Both the position numbers and the translations under genes were made by a program. A stretch of 64,000 nucleotides of DNA from Bolinopsis microptera (lineage: Eukaryota; Ctenophora; Tentaculata; Lobata; Bolinopsidae), in the NCBI RefSeq assembly GCF_026151205.1, contig NC_087079.1, forward strand, positions 12,516,635 to 12,580,634. Direction: 5' to 3'. Positions 1-64,000 of the stretch are shown here, piece after piece; positions within the stretch are counted from its first letter, which is position 1; each line of letters opens with the position of its first letter. The notes beneath the pieces are model-generated. The model was not told the origin of the DNA, did no database searches, and saw only the letters and a program-made list of their open reading frames with translations.

Positions 1-83
1 GTTTCAAAAACGAAATATCGAATGATATAATTAAATATTATAATAATAATATCGAATAATATCCACTAACCTCTGCCTCTCAG

Positions 84-212
84 GCATTTACTCCGCAAGA
101 CATACCGCTCTGAGATGTGGGGTGCCACTTGAACGTCCTGCCTACATGATCAACAGACTCTGTGGCAGTGGCTTCCAGTCTGTGGTCAACGCCGCTCAGG
201 AAATCATGCTGG
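84..212 (+). CDS. ACAA2: ACAA2-like 3-ketoacyl-CoA thiolase, internal exon (first one visible)
   Basis: This exon lies between a CTCTCAG acceptor and a GTAGGT donor and reads for 42 codons in the frame that enters with two bases. It encodes the thiolase N-terminal catalytic segment with NRLCGSGFQS, where the cysteine is the acyl-accepting nucleophile of the family. It leaves one base of a split codon, which matches the phase of the exon at 8632. The exons for roughly the first 65-75 residues, including any mitochondrial targeting sequence, lie before the window. The gene continues at 8632 after an intron of about 8.4 kb that contains other genes. Confidence 0.93.
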
Positions 213-643
213 GTAGGTTTGTTGTCTGTTTGTTTTCTGTTTTTTGTCTGTTTGTGACGTCACAATCTCCCAATCCCCTCCCAATCCACCAGCAATGATA
301 TTACTCATTTGTTTTGTTTTGAAACCCCACGGTGGAGGTTGGCGTGTGCCGCAATTTATTAATCAATGGTTATTACATAAATGAAATTATAGAAGTCACA
401 CTAAAATATAATAATGTAAAATAAAATATATTAAAATAAATGCCCTACTAAAAGTACTATATAACTAACGGTCTGCAAAACTGGTTGAAGTCGCAATTTG
501 TAAACATGCTAATTACTATTTAATAATAATAGATAAAAAGTTTTGCGCGGCAGATGTAAATTCGGCATTGCATAATGGCAGTGAAATTAAAATGATATGT
601 TGTTGATAAAATATCATGGTCATTTGTCGCGAGTGATCTTTCT
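213..643. other. start of thiolase intron 1; no gene
   Basis: Intronic AT-rich sequence after the GTAGGT donor. The only notable motif is a perfect 14-bp palindrome at 252-265 centred on the CRE core TGACGTCA. The right part is presumably the untranslated 3' end of the minus-strand LINE that follows, but its outer boundary is not visible. Confidence 0.5.
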
Positions 644-3600
644 TTACGCGTTGTCGCTTACTAACTCGGTGTTGTAGTCTATCTGCGAGCGCCCTTCTCT
701 TTGAGACTTTCTTAGCCCAGGTATACTATAAAGTAAGAAATTTGGCCAATTTTCATCGTCTCCTGAGCTTTGCAGCTTGAGGAGTTCGCGCTTAGCTGAA
801 TTTTTAAAGATTTCAATTGAAAAGGTAGAACTTGGAATAGTTATATCCTTACTTTGTTTTGTAATAGAGAGCATGGGTCCTTTGAAGAAAAGAGTATTTC
901 TAAATGTTGGGCCGTTGTAAGTTGTGAACCAAGAAAGGTTATGTTCGTATGTGGAATTATAGGTGGGAATATCGCGAGGGAAAAGTTCTTTGATGGATTT
1001 AGGGAGAAGGCTTGGCATGTTCCTTACTTTGTGTAGTAGAATAAGAGCGTTTTTTACAATGACGCTATGGACTGTTAGGATATTATGCAATCTAAACGCA
1101 CTTTTTGTGTGCTCCGGGGGATTGCCGTCTTTATATCTATAATTTACATATCCTGACATAACAGCTCTAATTCCCTGCTTTTGCTTGGTGAACAGAGATT
1201 CAATGTGACATTTTGAGGCAAATCCCCACACTAAGGAACAGAAATTTAGATGGGATTGGGTAAGGCTTTGGAAAATGTTTAGGCGGGCTTTGATAGGTAG
1301 AAGGTGCTTTAGCTTATACATAACTCCGAGGTAGCGACCCATCTTTATTTTAACTGCCGTAATGTGTTTTTGCCAAGTGAGCTTTTCGTCTAGGATCACT
1401 CCTAAAAATCTTGCTTCAGTCTTACGTTCGATTACAGTGTTGTCAATGGACAAATTAAAGCCGCTGAAGTCGATTCTTTTTCTAGTGAAAATCATGTAAC
1501 ACGTCTTTTTTACATTTAAAGATAGCCCATTAGCACCTACCCAATCTACAAGACGTGAAATTAGCTGATTAGCTTTTAATTGTATTTCTTTCTAGGGTGG
1601 TTCCACTAATTAATATGTTTGCGTCGTCGGCATAAAGGATGAACTTTGCAAAATCACTAATTCCAGGTAGGTCGTTTATATAAATTACAAATAAGAGAGG
1701 TCCTAAAATGCTACCCTGAGGTACGCCGTAAACTATGGGCATGCTAGAAGAGCAAATTCCGTTTAAAGTTACGTATTGAGATCGATTACAAAGGTAAGAT
1801 CTAAACCATTCGTGCGCGACTCCCCTGATCCCACAATGGTCAAGCTTCTTAAGTAAGGTCTCATGATCAAGCACGTCAAAGGCTTTACTGTAATCGAGCA
1901 GGAGCAGTAGGGAAATTTGTTTCTTATTCAGAGAGTGTAGTATAGAATTTTGGGCATTGAGCAGTGCATGTTCGCACGATCTTCCTGGCCGAAATCCGTA
2001 TTGATTTTCGATAAGAGAATCGTTCTTATCTAAAAATTCTAAAACACGAGCATGCATAAGTTTCTCATAAATTTTCGAGAATGATCCCAAAAGAGAGATC
2101 GGCCTATAATTAGCTACTTCCAATTTTGAACCACCTTTGTGGATAGGAACGACTTTCGCAGTTTTTAGAGCATTTGGGAAGGTACCACTGGAGAACGAAC
2201 AGTTAATGACATTAGCTAGTGCCCTGGTAAAGTTTTCGCAGCTGTTTGCAATTTTCAATGGCTCAATTTTACAATCGAGTGTGGACTTGTTCTTAAGCCC
2301 TGATATTATCTTTTGGACTTCACCGTGTGATGTAGGCTTAAGAAACATCGAGTTACTACACGAAGCCTTAAGAAAATGCTTGAAACCACCTGGGTCAAAG
2401 GTTCGACGGGCAGCGATTTGCCTCTTGATACTGGCTGCAATACCGGAGAAGTAGCCGTTAAATTTCTCAGCGACTGCCAGATCGGAGCTTATAATCGTGC
2501 CATCGTCGTCCTTCAGACGGGTGTGTCCGAACTTTTTTCTGTTACGGTTCAGGAGGCCATTGATAATTTTCCATTGATTTTTAGAGCAGTTTTGGTATTT
2601 GTCAAACATTTTCTTATAGTACTTTTCTTTGGCTAGATTCACATGTTTGTGACAAAACTTTTTCATTTTATCATACGCGTCGCAGTTTTTTTGTGATGGA
2701 TTTATAGTTTTTTCAAAAAAAGTAACTTCTTGCGGTTGCATGCCGCCTCAAGCCAGGGTAAGATCCAAGGCTTTGGGTCAGCTCTTTCGAATTTTCTTCT
2801 CGAACTGTCGCGCTTCAGGGGGAATGCAGTATTGTAGTGTTTCATGTACGTTTGATAGATGGAATTGTATTGTTCATCAGCGCACGTTGAGGAGGTAGCA
2901 TCATCCCAGGTCTCACTTACAATAAGCTCTTTGAATTTAGCATGATTAGCTTCGTTAAATACACGGGCCTCTATTTTCAAGCTAGTGTTGTTGTTCTTTA
3001 CACGTTGACTACGGAATCGCTCGTTCAAACTAGGTGTGGCTCCTAAACTAATGGTCGTGCTAACCGCGAGATGATCTGACATATCCAACGTCACGACATT
3101 ACAACTAATAACGTTGGTCACGTGATTAGTATACACGTGATCAATAAGCGTTGCACTGTGGTCAGTTACCCTGGTAGGCTTGGAGACAGTCTGGGCAAAC
3201 CCATATTTTTCTAGTAAGCTTATAAGATCCTGGCTGTAAGCGTCGGTATCGTATTTTATAAGATCAATATTTGCATCACCCAGGAAGACTATCTGCTTTC
3301 TGGAGTGTCTATCAAGACCCCTGAGCACGTTTTCAAACTTTTCAAGGAATTTTTTAGGGCTTGTGGATGGCGAGCGGTAGAAATTTACGATGATTTTTGT
3401 CTTATTTCCGTTTTTAAAATTGTTGATTTTAAGCAATTGAAATTCTCCGCAAGTAACTTCTTCTGGACTCAGATTGAGTTCGAGTTCCTGTATTTTATCG
3501 TAATCACAAACGCGTTTGTTAACATAGAGCGCAAGACCACCTCCTTTTCCAGATTTACGTGCAGGTTCTTTGATAAAGGGCTCGTAAAACTGTTCGATTT

Positions 3601-4126
3601 CAATGTCGTTCAGACCATTAGGAAGATTAGAAATTTTACAGTTGGTTTCATTGAGGCAGATGAGGTCAAATTTGGAGAATGTTTCTATTTCTTCTCTAAA
3701 ATTCGAGATATTCTTCACGAGTGATCTAACGTTTAACGAAAGTATCTTAATTTCGCGATTGCTAGGGGTCTTGATATTATCAGGGTGTTGGTACTTACAG
3801 CTAACCAATATCTCCGATATACAATTGTTGAGATCGATTTCGCTGGAATCTATTTCATCAGTAAGTTTGCCTATTTGATTCAGTACGTGAGAACGAATAT
3901 AGGGGTTAAAAGTGGGGGTTATTGTATTGTAATTATCATTAAGTTCGTAGGAAGTTACTCTATAGCCAGGTATTAGGTTTAGACAGCATGTAATACAACC
4001 AAGATAATCTTTGAGGCATTTTTTATGAACTGGTTTGTCACATAGAGGACAAATGAAAACATTTCTAGGAGCATAAGACCACCCGAAGCAACTTGAGCAT
4101 TGTGATTTGAAACTAGGTTCAACCAT
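644..4126 (-). mobile_element. CR1-like non-LTR retrotransposon (endonuclease + reverse transcriptase), frameshifted
   Basis: Read on the minus strand, the coding region begins at 4126. It opens with a PHD-type C4HC3 zinc finger (Cys10, 13, 26, 29, His34, Cys37, 44, 47). An EEP endonuclease follows with SLNVRSL, LNETN, FLGDANIDL and SDHLAVS. Reverse transcriptase follows with LLLDYSKAFD, GVPQGSILGPLLF and YADDANIL, then a C-terminal region ending in a stop at 644. The frame breaks twice. One base appears lost in a T-run (minus strand) near 2715, and one A appears gained in an A-run near 1578. On both sides the sequence stays clearly LINE-like. The combination points to the CR1/Jockey superfamily; exact clade not determined. 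It lies antisense inside thiolase intron 1. No clear target-site duplication or 3' microsatellite was found. Confidence 0.88.
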
Positions 4127-4786
4127 TGTTCAAGATGTGTAAATACCAGATATCTGTGAATAATTAAGTAAGATATTAAAAAGATAAGAGTGTAAAGTAT
4201 GGTGTATAGAATAGCTTGTACAGTCTAAGAATATGTATAAAATGCCAATGTGTGTGCGTGTGAATGAATGAGGAATAAACTGTGTGCTGAGAAAGCGTAA
4301 AGAAGAAAAAGAAAACTTGTTAGACCTACCTATCAAGAACTATACAGCTCTGTGTGTAGATAGAATCGTAACGTAGTCTACAATATTACAAACTCAGTGA
4401 ATGGCGAGGTTTAATCTATTGACGAATCGGTTATTTAGGTGTGTAATGATATGGCATCACGGTGTTTGTGGTTGAAGCCTATATAAATATTTGTTATTGG
4501 TGAACCAAGACACTATGATGATTGCTTTTCTAATTAATATTGACTATTATTTTGTTTTATTCTTGCAAGCAACCGATATTTTTCTTGGGTTATTGCCTAC
4601 CACTCCTACGATTGCTTTTCTTGGGTTATTGCTAGCCCTAGAACTTGATTGCTTTTTTATTACGATTGCTTTTTATTACTTGCAACACGTTTCATTTTGT
4701 GGGGTTTATTATTTAAGTTTAAGGAGCAAAATTCAGAGTTTCAAGTTGATACAACACCCGGTATTAACTAACTGGTGAAAAATACA
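4127..4786. other. LINE 5' flank / intron sequence, no gene seen
   Basis: AT-rich sequence upstream of the LINE start codon. It may include its 5' UTR. No other open frame with protein-like composition was seen. Confidence 0.4.
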
Positions 4787-5002
4787 GTGTCAATACCCAA
4801 TACCAGCATGTTTTAAAGTGCATTGTCAATACTCAATACCAGCATATTTTAAAGTACAGTGTCAATACTCAATACCAGCATGTTTTAAAGTACAGTGTCA
4901 ATACTAAATACCACCATGTATTAAAGTACAGTGTCAATACTCAAAGCCAGTATGTTTTAAAGTGCAGTGTCAATACTCAATACCTGCATGTTTTAAAGTG
5001 CA
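4787..5002. repeat. 36-bp minisatellite, six copies
   Basis: Six units of 36 bp in direct tandem. Each has the core GTGTCAATACTCAATACCAG followed by CATGTTTTAAAGT, with a few substitutions between copies. It lies in thiolase intron 1 between the LINE and the calcium-sensor gene. Confidence 0.9.
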
Positions 5003-5871
5003 CGATCTAATAAAGATGAACCTGTTATCCCTTAATCAGTCCTAGCCCGTTGTTACCAGGTCCCAATTTGTGTTCTAAGAAGCGACAAGTTGAACTCTGT
5101 CAGGAAACGTTAATAGCTGCGTTCACCGAGTGTTAAGTGACTAAAAATGCTGTCTTGAGATTAAAACCCCTCCTGTAACCGATCTGATAAGTATTGTATT
5201 GTACACGGCTGTTAGGAGAGTATAATTAGCCTTGCTAAGCCTACATAGCAACACATTTACTGAGACGGTAACAAGTTTGAAGCTAAAATGGCAAATGGTA
5301 AATGACAGACTTGTAATTTTTGTCATCCAAACGGCGAAGAATCCCTCTTTGTGGTATTCGTAAAACTTGGGTGACATTGGGATATTATCGTCTCAACTTA
5401 CGGATAAGCAATTCCAAAGACATTATTGTACTTAGATTTTCTATTCACATTTTAGACATTTTCGTGTTTGAATCCTCACAGACAATAATTAGTCATAACC
5501 ATATCCAAAGTTAAGACTGAGTTAAAATTAATCGTTGTTAAATGATAACTCTATGGCGATCAAACCACGAATGTGACACAAGCAATACAATTATTTTGTC
5601 TAATTACTTAATTGCGAGTTCAACATGTAACATGCCACACATTACGTTTTCCGCTGTCTCTTGACGAGCGATCTTCCGCCCGGCCGGGGTTAACTATACT
5701 GGCCGGGCTGGGGAGACGTACAATATTGGGTGTTAACTATGCGGTGCCGGTAGATAACGCTCAAATTCTTTGTAGGAATGTAGACTGCTCTCTGTTGATC
5801 ACTTCTCTTATTTTATCGTTTGATCGCTCTTCTACTTTTTTCTTTAAACGATTTTATTTGCCCTAGTAGTA
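5003..5871. other. upstream region of the calcium-sensor gene
   Basis: No exon is recognisable. It presumably includes the promoter and 5' UTR of the gene at 5872. A GC-richer patch near 5670-5720 stands out, but no core promoter motif can be assigned with confidence. Confidence 0.35.
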
Positions 5872-6441
5872 ATGGGAAAACAGAACAGCAAACTTAAACC
5901 GGAGGGAATGTCCGATCTCCGTGAAATGACCAGGTTCTCAACAAAGGAATTGAAGTTATGGTACAGGGGCTTCCTGCACGACTGTCCCAGTGGAACGCTA
6001 GATATAGAAGAGTTCAAGAAGATCTACGGCACGTTCTTCCCTTGCGGAGACGCCGCGCTGTTTGCTGAGCACGTGTTCAGAACATTTGATGCTAACGGGG
6101 ATGGGTTTATAGATTTCAGGGAGTTTATAATTGCTTTGTCTGTCACCTCACGAGGGACACTCGATGAGAAGCTGAAGTGGGCGTTCAGTATGTATGATTT
6201 GGATGGAAACGGAGACATCTCCAAGGATGAGATGCTGGAGATAGTGATGGCTATCTATAAAATGGTAAACAACACGGACATGCCAGAGGACGAGAATACG
6301 CCGGAGAAACGGGTTGACAAGATCTACAGAGAGATGGACAAGGACTCGGACGGTAGACTGTCGATGGAAGAGTTTATTGAGGGGACGAAGAAGGATATAA
6401 GTATCGTGAAGCTGCTACAATGTGATGTTACTGGAGTGTAG
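5872..6441 (+). CDS. neurocalcin/hippocalcin/VILIP-family neuronal calcium sensor
   Basis: An intact 189-aa protein encoded without introns. It starts MGKQNSKL, the family's N-myristoylation signal (Gly2), so a calcium-dependent myristoyl switch at membranes is expected. EF-hand 1 (about residues 37-48) carries the family's degenerate CPSG loop and should not bind calcium. EF2 (73-84, [12 protein letters not shown]), EF3 (109-120, [12 protein letters not shown]) and EF4 (156-167, [12 protein letters not shown]) have full acidic ligand sets. [15 protein letters not shown] and [17 protein letters not shown] are near-identical to animal neurocalcin/hippocalcin proteins, and length is normal for the family. 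The gene lies wholly inside thiolase intron 1. The lack of introns could mean a retrogene or simple intron loss. It converges on the GPCR gene at 6953-8002. Confidence 0.96.
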
Positions 6442-6486
6442 AGTCGTTCTGTTAGAGAGTTAGAGTATAATCTCTAGGAATGTAGA

Positions 6487-6618
6487 GAGATGTTGCAGAT
6501 AGTTAAGGCTATCTATAAAATCTAGATGGATATGCCACAAAAATTGACCCTGGAACAGGGTAGACAATTGGGCGACGCGGACGGGCGACTTTTATTTGAA
6601 GATCTTTATTGTTGAAGA
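6487..6618 (+). pseudogene. decayed partial duplicate of the EF3-EF4 region of the adjacent calcium-sensor gene
   Basis: Starting 45 bp after the stop of the intact gene, the sequence repeats, in order and with many substitutions and deletions, the coding stretch from 6229 to about 6390. GAGATG-TG-AGATAGT is followed by a shared GGCTATCTATAAAAT block, then GGA(C/T)ATGCCA, then AACGGGT/AACAGGGT-GACAA, then the EF4-coding GAC-CGGACGG stretch and GAAGA-TTTATTG. Frameshifts and an in-frame TAG make it non-functional. It probably lies in the 3' UTR of the intact gene. Confidence 0.8.
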
Positions 6619-6788
6619 ATTGGCCTTGTTTTGTCGTGATACTTTTAGTGGAGTTTGTGCATAAATGAAGAATTTTATGAAACTGTTGCTTTATTACTTC
6701 ACACCATTCTAGAGTTATTTGAAAAATCTTGTTAAACTCAGGAAACAGAAATGGTTAAAGTTTATGAATGTGACTGTGAAATCATTAT

Positions 6789-6794
6789 AATAAA
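6789..6794 (+). promoter_or_regulatory. candidate poly(A) signal AATAAA of the calcium-sensor gene
   Basis: First AATAAA on + downstream of the stop at 6441, with T-rich sequence after it. Confidence 0.5.
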
Positions 6795-6824
6795 TCTTCT
6801 TAGTAATCTCGTATGCTAGATTTG

Positions 6825-6830
6825 TTTATT
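6825..6830 (-). promoter_or_regulatory. candidate poly(A) signal of the GPCR gene
   Basis: TTTATT on +, which reads AATAAA on -, about 125 bp past the GPCR stop codon. It lies only about 30 bp from the opposing poly(A) signal of the calcium-sensor gene, so the two convergent transcripts would nearly touch or overlap. Confidence 0.45.
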
Positions 6831-6952
6831 AGTATTAACTTTTGAAGAATCACAAAACGTTCTTACTCTGATTAAATTCAAGTTTCCTTAGTTAGTAAAC
6901 TTTGTTCAAAACTAGCACTATTAACAGTTAAAACAGTTATCTAGTTAGTTAG

Positions 6953-8002
6953 TTAGTTCCCTATTGCTGACACCACTTGCACTTGCTGAGGAGCACCGTT
7001 GTGTGCCGGTGTCACTACACTCTGTCCTCTACATCTGTAACAAATTCTTCTCATTCCGGACAAGACGAACTCTCTTAAAGAGTCCATTCTCCAGAAGTAA
7101 AGAATTGGATTAACGGCAGAGTTAGCTGCAATAAGCAGCGTCATAGAAGCGTTTGCAAAGTATCCCTGATTATCAAAATCGTAAAAATCATAGAAATCGT
7201 CCATGTCTTTGCTGATGTGAAGAGCATAATTTCTCATTACCTTTCGCAGAACTAGTGGAACATTACAACACCCGTACAGTACTGCAAATAACAAAATGGT
7301 CACGGTTGCTTTATTCCTGGATCTTTGTAGCTCCGCCCCAAGCTCGCTATCATTCTTGTTGAGCAGCACAGCAGATATAATGCAACTTGTGGTGACTGCT
7401 ATCATTGGGGCCACAAACGAGAGCATTTCACTTCCCATCATGATGAAGTAACCAACAGTGGACCTGTGTGCAAGATACATTTCACAACGTACAAAGTAAG
7501 ATGAGTATACTATTTTAGTTCCTTCTAGAAGGTGGAATGCTATTAACCGAGCCAGTTGCAGTGCGAGAGAGCATGTAACTGCTAGAGTCATTGCCCTGGT
7601 GCTTTGTTGTTTAAAGGGTCTCATCAAGGAGTAAGTCCTACTGAAACACAAGCATATCACTAAGAATATACTGAACTTAGTGGCCCCATACCAACAGTAT
7701 ACCCAAGCATTGCAAAAGAAGTCGCTCTCAAACATACCAGGAGATCTGGAGGACAGGTATGAAACCCCTACAGGTAACACTACCACGCTGATAACAATAT
7801 CTGTAGCTGTTATCAGCAAGTATAACAGTCTAGAAATATCCCTCTTTTTGGAGAGGAAGTAGAGGAAGCTAGCACTGTTTCCTGTTGTCCCGACAAAGAA
7901 ACAGAGTAAACAGATAATTCCGTTTATAATATCTGCTGCTCGGTTGTAGATAAGAGGCTCTGGTGCAGATGTGGAGATGAGTGGACTATCCGTGATAGTC
8001 AT
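6953..8002 (-). CDS. class A (rhodopsin-like) G protein-coupled receptor, orphan
   Basis: A single-exon receptor of 349 aa with seven hydrophobic segments. The TM1 GN pair is at 41-42. TM2 has Asp68 within ATDIVISVVVLP. Cys97 before TM3 and Cys173 in the second extracellular loop should form the conserved disulfide. TM7 ends NPILY (298-302), the NPxxY motif. The usual DRY at the end of TM3 is replaced by SRT (121-123) followed by YSLMRPF, so the Asp/Glu is absent. TM6 lacks the CWxP motif. The tail has a Cys-rich CYRCR (321-325), a possible palmitoylation site. The ligand cannot be predicted. It is antisense to the thiolase gene, within its first visible intron. Confidence 0.9.
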   Translation of the reverse strand: MTITDSPLISTSAPEPLIYNRAADIINGIICLLCFFVGTTGNSASFLYFLSKKRDISRLLYLLITATDIVISVVVLPVGVSYLSSRSPGMFESDFFCNAWVYCWYGATKFSIFLVICLCFSRTYSLMRPFKQQSTRAMTLAVTCSLALQLARLIAFHLLEGTKIVYSSYFVRCEMYLAHRSTVGYFIMMGSEMLSFVAPMIAVTTSCIISAVLLNKNDSELGAELQRSRNKATVTILLFAVLYGCCNVPLVLRKVMRNYALHISKDMDDFYDFYDFDNQGYFANASMTLLIAANSAVNPILYFWRMDSLREFVLSGMRRICYRCRGQSVVTPAHNGAPQQVQVVSAIGN

Positions 8003-8631
8003 GGTTCTTCCAGTTTCTAACTAGCTTGGTGATAACTTTTGCTAGGTTATTGTTATAGTCTGCTTGAATAAGCTACAAAACTAAATTTATGAATATAACC
8101 CTAGTAAATTGAATTCAAACTAAGAATTGCCTTATATAATGTATGAAACGCCACATAAAACATAGCAACCGTAGATTTACTAGTAACTGGAGCTCAACCT
8201 CATCGCGGCCATATAATAACTAATGATATCGAGAGGCTAGGGACCTGACTAACAAACTTAAAATCGACTGGCTTAAAAACGCTCCAAATTTTAACATCAT
8301 TTCATTTTAAGTTGAACACCTGGCCAACTATCTCGATACTTAATGAGGATGTCTTTGAAAAATATTCAGGTCAAGTTTCAAATGTTTACGGTAATAAGTG
8401 TGACCGGCCGCGAACGAGATACAATCAGGAATCTTAGATCAATCCACTAATTATGATATCAAATTATGGGGAGAGTTATCTGAATCTTTGGCTTGATGAT
8501 CCAACATGTGTGATAATAGCAGCTGTTTCACTGTTTGTCAATTCATGGCTCTGGATTCTCCTGAAAGTGAGAATACCTAAGAAATGCAAGAATTAAAAAT
8601 TTCAATATTTCTCTAAATCCTGTTATTCCAG
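8003..8631. other. GPCR upstream region and end of thiolase intron 1
   Basis: No coding signal. It should contain the GPCR promoter (minus strand) and the acceptor tract of the thiolase exon at 8632. Confidence 0.4.
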
Positions 8632-10520
<1,889 letters not shown>

Positions 10521-11171
10521 AGTCGGAGGAATTTAGAACCTGTATACAAATACAATGAAATAGATGTTGAAACCAGACTGAATTGTATTGTCTTTTTCGA
10601 TTGTAGATTGTCATGGAGTTCCCGGCTAAATTTAATTAGACCCTAATTCTTATCAGATTGTAAATTAGTTACATATTAAATATTACTTGATTTGTTACTT
10701 TGATTTTTACGAAGTTAGAATAATTTAGCTTAAATTTGTTTTCGGGTTTGCGGATTTCTTTTCATAATTTATTGGATTTTCCCAACTTCTTTGAATAACA
10801 AATCAGAGAATAATATATTGACGCTAAGATCTGTTTGTATCTATTATCGAAATTGTTACAAAATTGGAATGGGCGTATTTACTTTTAATTCAATCATAAA
10901 CCTGATAGTTACAAAATATTCAGTCTCTATCACAAACACTCTTTCACACATAAATTGAATAGAAATAATTCTTTATCATTAACCAATTACACTGCTCAAC
11001 TTTAACTCAAGTCCGGTTAGGTTCTATTTGTAATTGATCCTTACTGCGAAATCTTCTTGGGGAGGATCCTTCCAACACTATCAGTTTCTGAAAAGAATAT
11101 TTCTGGTCAATCCGTCGTCCGTTATACAGTTTATAAAGAAAAAATCCAGTGATTGCATTGGCTTAGACTTA
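10521..11171. other. thiolase 3' UTR and intergenic sequence
   Basis: AT-rich, with ATTAAA at 10675-10680 as the likely poly(A) signal. No other gene seen. Confidence 0.4.
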
Positions 11172-11649
11172 GGGGTCGTTCACATATTACGAAATCAGCC
11201 GAGGGGGTGGGGGGCGGTTTTCAAATGCTTACGGTTGATTACGGGGGGGGGGGGGGTTTGGTCGTTGATTACGTAATCAAAATTTTAATTTTTTACCGAT
11301 TCTCGAAATAGTAAGTGCTTTGCGATTATTTCATTCATTAATCCGTTGCGATAGCTTTTAATAAATAAATGGCTTAACATAAATATGTAATAGATTACCT
11401 GGGGACCTCAGGCTATCATGTTCATTAACGAATAGAGATTCGGCGGAATGACAGGCTGAGCGCCGCCCAGTAAGTAATAGATAGTAATAAAATATAGAAG
11501 GGGGGTTGGGTCTCATGATTACGGGGGGGGGGGGGTCAAACCTTGATTACGTAATACAGGGGGGGGGGTTCGGTCTTGATTACGGTTGATTACGGAGGGG
11601 GGGGGTAAAATTTGCCAAAATATTGATTACGTAATCTGTGAACGACCCC
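11172..11649. mobile_element. PIF/Harbinger-type MITE with G-runs
   Basis: Inverted ends begin GGGGTCGTTCACA(T/G)ATTACG, about 25 bp and nearly perfect. Both ends are flanked by TTA (11169-11171 and 11650-11652), the 3-bp target duplication typical of PIF/Harbinger elements. The 478-bp interior has no transposase. It carries repeated GATTACG followed by runs of 9-13 G, and the palindrome GATTACGTAATC. A fragment of a related element is at 35956. Confidence 0.85.
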
Positions 11650-12349
11650 TTATCACTTAAATCTGCACCATGTAATGTGATTAGGGCTAATATGGGTAAT
11701 ATGTATATATGATTATATATGTGACTAGGCTATCAACTCCGATAATCGTAACGAATAATTCGTTAAAAATGTTATCTGTTTTAAAAATATATTTTAATCG
11801 GTACAAAAACTCACCAGAAATTTCCAAAAATACTGCCACAATATGCAATACAGTGAAATTTGAAGGAAATATTAGTGGTTTTGCCTCTCCCTGTTCCAAG
11901 AAACAGTCCCCAACGTCTTCTATTAGTAGTATGACAAACAAGGCAGATTACTTTACGTGAGCTTAAGAGGTTTGTCTGCATTTGCATCCTGCATTAACTG
12001 TAGAGCCCATGGGAGGCTGTGCACCTCAATCGTTACCTCAATCTGTTTATCTAAATAAAATAAAAGATTTCATACCGTTACTGTCTCCAAGATTTCATAC
12101 CGTTGGATAGTTTATATTTTATGACTTTGAGTAGGTTGACTCACTATTGCCATAATATATCCATTAAAAGTCTGAGTGTAGGCTCCAATCCAGCAGTTCC
12201 ATCAGTCTCCACTCTCCAGGCTTTAAAGACCACATTTCGCATTATTTCTCATTAACTTGAAAATGTTATTGATATCTAAGTTAAAAGGACACAGTGTAAA
12301 CCACTGTTGAACTTGAAAACTATATTTCGTCGGTCAACTGTTTAGTCAG
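11650..12349. other. intergenic, no gene seen
   Basis: AT-rich with short open frames on both strands but no recognisable domain or splice structure. Confidence 0.35.
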
Positions 12350-12732
12350 CAAGGTTGTTAAATACGTCAAATTTTCGTGAAATAATACGACGTATTCGGT
12401 TCTAATAATGAATACGTCGTAATACGCTGTAATACGGTAATTTCTATGGATTGTTAAAATTAAACACGTCCACGAATACGCCATAATACGTCGTAATACG
12501 CTGATTTGTCAAAATTAAACATTACAGCTGCGCGCCACCCCCATCATTGAATATCATGCATTAAAGCAGTGCAATTATATTTAAATTTGTAATAAAATTT
12601 CATGGATAATCCAATAAGCAAACAATTTTTTGCGCGCACGACACACCTTTTCGTAATACGTCAATTTTCGAGGATTAATACGTATTCGTATTCCAATACG
12701 TATTCCCTCCTAATACGTATTTAACAACCTTG
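12350..12732. mobile_element. 383-bp TIR element rich in AATACG motifs (hAT-like ends)
   Basis: The left end CAAGGTTGTTAAATACGT is the exact inverse of the right end. The interior is full of AATACG/CGTATT words in both orientations, so it can fold extensively. There is no coding capacity. The CAAGG termini resemble hAT ends. The flanking 8 bp do not match, so the family is not proven. Confidence 0.7.
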
Positions 12733-12920
12733 TAGTTGTAATAGTCAGGTTGAGGTGATCGCGTCAGTTTTACGTGAGTCAGTACTCAGCCACTATTATA
12801 TGTCGTAACTAGAGCTGTATCTTACTAATATCATGTTTATACAGAACTCCTCGTCAGTCGTCCCCCACTATACAATGTACATTGTATACAATGTACATTG
12901 CACAGTGTACATGTCAGTGT

Positions 12921-13106
12921 TTACAGTTTAATACCTGATTGAATGAGTGACGGAGGACCCGAAACAGCTGGACACAGTATTGAGTACGTCAGAGCTATAG
13001 TTTTAGAATCCTCAGAGACCACGTTGAACAGAACTGTGGTGATTTGATCAGGGATGGTTGTAGGAGTAGTGCTGTCCAGTTCTGGGTAGGCAGCTCTGAA
13101 TAATTC
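12921..13106 (-). CDS. possible terminal exon of an unidentified gene
   Basis: On the minus strand a CCCTCAG acceptor is followed by 61 open codons and TAA. This is long for this AT-rich sequence, and the composition is protein-like (ELFRAAYPELDSTTP, QITTVLFNVVSED). No domain is recognised and no certain upstream exon was found. A stretch at 14864-14944 could splice to it in phase, but it lies inside a later insertion, so the link is doubtful. Confidence 0.3.
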   Translation of the reverse strand, partial: ELFRAAYPELDSTTPTTIPDQITTVLFNVVSEDSKTIALTYSILCPAVSGPPSLIQSGIKL

Positions 13107-13639
13107 CTGAGGGTCAGATTAATGTAGATTGTAGAAGTAACAATTTGTTAAAATGACATACCATGATGTGGAAACTCTATAGTCACAACACCAAAATAAC
13201 TCGATTTGAAATTTAAAGTAATTTAAGTGTTATTTGGTGTTACTGTTATAACATAATATTTGATTTGAAAATTGGCAAAAGCAAAGAATTGGGTTATTTG
13301 GTGTTCATGATATTGATTCAAGAGAGCAGTTGACCAATATATTTTGGATGATACAAACAATTCATATGAAAGGTACTGGATACTGATAGGTCTAGTATAG
13401 AACCCACGGTAAACTGCTAAACATGTAATTCAATTATAATATTAATAATCTCCTGGTCTTTCGCTTATAAAATCTAAATTTTAATATGCTCTATTGATTC
13501 TGACATCTCGTGAAGAGATAAGGGGCCATCTACTTAGGACGTCCGCCAAAATCGCAGATTTTCAGACCACCAAAATCACGAACGCGAACTCTGCAAACTC
13601 GTTGCGAGAATAATAAAATCACAAACACTTAACATATTG
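13107..13639. other. intergenic, no gene seen
   Basis: AT-rich. GGGGCCATCTACTTAGGACG near 13523 resembles a transposon terminus, but no matching opposite end is visible. Confidence 0.3.
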
Positions 13640-14690
13640 AACAGAATCACAATGCTGGCAAGCATTACCGTCGCCCTTATATTCACAATACTATTTACCC
13701 CCTATACTATTATATCCCCTTTATTGTTTTTCAGGCATTAAGACTCATCGAAAGTAGTTCAGCAGGTATATTCAAAACATTCTAATTCAATGTTAAAGAT
13801 GACAGGAATCACAGTGCTGGCAAGCACGACCGTTGCATTTATTGTGGGTATACTATGTACCCCATTTACTATTATACCCCCTTTACTATTATACCCCCTT
13901 TACTATTATACCCCCTTTACTATTATACCCCCTTTACTATTATACCCTCTTTGTTACACGTTTTACAAGCCTCTTTCGTGCACGCGAAGCGTGCACTCCG
14001 GCCGGAGGCGGCGGCCGAAGGCCGCCGCCTCCGGCAGGAGTTTTTCAGACATTAAGACTCATCGGAAGTCGTTCAGCAGATTTATTTTAGTTCAAAACAT
14101 TCTAATTTGATGTCAAAGATGACAGGAATAAAAAATAGTTATGTTGAGATTTTTAAGAAATTTGCATAAAATACTCGCCAGCACTGTTATACGAAATTCG
14201 GTAAAAAAAACCCAAAATCGCCATATTCAGGTGCCTTAAAAACCATGTTAAAATTAAGTTAGAGATCTGAAATTTTTCAGGGCGTCTAGACGTTGACCAA
14301 ATCGACTGCAAAAAAAGTTTCAGGTTTCAGGAACATCGGGAAGTGGGTTTTCTAGAACCCCTGTTTTATGACAGATTGTCGTGATATATACATATATACA
14401 TATTCAGGGATAGACGCTTTGCCAGTCAATTGTAGCCTGTATTTAATTGTCCATAGATTCAAAAGTATAAAAGATACAGCCATTTCCGACCACAGGTCTT
14501 GAAAATAATTGTTTACACTTTAGTTTACATTGTACAAACAAATTATTTGACGTCATGAACACCCTTTGATGACGTCATCAAGTTAACCGTTTTTAAAACT
14601 TGATTTTTGACAAAGTAATAACTTTTAAAAACGATTTTACACCATTAAAAAGTAATTGTATTCAAAATCTGAGGAAATTTTCATCTTAGA
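13640..14690 (+). repeat. element L, left half (interrupted by the insertion at 14691)
   Basis: A repeat of unknown class, also present at 26355-26720, 27217-27491, 28004-29640 (minus) and about 29645-30653. It starts with a diverged 150-bp duplicate of its own end (GCTGGCAAGCA to the TAAAGATGACAGGAAT region). It then has a six-copy 17-bp repeat (13864-13955, core TTTACTATTATACCCCC), two GC-rich hairpins (13978-14035), and a long AT-rich body with CRE palindromes near 14567. No credible protein is encoded. Open frames over the 17-bp repeat are repeat artefacts. Comparison with the intact minus copy shows it is cut at TCATCTTAGA (14681-14690) and resumes at 26355. Confidence 0.8.
13978..14035. 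repeat. two adjacent GC-rich hairpins with GAA triloops
   Basis: GTGCACGC-GAA-GCGTGCAC (8-bp stem, 13978-13996) is followed by a 16-bp perfect stem at 14001-14016/14020-14035, also with a GAA loop. Both are conserved in the inverted copy at 29419-29476. There the small hairpin has an AAA loop in element orientation. Confidence 0.9.
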
Positions 14691-14804
14691 TTTTTTTTTT
14701 TTTTTTTTTGTTCAGGGAGCAGGCTTGCCACATAGGTCCAGGAGTACCGAACGTTTAGGCAGGGTGCTAGGTTATGGAACACACTCAACTAGTATAGGTA
14801 GTCT

Positions 14805-14944
14805 GAGAGTCCGAAATCTCCAAAAGGAGATGTCATCAGAGTGTGATCCACTGCCTGACTAACCTGTGGGTAGAGTTCATTAGACTCTATAATGATGACA
14901 GGTAGTATCTTCTGTATGTTGCTGAGATCCAGTGTCCATGGTAC
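14805..14944 (-). other. short open frame near the poly(A) end of the insertion
   Basis: Minus strand. It is open from GTACCATGG (14944) for about 50 codons through ILPVIIIESNELYPQ to SDYLY and TAG, ending about 95 bp before the poly(A) tract. An AG just upstream could be an acceptor, and an in-frame TAG precedes that. It could be the 3' coding end of a captured transcript. The evidence is only the open frame and its position. Confidence 0.25.
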
Positions 14945-15094
14945 CTATCACCTATCTAGATAATAATAACAAAATGGGAGGCTCTATTTGTCCAAGTGTG
15001 CTTCAAATTAAACTGATAAATAAAATACAAATTTGAATTTAAAAATTTTAAAAATTTTTAAAACCAATAATAAATATAAGGATAAATACCTTGA

Positions 15095-15922
15095 CTGGAA
15101 TAGTGAATGTCTCTGAAGAAGTAGAGACGTAAAACTTGTTACGACACGATATAATGCTGAAAGAAAGCCTGTCTCTGAAGAAGGAGAGACAATGAAACAA
15201 GATACGACACGGTATGTTGAACTAAAGCATGTCTCTGAAGAAGGAGAGACGACACGGTATGTTGAAAGAAAGCCTGTGTCTGATGAAGGAGACACGATAA
15301 AGCATGATACGACGCGGTATGTTGAAATAAAGCCTGTCTCTGAAGAAGGAGAGACGACACGGTATGCTGCAAGAAAGCCGGTCTCTGAAGGAGAGCCCAT
15401 AAAAACATGATACGACATGGTATGTTGAAATAAAGCCTGTCTCTGAAGGAGAGACGATAAAAACTTGATACGACATGGTATGCTGCAAGAAAGCCGGTCT
15501 CTGAAGGAGAGACCATAAAAACATGATACGACATGGTATGTTGAAATAAAGCCTGTCTCTGAAGGAGAGACGATAAAAACTTGATACGACACGGTATGCA
15601 GAAAGAAAGCCAGTCTCTGAAGAAGGAGAGACGAAAAAAAAAAAAACTTGATACAACATGGTATGAGGTATACTAAAAGAAAGCCTGTCTCTGAAGAAGG
15701 AGAGACGATAAAACGTGATACGACATGGTATGTTGAAAGAAAGCCTGTCTCTGAAGAAGGAGAGACGATTAAGCATGATACGACACGGTATGTTGAAAGA
15801 AAGCCTGTCTCTGAAGAAGGAGAGACGATAAAGCATGATACGACACGGTATGCTGAAAGAAGCCTGTCTCTGAAGAAGGAGACACGATAAAGCATGATAC
15901 GACACGGTATGTTGAAATAAAG
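15095..15922. repeat. minisatellite of about 14 hairpin-forming units (about 58-65 bp)
   Basis: Units contain GTCTCTGAAGAAGGAGAGAC, an inverted repeat (GTCTC/GAGAC arms), followed by GATAAAGCATGATACGACAC and GGTATGTTGAAAGAAAGCC. Four central units lack three bases in the loop (GAAGGAG). Open frames run through both strands only because the units lack stops. One unit (15276-15295) has paired changes in both arms. Confidence 0.9.
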
Positions 15923-16084
15923 TCTAATGAAGTAAGTCAGACAAGCAAACGCTTCAGGTTAAATGTAGATATAAGTCGTCTCCATCCCAGAAATAATGAA
16001 TGATGACCCAGTGTAAAAGTGCAGAAATCAGCCTAAAATAACAAATACTAAAAGCAGTTAAAAAGTGACAGTATTCAAACACAA

Positions 16085-19000
16085 GGTAATTTAATAACAT
16101 AGAACGTAACAAGGAATATCTCCAAACGGAGTTTTCTTAGAGGGTGAGAGGTTCTTTAATAAGACCTAATGATTAAAATTAACCGGACTGCTAGCGAGGA
16201 ATCGAGAGTGGGAATAAAATAAAAGCGAAATAAATTCTAAGATAACGAAAAAGTGGTACAGAAAGCTAATGTCCTAACACGGAGTCTAGGAAAAACCTGT
16301 GAACCAAATAAGCAGAATGGCACCCGTGCATGAAGTGTTAAAATAAATACCGTTCTAGAATGCCTGCGGAGGCATTATTACTCCTTTATAATGCATTATG
16401 CACGTGTTAGAAAATTTAGTAAAAATTAATAGCATAGAACGTAGCAAGGAATGTCTCCAAACGGAGTTTTCTTAGAGGGTGAGAGGTTCTTTAATAAGAC
16501 CTAATGATTAAAATTAACCGGACTGCTAGCGAGGAATCGAGAGTGGGAATAAAATAAAAGCGAAATAAATTCTAAGATAACGAAAAAGTGGTACAGAAAG
16601 CTAATGTCCTAACACGGAGTCTAGGAAAAACCTGTGAACCAAATAAGCAGAATGGCACCCGTGCATGAAGTGTTAAAATAAATACCGTTCTAGAATGCCT
16701 GCGGAGGCATTATTACTCCTTTATAATGCATTATGCACGTGTTAGAAAATTTAGTAAAAATTAATAGCATAGAACGTAGCAAGGAATGTCTCCAAACGGA
16801 GTTTTCTTAGAGGGTGAGAGGTTCTTTAATAAGACCTAATGATTAAAATTAACCGGACTGCTAGCGAGGAATCGAGAGTGGGAATAAAATAAAAGCGAAA
16901 TAAATTCTAAGATAACGAAAAAGTGGTACAGAAAGCTAATGTCCTAACACGGAGTCTAGGAAAAACCTGTGAACCAAATAAGCAGAATGGCACCCGTGCA
17001 TGAAGTGTTAAAATAAATACCGTTCTAGAATGCCTGCGGAGGCATTATTACTCCTTTATAATGCATTATGCACGTGTTAGAAAATTTAGTAAAAATTAAT
17101 ACATAGAACGTAGCAAGGAATGTCTCCAAACGGAGTTTTCTTAGAGGGTGAGAGGTTCTTTAATAAGACCTAATGATTAAAATTAACCGGACTGCTAGCG
17201 AGGAATCGAGAGTGGGAATAAAATAAAAGCGAAATAAATTCTAAGATAACGAAAAAGTGGTACAGAAAGCTAATGTCCTAACACGGAGTCTAGGAAAAAC
17301 CTGTGAACCAAATAAGCAGAATGGCACCCGTGCATGAAGTGTTAAAATAAATACCGTTCTAGAATGCCTGCGGAGGCATTATTACTCCTTTATAATGCAT
17401 TATGCACGTGTTAGAAAATTTAGTAAAAATTAATAGCATAGAACGTAGCAAGGAATGTCTCCAAACGGAGTTTTCTTAGAGGGTGAGAGGTTCTTTAATA
17501 AGACCTAATGATTAAAATTAACCGGACTGCTAGCGAGGAATCGAGAGTGGGAATAAAATAAAAGCGAAATAAATTCTAAGATAACGAAAAAGTGGTACAG
17601 AAAGCTAATGTCCTAACACGGAGTCTAGGAAAAACCTGTGAACCAAATAAGCAGAATGGCACCCGTGCATGAAGTGTTAAAATAAATACCGTTCTAGAAT
17701 GCCTGCGGAGGCATTATTACTCCTTTATAATGCATTATGCACGTGTTAGAAAATTTAGTAAAAATTAATAGCATAGAACGTAGCAAGGAATATCTCCAAA
17801 CGGAGTTTTCTTAGAGGGTGAGAGGTTCTTTAATAAGACCTAATGATTAAAATTAACCGGACTGCTAGCGAGGAATCGAGAGTGGGAATAAAATAAAAGC
17901 GAAATAAATTCTAAGATAACGAAAAAGTGGTACAGAAAGCTAATGTCCTAACACGGAGTCTAGGAAAAACCTGTGAACCAAATAAGCAGAATGGCACCCG
18001 TGCATGAAGTGTTAAAATAAATACCGTTCTAGAATGCCTGCGGAGGCATTATTACTCCTTTATATTGCATTATGCACGTGTTAGAAAATTTAGTAAAAAT
18101 TAATAACATAGAACGTAGCAAGGAATGATCTCCAAACGGAGTTTTCTTAGAGGGTGAGAGGTTCTTTAATAAGACCTAATGATTAAAATTAACCGGACTG
18201 CTAGCGAGGAATCGAGAGTGGGAATAAAATAAAAGCGAAATAAATTCTAAGATAACGAAAAAGTGGTACAGAAAGCTAATGTCCTAACACGGAGTCTAGG
18301 AAAAACCTGTGAACCAAATAAGCAGAATGGCACCCGTGCATGAAGTGTTAAAATAAATACCGTTCTAGAATGCCTGCGGAGGCATTATTACTCCTTTATA
18401 ATGCATTATGCACGTGTTAGAAAATTTAGTAAAAATTAATAGCATAGAACGTAGCAAGGAATGTCTCCAAACGGAGTTTTCTTAGAGGGTGAGAGGTTCT
18501 TTAATAAGACCTAATGATTAAAATTAACCGGACTGCTAGCGAGGAATCGAGAGTGGGAATAAAATAAAAGCGAAATAAATTCTAAGATAACGAAAAAGTG
18601 GTACAGAAAGCTAATGTCCTAACACGGAGTCTAGGAAAAACCTGTGAACCAAATAAGCAGAATGGCACCCGTGCATGAAGTGTTAAAATAAATACCGTTC
18701 TAGAATGCCTGCGGAGGCATTATTACTCCTTTATAATGCATTATGCACGTGTTAGAAAATTTAGTAAAAATTAATAGCATAGAACGTAGCAAGGAATATC
18801 TCCAAACGGAGTTTTCTTAGAGGGTGAGAGGTTCTTTAATAAGACCTAATGATTAAAATTAACCGGACTGCTAGCGAGGAATCGAGAGTGGGAATAAAAT
18901 AAAAGCGAAATAAATTCTAAGATAACGAAAAAGTGGTACAGAAAGCTAATGTCCTAACACGGAGTCTAGGAAAAACCTGTGAACCAAATAAGCAGAATGG

Positions 19001-22000
19001 CACCCGTGCATGAAGTGTTAAAATAAATACCGTTCTAGAATGCCTGCGGAGGCATTATTACTCCTTTATAATGCATTATGCACGTGTTAGAAAATTTAGT
19101 AAAAATTAATAACATAGAACGTAGCAAGGAATGTCTCCAAACGGAGTTTTCTTAGAGGGTGAGAGGTTCTTTAATAAGACCTAATGATTAAAATTAACCG
19201 GACTGCTAGCGAGGAATCGAGAGTGGGAATAAAATAAAAGCGAAATAAATTCTAAGATAACGAAAAAGTGGTACAGAAAGCTAATGTCCTAACACGGAGT
19301 CTAGGAAAAACCTGTGAACCAAATAAGCAGAATGGCACCCGTGCATGAAGTGTTAAAATAAATACCGTTCTAGAATGCCTGCGGAGGCATTATTACTCCT
19401 TTATAATGCATTATGCACGTGTTAGAAAATTTAGTAAAAATTAATAGCATAGAACGTAGCAAGGAATGTCTCCAAACGGAGTTTTCTTAGAGGGTGAGAG
19501 GTTCTTTAATAAGACCTAATGATTAAAATTAACCGGACTGCTAGCGAGGAATCGAGAGTGGGAATAAAATAAAAGCGAAATAAATTCTAAGATAACGAAA
19601 AAGTGGTACAGAAAGCTAATGTCCTAACACGGAGTCTAGGAAAAACCTGTGAACCAAATAAGCAGAATGGCACCCGTGCATGAAGTGTTAAAATAAATAC
19701 CGTTCTAGAATGCCTGCGGAGGCATTATTACTCCTTTATAATGCATTATGCACGTGTTAGAAAATTTAGTAAAAATTAATAGCATAGAACGTAGCAAGAA
19801 ATGAACGAAGCGGTGAAAATCTTAGAGGGTGAGAGGTTCTTTAATAAGACCTAATGATTAAATTTAACCGGACTGCTAGCGAGGAATCGAGAGTGGGAAT
19901 AAAATAAAAGCGAAATAAATTCTAAGATAACGAAAAGTGGTACAGAAAGCTAATGTCCTAACACGGAGTCTAGGAAAAACCTGTGAACCAAATAAGCAGA
20001 ATGGCACCCGTGCGTGAAGTGTTAAAATAAATACCGTTCTAGAATGCCTGCGGAGGCATTATTACTCCTTTATAATGCATTATGCACGTGTTAGAAAATT
20101 TAATAAAAGATAAAATAATAAAGCTAAAATGAACGAAGCGGTGAAAATCTTAGAGGGTGAGAGGTTCTTTAATAAGACCTAATGATTAAATTTAACCGAC
20201 TGCTAGCGAGGAATCGAGAGTGGGAATAAAATAAAAGCGAAATAAATTCTAAGATAACGAAAAAGTGGTACAGAAAGCTAATGTCCTAACACGGAGTCTA
20301 GGAAAAACCTGTGAACCAAATAAGCAGAATGGCACCCGTGCGTGAAGTGTTAAAATAAATACCGTTCTAGAATGCCTGCGGAGGCATTATTACTCCTTTA
20401 TAATGCATTATGCACGTGTTAGAAAATTTAATAAAAGATAAAATAATAAAGCTAAAATGAACGAAGCGGTGAAAATCTTAGAGGGTGAGAGGTTCTTTAA
20501 TAAGACCTAATGATTAAATTTAACCGGACTGCTAGCGAGGAATCGAGAGTGGGAATAAAATAAAAGCGAAATAAATTCTAAGATAACGAAAAAGTGGTAC
20601 AGAAAGCTAATGTCCTAACACGGAGTCTAGGAAAAACCTGTGAACCAAATAAGCAGAATGGCACCCGTGCGTGAAGTGTTAAAATAAATACCGTTCTAGA
20701 ATGCCTGCGGAGGCATTATTACTCCTTTATAATGCATTATGCACGTGTTAGAAAATTTAATAAAAGATAAAAATAATAAAGCTAGCAAGGAATGTCTCCA
20801 AACGGAGTTTTCTTAGAGGGTGAGAGGTTCTTTAATAAGACCTAATGATTAAAATTAACCGGACTGCTAGCGAGGAATCGAGAGTGGGAATAAAATAAAA
20901 GCGAAATAAATTCTAAGATAACGAAAAAGTGGTACAGAAAGCTAATGTCCTAACACGGAGTCTAGGAAAAACCTGTGAACCAAATAAGCAGAATGGCACC
21001 CGTGCATGAAGTGTTAAAATAAATACCGTTCTAGAATGCCTGCGGAGGCATTATTACTCCTTTATATTGCATTATGCACGTGTTAGAAAATTTAGTAAAA
21101 ATTAATAGCATAGAACGTAGCAAGGAATATCTCCAAACGGAGTTTTCTTAGAGGGTGAGAGGTTCTTTAATAAGACCTAATGATTAAAATTAACCGGACT
21201 GCTAGCGAGGAATCGAGAGTGGGAATAAAATAAAAGCGAAATAAATTCTAAGATAACGAAAAAGTGGTACAGAAAGCTAATGTCCTAACACGGAGTCTAG
21301 GAAAAACCTGTGAACCAAATAAGCAGAATGGCACCCGTGCATGAAGTGTTAAAATAAATACCGTTCTAGAATGCCTGCGGAGGCATTATTACTCCTTTAT
21401 AATGCATTATGCACGTGTTAGAAAATTTAGTAAAAATTAATAGCATAGAACGTAGCAAGGAATGTCTCCAAACGGAGTTTTCTTAGAGGGTGAGAGGTTC
21501 TTTAATAAGACCTAATGATTAAAATTAACCGGACTGCTAGCGAGGAATCGAGAGTGGGAATAAAATAAAAGCGAAATAAATTCTAAGATAACGAAAAAGT
21601 GGTACAGAAAGCTAATGTCCTAACACGGAGTCTAGGAAAAACCTGTGAACCAAATAAGCAGAATGGCACCCGTGCATGAAGTGTTAAAATAAATACCGTT
21701 CTAGAATGCCTGCGGAGGCATTATTACTCCTTTATAATGCATTATGCACGTGTTAGAAAATTTAGTAAAAGATTAATAGCATAGAACGTAGCAAGGAATG
21801 TCTCCAAACGGAGTTTTCTTAGAGGGTGAGAGGTTCTTTAATAAGACCTAATGATTAAAATTAACCGGACTGCTAGCGAGGAATCGAGAGTGGGAATAAA
21901 ATAAAAGCGAAATAAATTCTAAGATAACGAAAAAGTGGTACAGAAAGCTAATGTCCTAACACGGAGTCTAGGAAAAACCTGTGAACCAAATAAGCAGAAT

Positions 22001-25000
22001 GGCACCCGTGCATGAAGTGTTAAAATAAATACCGTTCTAGAATGCCTGCGGAGGCATTATTACTCCTTTATAATGCATTATGCACGTGTTAGAAAATTTA
22101 GTAAAAATTAATAGCATAGAACGTAGCAAGGAATGTCTCCAAACGGAGTTTTCTTAGAGGGTGAGAGGTTCTTTAATAAGACCTAATGATTAAAATTAAC
22201 CGGACTGCTAGCGAGGAATCGAGAGTGGGAATAAAATAAAAGCGAAATAAATTCTAAGATAACGAAAAAGTGGTACAGAAAGCTAATGTCCTAACACGGA
22301 GTCTAGGAAAAACCTGTGAACCAAATAAGCAGAATGGCACCCGTGCATGAAGTGTTAAAATAAATACCGTTCTAGAATGCCTGCGGAGGCATTATTACTC
22401 CTTTATAATGCATTATGCACGTGTTAGAAAATTTAGTAAAAATTAATAGCATAGAACGTAGCAAGGAATGTCTCCAAACGGAGTTTTCTTAGAGGGTGAG
22501 AGGTTCTTTAATAAGACCTAATGATTAAAATTAACCGGACTGCTAGCGAGGAATCGAGAGTGGGAATAAAATAAAAGCGAAATAAATTCTAAGATAACGA
22601 AAAAGTGGTACAGAAAGCTAATGTCCTAACACGGAGTCTAGGAAAAACCTGTGAACCAAATAAGCAGAATGGCACCCGTGCATGAAGTGTTAAAATAAAT
22701 ACCGTTCTAGAATGCCTGCGGAGGCATTATTACTCCTTTATAATGCATTATGCACGTGTTAGAAAATTTAGTAAAAATTAATAGCATAGAACGTAGCAAG
22801 GAATGTCTCCAAACGGAGTTTTCTTAGAGGGTGAGAGGTTCTTTAATAAGACCTAATGATTAAAATTAACCGGACTGCTAGCGAGGAATCGAGAGTGGGA
22901 ATAAAATAAAAGCGAAATAAATTCTAAGATAACGAAAAAGTGGTACAGAAAGCTAATGTCCTAACACGGAGTCTAGGAAAAACCTGTGAACCAAATAAGC
23001 AGAATGGCACCCGTGCATGAAGTGTTAAAATAAATACCGTTCTAGAATGCCTGCGGAGGCATTATTACTCCTTTATATTGCATTATGCACGTGTTAGAAA
23101 ATTTAGTAAAAATTAATAGCATAGAACGTAGCAAGGAATGTCTCCAAACGGAGTTTTCTTAGAGGGTGAGAGGTTCTTTAATAAGACCTAATGATTAAAA
23201 TTAACCGGACTGCTAGCGAGGAATCGAGAGTGGGAATAAAATAAAAGCGAAATAAATTCTAAGATAACGAAAAAGTGGTACAGAAAGCTAATGTCCTAAC
23301 ACGGAGTCTAGGAAAAACCTGTGAACCAAATAAGCAGAATGGCACCCGTGCATGAAGTGTTAAAATAAATACCGTTCTAGAATGCCTGCGGAGGCATTAT
23401 TACTCCTTTATAATGCATTATGCACGTGTTAGAAAATTTAGTAAAAATTAATAGCATAGAAGCTAGCAAGGAATATCTCCAAACGGAGTTTTCTTAGAGG
23501 GTGAGAGGTTCTTTAATAAGACCTAATGATTAAAATTAACCGGACTGCTAGCGAGGAATCGAGAGTGGGAATAAAATAAAAGCGAAATAAATTCTAAGAT
23601 AACGAAAAAGTGGTACAGAAAGCTAATGTCCTAACACGGAGTCTAGGAAAAACCTGTGAACCAAATAAGCAGAATGGCACCCGTGCATGAAGTGTTAAAA
23701 TAAATACCGTTCTAGAATGCCTGCGGAGGCATTATTACTCCTTTATAATGCATTATGCACGTGTTAGAAAATTTAGTAAAAATTAATAGCATAGAACGTA
23801 GCAAGGAATGTCTCCAAACGGAGTTTTCTTAGAGGGTGAGAGGTTCTTTAATAAGACCTAATGATTAAAATTAACCGGACTGCTAGCGAGGAATCGAGAG
23901 TGGGAATAAAATAAAAGCGAAATAAATTCTAAGATAACGAAAAAGTGGTACAGAAAGCTAATGTCCTAACACGGAGTCTAGGAAAAACCTGTGAACCAAA
24001 TAAGCAGAATGGCACCCGTGCATGAAGTGTTAAAATAAATACCGTTCTAGAATGCCTGCGGAGGCATTATTGCTCCTTTATAATGCATTATGCACGTGTT
24101 AGAAAATTTAGTAAAAATTAATAGCATAGAACGTAGCAAGGAATGTCTCCAAACGGAGTTTTCTTAGAGGGTGAGAGGTTCTTTAATAAGACCTAATGAT
24201 TAAAATTAACCGGACTGCTAGCGAGGAATCGAGAGTGGGAATAAAATAAAAGCGAAATAAATTCTAAGATAACGAAAAAGTGGTACAGAAAGCTAATGTC
24301 CTAACACGGAGTCTAGGAAAAACCTGTGAACCAAATAAGCAGAATGGCACCCGTGCATGAAGTGTTAAAATAAATACCGTTCTAGAATGCCTGCGGAGGC
24401 ATTATTACTCCTTTATATTGCATTATGCACGTGTTAGAAAATTTAGTAAAAATTAATAGCATAGAACGTAGCAAGGAATGTCTCCAAACGGAGTTTTCTT
24501 AGAGGGTGAGAGGTTCTTTAATAAGACCTAATGATTAAAATTAACCGGACTGCTAGCGAGGAATCGAGAGTGGGAATAAAATAAAAGCGAAATAAATTCT
24601 AAGATAACGAAAAAGTGGTACAGAAAGCTAATGTCCTAACACGGAGTCTAGGAAAAACCTGTGAACCAAATAAGCAGAATGGCACCCGTGCATGAAGTGT
24701 TAAAATAAATACCGTTCTAGAATGCCTGCGGAGGCATTATTACTCCTTTATAATGCATTATGCACGTGTTAGAAAATTTAGTAAAAATTAATAGCATAGA
24801 ACGTAGCAAGGAATGTCTCCAAACGGAGTTTTCTTAGAGGGTGAGAGGTTCTTTAATAAGACCTAATGATTAAAATTAACCGGACTGCTAGCGAGGAATC
24901 GAGAGTGGGAATAAAATAAAAGCGAAATAAATTCTAAGATAACGAAAAAGTGGTACAGAAAGCTAATGTCCTAACACGGAGTCTAGGAAAAACCTGTGAA

Positions 25001-26354
25001 CCAAATAAGCAGAATGGCACCCGTGCATGAAGTGTTAAAATAAATACCGTTCTAGAATGCCTGCGGAGGCATTATTGCTCCTTTATAATGCATTATGCAC
25101 GTGTTAGAAAATTTAGTAAAAATTAATAGCATAGAACGTAGCAAGGAATGTCTCCAAACGGAGTTTTCTTAGAGGGTGAGAGGTTCTTTAATAAGACCTA
25201 ATGATTAAAATTAACCGGACTGCTAGCGAGGAATCGAGAGTGGGAATAAAATAAAAGCGAAATAAATTCTAAGATAACGAAAAAGTGGTACAGAAAGCTA
25301 ATGTCCTAACACGGAGTCTAGGAAAAACCTGTGAACCAAATAAGCAGAATGGCACCCGTGCATGAAGTGTTAAAATAAATACCGTTCTAGAATGCCTGCG
25401 GAGGCATTATTGCTCCTTTATAATGCATTATGCACGTGTTAGAAAATTTAGTAAAAATTAATAGCATAGAACGTAGCAAGGAATGTCTCCAAACGGAGTT
25501 TTCTTAGAGGGTGAGAGGTTCTTTAATAAGACCTAATGATTAAAATTAACCGGACTGCTAGCGAGGAATCGAGAGTGGGAATAAAATAAAAGCGAAATAA
25601 ATTCTAAGATAACGAAAAAGTGGTACAGAAAGCTAATGTCCTAACACGGAGTCTAGGAAAAACCTGTGAACCAAATAAGCAGAATGGCACCCGTGCATGA
25701 AGTGTTAAAATAAATACCGTTCTAGAATGCCTGCGGAGGCATTATTGCTCCTTTATAATGCATTATGCACGTGTTAGAAAATTTAGTAAAAATTAATAGC
25801 ATAGAACGTAGCAAGGAATGTCTCCAAACGGAGTTTTCTTAGAGGGTGAGAGGTTCTTTAATAAGACCTAATGATTAAAATTAACCGGACTGCTAGCGAG
25901 GAATCGAGAGTGGGAATAAAATAAAAGCGAAATAAATTCTAAGATAACGAAAAAGTGGTACAGAAAGCTAATGTCCTAACACGGAGTCTAGGAAAAACCT
26001 GTGAACCAAATAAGCAGAATGGCACCCGTGCATGAAGTGTTAAAATAAATACCGTTCTAGAATGCCCGCGGAGGCATTATTGCTCCTTTATAATGCATTA
26101 TGCACGTGTTAGAAAATTTAGTAAAAATTAATAGCATAGAACGTAGCAAGGAATATCTCCAAACGGAGTTTTCTTAGAGGGTGAGAGGTTCTTTAATAAG
26201 ACCTAATGATTAAAATTAACCGGACTGCTAGCGAGGAATCGAGAGTGGGAATAAAATAAAAGCGAAATAAATTCTAAGATAACGAAAAAGTGGTACAGAA
26301 AGCTAATGTCCTAACACGGAGTCTAGGAAAAACCTGTGAACCAAATAAGCAGAA
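16085..26354. repeat. 335-bp satellite array, 30 full units plus one truncated
   Basis: Using GAACGT as the register (or its equivalent in variant units), units start at 16102, 16437, 16772, 17106 and so on to 26139. Spacing is almost always 335 bp (334-336 through single-base indels; three variant units differ). Units are nearly identical, with only a few recurrent variants (ATATCTCC/ATGTCTCC, TATATTGC/TATAATGC, ATTATTGCTCC/ATTATTACTCC). Each unit contains a 7-bp-stem hairpin (AATGCCT-GCGG-AGGCATT), the palindrome ATAATGCATTAT and a CACGTG. No open frame of note and no RNA gene were recognised in a unit. The last unit stops after about 215 bp at the insertion edge. Confidence 0.97.
19787..20782. 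repeat. variant satellite units in mid-array
   Basis: Three consecutive units replace the stretch around GGAATGTCTCCAAACGGAG with ATGAACGAAGCGGTGAAAATC. They also share CGTGCGTGAAG in place of CGTGCATGAAG and AATTTAACC in place of AAATTAACC. The end of this block (about 20760-20790) shows a junction, TAAAAATAATAAAGCTAGCAAGG, back to the standard type. Confidence 0.9.
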
Positions 26355-26720
26355 TCATCTTAGATAATTGTTCAAGCATTCTGAAAATCTACCGGAAAGT
26401 TTTTCTAGCTTGCTCCTTCATAAAGATATTCGTCATTGAAGTTTGTGCTTTTTTGAAGAATTATTTTATAAAAACGTCAATTTTGCGATTTAGTATTCTC
26501 TGGTGTTGGGCCATGCCTTGGGATGTGGAGCTCAGTTCTGCTTCCTATAGGTATAAATTGTGCATTAGGCTAGTTTTAAAGTTGAAAATAGAAAAGTTGC
26601 ACACGTGGGGACACGCCCAAATTGATAGAAAATTGATTGATAGAAAATTATTAATGAAGATATCAGTTTATATTTCGACTTTATAAAGTACCCTGACATT
26701 ATAATCAAAAATAGATGATA
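26355..26720 (+). repeat. element L, right half
   Basis: Continues element L from TCATCTTAGATAATTG. Compared with the inverted copy it has an internal deletion after CACGCCCAAATTGATAG. It ends at AATAGATGATA, directly against a long-TIR MITE. Confidence 0.8.
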
Positions 26721-27214
26721 TTTGACCAAAACCCATAATCATGGGTAGAGTGGACCGCTGCCAGTGTCTCTCTTTCCCAAACAAAAGGAAATGATATTAA
26801 TTTGATTGACCGTTCTCAAATGCAAAATGATACCGAGAATGAAATCGGTCGCTCGCTTTTCCCATTCATTTACAATTGTAATAGACTATGAAAAACTACC
26901 CAAAGGCAGCTGTACTCGGCAATAAAGATTCAATAAACTTCAGCAGTAGTAACTACCACCCTTACCCCGAAATACTAGGTATCGACCCGAACGCAACCCA
27001 AAGAGATTTTTACAGCATCTGATTGATGTAATCAATCGAAACTTATTACAATTCGAAAGCCGTGAATGAATGGGAAAAGCGAGCGACCGATTTCATTCTC
27101 GGTATCATTTTGCATTTGAGAACGGTCAATCAAATTAATATCATTTCCTTTTGTTTGGGAAAGAGAGACACTGGCAGCGGTACACTCTACCCATGATTAT
27201 GGGTTTTGGTCAAA
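26721..27214. mobile_element. long-TIR MITE copy 1 (TA target site)
   Basis: TIRs of about 150 bp start TTTGACCAAAACCC and include TCATGGGTAGAGTG, CAGTGTCTCTCTTT and CGGTCGCTCGC. TA flanks both ends. The unique middle of about 190 bp encodes nothing. TA duplication suggests mobilisation by a Tc1/mariner-type transposase. Confidence 0.8.
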
Positions 27215-27216
27215 TA

Positions 27217-27491
27217 AGAAATAGTTATATGGAGGTTTTTAAGAAATTTGCGCAAAATACGCGCCAGCATGTTATACGAAATTAGGTAAAAAACCCAAAA
27301 TCACCATATTCAGGTGCCTTAAAAACCGTGTTAAAATTGAGTTAGAGATCTGAAACTTTGCAGGGCGTCTAGACCTTGCCCAAATCGACTGTAAACCAAA
27401 TTTCATGTTTCAGCAGTATCGGCAAGTGGGTTTTCTGGAACCCCTGTTTTACAACAGATTGTCGTGAAGCATATATATATATTATATATTA
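27217..27491 (+). repeat. element L, middle fragment
   Basis: Similar to 14126-14390, ending in an AT dinucleotide stretch before MITE copy 2. Confidence 0.75.
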
Positions 27492-27493
27492 TA

Positions 27494-28001
27494 TTTTACC
27501 AAAACCCATAATCATGGGTAGAGTGGACCGCTGCCAGTGTCTCTCTTTCCCAAACAAAAGGAAATGATATTAATTTGCAATTGACCGTTCTCAAATGCAA
27601 AATGATACCGAGAATGAAATCGGTCGCTCGCTTTTCCCATTCATTCACGGCTTACGAATTGTAATAATTTTCGATTGATTACATGTCAATCAGATGCTGT
27701 AAAAATCTCTTTGGGTTGCGTTCGGGTCGATACCTAGTATTTCGGGTTAAGGGTGGTAGTTATCACTTATTGCATTAGCTGAAGTTTATTGAATCTTTAT
27801 TGCCGAGTACAGCTGCCTTTGGGTAGTTCTTCTTAATCTATTACAATTGTAAATGAATGGGAAAAGCGAGCGACCGATTTCATTCTCGGTATCATTTTGC
27901 ATTTGAGAACGGTCAATCAAATTAATATCATTTCCTTTTGTTTGGGAAAGAGAGACACTGGCAGCGGTCCACTCTACCCATGATTATGGGTTTTGGTAAA
28001 A
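27494..28001. mobile_element. long-TIR MITE copy 2, inverted relative to copy 1
   Basis: Same TIRs, starting TTTTACCAAAACCC, with TA on both sides. The interior is the reverse complement of the copy 1 interior with several substitutions. Confidence 0.8.
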
Positions 28002-28003
28002 TA

Positions 28004-29640
28004 TCATCTCTTTTTGATTATAATGTCAGGGTACTTTATAAAGTCGAAATATAAACTGGTATCTTCATTATAATAAGGAGGAAGTTTCAACGATTTCGAA
28101 ATTTTTCCTTTAAAAACATTTCCTTGTGTTTAGGTAAGCATATCGGTCGATCACTGACTGAATATACCACTTAATACTCATTCAAGTTGACATTAAATTC
28201 ATATATAATGACATTAAACTGTCGTGGCAAAGCAGAATTTGTTGGAAATCACGAATGAGCAAAATTCTCACCTTTCGCACGTGCAACTGCAAACTTTGAG
28301 CGGACGTTGCATGCGCATCCAATATTGAATCGCCGTAAATTTTTGCATGTAATTGTTTTATATATAGCTTGATAAGCATGCAAAGTTTGAAAGTATTTCA
28401 AGAAGAACTGTAATCACAACGGCACTCTAAAGTTGACAGAAAATGACGAAAACAGCAATTTTCAGTGATTTTAGCAATTTTCTATCAATTTGGGCGTGTC
28501 CCCACGTGTGCAACTTTTCGATTTTCAACTTTAAAACTAGCCTAATGCACAATTTATACCTATAGGAAGCAGAACTGAGCTCCACAACCCAAGGCATGGC
28601 CCAACACCAAAGAATACTAAATCGCAAAATTGACGTTTTTATAAAATAATTCTTCAAAAAAGCACAAACTTCAATGACAAATATCTTTATGAAGGAGCAA
28701 GCTAGAAAAACTTTCCGGTAGATTTTCAGATGCTTGAACAATTATCTGAGATAAAATTTCCTCAGATTTTGAATAAAATTACTCCTTAATGGGTTAAAAT
28801 TAATTTTAAAAGTTATTACTATTATTAACCGTTTTTAAAATCAAGTTTTAAAAACGGTTAACTTGATGACGTCATCAAGGGGTGTTTATGACGTCAAATA
28901 AATTTTTTATACAATGTAAACTAAAGTGTAAACAATTATTTGCAAGACCTGTGGTCGGAAATGGCTGTATCTTTTATACTTATGAATCTATGGACACTTA
29001 AATACAGGCTACAATTGGCTGGCAAAGCGTCTATCCCTGAATATATATGTATATCTGTATGTATGTATATGTCCCGACAATCTGTCGTAAAACAGGGGTT
29101 CTAGAAAACCCATTTCCCGATGCTCCTGAAACCTGAAACTTTTTTTGCAGTCAATTTGGTCAACGTCTAGACGCCCTGAAAAATTTCAGATCTCTAACTC
29201 AATTTTAACATGGTTTTTAGGGCACCTGAATATGGCGATTTTGGGTTTTTTACCGAATTTCGTATAACAGTGCTGGCGAGTATTTTATGCAAATTTCTTA
29301 AAAATCTGAACATAACTATTTTTTATTCCTGTCATCTTTGACATCAAATTAGAATGTTTTGAACTAAAATAAATCTGCTGAACGACTTCCGATGAGTCTT
29401 AATGCCTGGAAAACTCCTGCCGGAGGCGGCGGCCTTCGGCCGCCGCCTCCGGCCGGAGTGCACGCTTTGCGTGCACAAGAGGCTTGTAACGTGTACCAAA
29501 GGGGGTATAATAGTAAAAGGGGTATAATAGTAAAGGGGGTATAATAGTAAAGGGGGTATAATAGTAAAGGGGGTATAATAGTAAATGGGGAACATAGTAT
29601 ACCCACAATAAATGCAACATGCAACGGTCGTGCTTGCCAG
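28004..29640 (-). repeat. element L, most complete copy, minus orientation
   Basis: Runs from ATCATCTCTTTTTGATT to the GCTGGCAAGCACGACC end at about 29640. It includes the CRE palindrome region (near 28870), the two GC hairpins (29419-29476) and the 17-bp repeat (29495-29590). It shows what the copy split at 14690/26355 looked like before insertion. Confidence 0.8.
29419..29476. repeat. GC-rich hairpin pair, second copy
   Basis: A 16-bp perfect stem (29419-29434 with 29438-29453, loop TTC) and an 8-bp stem (29458-29465 with 29469-29476, loop TTT), matching 13978-14035 in inverse orientation. Confidence 0.9.
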
Positions 29641-29644
29641 CACT

Positions 29645-30653
29645 GTGATATGTATAGACGCTTTGGCAGTCAATTGTAGCCTACATTTAAGTGTCCGTAG
29701 ATCCAAAAGTATAAACGATACAGTCATCTCGAACCACAGGTTTTAAAGATAATCGTTTAAACTTCAGTTTACATTGTATTGAAAAATAATTTAACGTCAT
29801 CATCATCACTTGATGACGTCATCAAATTGAGTGTTTTTAAAACTTGATTTTTGACAAAGTAAGAACTTTTCAAATCGATTTTACACCATTAAGGAGTAAT
29901 TATATTCAAAATCTGAGGACATTTTTACCTTAGATAATTGTTCAAGCATTCCGAAAATCTACCGGAAAAGTTTCCTACCTTGCTTCTTCATAAAGATATT
30001 TGCTATTGAAGTTAGTGCTTTTTTAAAGAATAATTTTATAAAAACACAAAAGTTGTGAATTAGTATTCTCTGGTGTTGGGCCATCCCTTGGGTTGTGGAG
30101 CTCAATTTTGCTTCTTAAAAGTGTAAATTGTGTTATAGGCTAGTTTTAAAGTTAAAAATCGAAAAGTTGCACACGTGGGGACACGCCCAAATTCATTTAA
30201 AATAGCTAAAATCACTAAAAATTTTGATTTTCACGATTTTTATCAACTTTGGAGTCCCGTTGTGATCCAAGTTCTTTTTGAAATCTCTTGAAACTTTGCA
30301 TGCTTATCAAACTATATATTAAATACCACTATGCAAAAATTTACGGTGATTCAATATTGTATGCGCACGCTACGTCCGCTCAAAGTTTGCACGTGCGAAA
30401 GGTGAGAATTTTGCGCATTCGTGATTTCGAATATATTCTGCTTTCCACGATATTTAAATGGCATTATATATAAATTTAATGCCAACTTGAATGAGTAAAA
30501 AGTGCCATATTCAGTCGGTTATCGACAGATATACCTACCTAAACACAAGGAAACGTTTTCAAAGGCAGAATTTCGAAATCGTTGAAATTACCTCCTTATT
30601 AATGAAGTTTCGACTGTGTAAATTATCCTGACATTATAATCAAAAAGAGATGA
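29645..30653 (+). repeat. element L, third large copy, head-to-head with the minus copy
   Basis: Begins at GTATAGACGCTTTGGCAG and lacks the 5' portion with the hairpins. With 28004-29640 it forms an imperfect inverted repeat of about 1 kb arms. It ends against MITE copy 3. Confidence 0.75.
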
Positions 30654-30655
30654 TA

Positions 30656-30982
30656 TTTGACCAAAACCCATAATCATGGGTAGAGTGTACCGCTGCCAGT
30701 GTCTCTCTTTTCCAAACAAAAGGAAATGATATTAATTTGAGGAACCGTCCGCTAATGCAAATTGATACCGAGAATGAAATCGGTCGCTCGCTTTTCCCAT
30801 TTAATAAGCTTTATTACAATTCGTAAGCCGTGAATGAATGGGAAAAGCGAGCGACCGATTTCATTCTCGGTATCAATTTGCATTAGCGGACGGTTCCTCA
30901 AATTAATATCATTTCCTTTTGTTTGGAAAAGAGAGACACTGGCAGCGGTACACTCTACCCATGATTATGGGTTTTGGTCAAA
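30656..30982. mobile_element. long-TIR MITE copy 3, interior deleted
   Basis: Two near-complete TIRs separated by only about 40 bp, so the element is almost a perfect palindrome. TA precedes the left end. The right flank is TT, so the target duplication is not intact. Confidence 0.8.
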
Positions 30983-31098
30983 TTCCCCTCTACAAATTGT
31001 AATAAAAACAATAAACAACGCAGCTCAATGCTTTAACTTCGCATGCCAAAACAAATCATCATAAACAACGTCGCATTTCTGATAATTACATAACCAAT

Positions 31099-32334
31099 CT
31101 AAATCTGAGCCTCAAGAGCTACTTTATCGTACACGGTAATGTCCCGTATAACTCTGAACCCCACACAGTTCAAATGAGACTCCGCCAACAGTACCACAGG
31201 TACCAAAACATCAGAGAGGTCCTGTTTCCGATTACCTACTAGTGTCCATCTTATGGCCATGGTGAAGCTCTCTGACACTTGATCCGAGTTTTTGAACTCT
31301 CTCTCCAGATCCAGTTGAAGGTTTACATCTGTAGGTTCAGGGTATCTCCAAGCGTTTGGAACAGCCCCGTTTGATAAGATCTTTCTTTTGTCATGCCCTG
31401 GTTTGACAATGACCCAGTCTAAGGACATGGCAACTTGTTGACCCTGCTCGTTTCCTAGAATAAATGTGTCGTACAGGGTGGTCAGCTCTCTCCACCCAGT
31501 TAAATCAGTGCCGTTAATTGTTTGGGGAGACTCAAACCGGGCGTGAGGGTGGTAAACGTGTCCTATCAGCTCCTGAAACCTATCACGTGATTCCATTCCT
31601 TCAGGTCCCCAGACTTTACGGTACAGTTCAGCAACCCTCTGTCCTATGTACTGGTAGATAGGCCTCACAGCTGGCTTGATATTGTGCAGGTTAATGCTGA
31701 TATTCCCTTCCAAAGTCCCCTCCTTCTGTACCCGTTGGAACTCTTCAGCCAACCAACTGAGATGACAAGAGCCACTCTTGTCTGGGTTGAGTTTCTCCTG
31801 CCTCCACTTCTCAGCCCACCTCTTAGCCACCTCCTCACCACACACCCCCAGCTGTTCGTACAGACTCTTGTTATCCCTGACCAGCCACTCCCTCACTATC
31901 ACCCCATCCTTCATAACACAGTGCGCTATAACCCAGATCCGGGCCTGCTTGAGATGGGACGCAGCACTGAACTCCCCCTCTTTCTCCTCCTCCGTGTGGT
32001 GATACGTCATCTTAGTGCTGATGAGGTGAGATGAATGGTAACCAGTAGTGTTGTTCCCGTTCCACACCACATCAGCAGGGTACAGGCTTCTGTCTGGGAA
32101 GCTTTTCAGGGTTTTTGAGGTGTTCTGCACCACAATCTCTCCCCCTTCACAGTTACCTGACAAGGTGAAGATAGGACAGGTATCACTGTAGGTGTGCCTG
32201 ATAAAGTCAACGTTCCCTTGCTCCCATATCCGGTAGGTTATGTCCTCAATGAAGTCCTCAGTGTCAGTCCATCGTGGAGCATACCCTTCCGAGGGGTCGA
32301 AGTGTTTTAACACCGGCGTAGCCATAATCTTCAC
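31099..32334 (-). CDS. SnoaL/NTF2-fold protein, intronless; possible bacterial origin
   Basis: A 411-aa protein in one exon. Residues about 20-160 look like the SnoaL-like (nuclear transport factor 2 family) domain common in bacteria. WTDTEDFIEDITYRIWEQG and a following helix lead to FPDRSLYPADVVWNG, then SSHLISTKMTYHH and GVIVREWLVRDN. Residues about 225-400 (IGQRVAELYRKVWGPEG, WRELTTLYDTFILG, FTMAIRWTLVG) look like a second, more diverged unit. Such folds act as small-molecule cyclases, isomerases or binding proteins, so no substrate can be given. There are no introns, signal peptide or membrane segments. The start could be Met1 or Met4. The ORF is GC-richer than its flanks, as are other exons here. 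It lies between a MITE and the duplicated region. Confidence 0.8.
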   Translation of the reverse strand: MKIMATPVLKHFDPSEGYAPRWTDTEDFIEDITYRIWEQGNVDFIRHTYSDTCPIFTLSGNCEGGEIVVQNTSKTLKSFPDRSLYPADVVWNGNNTTGYHSSHLISTKMTYHHTEEEKEGEFSAASHLKQARIWVIAHCVMKDGVIVREWLVRDNKSLYEQLGVCGEEVAKRWAEKWRQEKLNPDKSGSCHLSWLAEEFQRVQKEGTLEGNISINLHNIKPAVRPIYQYIGQRVAELYRKVWGPEGMESRDRFQELIGHVYHPHARFESPQTINGTDLTGWRELTTLYDTFILGNEQGQQVAMSLDWVIVKPGHDKRKILSNGAVPNAWRYPEPTDVNLQLDLEREFKNSDQVSESFTMAIRWTLVGNRKQDLSDVLVPVVLLAESHLNCVGFRVIRDITVYDKVALEAQI

Positions 32335-32615
32335 AATTGTAGACTGTAGAGGTTACAATCATCACTTGCAATTCAGAATAGGAAAATAATAATAGTGACA
32401 GATGAAGATTGCAGAATGCTTTTAGTTTTATATATAATTGAAAATAAAGAGTTGTGGAAATCAGGTTGAGGTACGACTACAAGTAAATGCAGGTATTATA
32501 ATTATATTAACGAGAACTCTGCGCAAAATGGAGTAATGAAGATTGGAGTATTTTTGCCCCTGCAACGCAAACCTGCGTGGTCACTTTTAGTTCTTGCCAC
32601 GTGGGGTAGCCAGCC
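32335..32615. other. upstream region of the SnoaL-like gene
   Basis: No gene seen; presumed promoter of the minus-strand gene. Confidence 0.3.
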
Positions 32616-34167
32616 GTGACCGGGACAAAGTAATTCAATCAAATATTCTTTCCAGGAAAATTCACTGATTTTTAAAGCTCACTGAAAGGCACATACCTAC
32701 TTTTTATCAAGTTATTAAAGATTATGTGCGTGTTCGATAAATCTCTGACGACAAAGTTAATTAATTAATATTTCAAAGGTGCTCGTTTCATAGTTCATGA
32801 GCTGATAAAAGATAAAAATTGCAATCGATACGTATCTTCTGTATCGAGAGCTCCCGCTTCCGAGCTCGTGTTGCAAAGGGGAGGCCTGCCTTCCGAAATC
32901 ACATTACCAGGGGGAGCTCTCGAGTCCAAAATTGTGTCATAGAATGGTCGCCCGACCTACCTCCGACCGGCGCCCGACCGACCTCCGACCGGCGCCTGAC
33001 CGACCTCTGACCGACCTCCGACCGGCGCCCGACCGACCTCCGACCGACCTCCGACCGACCTCCGGCCGACCTCCGACCGACCTCCAACCGACCTCCGACC
33101 GACCTTCGACCGAGCTCCGACCGACCTCCGACCGACCTCCGACCGGCGCCCAACCGACCTCCGACCGGCGCCTGACCGACCTCTGACCGACCTCCGACCG
33201 GCGCCCGACCGACCTCCGACCGACCTCCGACCGACCTCCGGCCGACCTCCGACCGACCTCCAACCGACCTCCGACCGACCTTCGACCGAGCTCCGACCGA
33301 CCTCCGACCGACCTCCGACCGGCGCCCGACCGACCGACCACCGACCACCGACTGACATCCGACCGACCTCTGACCGACCTCCGACCAACCTCCGACCGGC
33401 GCCCGACCGACCTCCGACCGACCTTCGTCCGACCTCCGACCGACCTCCGACCGGCGCCCGACCGGCGCCCGATCGACCTCCGACCAACCTCCGACCAACC
33501 TCCGACTAACCTCCGACCGGCGTTCACCTACCGCCGACCGACCTCCGACCGACCTCCGACCGACCTCCGACCGACCTCCGACCGACCTCCGACCGGCGCC
33601 CGACCGGCGCCCGATCGACCTCCGACCAACCTCCGACCGGCGTTCACCTATCGCCGACCTACCGCCGACCGACCTCCGACCGACCTCCGACCGACCTCCG
33701 ACCGACCTCCGACCGACCAGCCTTGTCTTGGCTATGACATGCAATTGTACATGGTGCGCAATTCTTAGACTGATATTTTAGTAAATAATAAAGCATCTAA
33801 GTCTAAGTTCTAATCGGAAGGTATTATAAATATTATAACCTTCCCAGTAACCTCACAACAGAACACCATACGTTGGATGTTGTTTAATAATTCCTTCATT
33901 TTGCTGGTAAATAGAATAGTGGATAGTATTATGCCTCCAAAACTTTATATCCCTGACTCAACTCATTACCAAATAAACTAATTTATACAGAAGCAAACTA
34001 AGCAAGTGAACAGTCATGATGTTTATTATTTCATATTTGGGAAGGTCCTGGGACCAGGAGACTTATAAACCATTAGTGCAGGATGATTGCAATGATCATA
34101 TCTATAGACAAATTTTAAAATATGTATTTAGATGCCCAATTTTGTTCTCAAAAACGCTCTAAGTAAA
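32616..34167. repeat. tandem duplication, copy A (with GACC minisatellite insertion)
   Basis: Starts GTGACCGGGACAAAGTAATTC and ends CAAAAACGCTCTAAGTAAA. Apart from the insertion at 32826-33745 it is nearly identical to copy B at 34381-35249. About 213 bp of unique sequence separate the copies. Confidence 0.9.
32826..33745. mobile_element. 920-bp insertion with 6-bp target duplication, mostly 11-bp minisatellite
   Basis: TGCAAT at 32820-32825 is repeated at 33740-33745. Copy B has a single TGCAAT-type site there, so this is a clean insertion. From about 32945 to 33720 it consists of 11-bp units, mainly CGACCGACCTC with the variant CGACCGGCGCC. The edges (CGATACGTATC..., ...CCTTGTCTTGGCTATGACA) are not inverted repeats of each other. 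Because 11 is not a multiple of 3, several frames stay open with Arg/Gly/Val- or Pro/Thr-rich 11-aa repeats. These are not taken as proteins. Confidence 0.8.
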
Positions 34168-34380
34168 TTTTTGACAGCTTTAGCTGCCTGAAACGGTATG
34201 TATGTTATACTTATAGATATTATGGCCACAAATTCAAAAGTAAATAGGAGCTTCATATTGTGAAATACAAGCGCATGTAAATTTGCTTGATGGCAGAATT
34301 TAATATGATGTTTTGGCCAAATGTGCCAGTTGCGATAATTTTGTACATATCTGAAAGTCTTCAATATGTTCCTATCAAAA

Positions 34381-35249
34381 GTGACCGGGACAAAGTAATT
34401 CAATCAAATATTCTTTCCAGGAAAATTCACTGATTTTTAAAGCTCACTGAAAGGCACATACCTACTTTTTATCAAGTTATTTAAGACTGTGAAAAAGGAC
34501 CTATTTAAGAGACAAATTTATTTGAAAAATGAAGATGATTTTACCAACTTAGTGAACTTAGCAAGAGATAGAGTAGGATGGAGGAGTTTATTTACTTTGA
34601 GATATATTGAACGAATGAGTCTTCGTAAGCGTAAATAGGCCAGCACTTTGCTGAGCCTCTTTAGGTGCTCTTTTGTTTATAGATGTTATTATATATATAT
34701 ATATATATTTAAGATTATGTGCGTGTTCGATAAATCTCTGATGATAAAGTTAATTAATTATCAAGTAATCAAGTAAGTATCGTTTCATAGTTCATGAGCT
34801 GATAAAAGATAAAAATTGCAATTGTACATGGTGCGCAATTCTTAGAGTGATATTTCAGTAAATAATAAGGCATCTAAGTCTAACCGGAGATATTATAAAT
34901 ATTATAAGTATAACCTTCCCAGTAACCTCACAACAGAACACCATACGTTGGATGTTGTTTAATAATTCCTTCATTTTGCTGGTAAATAGTATAGTGGATA
35001 GTATTATGCCTCCAAAACTTTATATCCCTGACTTAACTCATTACCCAAGAAACTAATTTATACAGAAGCAAACTAAGCAAGTGAACAGTCATGGTGTTTA
35101 TTATTTGGGACGATCCTGGGACCTGGAGACTTATATGTTATAAACCATTTGTGCAGGTCGCAGGATGATTACAATGATCATATCTATAGACAAATTTTAA
35201 AATATGTATTTAGATGCCCAATTTTGTCCTCAAAAACGCTCTAAGTAAA
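34381..35249. repeat. tandem duplication, copy B (with truncated LINE insertion)
   Basis: Second copy of the segment at 32616-34167. It lacks the GACC minisatellite but carries the LINE tail at 34487-34714. Confidence 0.9.
34487..34714 (+). mobile_element. 5'-truncated non-LTR retrotransposon tail
   Basis: ATTTAAGA flanks both sides (34479-34486 and 34707-34714), and copy A shows the site without it. The insert reads VKKDLFKRQIYLKNE...LARDRVGWRSLFTLRYIERM to a TAG at 34636-34638, like the C-terminal end of LINE reverse-transcriptase ORFs. A short 3' UTR and an AT dinucleotide tail follow. Confidence 0.75.
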
Positions 35250-35384
35250 CTTATGTAATATCCTATTGAGAAATCAGAAAATTGATTATTGATTCTTTGA
35301 TAATATAATAATTGGCACGGATAACACAGTAGGTACTCACACATTAAAGGGAAACTTGAGACACGACCGTTAAGTTTAACTGCA

Positions 35385-35955
35385 GCGCTTGCTGTTCTAA
35401 ATTTATTATTTTGAGTTCAGACGTTTGATTGTTCAGTAATGCTATAGAAATTAAATTTAAAGAGGAAGCAGTTTCACGAGATTTGCATTTTGTTAAATTT
35501 TTATTCATGCTTTTGAAAGAAGAATTAGGAGAAGTGATGTCTAAAAGTTGTGTTTAATTTTGTCATCCAACAAAGATAAATGAAAATGACTAAAATCATT
35601 ATAATATTCTTTGTTCTTGACCATTTCGCCTATATCGATTTGGTTATATAAATGGAGTAGCAGGAGCCCAACATGATTTTTTAGGACACATGTTCATTGT
35701 TCACACAATATATTTTAAGACTAATTTTAGTTAATCTAAGCGAAAATGTATGTTACCTTCCCATGGCCGATATTATCATCAAGTATCTTAATTGATAATG
35801 AAAATACCTCAAATCGACCCATCGTATAGTCTTAATGATAAACTCACCTCTCCAGAGAACCATACCAGGAAATCCCTCTCGTTAATAACTTGGTTGATAA
35901 CTTCTGGTAACGGAATCTTAACCTTAAGCTGTTCTCAGCTCAGTTCATCCTATAA
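35385..35955 (-). pseudogene. duplicated, truncated galectin-like exon with its downstream flank
   Basis: Collinear with 42170-42715, from GTTCAGACGTTTGAT through TGGCCGATA to the exon end. On the minus strand the remaining coding piece reads INERDFLVWFSGE before a GTGAGTT donor, against FNERDFLIWCSGE in the intact gene. The rest of the exon is degraded and then interrupted by the PIF-like element end at 35956. Probably a non-functional relic. Confidence 0.7.
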
Positions 35956-36025
35956 GGGGTCGTTCACATATAAAGTTAACCAGCCAAGGGGAGGGGGTTT
36001 TGTAAAGCTTACGCTAGTGTAATTT
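35956..36025. mobile_element. left end of a PIF/Harbinger-like MITE
   Basis: GGGGTCGTTCACATAT preceded by TAA, similar for about 70 bp to the left end at 11172, including the GGGGAGGGGG tract and the GCTTACG word. No right end was found nearby, so it is a fragment or a deleted element. Confidence 0.6.
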
Positions 36026-37770
36026 CGGTACACAATAGCTGTGTGTAACGTAGCTCACAGAGAGAGAAGGGGAGAGGAGAGACTTGGTGATCAATAACAC
36101 AAAGATCATGGCTCATAACTATTCACCCACATCCTAGTGTCTAGTCCAATAGATAACAAAGAAACGTGTGTTTCCAAGCTAAATCCTGACGACAGCTGAT
36201 TAGTACTAAGAATCTAGTCTTGGTGCTAAATACCCGAAAGAGGCTTCGTCGCATACTGCATAGTGGTTAGCTTGGTGAACCCAGTGGTTATCTTGGTAAG
36301 CAGAGATTACTCTGTTCTCTTAGATAATACGAACCTTGAGCTTTACTAAGTGTACTCAGTAGTCATGAGCTATGACGTGGTCTTATATAGACACAAAGAG
36401 CACAGGCATGATAACACTAACAGCTGGCCTAGATTTAGTCTTCTCGTGTTTTTATTATATAGTCTCCGCAGTAAGCCATAACATTTACCCTCTTTTTTCG
36501 AGTTAGCGACAAGCGTCAATTGAGAACGGTCTTCGGAACTTTATGGCATAAGCTAAAGTATGTCTTATTACAGTTTTTAATCTAAATTGACTTTGACATA
36601 TTAAGATAGATCAGAAAATGAGATTGCTGTTACGACGTATTCCGATGTCTAACCTAAAGCAATATTTTGTGGAATCAATATCATTTCAAATTTATATTGA
36701 TAAATGGATAACAAAGCTCAATTCTATCATGTGTTGTTTTATGGAAATATATGATACGTAAAAAAGAGACGATCTGAAAACATACTTAGAGTAACACTAT
36801 TCCATTCGGTCAAAGAGCAGCCGAGCAGGGCTGGTTTTTCTTAAGAAATAATATTGTTAGTGTTTCTTAGTAATATTATTTATTGTTTAAGTGTCAAGGC
36901 AGGTCAGAAACATTTCAGTTTTCTTAATATTTCGTATAGGCATAACATATTTAGCTTAAATTAGAGTATACTTATGCAGTTACAATGTCGAATTCTATGT
37001 CGGCAACCTCTTATTTTCTTTGTTTTGTAATCCTAATCTTGTCTTATTTCTCAAACTTCAAACTTCAATTCTACTTTAGCTTTAACTTTGAGTCCTGACT
37101 CCTGACAGTTAATCCTCCTCTTTGTAGTAATCTTTCATTAATGTATTACGTTAGATTAAATGTACCTCGTAAATGCAAATCATTGTTGTTTCTGAACCAG
37201 GAGTAATAACTTAATAACACCTAGGTAATAACTTGATAACACTTTGCTGTAATACATTTATCTTCTTAGGTCTTAACGTCCTTAATTTTTAACAAGTACA
37301 GCTCCTTTACCAGCGGCTGCATGATTAGCGTAGATAATCGGCGATTGACGTATATACATCCGGCTCCTTATAAACATTAAACATTGCTAGAGATATCTAT
37401 ATTAAAGTATTAAGGGAGCCAGGGGGGGGAGGAGTCTTTATCCAAATGTAGACCCCCGGCCCCCTTATAAGTGCTAGTCCTGGTGTTTGTTTGTCTCTTT
37501 TTACAAACAGGTGCAGATTTGTGTCCAATCATCAGTGCGAGTTTTCTTGTCTATTTCCCAACAGATTACAATAACGACTTATTTCTATTTTATAACATGG
37601 CAATACACCGACTGAAATACTAGCTGCTCATTTTTGAAGTTACTTCATTACATTAGATAAAGTTCTTTAACAATATACAACCAACATTCGGGCATTCTAT
37701 CTAGTTTTCCACCCAGTTTATACCTTTTATATTTTAGTATCAATAGCTTTATCAGTAATTTCAGTTAACC
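36026..37770. other. non-coding, no gene seen
   Basis: AT-rich with no convincing exon. If the sushi-domain gene at 40506 has a signal-peptide exon, it may lie here or further upstream, but none could be identified. Confidence 0.35.
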
Positions 37771-37777
37771 GTGTTAT

Positions 37778-40143
37778 ACAAACACCAGGTTCAGAAAGAA
37801 GCGGGGTAAGATGTGGACTCACCTATCGGATGGAACCCTGAATAAGTCTCAGTTAGACTTTATTCTAGTGAGGAAGAAGTGGAGGAACAGTGTCAAAAAT
37901 ACTGAAGTCTACAGCTTCTTTAGTACACTGGGTACTGATCATAGACTTGTTTTGTCTAAGATCAAGCTATCTCTTCGACGAGCAAAAAAGCAACCCAAGA
38001 AAACCTGGTATAATTGGGGAGCACTTAAATCGGATGAAGACCTACAGAAGAGATATGCAGTAGAAGTCAAGAATCGGTACTCTGCTTTATGCGAGCAAAC
38101 CGATGAAAGTGAGGTTACGGAACTGTATGGGCATTTTGTTGATGCGATTGCTGATACCAACAAAGCCATACTGCCTAAGAGAGAAAAGAAGAGACGTGAC
38201 GATTTCGTGGGTGATCAGCGAGTTCAAAGCGTGCGTACAGCCTTGCAGCAAGCAGAGACTGTCTATCACCGGGATCCTAGTGAAGACAGTAGACTGTCTG
38301 TTAAGCTACTAAAAACTGAACTGGATCAGGTGTACCAGGACATCTTTGAAGAAGATCTAGTTGCCAAGGTTAGAAGGGTCGAAATGGCTGCAGACAGATG
38401 CAAAAACAAAGAAAGTTGGAATGTCATAAATGAGATAACTGGCAGGAAGGCCAAGGGGGCAACTCAAATAAGGGGCAACGGAGCCGAAGAAAGGAAGAAA
38501 AATTGGCTTGGGCATTTCACGAATCTGTTAGGGAGTATACCGGATGTGGAAAACGAACATCCTAGGATCGAGACTCAATTTGAAGGACTCAACATCAGTA
38601 CAGAACCTTTTACTGTGGATGAGCTTAAAGCTGCTAAACACAGGATAAAAGAAGGTAAAGCACCAGGTGATGACGGCATACCTCCTGAAGTCCTCAAAAG
38701 ATGCGACCTGGATGAAATCGTGCTGTCCTTCTGCAACAAAGCCCTGACAGATGGTATTGCGCCAGATCAGTGGAGGATAAGTAACATCATCCCGGTTCCC
38801 AAAAAGGGAGACTTGACCAACCCTGGAAACTGGAGGGGGATATCTTTGACTTCTCTCGTAGCTAAGACTCTTAATAGAATGGTGCTTAATAGGATCCAGC
38901 CGGCTATAGAGGGGGTACTTAGGGACAATCAGAATGGTTTTCGGGAAGGACGGTCCACTACTAGTCACATCTTGGCACTCAGAAGGATTCTAGAGGGGGC
39001 TAGACAGAGAAATTTACCGGTAGCTATGGTGTTTGTTGATTTTAAGAAGGCCTTTGATTCACTTCACCGGGGAATTTTGATGCAAATACTAAAGGCCTAT
39101 GGAATACCGGACAGTATTGTAGATATCATTAATCTTCTCTATGTCAACACGAAGGGCAAAGTTATAACACCAGATGGGGATACCGAGCTATTTGATATCC
39201 TGGCAGGAGTTCTTCAAGGGGATACATTAGCACCATACTTGTTCATTATAGCCCTTGACTATTGCATGAGACAAGCCTTAAGCAAGCATCCTGAAATAGG
39301 ATTTACCATTAAGCCTTATCGGAGTAGGAGAGTCAAGGCGGAGAAGATAACAGACACTGGCTTTGCAGATGACATTGCTCTGATAGCAGATACTGTAAAG
39401 GAGGCAGAGATGCTGATGCTGGAGGTAGAAAGAGTTTCTGCTACAGTGGGACTTAAAATGAATGAAGGGAAAACCAAATTCATTACCCAGAACATCGAGA
39501 ACCCTGATACCATCAAGTCCCTGGGTAACAACACAATAGAGCACGTGAAAGACTTTACCTATCTTGGTTCTAGAATCAGAGACAGTGAGAGTGATATCAG
39601 GGTTAGGAAAGGAAGAGCATGGGGAGCATGCCACACTCTCAAAAAACTTTGGAAATCTAACCTTAGAAAGTCTATCAAGACCAGAGTGTTCACAGCACTA
39701 GTCGAGTCGGTGCTTCTATACGGTTCTGAGACTTGGACTATGACGAAAAGGCTAGAGAAGATGGTGGATGGTTGCTATACGCGAATGTTAAGAATGGCCC
39801 TTAACATCAATCAATATCGAGACCATGTCAGCAACCACAGTCTGTACGGTGATCTTCCTAAAGTCAGCTCCAAGATAACCCAACGAAGGCTCAGACTTGC
39901 AGGTCATGCTCACCGACATCCGGAGCTGACACTGAACAAACTGATCCTCTGGAAGCCGAGTCATGGGCATACTAATAGGGGGCGACCTTACCTAACACTA
40001 CTAGATAACCTAAAAGCAGATACTGGGCTGAAATCAGTAGATGAGATAGCTAGACTGATGGAGGACAGAAAGCTGTGGAGAACTGTTGTCAATGGATCTC
40101 GGGAATACTACCCGCCATAAGTCAAGTCAGTAAGTCAAGTCAA
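37778..40143 (+). mobile_element. RTE-like non-LTR retrotransposon, 5'-truncated, ORF intact to its stop
   Basis: GTGTTAT is present at 37771-37777 and 40144-40150, a 7-bp target duplication. The open frame enters without a start from about 37787 (TNTRFRKKRGKMWTHLSDG) and ends at 40120. It begins in the last part of the endonuclease (QLDFILV, DHRLV). Reverse transcriptase follows with KAPGDDGIPPEVL, FVDFKKAFDS (about residue 407 of the Met-started frame), GVLQGDTLAPYLF and FADDIALIA (about residue 517). The end carries AAGTCAAGTCAG-type short repeats. FADD in place of YADD, and the endonuclease signature, suit RTE-like clades. The 5' two-thirds of the endonuclease is missing, so it is dead on arrival. 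It was presumably inserted in an intron or upstream of the sushi-domain gene. Confidence 0.9.
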
Positions 40144-40150
40144 GTGTTAT

Positions 40151-40505
40151 GCTGGAAGTAATGGCTAATGTAATTTAGATAATACAATTTAAACGTCACA
40201 TTTTAGAAAACGCGTTGAAGAAAGGAAATGTAAATGATCATGTGGCGAATAAGACTACTAGGGGGTGCACTACAGCTGGGGGTGCACTGCCACTAGTACT
40301 ACTACTAGTTCTGCTAAGCAGTTTCAGAGGATGTAAGAGCTTAGTCGCTACGAAAGGTTAAAAATATTATATTTATTGCCAGGGGTATTATTGAAAATCT
40401 ACGTTTTAATGTCTAATTTTTAAAAGTTTTTATTCAGCATTATAATTCAACTTTTGAGCTCTACCTATAAGTATTTGGTCAGATTTAAAACAAACTGATT
40501 TTCAG
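40151..40505. other. non-coding flank before the sushi-domain gene exon
   Basis: AT-rich, ending in the TTTTCAG acceptor of the exon at 40506. No separate feature seen. Confidence 0.4.
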
Positions 40506-41581
40506 AGTGGCAAAATGTGGAAAGAGGCTCGAGAATATCAGTGCCAGATATCCCGTATACCTTCCAAGTAGAAACTGAGTTGATAACTGCTGAAACTCAT
40601 GACGATTTCATTATCATACTAAGTGAAAGGGGACAAGGTGATATTATCACTGATAAAATTAATCTTCAAATAGACGTGATAGGAAATAAATTCATACCAA
40701 TCACCATGAGAGCATCTTGTCCTGATACTGAAAAGAATGACTTGGAGATCGAAAACAGTGACACTGGTATTTGGACTATCAAGGTTACCAATGCGCATAT
40801 CGAGTTTCTTCTCGATGGAGAATTAGTGACCTCTTGTGAAGATGCCTGCCTGATGAGTGAAGTTCATGCCACGAATGTCATTCAGTTCGGGGCTAAAGAT
40901 GACATATCCAAAAGTTTTCGATTGCAACTAGGTGAGTGGCCTTTTGGGGTTACACTGTTCGAAATTTATCACTTTTAATTGTATCTCTTCAACATTATGA
41001 TACAAATTATGATTTGCACGTAATAAAACGACAAAAAACCACCATAAAGGGGACAACCAGACGAGTAAAAACTAATTAATTTCAGATCCATGTACAGAGT
41101 ACCCAAGCGACTGGAACCATGTGGAGCCATCAAGTGCCGGGGAGGAAATAGACGCTGGAAGTAAAGTAACAGTGGAGTGTAAAGCAACCCGGGTCAACAA
41201 AGGAGGCAGTGAGGTCACGTGCACAAGTGGGAACCAATGGGAGTTTGAGGAGAAACCGGATTGTGTACTGCGTGAGTTTTTACTTTGTTCTGTAATTAAT
41301 GAACTTTAATTTTTACATGAAACTCAATTTAGTCCAACACAACTAATCACTTCTTATAACTGCTCCACCTCATGACAATTATCCGCCAGAGTGTACGGGG
41401 TTTGACGAGACATACCTCCCCAACATGTTCAGCCCCTCCCTCCCGGCATACGAGGGTGCACAATCGATGGTCACGTGTTTTGCAGGAACATTCCAACTCG
41501 GAGGAGAGCACGTGGTATGTGTCAGTGGGGAGGAATTCAGTTATGACACAAAGCCAGATTGCAGGGTAATAGGTAACCAAT
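40506..41581 (+). CDS. secreted or membrane protein with two sushi (CCP) domains, 5' end not found
   Basis: Exons: 40506-40931, 41086-41271 and 41390-41581, with TTTTCAG/TTTCAG acceptors, GTGAGT donors and matching phases. The first visible exon encodes a 140-residue beta-rich segment (YTFQVETELI, DDFIIILSERG, WTIKVTNAHIEFLLDG) that may be a galectin- or laminin-G-like sandwich. The next two exons each encode one CCP domain. CCP1 has the four Cys in CTEY, VECKA, VTCTSG and PDCV plus the Trp in QWEF. CCP2 has ECTG, VTCFAG, VVCVSG and PDCR. The last exon can read through to VIGNQ and TAA at 41579-41581, or splice at a GTAATA donor after 41565. The start and signal peptide are missing. Convergent with the galectin-like gene. 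Confidence 0.75.
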
Positions 41582-42611
41582 AAACTCATTTTCATATAAA
41601 TCAGTTTGATCTGCAGTTGGTGTAATCTTATGAAAACGTGTGTCAAAACTTCTTATATTTTTTGGGCAAGATATAAGAAGTTGACGATAACAAGTAATTT
41701 GATTAAGGACAATAAATTTAAGGAGATACCCGAGGTAAAGACGATTATTGTCTTTATCTCCGACAAACTACAATTTTTTGTGACGATGATTGTTTAGAAT
41801 TTATAATTTAATGTGTTAAAAATGAGAAATTCAGCATCTTAAATTAATTGATCCCAAGACAAAGTTGCTGTGGTAGTATTCTTAATCCACACAAGGAATT
41901 TCTGTAAACTCAAGGACAAGGTTTGTAGTTTATTTCAGGTTGAAATTATGAAATTTGACGGGTAAAAGCATTAGGCCATTAGAGCCTAATAAAGTTATAA
42001 ACCTTAAGGCTTCTGTAAACTATTTTATCTTGTTCAGTGTTAACTAAAAAGTAATAATTTCAGGATCGTTCCATACAAAGACTAGTGTTTTACTTCAACG
42101 AGAGTCTTGACGAAAGCCGACTTAAAAAGAACATAATATTCTAATATAAAAACTGTCGCTTGCAGCTTGCCATTCTGAATTTAAAGTTCAGACGTTTGAT
42201 CCATAGTAATACTATACAAATTATATTTAGAGAAAACAGTTCCACGAGATTTGTATTTTGTTACATTTTTTATTTGTGCTTTTTTTAAGAACGAGGCAAA
42301 ATTGCAAATTGGAGTCTAATTTTGTCAAATATCTGTGGTAATCTGTCAATAAAAAGTCACCAAAAATGAAAAAAATTGAAACGACTGAAATCGTTACAAT
42401 ATTTTTGACTCTTCCGCCCATGCCCATTTTGCCGATTTAGTGAACATGTAAGTAAATTGGATTGGAACTGGAAGCCCGTATGATTTATCAGCCCATGTTT
42501 ATAGAATACTTATTCTAAGAATAATCTTAGTTATTCTAAGGAAAAATGTATGTCACCTCCACATGGCCGATACCATCATAAAGTATCTTAATGAAATTAT
42601 CTCAATTCTCT
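41582..42611. other. non-coding between the two convergent genes
   Basis: Contains, from about 42170, the flank that is duplicated at 35385. No exon seen. Confidence 0.4.
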
Positions 42612-42626
42612 TCAAAGTAAACTCAC

Positions 42627-43916
42627 CTCACCAGAGCACCAGATCAGGAAATCCCTCTCGTTAAACTCGAAGATATACCTCCTCTCCCCGTCCCGGTTTC
42701 TATTCGGAAAGTCAGCTAAAATCCACTTGAACCCCCACTGTTCTCGTCCTCTTTGAAACACAGAGTTCCTGACGGCTACTTGACCTCGCTGAGGATGTAG
42801 CCCCACCATTAAGATCTCTTGATCACCAGCTCTGAACATGATGTCTCCATCCCATTCCCATGTATCAGGACTTCTTGGATCTACTTGGAACGTAGTGGTG
42901 ACTTTTAAAAGGCAGCTCGGAGCGTTGAATGGGAGTGGGGTGAGATTGGGAGCTTCCTGGCCTCGACCTGAAATAAAATCAGTCAATGGGCAAACGTACC
43001 TCTGACACTTTTGGCTGAATTTGACCAGTCATCAATCAGTGAGGTCAGTGTGAGTGACACAATATTATAGTAACAAAACCAAAGGCAATAGCCGTCCGCC
43101 GTTCTGCCAAATTATGGCTCGCAATAATATCATTTTAACTCGATTTCACAGCTTCTGAATTGTATTCCTATTGACGGATGATACGCGTCGCGTCTATATT
43201 TCAGGCAAAGCGCTGCGAACTAGCTTGCGTCGGGTCGGTCTGTTAACAATGACAACTTCTGATTCACAACAAACTTTTTCAAAATTAAACCCACTCCATG
43301 GTTCACAATCCAGTTTATTTGTCCCAGATCCAGATCTGACAGTTTTTCCAGGAGTACAGGAAGTGCAGGACAGAGCGAGTCCTCATTGACTGTAAGTGTC
43401 AACTTTACAGTCACTGCATTGTTGACTGTAAGTGTCAACTTTACAGTCACTGCATTGTTGACTGTAAGTGTCAACTTTACAGTCACTGCATTGTTGACTG
43501 TAAGTGTCAACTTTACAGTCACTGCATTGTTGACTGTAAGTGTCAACTTTACAGTCAGTGCATTGTTGACTGTAAGTGTCAACTTTACAGTCACTGCATT
43601 GTTGACTGTCAAAGTACTGTCCCGGATCACATGGTGGGTCTGATAGTGACGAGTGTTAAAATATCTGATTATCTTAACATTATAGGAAAGTTAAATAGTT
43701 CTTTTTATATCGAAAACCAATTCTAAAAATTTTAAAGTTAGTATCATTTTCATATTCATACTTTCTAAATATCCAACAGTTTAGTCAAATAAAGTTTTGA
43801 ATCGTTATAGAATTATGAGAACCATTTAAAAGTATACTCATACAAATATTTGCTGTTTTATAACTACCTGCTGAGCAGCAGAGAAGTAGGATTACGCAGA
43901 TTATTAGCACCAGCAT
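42627..43916 (-). CDS. secreted galectin-like protein, exons 1 and 2
   Basis: Exon 1 (43916-43868) starts ATG and encodes a signal peptide, MLVLIICVILLLCCSA, before a GTAGTT donor in phase 1. Exon 2 (42967 to about 42627) begins after TTTTATTTCAG with two bases, so the phases fit and the protein continues GRGQEAPNLTP. Its body resembles a galectin carbohydrate-recognition domain: GDIMFRAGDQEILMVGLHP, VAVRNSVFQRG, then the Trp-Gly of QWGFKW, then IFEFNERDFLIWCSG, the usual F-x-V-NG strand. Strict galectin sugar-binding residues are only partly recognisable. Two overlapping donors exist at the 3' end (GTGAGG/GTGAGT). The exon carrying the last strand was not found. Without splicing the frame ends EVSLL and stop at 42612. 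Intron 1 contains a 36-bp minisatellite. Confidence 0.7.
43385..43612. repeat. 36-bp minisatellite in the galectin-like gene intron
   Basis: About six units of GACTGTAAGTGTCAACTTTA followed by CAGTCACTGCATTGTT. Each unit contains an inverted repeat, GACTGTAA/TTTACAGTC. 36 bp equals 12 codons, so both strands stay open (TVNNAVTVKLTL on -). No splice sites or phase fit make it an exon. Confidence 0.9.
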
Positions 43917-44487
43917 CTCCACTAACCAGTCCTCGCTTGCACTTTACAGCTGTTGCATTTACCAGTTTTCCTACAAACATGATTATACTGATGAGTAATA
44001 TTAGCAGTTAACTGTTTTTGCAGTTGTTTGATCAAGCGAAGAGTTAAGTTTTCAACAAATGGGGGGTCAGACTGTTTTTGATGGACAATCCTTTGAGTTA
44101 TGGCGTTAGGCTGTGTCCGGTAGGCAGTTCCAACTTAAAAATGTAAAAAAGTTAATAAAAATAAAGTTTGATATCGATTGCGGCAGCGATGGAAATGCTT
44201 GCATGACCATGGGACCAAAGTTCAAAAGGTCGTGACAGACCATTTGGTACCTACTAATACTATTTTAAAAGCAAGGTTACTGATTACAAAATAAAAGGAA
44301 TATCTGAAACACGTAAAACGCGGTACTTACATTATCCACGACTTAAAAGCATCTAATTAGTGCTTGTAATTAACAATTAAGACACAACCGTACATGTTAT
44401 GTAGTCAGGGTTTGAACTGACAAAAGCAGGAAAATGTAGGAAAATGAGCTGATCGTAAGAAAAAAAAACTGGGTGTAGACGAAACAG
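43917..44487. other. upstream region of the galectin-like gene
   Basis: No gene seen. It should contain the promoter of the minus-strand gene. Confidence 0.35.
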
Positions 44488-45088
44488 ATACCTTACAAGA
44501 CATTTTTGTGGCGGACCAATTTGCGACGACCGAAATTTTGGCGGTCCGAAAATATGGCGAAATTGAACAAAAACCGTCACATTTCGGACGTCACAGAAAA
44601 TAAGGGTATTTTTCATTATTTTGTTTTCTGACACAAAGGAAATTCAAAATTTTCTAAAAATCGGTAAAATCATGTTGAAACAAAATGAAACTTATAAATC
44701 GATTTCTTCATCTTCCTCTAAGGAATCCGGCTCGACTCTATCAGTTTCACTTATTGAGTTTGGTATTAAATTGTTTATCTTGACTTAGTCTCTTATAAGA
44801 CGTTAGCACATAAATTAAAAATTAGCACATAAATGTAATTTATTGTAAATTTAAAACGTATTACTTGACATAAAATTCATCATGGAATATTGTGTTTATT
44901 TGTCCCACCATCATATCACTAACTTTTTAAGAACAAAATGAATCGATGAAGCCACAATTATTGGAATAAGCTAAAAATAATGCGACGGATTCTATTACGA
45001 CGACCGAAATTTTGGCGGTCCGAAAATATGGCGAAATTTCGGGAAAACCGTCGCATTTCGTACGTTATGAATAAGTCTTGTAAGGTAT
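44488..45088. mobile_element. 600-bp TIR element, no transposase
   Basis: CCTTACAAGAC at the left is inverted at the right (GTCTTGTAAGG). TA flanks each end, suggesting a Tc1/mariner-type target. Just inside each end lies the same direct repeat, about 75 bp long (44523-44600 and 44997-45070), including CGACCGAAATTTTGGCGGTC. Confidence 0.7.
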
Positions 45089-48000
45089 GAGATAATATGA
45101 TCAATAATAAATTGATATGAGATAATATGATCAATAATATATAAAAATAAAATCAAATAAATATGTGAATAAAAACCACACGTACAAGCTCGCTTAATAT
45201 GAGACAAACCTATCAGTCGGAACTTTCCAGCGGAAGTGCATTGGAGGTGCAGTTCGAATTAGCAAATGATCCCAGAAGCAATCTAATATGAGCTGATGTC
45301 CCACTGTAAGTGTAAAGGATTACAGGATCAGTGTAGGTACCTGGTACCAATGATCCCTCATTTCCTCACCTCGTACCGGAGAGTTTTCTTAACTCATCAA
45401 CCGTGTCTCATTTTAGTTTCACCCTACTTTCCCCTGAAATCCATTAATTCCGGCACTTAAAATGACATATTTGAGAAGTTCTCGCTCTCCTCACGTCATC
45501 TAACGATGGCGTTTCTCTTGTCGCTAATATTTTAGGCCCTAGCCCCGAAGACGTCATCCACCCAAAATCGTCATTGAGGAAGTAAAACAAAAAGGGGCAC
45601 GACGGATATCATTCTATTTCTGTGTTACTGTTCTGCGTTTTATTTACACCTAAGTATCAATATAAAGGAATGTTACATATGATGAATATGCGTAGTATTT
45701 AATTTCCCGCCTTGTTTAACTTCCTGAGTGACGATTTAGCACGAGTTACAATTCGGACTTCGGAGCCTATCAGATATCAAACAGATGTCCTACTTAATTC
45801 AAACCCACATTTGTATTCAAACAACCGTCCTTCTTCTACCAGTTTTCAAGCAGCTGTACAACCTTCACTTATCTGTCTTTCACCATCTTCTCTTATCTAT
45901 ATTTAACAAGTCACCATTATACTCTCTGTTATCTATTCATCTGTCTATGTTCCATCCCATCAATAATGTGTCCTCACCTTGTCACTTGTCAGATAACCAG
46001 GACCCAGATGATCCAGCCTCCAGGTTGTTCAGGTATTGTACCGGTGCAGGTAATTAACCAAGTACAACCCTCACTTCCCCTGTACTAGACCCCTCATTGT
46101 ACTCTTAACAAGAGTGCAGATAGCCATTAACCCTGGAGCAGAGCAACGTTTAGTCCTAATAAAGCTAACGACACCGGCATCATCCCTAATATAGCCACTA
46201 ATGGGTTCTAATTAGTCCTTATTTGGATATAATGGGATCTCTGCACCGCCTGCAATTCTGTAAGATGAGTAGTAGTTTGTGTACTTGCTCTTCGTGTATA
46301 ATTAAGTTTGTGAGTTATTTATAGAGCGGCCGTATAGCGCGGGTTGGCTCGTGTGTCGGAACTGTTTGAATTCTTATTTTCGTATTTTGGAACGCTGCCA
46401 GGGATTCGAATTTAGAGGTACACATGGCATCTGGTGACTGGTGACTGGTTTATGTTAGACATCGGATATGAGGCAAATCTATAGATCGTTGAGGACTTGG
46501 GTCATCGGTATGTGGGGGTAAGGTATTTGACGGTTAAATTATCAAATTAATGTTTCATTTCCGATATCTCGATCCAATCTTACATTGCTGTGGCTGTTAC
46601 TTTGTATACAGAAAGTTTGTTATTCTTGGAGATTGTGTATTTATAGACTCGTTAGTCGTTAATCACAAGATTATCATAGCCCTAACAACACACAATGATA
46701 ATTCAATGCATTTTCTGATCATACGATTTTTTGATTTCACCAGCTATTTTTTGTAATCTCTAGGATTGTTATCTTCTCGCGGTAATCTCTCGTGGTTTCT
46801 CGCTTGTCTTATGAATAGGCATTCATAGACTGGCGACCTCATTCTGCTCTTAAATATACACTAGGTATTTGATGCAATTCCAGAAATTGTTTAGTTCACA
46901 ATTTATAGTAGCCGACGAGCCGTAAATCTACTCTGCATCTCCTAAGTTTTTAGTCTACAAGTACATCTGACAACATGAAGATAATCAGAACTTTTAAAAT
47001 GTCAAATTACTAAATTATTACAACTCTTGACTCTTTTAGAGTATGACCGATATGACTCCTCGACATGACTCATAAGTCAAATGATCTTATCTGATCTAGT
47101 CACTAATAACACGTAACCACGCAATACAATGACTGAGCATCTCTGCTACTATCACATTTCCTATATCGATGACATCTTCATTACTATTAAGCGATACAAT
47201 CACGATACTCAAATGAGAATTCCAATGAATCCACATATCTTAATTTACATTCTTGCACTCTATTTCAATCTTTAAATTTTTAAGATTCCTGTACTATTTT
47301 GCACACATTTGTACATAGTTTGGTAGTTTCCACACAGTAGTTTGCACGAGTTAATGATGTATCATGCAGCTATTATAGATAGTATCTACTAATCTACCCT
47401 ACTTAGTACTTTAGCACTTAAATCTACCATATACACTGTATCTGTTGTAACGAGATATCAATCTCTCCGAAGCCTGTGATAGACATAATTGCACGTGTCG
47501 TCACCGAGGTAACGTATATCAATCGTCACCATCCCAACTTCAGTCGTCACCATGACACCAGTTACAACAAGATACTATCCAATAACTAGTTGTACGTGTG
47601 TGTATCTCTTGAAGTGCTGGTATTTACATTATTTATATGGGTGTTTGTCCCGTGTAGGATAGAGGCGTGTACGATGACTGAGGTGTGGATATCAGAACTT
47701 CATATTTGGTCGCTGTTAAGTTGTTAATATATTGCGTATCTCATGTGCAGTAGTGTTTGTTGTGTGTAGGAATTTTCTTAATTTTTTGCTTTGCATTTTT
47801 CTTGCCTTAATTTGTATTTACGTTCGTGATTTATTTACTTGTCATAGTTTAACTTGCTTCGTTAATTTCGTTACTTAACCTATCACTATAGCGTTACAAA
47901 TTCCAAAGTGTAAAAAGTAACTTAGTTTCCGACTGGAGAATGGAGAGAAATATTTCCAAGCACAAGAGGGCGGGTAAAACCTGCACTGCCAAACCTGCTA

Positions 48001-51000
48001 CTGCACTAAGCAGTATTATAATATAATAATATATATTATATTATATAATATAAGTAATGCACAACACTGATCCCACCAGTACAAGTCATGACATGTGCGC
48101 AGCTGCTCTAATTTCTCAAATTCCGTAACCGTTTCTTCTCTTGCATACAAATGTGCAATTGAGACTCTACGAAGTAAAAGCATATTGCTTGACGAATTTC
48201 AGTAGCTGATTCAAGCAGCGGACGTTGGTAAGGTAACAAACTTCAGTTTTCATTGTTTGTTTTATTTCGGCTTTGTTTCTGTTGCAGTGTTGGGATTTTG
48301 TTCATTACCAATTTGTTCATTTTCGGTTATATATCATGCTTTCTTGTGATCAGTCAATTAAATGTATTATATAGGGTTTCGTAGAACATAAGCAGATGAC
48401 CCAGGTTTGCTATGCCGGTGGACGAACCCCCTCCCTTGTTTGTAATTGTATAATGTATAGGCGTGCACTGCGCAGCAGGATCTAGTTTGGGGAGTCCTAT
48501 GTAACTGGATATTGTTAATATATTATGCCCTATGGTCTAGTTTAACCAAATATATATGCCTATGGTCTAGTTTACCCATATATATATATGCCTATGGTTA
48601 AGACAAAAGTCAAACTTTTGGGTGGAAGGTGGAGTAACCGGTCATGTTGTATGCTGATTCGGTGATAACGAGTTACGATCAGAGTATACTCTTTTAGTAT
48701 ATACTGCTTTTAGCTTCTGGTTTCTGGTGAACAACGTTTTACTGCAGGCATTTTACTAGAACCTTCTTCTGCCGAAAATGCTTATTTTTGACGACATAAA
48801 CAGAGTGCAAGCTATAGACTTTAGTTAATTAGTTAATACGAAGCCGCGGGGTATTTTCCATATCTCTTATTCTCTTTGTGTTGCTGTTTGTAATGCAGAA
48901 ATAAGGGCAGTTCGTAACTGTTTAAGCAATGAATTTGTTGTTTTCTCATCGACTGAAATATTTTGTGGGTAGTTAAGAATTTGTCCTAGGAAAGTCGTGA
49001 AGAGCTCAACCAAATTATATACACACACACTGAGAGTTTCAGTCTTTTAAAAAATTTGGGTCACCCGTTAAAAATATCTTAATCTATGTCTGCACTTTCC
49101 CTTATAAGGTATGATGGGTAACTTTCAATTGTAGAGCTGAAAACAAAGAATAAGTCGGTTCCAAGTTACAAAGGCAGGAAAAGAAGGAGCGGGACCATAA
49201 GAGGACCATAAGAGGACATGATATATGAGAAGAGATGTTTTCAGGCGGAATCTTAGAAATTAAATATCAAACCCTGAGCCTTTAAATTTTATTTTGAGAA
49301 GGCTTTGAAAAAGTATCTTTCAACTACCTATTCATCATGTTTTCAGTATTCTTCCCTTATATTGAGTACTTATAAATGCTGATAAATTAAAATGGCAATG
49401 TTTTAGTTATAGTTTTAATATAATTCTATAATATTTCTTGATTGTTATTTGGGGTGTGACCACATCACGCTCTTAAGCACGCTCTCACAGTCTGTAGTAA
49501 CCCTAGATTTCCTGTAGTGGGTATAAACTATAAATACTGTGAATCCTGTCCCTAAACAAGGTCACGTGACTGCAGGTCCCAGATCACGTGATTGGAGCCC
49601 CACCTAACTATCTAAGATAATCGCTCATATAAAATAAGGGGCTCGGGCACCATAATGCATATCTTTTCATCGCTTTCTGCCGTACAGGCTCGTCACTATT
49701 CAGAACAGCTTCGCTTTTCTGGAGTTCAAGGAATGCGTCGGTATCGAATATCGGCTGACTAAACTTGACTTTGAGCTGTACTGTGGAAAACATAATAACC
49801 GATTCTCCGTTTATACAGACTGTAAACTGTAAAGGACTATCATCGTTGTTTAAGTTATCTTAGCAATAAGACCCATTAGTTTGTCCGCTTTACGACCTGT
49901 ATTTTTGTAGTACCGCACTACCATACTCTCTTTGCAATTTTACTTTTAGTTCAGCTTGTCAAGCAAAATTTAGTATCTATATTAACATATAATAATAATA
50001 ATATGTTGATATAAGTTTAAGAATAGTTTTATAAGCTATCTACTCCTTTTGTTCAGTACCTGTTTTGTTCTTACTTCTTTTACTCAGAAGATGGGAGTGT
50101 CGCGTGTGTGACCATATATTGTAGCAGCTGTTATATACCCCATTAGCGTGTATCTGTGTGTATTGTGTCTCAACATTGTCGCTCATAACAATAGCAAATA
50201 TAAGTTACAATTATACATCCCAATTGTTACCAGAACAATACTTCCAATTAGACGGAGACACCTGTCTACACTGAAACATGCTAATTGGGTCACGTGACCC
50301 AGTACTGTATATTATATAGGCCTCAATGTCTGTGTTGTTTAGCGGTTAATTGATCGGAAACGAGGCCTCCTAACAATGTACCCAGGTCGCAATCTTCTGG
50401 GGGTCGTTGATTGGGTTTGTGTTCGGTATGTAGGATTGCAATTGTGACGATTATCAAGCCAATTAGAATGCCTTATTTAATTAGAGAGAAGAGCAAAAAT
50501 CTCTTACTTCTTAACCTGAAGCTGTGGTGATCGCCGTGTTACTTCAGTGAATCATTCGTTGTTATTCGTTCAGATATAATCATTTATCTAATTTATGAAT
50601 TCTGTACGTGGCGATATAATATATGATTTAGAACTGATTACTGTAGTCGAACTCTTATCTGCTTCTTATTGTGGTTATGAGTATTTAATATGCCTTTGAT
50701 CAACATTTGATAGAAATTCTTTGTCGTTGCTTGCATCTATTTTCTAGCCGTCATGATAGGTTTTTATTCGTGATTCGTATGATTATTAGTCAATAGAGGA
50801 ACGGACATTTCATAATTGATCAAAATTTCACTAATATCGTGTTGCAAAATGAGTTTGAGGATTTAAATTAGCTGTCTGGAATAAATCCAAACTACATGCA
50901 TAATTACATGTATTAGATTTGGCATAATTAATAAGCCACCCGAATATAGGATTCATCAAACGATAACCATGGTTATCGTTAGTATTAGTAACTTGTTATT

Positions 51001-52330
51001 AAGAAGGCCTCACTCCTACTAGTATTTTATGGTTGGGATAACTTGTCCACTTTTGGTTTTGATCTGCTGTACTAGACAATGCAGTATAATGTACTAAGAT
51101 TGGTGTCTTGAGTAGTGTGGGCAGGGAAGTTGAGGTAAAAGTGGAACAAATTTCCCAAATTATTTTTACGACCCAACTTTGACTTGAATGTTGAGGGTGC
51201 AACCAATTTATTTCAGCCTGTCTCAACTCATGTGCCTTACTGTCCTGACTCACTGTGATCATGTTGGTTACATTATACAATATACAAGTATATAGACCAT
51301 ACTTGTACAAAGTAATCAACGTATACTCCACCCACTGGATCAGTAGTCGTATCATTTTACACTCACAATACACTATATGTACTGTATATAATCACTGCTT
51401 CATGATGATAAATGTCATGTATTCAGTCCGCGGCGGCTTAGTTTTATAGAATGGTATTATAATACAGGGTGTTAATGAAGTACTCAAATATCTGAATATC
51501 TTACTAAGTATGATAGGCTATTCATTTCTATCAAACCGCACTATATCGTTGTGGATCTTGATATAGTTGTTATGTTTCGGATGCATGATTAGGATTGCTA
51601 TCACCAACTCAATTTCAAAATATAAACATGCAAGGCGAAACTTTTTAGCAGCTCGGACAGTCGGACAACTGCTTATTGTTACAATTCCTACAATTCTTGT
51701 TCAATTTGTTTCAGTTGATCATTTTGTTTTGTTTCTTGGCCGTTTGTCAACACTAAAAGTAAAATTGCCGGTTAAAAATATTGATTTTATTTTCGTTCAT
51801 CAGCAATTGGCTGACAGTTATTGTTTCTACAATCACGATCATGACTACCACTACCGCTACTAGGTTGGAACTAAGTTCAGTTAACACCAAATATCATTCT
51901 CCACATTTCCCGTCCTGTATTGCAGGGCTCACACCGTTCATTTTTAAAGTTTTTCCTAACTTCCTTCAGTAACATAGTAGAAGATCACATAATTAATTCC
52001 TAATGCTCATTTATTAATTTATTACAGTCTTGGTAGTGGTTACGACACACTGTGCTCACACTATTATCTAAATTTGTTTTATCAAAATAAACACACGCAC
52101 GTTGTTAAAAATAGCGCCGTCTTTATTGCCGGCAGCTGTGGCTGTCTGTCTTCCCCAATCTTATAGTTTGTGCTATCTGGCCTATCCAGCCCTGCACTAT
52201 TAATATCTCCTGTCTCTATATTGCCCGATATATGCCCTATAGGAACGCTCCAAGCAACCTCGCATTTCCTCGCTCTCCATACTCGCCCGGGCTGATCTCA
52301 TAACTCCAGAGAGCAACTAGCAAGATGTAC
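45089..52330. other. gene-poor region
   Basis: Seven kilobases with only short, unconvincing open frames. Seen: three tandem copies of a TGCCTATGGTCTAGTTTA-type repeat around 48525-48600; an AT-only stretch near 48017-48050; and isolated palindromic E-boxes TCACGTGA near 49562, 49584 and 50290 (the last inside GGGTCACGTGACCC). No RNA gene recognised. It may be intron or regulatory sequence. Confidence 0.4.
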
Positions 52331-52378
52331 CCACGTGCATATCACGTGATGTGCACGTGAGGGTCACGTGTCACGTGA
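52331..52378. promoter_or_regulatory. cluster of five CACGTG E-boxes
   Basis: Five CACGTG hexamers within 48 bp, in the contexts CCCACGTGCA, TCACGTGA, GCACGTGA, TCACGTGT and TCACGTGA. CACGTG is the established site of USF/MYC/MITF-TFE bHLH-zip factors. No transcription start is identified nearby; the closest confident gene is the PIM-like kinase 5-6 kb downstream. Confidence 0.7.
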
Positions 52379-55300
52379 GAGAGCAGCTACTGGGCTAGCT
52401 GACCGGCTAGCAGCTATTTTTAGTAATCGAGGAAGTGCTGTATACGATCTACAGATAGAAATTAACTATACTTGTACCTACCGCTCGCTATTTCTAGACA
52501 CCGTATTATTTTGGTTTGCGTTTTTACTGCCTGCTGGGTTCATATGGTCCGTTTTCCATTCTCGACTGTTCCAACAATCACATTTGTAATTCCAATGATT
52601 TGTAACATTAACAACGCACTGTACATCCAGCAACTTTACATATCCTAGTATCTTGAGATATATTCACTATTCAGCTGTCTGCAATACACACACACACGGT
52701 AAATTTAGCGTCATAAGTACAACTAAATTTGCGGATATATTCCGGGCTCGACAGATCTGTGATCCTATTGTTCGAGCTTGCAACCTACTTGTCTGCCTAT
52801 TATATCACACAGCTAATTACACATTTATCCTGTAATTCTTTTTAATCCTGCAAGGTGATCTGGCGAATTTCTGGGCTGAAAAGCTTGAATTGTCGAAGTT
52901 TTATTTCTAAGTTTGTATATTTTCGGTGTGTCATGATGTCAGCTGCGTTGTTCTTTTGCATTTGCTTGTTTTGTATTTGCTTGTTTTGCATTTGCTTTGA
53001 TGAATGACTACTCTGATTAGATAAGCCGGGCTGATATATCCAATACACCAAACTTCAATTTACATTCTCAAAACTAATCAAACTCATGTTTCAAACATTT
53101 CTGATATAAGCCAAGCTGTATACTTACTGACCCAAGCTCCCGTGAATATTATTATCGCATATTATATGTACATAGCATACTGCATACCCTGAATATATGC
53201 CCCTACAATATTTTACAGAATACTGGCGATAGCGTCTGTTTGTAGACACAAAGTTTAATCCTAACGACCTTACTGTCTAGCTTCATAACCAATACTCTGT
53301 ACTGTGGTGTATTACTTTGATTGACGACAGCAGCGTGAAAATTCTTTTGGGTATCATAATAATAACAACCAACGGTGGTTTTCTTTACTTTTTAAGAACA
53401 GCAGATTTTGCGAGTCGTTAGCCATGTTATTAACAAAATACTAACATATAAACGTATAAGTTTAACTTGCTTCAACGTCTCCCCTCGGTTAAACCTCCTC
53501 ACTCCCTTTCTCCAATGTTTACAACACCCAACAGCCAGCAAGTTTTGACACCCAGCAGAATTGTGTGCTTTTTCTGATTTTAAAATACCACACGATATAT
53601 AGTGTACATACAGCAGTAATTTGTAAATCGTGTATTGTTTGTATGTCTGTTCTGTGTACTGTTTAGTAGTATCTTATATGCGGCCTGGTTTCGCTAGAAG
53701 TTCGAGGACACAAGCATTGTAGCTCTTGTTTTGAGTTGGTCGTGATGAGAGTGTCAATGTGTAGATCATAGCTTTACAAAACTATTGTCATCGATTAAAA
53801 GCTGTTGATGCTAGGGCTTTGTCTGCTGTTTAGTGATATTTTCTATGGCCTCATGGTTTCGTCCGAGGTTAAGAAGAGAAAGGTTATAGTGTTACTTTTG
53901 TTTGGTTTTTTTGTGATGAGAGGATCGATTAGTGAATGCCATACCGTAAATCATACTGCTAACTTTTCACAAAGATTGTCGTCGATTAAAAACTGTTGAT
54001 ATTAGTGTGACATTAGTAGAGGGAAACTCCTAATTGAACCAAATAACGACAACAGATGCTATTACAAAATTGGGGTGAAACTTTTCACTAATTAAATAAT
54101 TAGCTAATGTGACAGTGAAACTACAAACACCATCATCCAACAGTTTTATCAACTCATCTTAGATAACACAGATCCTAATCACGCTGACAGGGGTAAAATT
54201 GCAGTTTTCGGTTACTTCATACTTTAATGGAGCATTCAAGCATTTTATTTACATTTCCTTGTCTGTTTACATTTCCTTAACCATTAACTGCTAATTATCA
54301 TCAAATTATTTACTAATTGAGGGCCTGTTTAAATATTGACATAATTTCATACCGAGCCTAAAATAGCTACGTTTGTTCTAAAATGGCTGTATTTATTTTC
54401 CTGTAGTTTGCTTGCTATCTTTATTACGCATCTTATTGAAGCATCTTAAACACTAATGTTCCTTTGACATCTACTTGTCAGACAATTATTATCTTATTCA
54501 TTCATAATGTTCTGAGAATTGAGCTTATTTATAAAGCCCTACCAACGTGGACAAGCAATTCAAAATAGTACTAATTCTTATCCTACCACTTTGCTTGACA
54601 GCAACTTCGCATGGCTTCATTTTTAACAGCATCAAGCAGAATATTAACTCTGTTTCCAATGCCGGCCTTTCATTTTTTAGATTAAATGGCTTGTAGTAAA
54701 AGTTACACTAGCACCGACTCAGCAAGGCGTGCCATACTGTTGACACAATGGCATCAAAAAGTGTTCAACAGTTTCTTTAATACAGTACCAGCTTTACTTT
54801 ACTATCACTTTAAAAACACTTGGTTTTTGTTATTAACATTTTAAATCTCCTACTGCTTCACCTTATTGGATGTCTAGTCAATTTAAGGGAGTTATCTTTC
54901 TGGGTCTTCAAGATTTATGCACAAGAACCACCCATGAAACTTCACAAATAGTTGTTTCTTAACCAATCATTGTTAATGTTTTACCAAGCCTCAGTGACGT
55001 TAAACACGATATCCGCCACCCGTATTTAGTCACTGAAATTGAAACGGAGGGGTATGAAGCATAAATTACTTGGATTACGCAATAATTTTAACATACTTGA
55101 CGTTGGCAGAGGCGGATACAGTAACACCCACGAAACCATTATTTAAGTCATCAGCTATTTTGAATATTTCAAATTGATTGATTTGTTATTCATAGCTATC
55201 CAACGATGCTTCTGTCTTAGCTAGCAAATATCCAATTTATTCAGTTCAGCATGAATTTTACAATCTATTGTCAGTATTATGACAATAGCATTTCTAACTA

Positions 55301-57587
55301 TTAGATTATGATATTGATATTAAATAAAAGTTCTACAATAAACAAGTGATAGTAAAATCGAAGCGGAGGTCTAATCTTTTCCCTGACGATAAAACATTAA
55401 ATCTAATCATAACGTCTGCCATTATCTCTTGTCATATGCTAAATTACAGATATAATTGAAATCCTGATTTCTGGATGGCCTGGCAATTTGACGGTCCAAC
55501 AGCAGTGCCATGGCACAAAAAAACTTCAGTTTGTGATTGGTATACTAGCCGATTTTCTAATTAGGTTATTAGCTTCAGCGAATGTCTGGCCACACTTTGA
55601 GGAGTACAGCTGACGGCAGGCACTGTATATTGACAGTGTTTGGACGGCACGTTGAGATCTGGTCACGCTTTTTAGTTCAACTTGTAATTTAGTCGAGCTG
55701 GTAATTCACTGTCATGTATTAATTAAAAGTGTTCCGTGATGTTGCTGTATATCTATTGAAGCTAGCTACAATTTTAATGAAAATAGTCGTCTAGCAGATT
55801 TTAGACGAAGTTTGTTTCTTCAGCATGACGTCATATTTAGGTTTCTACGAGGTTCATTGATTTGGCGAGATAACCTACTATAGTTAACCAATTTGTTAAC
55901 AAATTTCATTAGTCTTTTACATCGCTTAATTAGCAGTATGAGGTGAAAATGTCAACAAAAAAACAAAGTTAATAGTGTGCTATGTCGTAATGGTTAGCCT
56001 TACAAATGCAAACAGGAGCAACAGGCTCGAACGCTTGTGCTGGGTTGCAAATTTTGCCTGACTAAAATTCTCAAATTGACGAGAACTGAGTTTGCAAAAC
56101 TTGCTAGTTACGCAATTTATATCTGACAAAACATTGTTATTACGTGTCCTTTTTTAGAAAGTTCTAGTGAATAATTGATGCCAAAACTCTATAACATACA
56201 ATAACATGAAGTTGAACGAATTTCTATTTCGATAAAAGTGAGGTTCTAGAGATAACGATACATCGTACATTTTCAGTAACCATACAACATATTGTGTGGT
56301 GACTTGACACAACGAAATCAGAAATGCGAACGTGCGAAATGTAATGTAAAGGGATTTGAAGTTGAAGCGTGCAGTGTGCGCGCGCAGCAGTAGTATGTCC
56401 ACGGGAGTCCTTTGCCTTTCGTCACGACCGCATCTTAAGTCAGTGAAGTCACGCCCTGCCCTTGTCGAATATCAATACGAAGTCCAAGTTGCACTAAGTC
56501 GCTCAATTAATTGATTCATTGGATCCAGGATCTATCGATTACTTTTAAGTTTTAGTATAGTTGCTGTAATTCGTTTTGTGTCCAGCGAGGATCCTTATCA
56601 ATCACCTTGTCGTGAGTTCTACTTAAGACTAAGTCTCGATATATAATATTCTAATTTGTTTCATGATTGCAGACAAGAACCTTTGTGGAAAATCACAGAT
56701 ACTGATTTTTTTATAACCGACATTTGTTTGTGCCGGGCTAGGAACAAAGCTCACTCCACAATTCCGGGTAAAATGTGCTATTTCGCACCGAGTACGCTAT
56801 GTTAGATAACTTATTTTGATATGGAAATTGCACATCATAATGAGCTCCTCTTATGCTGTTCAAATTACTGATGGCACATCAAACAATGCTGTAGTCATAA
56901 TGACGCCAAGAAGCACTGCACAGAAGCTCTAGTTCTTGTGAGTTTTGTGTAGTGCCGTCTGTCCGGCAATTTGTTAGTCTGTTGTTTGAGTATTGCCGTA
57001 CTGCAATTCAACAGAATAGTCTGAAATAGTGTTAATTTACATAGCTCATTCACCGTATTATGCGTTGCAGGGAATCAATATTCAATAATCAATGATCGCC
57101 TTTTCACAGCTAGTTACAGTCTTCACTGCTGTATATAATGCAGTATACGAGTAGATTTCAACCCTTAAGTATTGACCTCTCTGTCTACGTGTGGCTTGAT
57201 TCAGCATGAAAGCAACATATTTGGTGATATCGCCCTTGAACTGTTTTTTGTTCGAGGACTAAACGCAAAATTAAACCTATCGTATTTTTTATTCTTTTAT
57301 TGTTTGTTATATTAATCCAATATAACGTTGGCAATTTTATGTTTTTCACAAGTCTGACAGACCTTGTGCGTCAATCGATAAACAGCATATTGATATATTA
57401 TGTTTCCATTCGTTTAAAATGCCCTGAATACACGATACTATGTTACAAGCTTGATCCGTTTTTAGATTGTTTATCAGAACTGATTACTTTTCATTAATAA
57501 ATGCTAATGACCTTTCAATCAGTTTAGCTATCGCGGGATCCCAGTTAATGCTCCAAAATAGGATTTGAAGAAACCTCACAGCTCAAA
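52379..57587. other. gene-poor region upstream of the kinase gene
   Basis: No convincing exons. Seen: a diverged tandem duplication of about 170 bp at 53650-53998 (shared words ATTGTC-TCGATTAAAA-CTGTTGAT, TTTCGTCCGAGG/TTTCGCTAGAAG and GTGATGAGAG) and a perfect ATGACGTCAT CRE palindrome at 55825-55834. Confidence 0.4.
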
Positions 57588-57636
57588 ATGATCCCCGAAG
57601 AAATCCTAGATGGCTTCTTTCCCAAAGATCTCTCAA
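57588..57636 (+). CDS. possible alternative first coding exon of the PIM-like kinase
   Basis: ATG opens MIPEEILDGFFPKDLS and stops at a GTAAAT donor in phase 1. That phase matches a TTCGTCAG acceptor at 58480-58482, inside the other first exon, which enters with two bases before CRKRRLVESYQLG. The spliced product would be 313 aa. Supported only by frame, phase and splice sites. Confidence 0.35.
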
Positions 57637-58445
57637 GTAAATGAAACTCCGCTTATTCTCCTTGTCTAACAATTATTTATTTTCATAATTTATATAAAAG
57701 ATTTTTCAATGACAATGTTGTGCCGTGTAGATGCAATTAATAATTAATCTAAGACCCACCCCTCTTTTTTCGATGCTTCATTTCTATGTGACCAACAAAT
57801 TATGTAGTCATTCATATAATTTCATGACAATTAAATGTACTCAGTGGTCTCATAAAGCGCTCGTTAACTCATTATAAATCACATGGTCTTCACTCCATGC
57901 TGGTCACGTGTTGCTCGTTACCTTGCCGCCAAGATGTTGAATCTTAAAGCAATTAGCTTTCCTAGAGCTAATTGTTGGTAGATTTCATTGATTGCGTCAT
58001 TTATAATTATGAGCATACATGGTTTATACAAACAACTGTGAGATTTTCCTGTGGACAGTGCATAAACAATATCACCGTATCGATGGGGGGCTCATCCAAC
58101 AGTTTTTAAGTATGATGAGTAATGCAGGCAGCCATACCCGGATGCAGCAATTCAGGAGGACCAATTACCGCACCGCATTGCTCCACGTGATTCAGCTCGG
58201 CCAACAACATCACACCGTCACGTCACGAGTACTTCACGTGGATATAACGCCTCGGCCTCCTATTGGTTGCCGTAGCATTGTTTTATTCACACACGCAACT
58301 CTAGGCTCAGTGCTCTCTACGACAGCTGACCTCACGCTTAATATATCTCCATTAGGATTGTTAAGATCACACGGCACACAGTTTAAATTTGTTTCGTTTG
58401 TTTGTTACACTTGGATACACTTCCTGGTCCTTCATAAAAACAATC
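57637..58445. promoter_or_regulatory. kinase gene upstream region with E-boxes
   Basis: Promoter or first intron, depending on which first exon is used. CACGTG occurs near 57906, 58184 and 58237, and CACGTCACG lies between the last two. No TATA element can be assigned. Confidence 0.4.
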
Positions 58446-61400
58446 ATGTTGACAACTCCTGAATTACACGTGTATTCGTCAGTCTGTCGGAAGCGTCGCT
58501 TGGTCGAAAGCTATCAGCTTGGTCGACAAATCGGGAGCGGTGGATTTGGAGCTGTGTTAAATGCCGTTTGTAAGACGACCGGTAAACAAGTTGCCATCAA
58601 GAAAGTTCACAAGAATAATGTCCCCAAAAGCTACACGGTTAGTTCATTTTCTTGTATCGATGTGTAAAGTTTTATTTGATTTATACTATTTGTTCGCATC
58701 AGTATATCGTATTTAACGAGTTTAGAAAAGTTACTGTTGTTGGAAACTTGCAAAGATTTCGCGATTGTTTCAATTTAGACTGACCCATTCTCGTCCTTCA
58801 GATCCACGGCAAAAGCATCCCCGCAGAAATAGCTTTACTCCAACACCTCAAGAAACACAACAACATAATCAAACTTGTGGACTGGTTTGAGGATAACAAC
58901 GAGTTCATCATCGTGACAGATTGGTCCCCTGAATATGTCGACCTGTTTGATTACCTCACCTCTAGGAATCCTCTTGATGAGTGCTGTGCTCGCAGGATCT
59001 TCAAACAGGTGAGATAAGACTCAAGATAAGGAGCACATTAGAAGGATTGAATGGGAAATTTTGTTTGAAATGGGACTTAGTTAATCCCTTGGATTGGAGA
59101 TTTGAATTTGTTTTATTTCAGATCGTAGAAGCGATTGCGTACTGCCATGGCCGAGGAATATTCCACCGGGACATCAAAGACGAGAATGTCCTGATAAATG
59201 TAAAAACCGGTCACATCAAACTCATCGACTTTGGTTCGGGCGCGTTTGTTGAGGACGAGTATACAGATTACCAAGGAACGAAGGTTTATTCTCCTCCGGA
59301 GTGGGTCCGGTACCAGCGGTACAGCGGCTGGAGTCTGGAGAGCTGGTGTCTGGGAGTCCTACTATTCATCATCATTAGCGGGGAGATTCCTTTCGAAACG
59401 GAGGAGGATATCTTAAGGTGTACTCCTACCCTCAAGAGAAGAAGAATTTCTCTAGGTAAGATCTTGTTTTCTTTACTTCCTAATCTTCCTCTCGACTGGT
59501 GTTTTTACAGCTTGTTTTTGAGTTTAACATATAGTTTTAATTGATATTTTTCTATTCATAGTATCTCATAAAACATCGTCCCCTGTGACTACTATCGCAC
59601 ATAAACTGACTCGCGAAGTGCGGCTATAAATAGAACAAATCACAACCAGCTAGGAAGCTCAGAGCTGTTATGTCACGTGACCTACTATTAACTAGGGTGT
59701 GGCTGCTACACCCGCCCTGGTTCAAATCTAGTATCTAGCTACATATCCTACTCCTAGGTAGATTTGCCCGAACAATAGCAAATTGGGTGGTTTCCCTTTG
59801 AAAGAGAATGCATATTATAATATTTCTACCCTAAGATAGGAGTGTACCCCAAGATTGGCTTATTCGAATGTAGAATTGCGGTTCTGGCGGTACAGGAAAA
59901 TGCGTGTCACCTAGCAATACCCATATATGGAATAATTGGTCTAAATATAGAGCCGGGTTCTTTGTATACTTAGAGTGGTTCCTGGTTGCTTGTATAGCCC
60001 TTCATGGTGAGCTCGTGAGATAATCTAGAACTTCCCCCTCAGGGAGCCCTGTCAGTGAGGTATAAAGTGGGCTGTGTGGGGGTACACGCTTCAGTTTTTG
60101 GTAATCACTATTCCGATTTCCGATCATTATATGGCTTAACTATCGGCGTGAAATTCAGTTAAACTGCAGTGGTGAATTTGCTGTATCCTTTTAACAATCA
60201 TTAATTATGTCCTCTTTATAATCACATGGTGTCCTCATGATTACGACAGTGGAGCACATGTCCCAGCAAAAACAACGGCAACTTTCCCATGAATAAGATA
60301 TGGGTAACGTCATCTCCTATATTAGATTGTAGTATGCTGTTATATGGCCGTGTCCTGGTTGGTGGGACCAAGTGGAACATCCGGGTCGTATGATTGCTGA
60401 GAGAGAGTGGTAGCAGTATGACGTAGTATCGTGTCCCAGTAGCCCATATGCAGCTGTGTTCCGCCGGATATGAACGGTTATTATCAGCTGCTTGTGTGAA
60501 TGGTTGGAGTCGTGTAGTTCTGTGGTTATGTCATGGTTATGTCATGATGTAGGAAATTTGGGAGTTCTGAGTTCTATTTACAGAACAAATAGATTTAAAA
60601 CCCTAGAAATTTACTAAGTTTTAGCTAATGAAGTTCCAATAAACACATACATATCACTTCAACAGTTCAAAAAGCGACTGAATTATCCATGTTTCTTGAT
60701 AACTGTAAACTTTCTGGGAAATAATGAAAGATTTTGGTTAGATTTCTTGTGGGCTTGATTATCAACAATTCAGCGGTAAACATTATTGTTGGTTGTCTAC
60801 GAAACAAGTATTTTCACTTTGTTGTCTTATAAAAATAAATCACAATTTTTCAATTTAGTTCTTTAAATAGTACCGTTAAAAGAAACTTTAGACATTTAAA
60901 ATGGGGCATTGTTAGTCAAGACATTCATGAATGGTTTGCTCACCACTGCTCAAAAGACATTACAGCATTTCAGCGTATAAACATCGGGCTTTTTTTTGGA
61001 GAATGTTAAATTTAGAATTTTAATGAGTCGTCCGAACTTAGCGCTGTGATTATATGCGAGCTAATGATAACCGGATGTCGGATTCAAATTTAGCCTTTTC
61101 GTGCGTGGTGTGCAAGAATCGACTGCGACAACTTTATGTAGGCAGGTCTATTCTCGGATAATTTAAAGGAAACATGAGTTATCTAAGTTATGCTTTATAG
61201 TGATTACAACCCAATATCTATCATCAAGTTAATAAAATTTAATAACGACATAAAATTCACACACGCACAAAGCTATAAATTTGCAAAATACCAAATACAT
61301 TCTCATTCACAGAATTCTCTGTAAGATAACCCACTCATAAAAACTAACCCACCTTTTATTTCAGAATTAACAGATTTGATGGCCCGCTGTATGAACATCG

Positions 61401-61561
61401 ACCCCAACAAGAGGCCCACAACCAAGGACATCCTCGAGCACCCCTGGACCAAGGGATCCCAAACATACCCTCAAGCCCACAAGACTGCACCCTGCAAGGA
61501 GATCAACCTGGCTCAGTACATCATCCCTAATCCCAACGAGAAAGTAGAGGTAGTCCAGTGA
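58446..61561 (+). CDS. PIM-family serine/threonine kinase
   Basis: Exons: 58446-58637, 58802-59008, 59122-59455 and 61365-61561 (TGA), all GT-AG with matching phases, giving 309 aa from the ATG at 58446. ESYQLGRQIGSGGFGAV holds the glycine loop, and VAIKK the ATP lysine (Lys52). DWSPEYVDLFDYLT is the hinge, with the PIM-typical proline and LFDY. HRDIKDEN (148-155) and DFGSGA (169-174) are catalytic, and YSPPEWVRY is the PIM-type APE region. The tail ends NIDPNKRPTTKDILEHPW plus about 35 residues. As in PIM kinases it is essentially a bare catalytic domain, expected to be constitutively active and controlled by expression. Family members phosphorylate basic-rich substrates in cytosol and nucleus. 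Intron 3 (59456-61364) is by far the longest. Confidence 0.93.
59456..61364. other. intron 3 of the PIM-like kinase
   Basis: 1.9 kb without a recognisable gene. A TCACGTGA-type E-box lies near 59675. The rest is AT-rich. Confidence 0.6.
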
Positions 61562-62018
61562 AGATATCTCACGCGTCACGGGTAACGCGGTACTTGTCAC
61601 GATCTGGTCACGTGACATGATAAATGTACAAATGTCACTGTGGCCAGGTGATGATGTAGACTTTTACCGGTTTCCCGCGTCAAAGTTTAGCTTTTAATTC
61701 ACAATGCAATTTGTTGAACTCAATGGCCAATGATGAGGGCTAGTCTCTGAAGCTCGAATAAGTCTGTTAAGTTGAGCAGTCCGATGTTCGTTGAAGGAGT
61801 ACAATGATGTAATTGAAGCAATGAGCATAATTATGTAATTTGTAATTGAATCGTCGATTGATGCCTGGTGGAGAGTATATATGATTATATTTTCGTTACG
61901 TTCGAGAAGTTTTAACGCGCAAGCTACATTTATAGAACGCCAGGTTCAAGATATAGTATTTTGAAGGGGCCAAGTTGAATGGTATGAATTATGAATTATG
62001 ACGTCCTTGCAGTCAAAG
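61562..62018. other. kinase 3' flank
   Basis: 3' UTR and intergenic sequence. A GGTCACGTGACATG E-box palindrome lies at about 61608. No poly(A) signal of standard form was noticed close to the stop. Confidence 0.35.
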
Positions 62019-62042
62019 TGACGTCACAAATTTGTGACGTCA
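62019..62042. promoter_or_regulatory. 24-bp perfect palindrome with two CRE sites
   Basis: TGACGTCA, then the self-complementary CAAATTTG, then TGACGTCA. TGACGTCA is the full consensus CREB/ATF site. It lies about 250 bp upstream of the exon at 62293. Confidence 0.75.
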
Positions 62043-62292
62043 TCATAGCTGACAGCAAGGCGTCTCATACAGTCCGACCTCTCGGCACAGGACGGTTCGA
62101 ATGTATTGTCAGTTCGAAATGTGTCGATTTACCACTAACTCGGTTTGGCTGTATAACAAACCTATTACTTTACCGTCCAAGATATTCATATATGATAATA
62201 ATATGTATATATTATATATTTTGTTGTGAAATTCGTCGGTTTCCACTGCTGGGTTTTTAACCTATCATCGCTATTATTCCCACCATTTTCAG

Positions 62293-62432
62293 AGCACTGC
62301 TGCTGAAAGGACGGCTCCCACAAATTTAGAACAAATTTACCACAAAACGAAGAAGTACTATCAAAATTTTACCACCATTTTGGATGAACCTGGAAGATCA
62401 ATTTCGTTGGAAAGTCGGGTCCCATGGCCCAG
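62293..62432 (+). CDS. internal exon of an unidentified gene
   Basis: 140 bp between a CCATTTTCAG acceptor and a GTAAAT donor, open throughout in one frame: STAAERTAPTNLEQIYH, then KTKKYYQNFTTILDEPG, then RSISLESRVPWP. Composition and splice sites look genuine. The protein is not recognised, and no partner exon was found in the remaining 1.5 kb, so the gene probably continues past the window. Confidence 0.5.
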
Positions 62433-64000
62433 GTAAATTACAGCCCCTTTCAGCACCCCGCTTAAAAATGGACCATATCCAGCAAAATCTACCATACTGC
62501 ATAAATATGGATCAACGTTGGATCGGTTCATTTCCCCAAAATTTCTGCATATACTTAATATAGTTATAGCTTTTTATCAACGTTACCGCTTTGAGTTCCC
62601 ATACCAAAAGTTTTAGTTTAAATTATTCGGCGTAGGTTTTAATTAGATATTGGTACTTAATTACCATTTTGTGGAAAATTTTGAGCAATTATACTGCATT
62701 TTTAACGCTTATATTATACGATGTTTTTATCTGTTTTCCAGATAAATGCGGTATAATTTCCCAATTCAATATTTTCCGACTGAAAATTTAGTTATACTTC
62801 TAGTTCAGCAACAAGGGTTTTCATGTGTGTCACTAAGGTTTTCACAGCTTCATTCAATTTAACGTATCATTATTTTCGGCAGTGCTTATTTTCATGTTAC
62901 GTTCTACGGAGTTTCAGAATGTTCATTACCATTCCAATGTTAAATGAGATTTTACTTTACATTCACAACTATATATAATGAGTGTCGAAATTCAGAATTT
63001 CCTCAAATTTCGACGGATTTTTTGTTCGGATACAACTGTTTAATATTTATCCTACTTGATGAGGAACATGATCATAATATTTCAATTTAATGACGATTTA
63101 AACGCTTTTTGGGTGATGTATAAATATAATATGTTGATTCGGGTACTATTATATGTTTCTACGTTATTTTGAGTATTGATATAGGTATATTGTATGATGT
63201 TGTATGCGTTCAGTTCTGTATTTGTATTAATGAGATGCATTTTTTCCAATTTATAGCTTATGTCTAGATATTTCTCGTAATAGTTCGAAATATTCTTGCC
63301 ATGATCTAGCATCGATTTCATGATACCACGTGGTATCAGCTTTACTTATAGTTTTGCCTGAGCATAATGTATCAAATGTAAACTAAAGAATAGTTAATAA
63401 GGTTTGGTAGATATTGGTGTATAGAATGGGGCGAATTTCGTGTTGTTAATTTTGAATTTTCTTGTAATATTCGGGTTGATATGACCAAACAATATAAGTA
63501 GGTCACTAAAATAGATTAAATCAAAATAGTCTGGCAGATCATCGAATACTTGATTGATATATACTAACGCATGATACTATTTTCAGTTTTCAAATTTCCT
63601 ACAATATGTTGGTGTTCGAATTTCTTTGCTTTTGGTCGTATTTTTTGTAAATATCTTGAACTTCATGTTCTTTGGAATGTTTGACTTGTAAGTTCAGTGT
63701 GTAAATTGAGACTGGCTAATTGTTGGGAATTTTCACTGTGCTTTAGCCGTTATATCAAGTCAACCTGTTATGCGTATTTGTGATCGATTTTCAGTGTAAT
63801 ATATGATATATTTGATAGAAAATTGAAAAGAAAATGGTGCGTTTTCCTTGTTTGTATTTAAGTTAAATTCACAAATGGTATCCAAATTCAAAAGAGAATT
63901 CAAACTCGAACTTAAAATCATTTTGAAGTATAACTGATAACGCGGGATGAAAGATTTTACGTAACATAACTGCGTTGTAGTTGTACAGCCACAGGGGACC
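62433..64000. other. AT-rich sequence to the window end
   Basis: Probably intron following the exon at 62293. No exon, repeat or RNA gene recognised. Confidence 0.4.

Follow-up and report, generated by a model that had tools for sequence, protein, structure and literature searches.

In the window analysed here, a stretch of 64,000 nucleotides from the ctenophore Bolinopsis microptera, a satellite-like array with units of about 335 bp lies inside an insertion that is bounded by a poly(A) tract and a short duplication, which raises the question of how a tandem array came to be part of a sequence that looks retrotransposed. A preliminary description of this DNA had offered two explanations, the retrotransposition of a very long satellite RNA or the later amplification in place of a short insert, and had also pointed to a resemblance to tandem-monomer LINE promoters. 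The explanation favoured here, to which a probability of about 0.8 is assigned from sequence comparison, is that the element is a full-length non-autonomous non-LTR retrotransposon with promoter-like units, which would have been mobilised in trans by a LINE and whose array would have grown at or after insertion. What is read directly from the sequences is how the element is built, that its 3' end is fixed and one 5' end is preferred, that there are duplications and a tail shared with the LINE, and that units are locus-specific.

The insertion and its parts

A 10-bp direct repeat, TCATCTTAGA, is found at both edges of the insert (14681-14690 on the left and 26355-26364 on the right, from the sequence and the duplication test), and the left edge of the insert itself is a run of 19 T (14691-14709). 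When the two flanks were joined, they aligned without a break to two copies of the host repeat, one at 29649-28475 on the minus strand (93.4% over 1183 columns) and the other at 29654-30203 on the plus strand (86.2% over 550 columns), each of which contains the target site once, in slightly diverged form; thus, 14691-26354 is an insertion. The duplication (perfect over its 10 bp), the 19-T edge and the intact host-repeat copies that read through the site had all been claimed in the preliminary description and are borne out, and the combination of poly(A) and target duplication supports the LINE-type target-primed insertion that it had proposed. The host repeat (13681-14690, 26364-28100 and 28475-31000) consists of direct and inverted copies nested within one another, in which several segments of 110-190 bases are found repeatedly on both strands.

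The element is read on the minus strand, in the order tandem units, junction segment (J), 60-bp repeats, LINE-derived 3' tail and poly(A). Its 5' end is a putative transcription start, (A)TTCTGCTTATTTGG (26320-26354), and the same site is used at 19 of 28 other array edges. Phased from this edge, the array comprises 30 whole units (16318-26354), each spanning the distance between two successive putative start sites, and a part-unit of 227 bases (16091-16317) that extends from its start site to J. Tandem-repeat detection returned a period of 335, 30.7 copies and 98% matches for 16091-26355; 24 of the 30 whole units are 335 bp long, the rest measure 328-336 bp, and 11 of the 30 are identical. 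J (15925-16090) is common to two families, one ending in poly(A), to which the window element belongs (family A), and one ending in (AAAC)n (family B). It is followed by about 13 units of a repeat of about 60 bp (15095-15924), whose number varies between copies and most of which, in the window element, contain the short inverted repeat GTCTCT...AGAGAC. The 3' tail (14710-15094) shares its portion 14710-14955 with the 3' UTR of a LINE that encodes endonuclease, reverse transcriptase and RNase H (EN/RT/RNase H; 97%), and the element finishes with a poly(A) tail of 19 A (14691-14709, from the sequence and the listing of 3' ends).

Seven open reading frames (ORFs) of at least 60 aa overlap the insert, and no reverse transcriptase was seen among them on reading by eye; they appear to be translations of repeats or flank, and the longest of them, of 310 aa, coincides with the 60-bp repeats. 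After J, there is no long ORF in the window insert except over these repeats, and none was seen by eye in the other copies that were translated. Searches of the window found no Rfam match at gathering thresholds and, with ARAGORN, no tRNA gene.

Dispersed copies, their ends and a candidate driver

A 404-base 3' part of the element had 43 matches listed in the genome (205 candidates, 40 scored), of which 19, including the window copy, cover the query to within 13 bases of each end; all repeat counts from the genome searches are lower bounds. Every one of the 24 3' ends examined, those of the LINE and of array-less copies among them, finishes at CCCTGAAC followed by an A-rich run. Eleven further tails are more diverged, several of which were extracted too short to reach the 3' end, and they include one with a different end (L065) and two without the C (L064 and L066).

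The order of array, J, 60-bp repeats and tail is repeated at many loci with separate duplications. Duplications were sought in twelve array copies whose edge was clear and for which both ends were available (C11:1.76, with an irregular edge, was excluded). Nine of them have perfect duplications of their own (10, 14, 13, 10, 12, 13, 16, 10 and 14 bp); in some, up to six additional bases are present at the junction or 1-2 bases overlap there. Since 132 mismatched pairs of 5' and 3' flanks score 3-8 in the same test, compared with 10-16 in these nine true pairs, the window duplication is beyond chance. The copies at C7:3.24, C4:8.62 and C2:3.97 have no duplication (4, 4 and 5 are the three scores), the arrays on C4 and C7 having their outer edges at positions 140 and 142 of the unit. 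In addition, duplications were found in all three array-less copies tested (10, 10 and 12 bp, without a separate control): the 5' end lies inside the 60-bp repeats at C5:22.87 and inside J at C12:10.62, each with a 10-bp duplication, and at C3:11.59 a short inverted piece of 60-bp repeat forms the 5' end, with the 12-bp duplication beyond it. Both 5' truncation and 5' inversion are usual in LINE-made insertions. The inverted piece of 60-bp repeat at the 5' end of an array-less tail copy, with the 12-bp duplication beyond it (L004, near 6047-6079), resembles a LINE 5' inversion.

The features by which the preliminary description would have recognised a retroelement family, namely a shared order, the same final 3' base, varied truncations and separate duplications, were found, although three of the 12 array copies lack the last of these. 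It had counted arrays without poly(A) ends or target duplications against its proposal, and one such array was detected, at C9:10.587 Mb, where J, tail and poly(A) are all absent and the flanks have no duplication in common. This array (L051, C9:10586200-10592000) is 99% like the window unit, contains an inversion and is without tail or duplication. It is the one clear case of an independent array, and 20 of 29 arrays begin at the element 5' end.

These 29 outer edges were taken from among the matches listed in a search with the unit, which reported 174 matches; the count is based on unit matches, so array-less copies fall outside it, and three edges were left out (C11:1.765 and C2:10.40, which are irregular, and C10:2.657, which is of a 343-bp type). 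Twenty edges fall within unit positions 108-111, at CATTCTGCTTATTTGG, read as C followed by ATTCTGCTTATTTGG with the edge between the two, where about 0.35 would be expected if edges were uniform over the 335 positions, and the remaining nine are at positions 36, 79, 97, 114, 118, 140, 142, 241 and 251. The window array begins at position 111, the preceding A being common to the duplication. A comparison of plus-strand flanks of the 108-111 edges, over at most 150 bases and at E 1e-3, found only two recurring sequences, a run of poly-C and one 40-base match that is out of register. Because its edge coincides with the usual array start, the window copy is not 5'-truncated, contrary to the preliminary description; the latter was right that the edge lies inside a unit, but the base at which it "breaks" is the usual start of array copies.

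The start site is also the best conserved stretch of the unit. Over the 30 bases around it, the window unit and the 343-bp unit are 93% identical, compared with 50-90% in other windows of this comparison (27% in the last, poorly aligned window) and a divergence of 28% overall. The CCATTCT at the array start presumably fits the initiator consensus. As most array-bearing related copies start at one base within the unit, the array looks promoter-like, and it is likely to be a tandem chain of promoters, as in mouse L1. The units would then be repeats of a mobile element's 5' end, which agrees with the tandem-monomer LINE promoter mentioned in the preliminary description and makes its retrotransposed "satellite RNA" not quite the right term. 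A single unit starting from the CATTCTG site also occurs directly before an intronless ORF of 369 aa, sulfotransferase-like by eye, at L026 (150-720), where a second unit copy is present at 2453; use of the unit as a promoter for this ORF is possible.

In family B, units and J lead into a body that is about 650 bases long and ends in (AAAC)n, and 40 copies, query included, are 97-100% alike (the best 40 of 560 candidates). Eighteen close copies were fetched, a sample skewed to young copies by being drawn from these best-scored 40 of 560; the 5' edge lies inside the stretch in 15, and three arrays extend past it. Thirteen of the 15 edges are at positions 71-77 of a 356-bp unit and two at 162 and 181, which places the family-B start about 75 bases further on than the CATTCTG site. 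Duplications of 11-14 bp were found in 12 of the 15 (maximum of 9 in 210 mismatched pairs), four of which lie 9-23 bases off the aligned edge, and some may take in tail A. A diverged subgroup (about 83-84% to L007) comprises three copies with 12-13 bp duplications beside (AAAC)n, judged by eye without a control; two of them begin at the CATTCTG site and the third 13 bases upstream of it. Within L007, the family-B body contains an inverted repeat that is imperfect and some 164 bases long (1473-1636, matching itself on the opposite strand at about 70%), and 12 copies of TTAGGG followed by 62 copies of the 7-bp repeat GGGTCCT are present at 3167-3667, within contig C10.

The LINE that shares the tail was found at C30:14944 and C13:5.86, where Pfam identifies Exo_endo_phos_2, RVT_1 and RNase_H in two open pieces; these two copies have their 3' flank in common and probably represent either a single locus or a duplication. 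At L016, the last 253 bp of the LINE match the window tail at 97% identity, ending at the same terminal 3' base. A search with the LINE protein listed 71 matches (4346 candidates, 71 scored), seven of which are this LINE at 68-100% identity, the others being at 30-34%; two of the seven, at C5:9.97 and C13:1.24, have (AAAC)n ends instead. Judging from the common tail, this LINE of low copy number is the probable driver of the window element. It is also conceivable, though we consider it doubtful, that the driver LINE itself begins with an array and that the window element is an internally deleted derivative of it, which would account for the 3' tail common to both and would parallel the mouse L1 array that precedes ORF1, as described in a section of PMC9022269; against this, no array is present in the 6 kb before the C30 copy or in the shorter stretches before the C13 and C5 copies, but the 5' ends of the LINE copies read appear truncated or uncertain. 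At L013, two LINE-type tails lie 3.07 kb apart with an identical 75-aa ORF before each, as if they formed a tandem unit.

Similarity of units and proposed growth of the arrays

Units differ by 0-0.2% within each of four loci, C6 (22 units), C11 (5), C9 (9) and C13 (3), and form a separate clade for each, and the loci with window-type units (the window, C6, C11, C4 and C9) are 1.3-3.4% apart. The window array is less uniform (1.9%) and is not one clade, because its units 17-20 are of another sub-type with switch points in mid-unit, which looks like the result of exchange between units. Compared with its own array, the J-adjacent unit shows a difference of 0% at C6, 0.9% at C11 and 1.3% at C4; the window gives 1.7-2.2%, and the largest value, 9.8%, is that of C13. 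With a range of this width, the arrays are not simple copies of the J-adjacent unit. Array lengths are assembly-dependent, and contig C23 terminates within an array.

Similarly, the units of family B are 258, 282, 257, 293, 262, 282, 292 and 276 bp long at eight loci and constant in length within each, and at a ninth locus, L077, the outermost unit is 282 bp and the four others measured are 205 bp. Substitutions amount to 0-1.6% within and 0.9-6.4% between loci, ranges that overlap, and in each of nine loci the within-locus mean is below the lowest between-locus mean. Unit length is not strictly private, as the 282-bp unit is present in three family-B loci. Given that units are mostly more alike within than between loci, the arrays probably multiply at or after insertion, for which slippage of the reverse transcriptase or unequal exchange may be responsible, and some inheritance of arrays would also be compatible with these data.

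An alternative is that the parent RNA already contained the array of about 10 kb, which was then retrotransposed whole and did not grow later. The outermost unit starts at the start site, the duplication encloses the entire array, and the RNA must have contained one whole unit or more, since what separates J from the next start site is missing from the part-unit adjoining J; the 282-bp unit common to three family-B loci points the same way. However, inherited arrays should have units in common, whereas four loci have a near-identical unit of their own and the family-B unit length differs between most loci while being constant in eight of nine, and transfer of the complete array is therefore regarded as unlikely. 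Capture of an unrelated pre-existing satellite by recombination with a short retroelement insert would suit the C9 array without J or tail and the 343-bp units that lie inside a larger repeat with copies alike on both sides, but it is very improbable in view of the many loci with the order array, J, 60-bp repeats and tail and separate duplications, and of family B, in which array and J are joined to a different body.

The 343-bp type had been considered as a third retroelement with inherited arrays and was dropped, its within-locus mean being 1.97% versus 1.98-2.02% between loci. Four of its 5' edges also have flank in common, which shows that this array is internal to a larger repeat and hence uninformative on array growth. 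The larger repeat (L009 and L112-L117; at least 12 nearly identical copies) contains the 343-bp units and three 60-bp units, and an antisense piece after the units is RT-like by eye.

For the non-autonomous retrotransposon favoured here, we infer that the units act as promoters and that mobilisation occurs in trans, as well as when and how the arrays grow; these steps might be connected as follows. Every unit of about 335 bp would be a repeat of the element's own 5' end, with the start-site motif. Transcription would begin at the outermost usable start site, pass through the array, J, the 60-bp repeats and the tail, and end in polyadenylation; the EN/RT/RNase H LINE with the same last 250 bases would supply the reverse transcriptase that picks up this RNA in trans, and target-primed reverse transcription would produce the target duplications. 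Recombination or slippage, at or after insertion, could then multiply the 5' unit and leave near-identical units that are private to most loci. A more speculative version, which we hold to be rather doubtful, is that every new copy starts from a single incoming unit and makes its promoter array anew, either while target-primed reverse transcription is under way or in the first divisions that follow. If so, promoter number would be reset at each insertion, and the sequence and length of the unit would be a near-private mark of the locus.

Relation to known elements, and other repeats

Tandem 5' units in variable number are known as the monomers of mouse L1 (L1Md A, Gf and Tf), and the relevant sections of PMC9022269 report that starts of Tf insertions cluster at nts 70-110 and that seven loci carry more than 10 intact monomers; other vertebrate L1s with monomer units, and no invertebrate element, are named in those sections. 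Truncation profiles of mouse L1 likewise indicate a preferred start place within the unit, and the multiplication of the tandem promoter units is called unclear, in passages of PMC6454616. The window family resembles mouse L1 in its variable tandem 5' units and in starts clustered at one unit position (20/29), but the window element is not an L1: it is without LINE ORFs, its array does not precede ORF1/ORF2, its unit measures about 335 bp, and the number of units reaches 30 in one copy.

The SVA and LAVA elements of apes are described in parts of PMC7353768 and PMC4432496 as non-autonomous composites that are moved by a LINE and have a variable tandem repeat. The window element is comparable in being composite, non-autonomous and probably LINE-moved, with a variable tandem part, the 60-bp repeats being the part compared. 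SVA and LAVA elements have poly(A), and their VNTR is flanked by Alu-like and SINE-R/L1 parts; unlike them, the window element has a promoter-like 5' array and shares its 3' end with the driver LINE. Pairs of LINEs and SINEs with a common 3' tail also exist, and in the same manner the window-type passenger and its LINE have the last ~250 bases and the 3' end in common, but this passenger reaches 11.7 kb or more and ARAGORN found no tRNA gene in the window. From its organisation, the element may be placed among the LINE-mobilised non-autonomous retrotransposons, distinguished by its tandem 5' array. A literature search found no description of such an element in this kind of genome, which is not proof of absence.

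The element would represent a separate case of the mouse-L1-like design, with two families on one 5' module, unit lengths that vary between most loci and a copy of 30 units. As the number and sequence of units can be compared at the same insertion across individuals, the question of how promoter units multiply becomes testable. A route from the 5' end of a mobile element to a satellite-like array is also suggested.

A structured RNA in the 3' tail was considered and rejected. RNAalifold on 19 tails predicted 49 pairs, of which only three show changes on both sides, with +0.96 kcal/mol as the covariation term, so that tail RNA structure is not supported; the window tail alone has a folding z of -1.81, with 11 of 200 shuffles equally good. 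The 60-bp units contain a six-pair stem, which is GTCTCT/AGAGAC in 78 of 124 units and GTGTCT/AGACAC in 24, the one-sided intermediate GTGTCT/AGAGAC occurring in four and other variants in 18; this single compensated change, possibly spread within arrays, is weak evidence of structure. Elsewhere in the window, at 32952-33718, an 11-bp tandem repeat, CCGACCGACCT, is present in about 70 copies, with a G+C content above that of the rest of the window.
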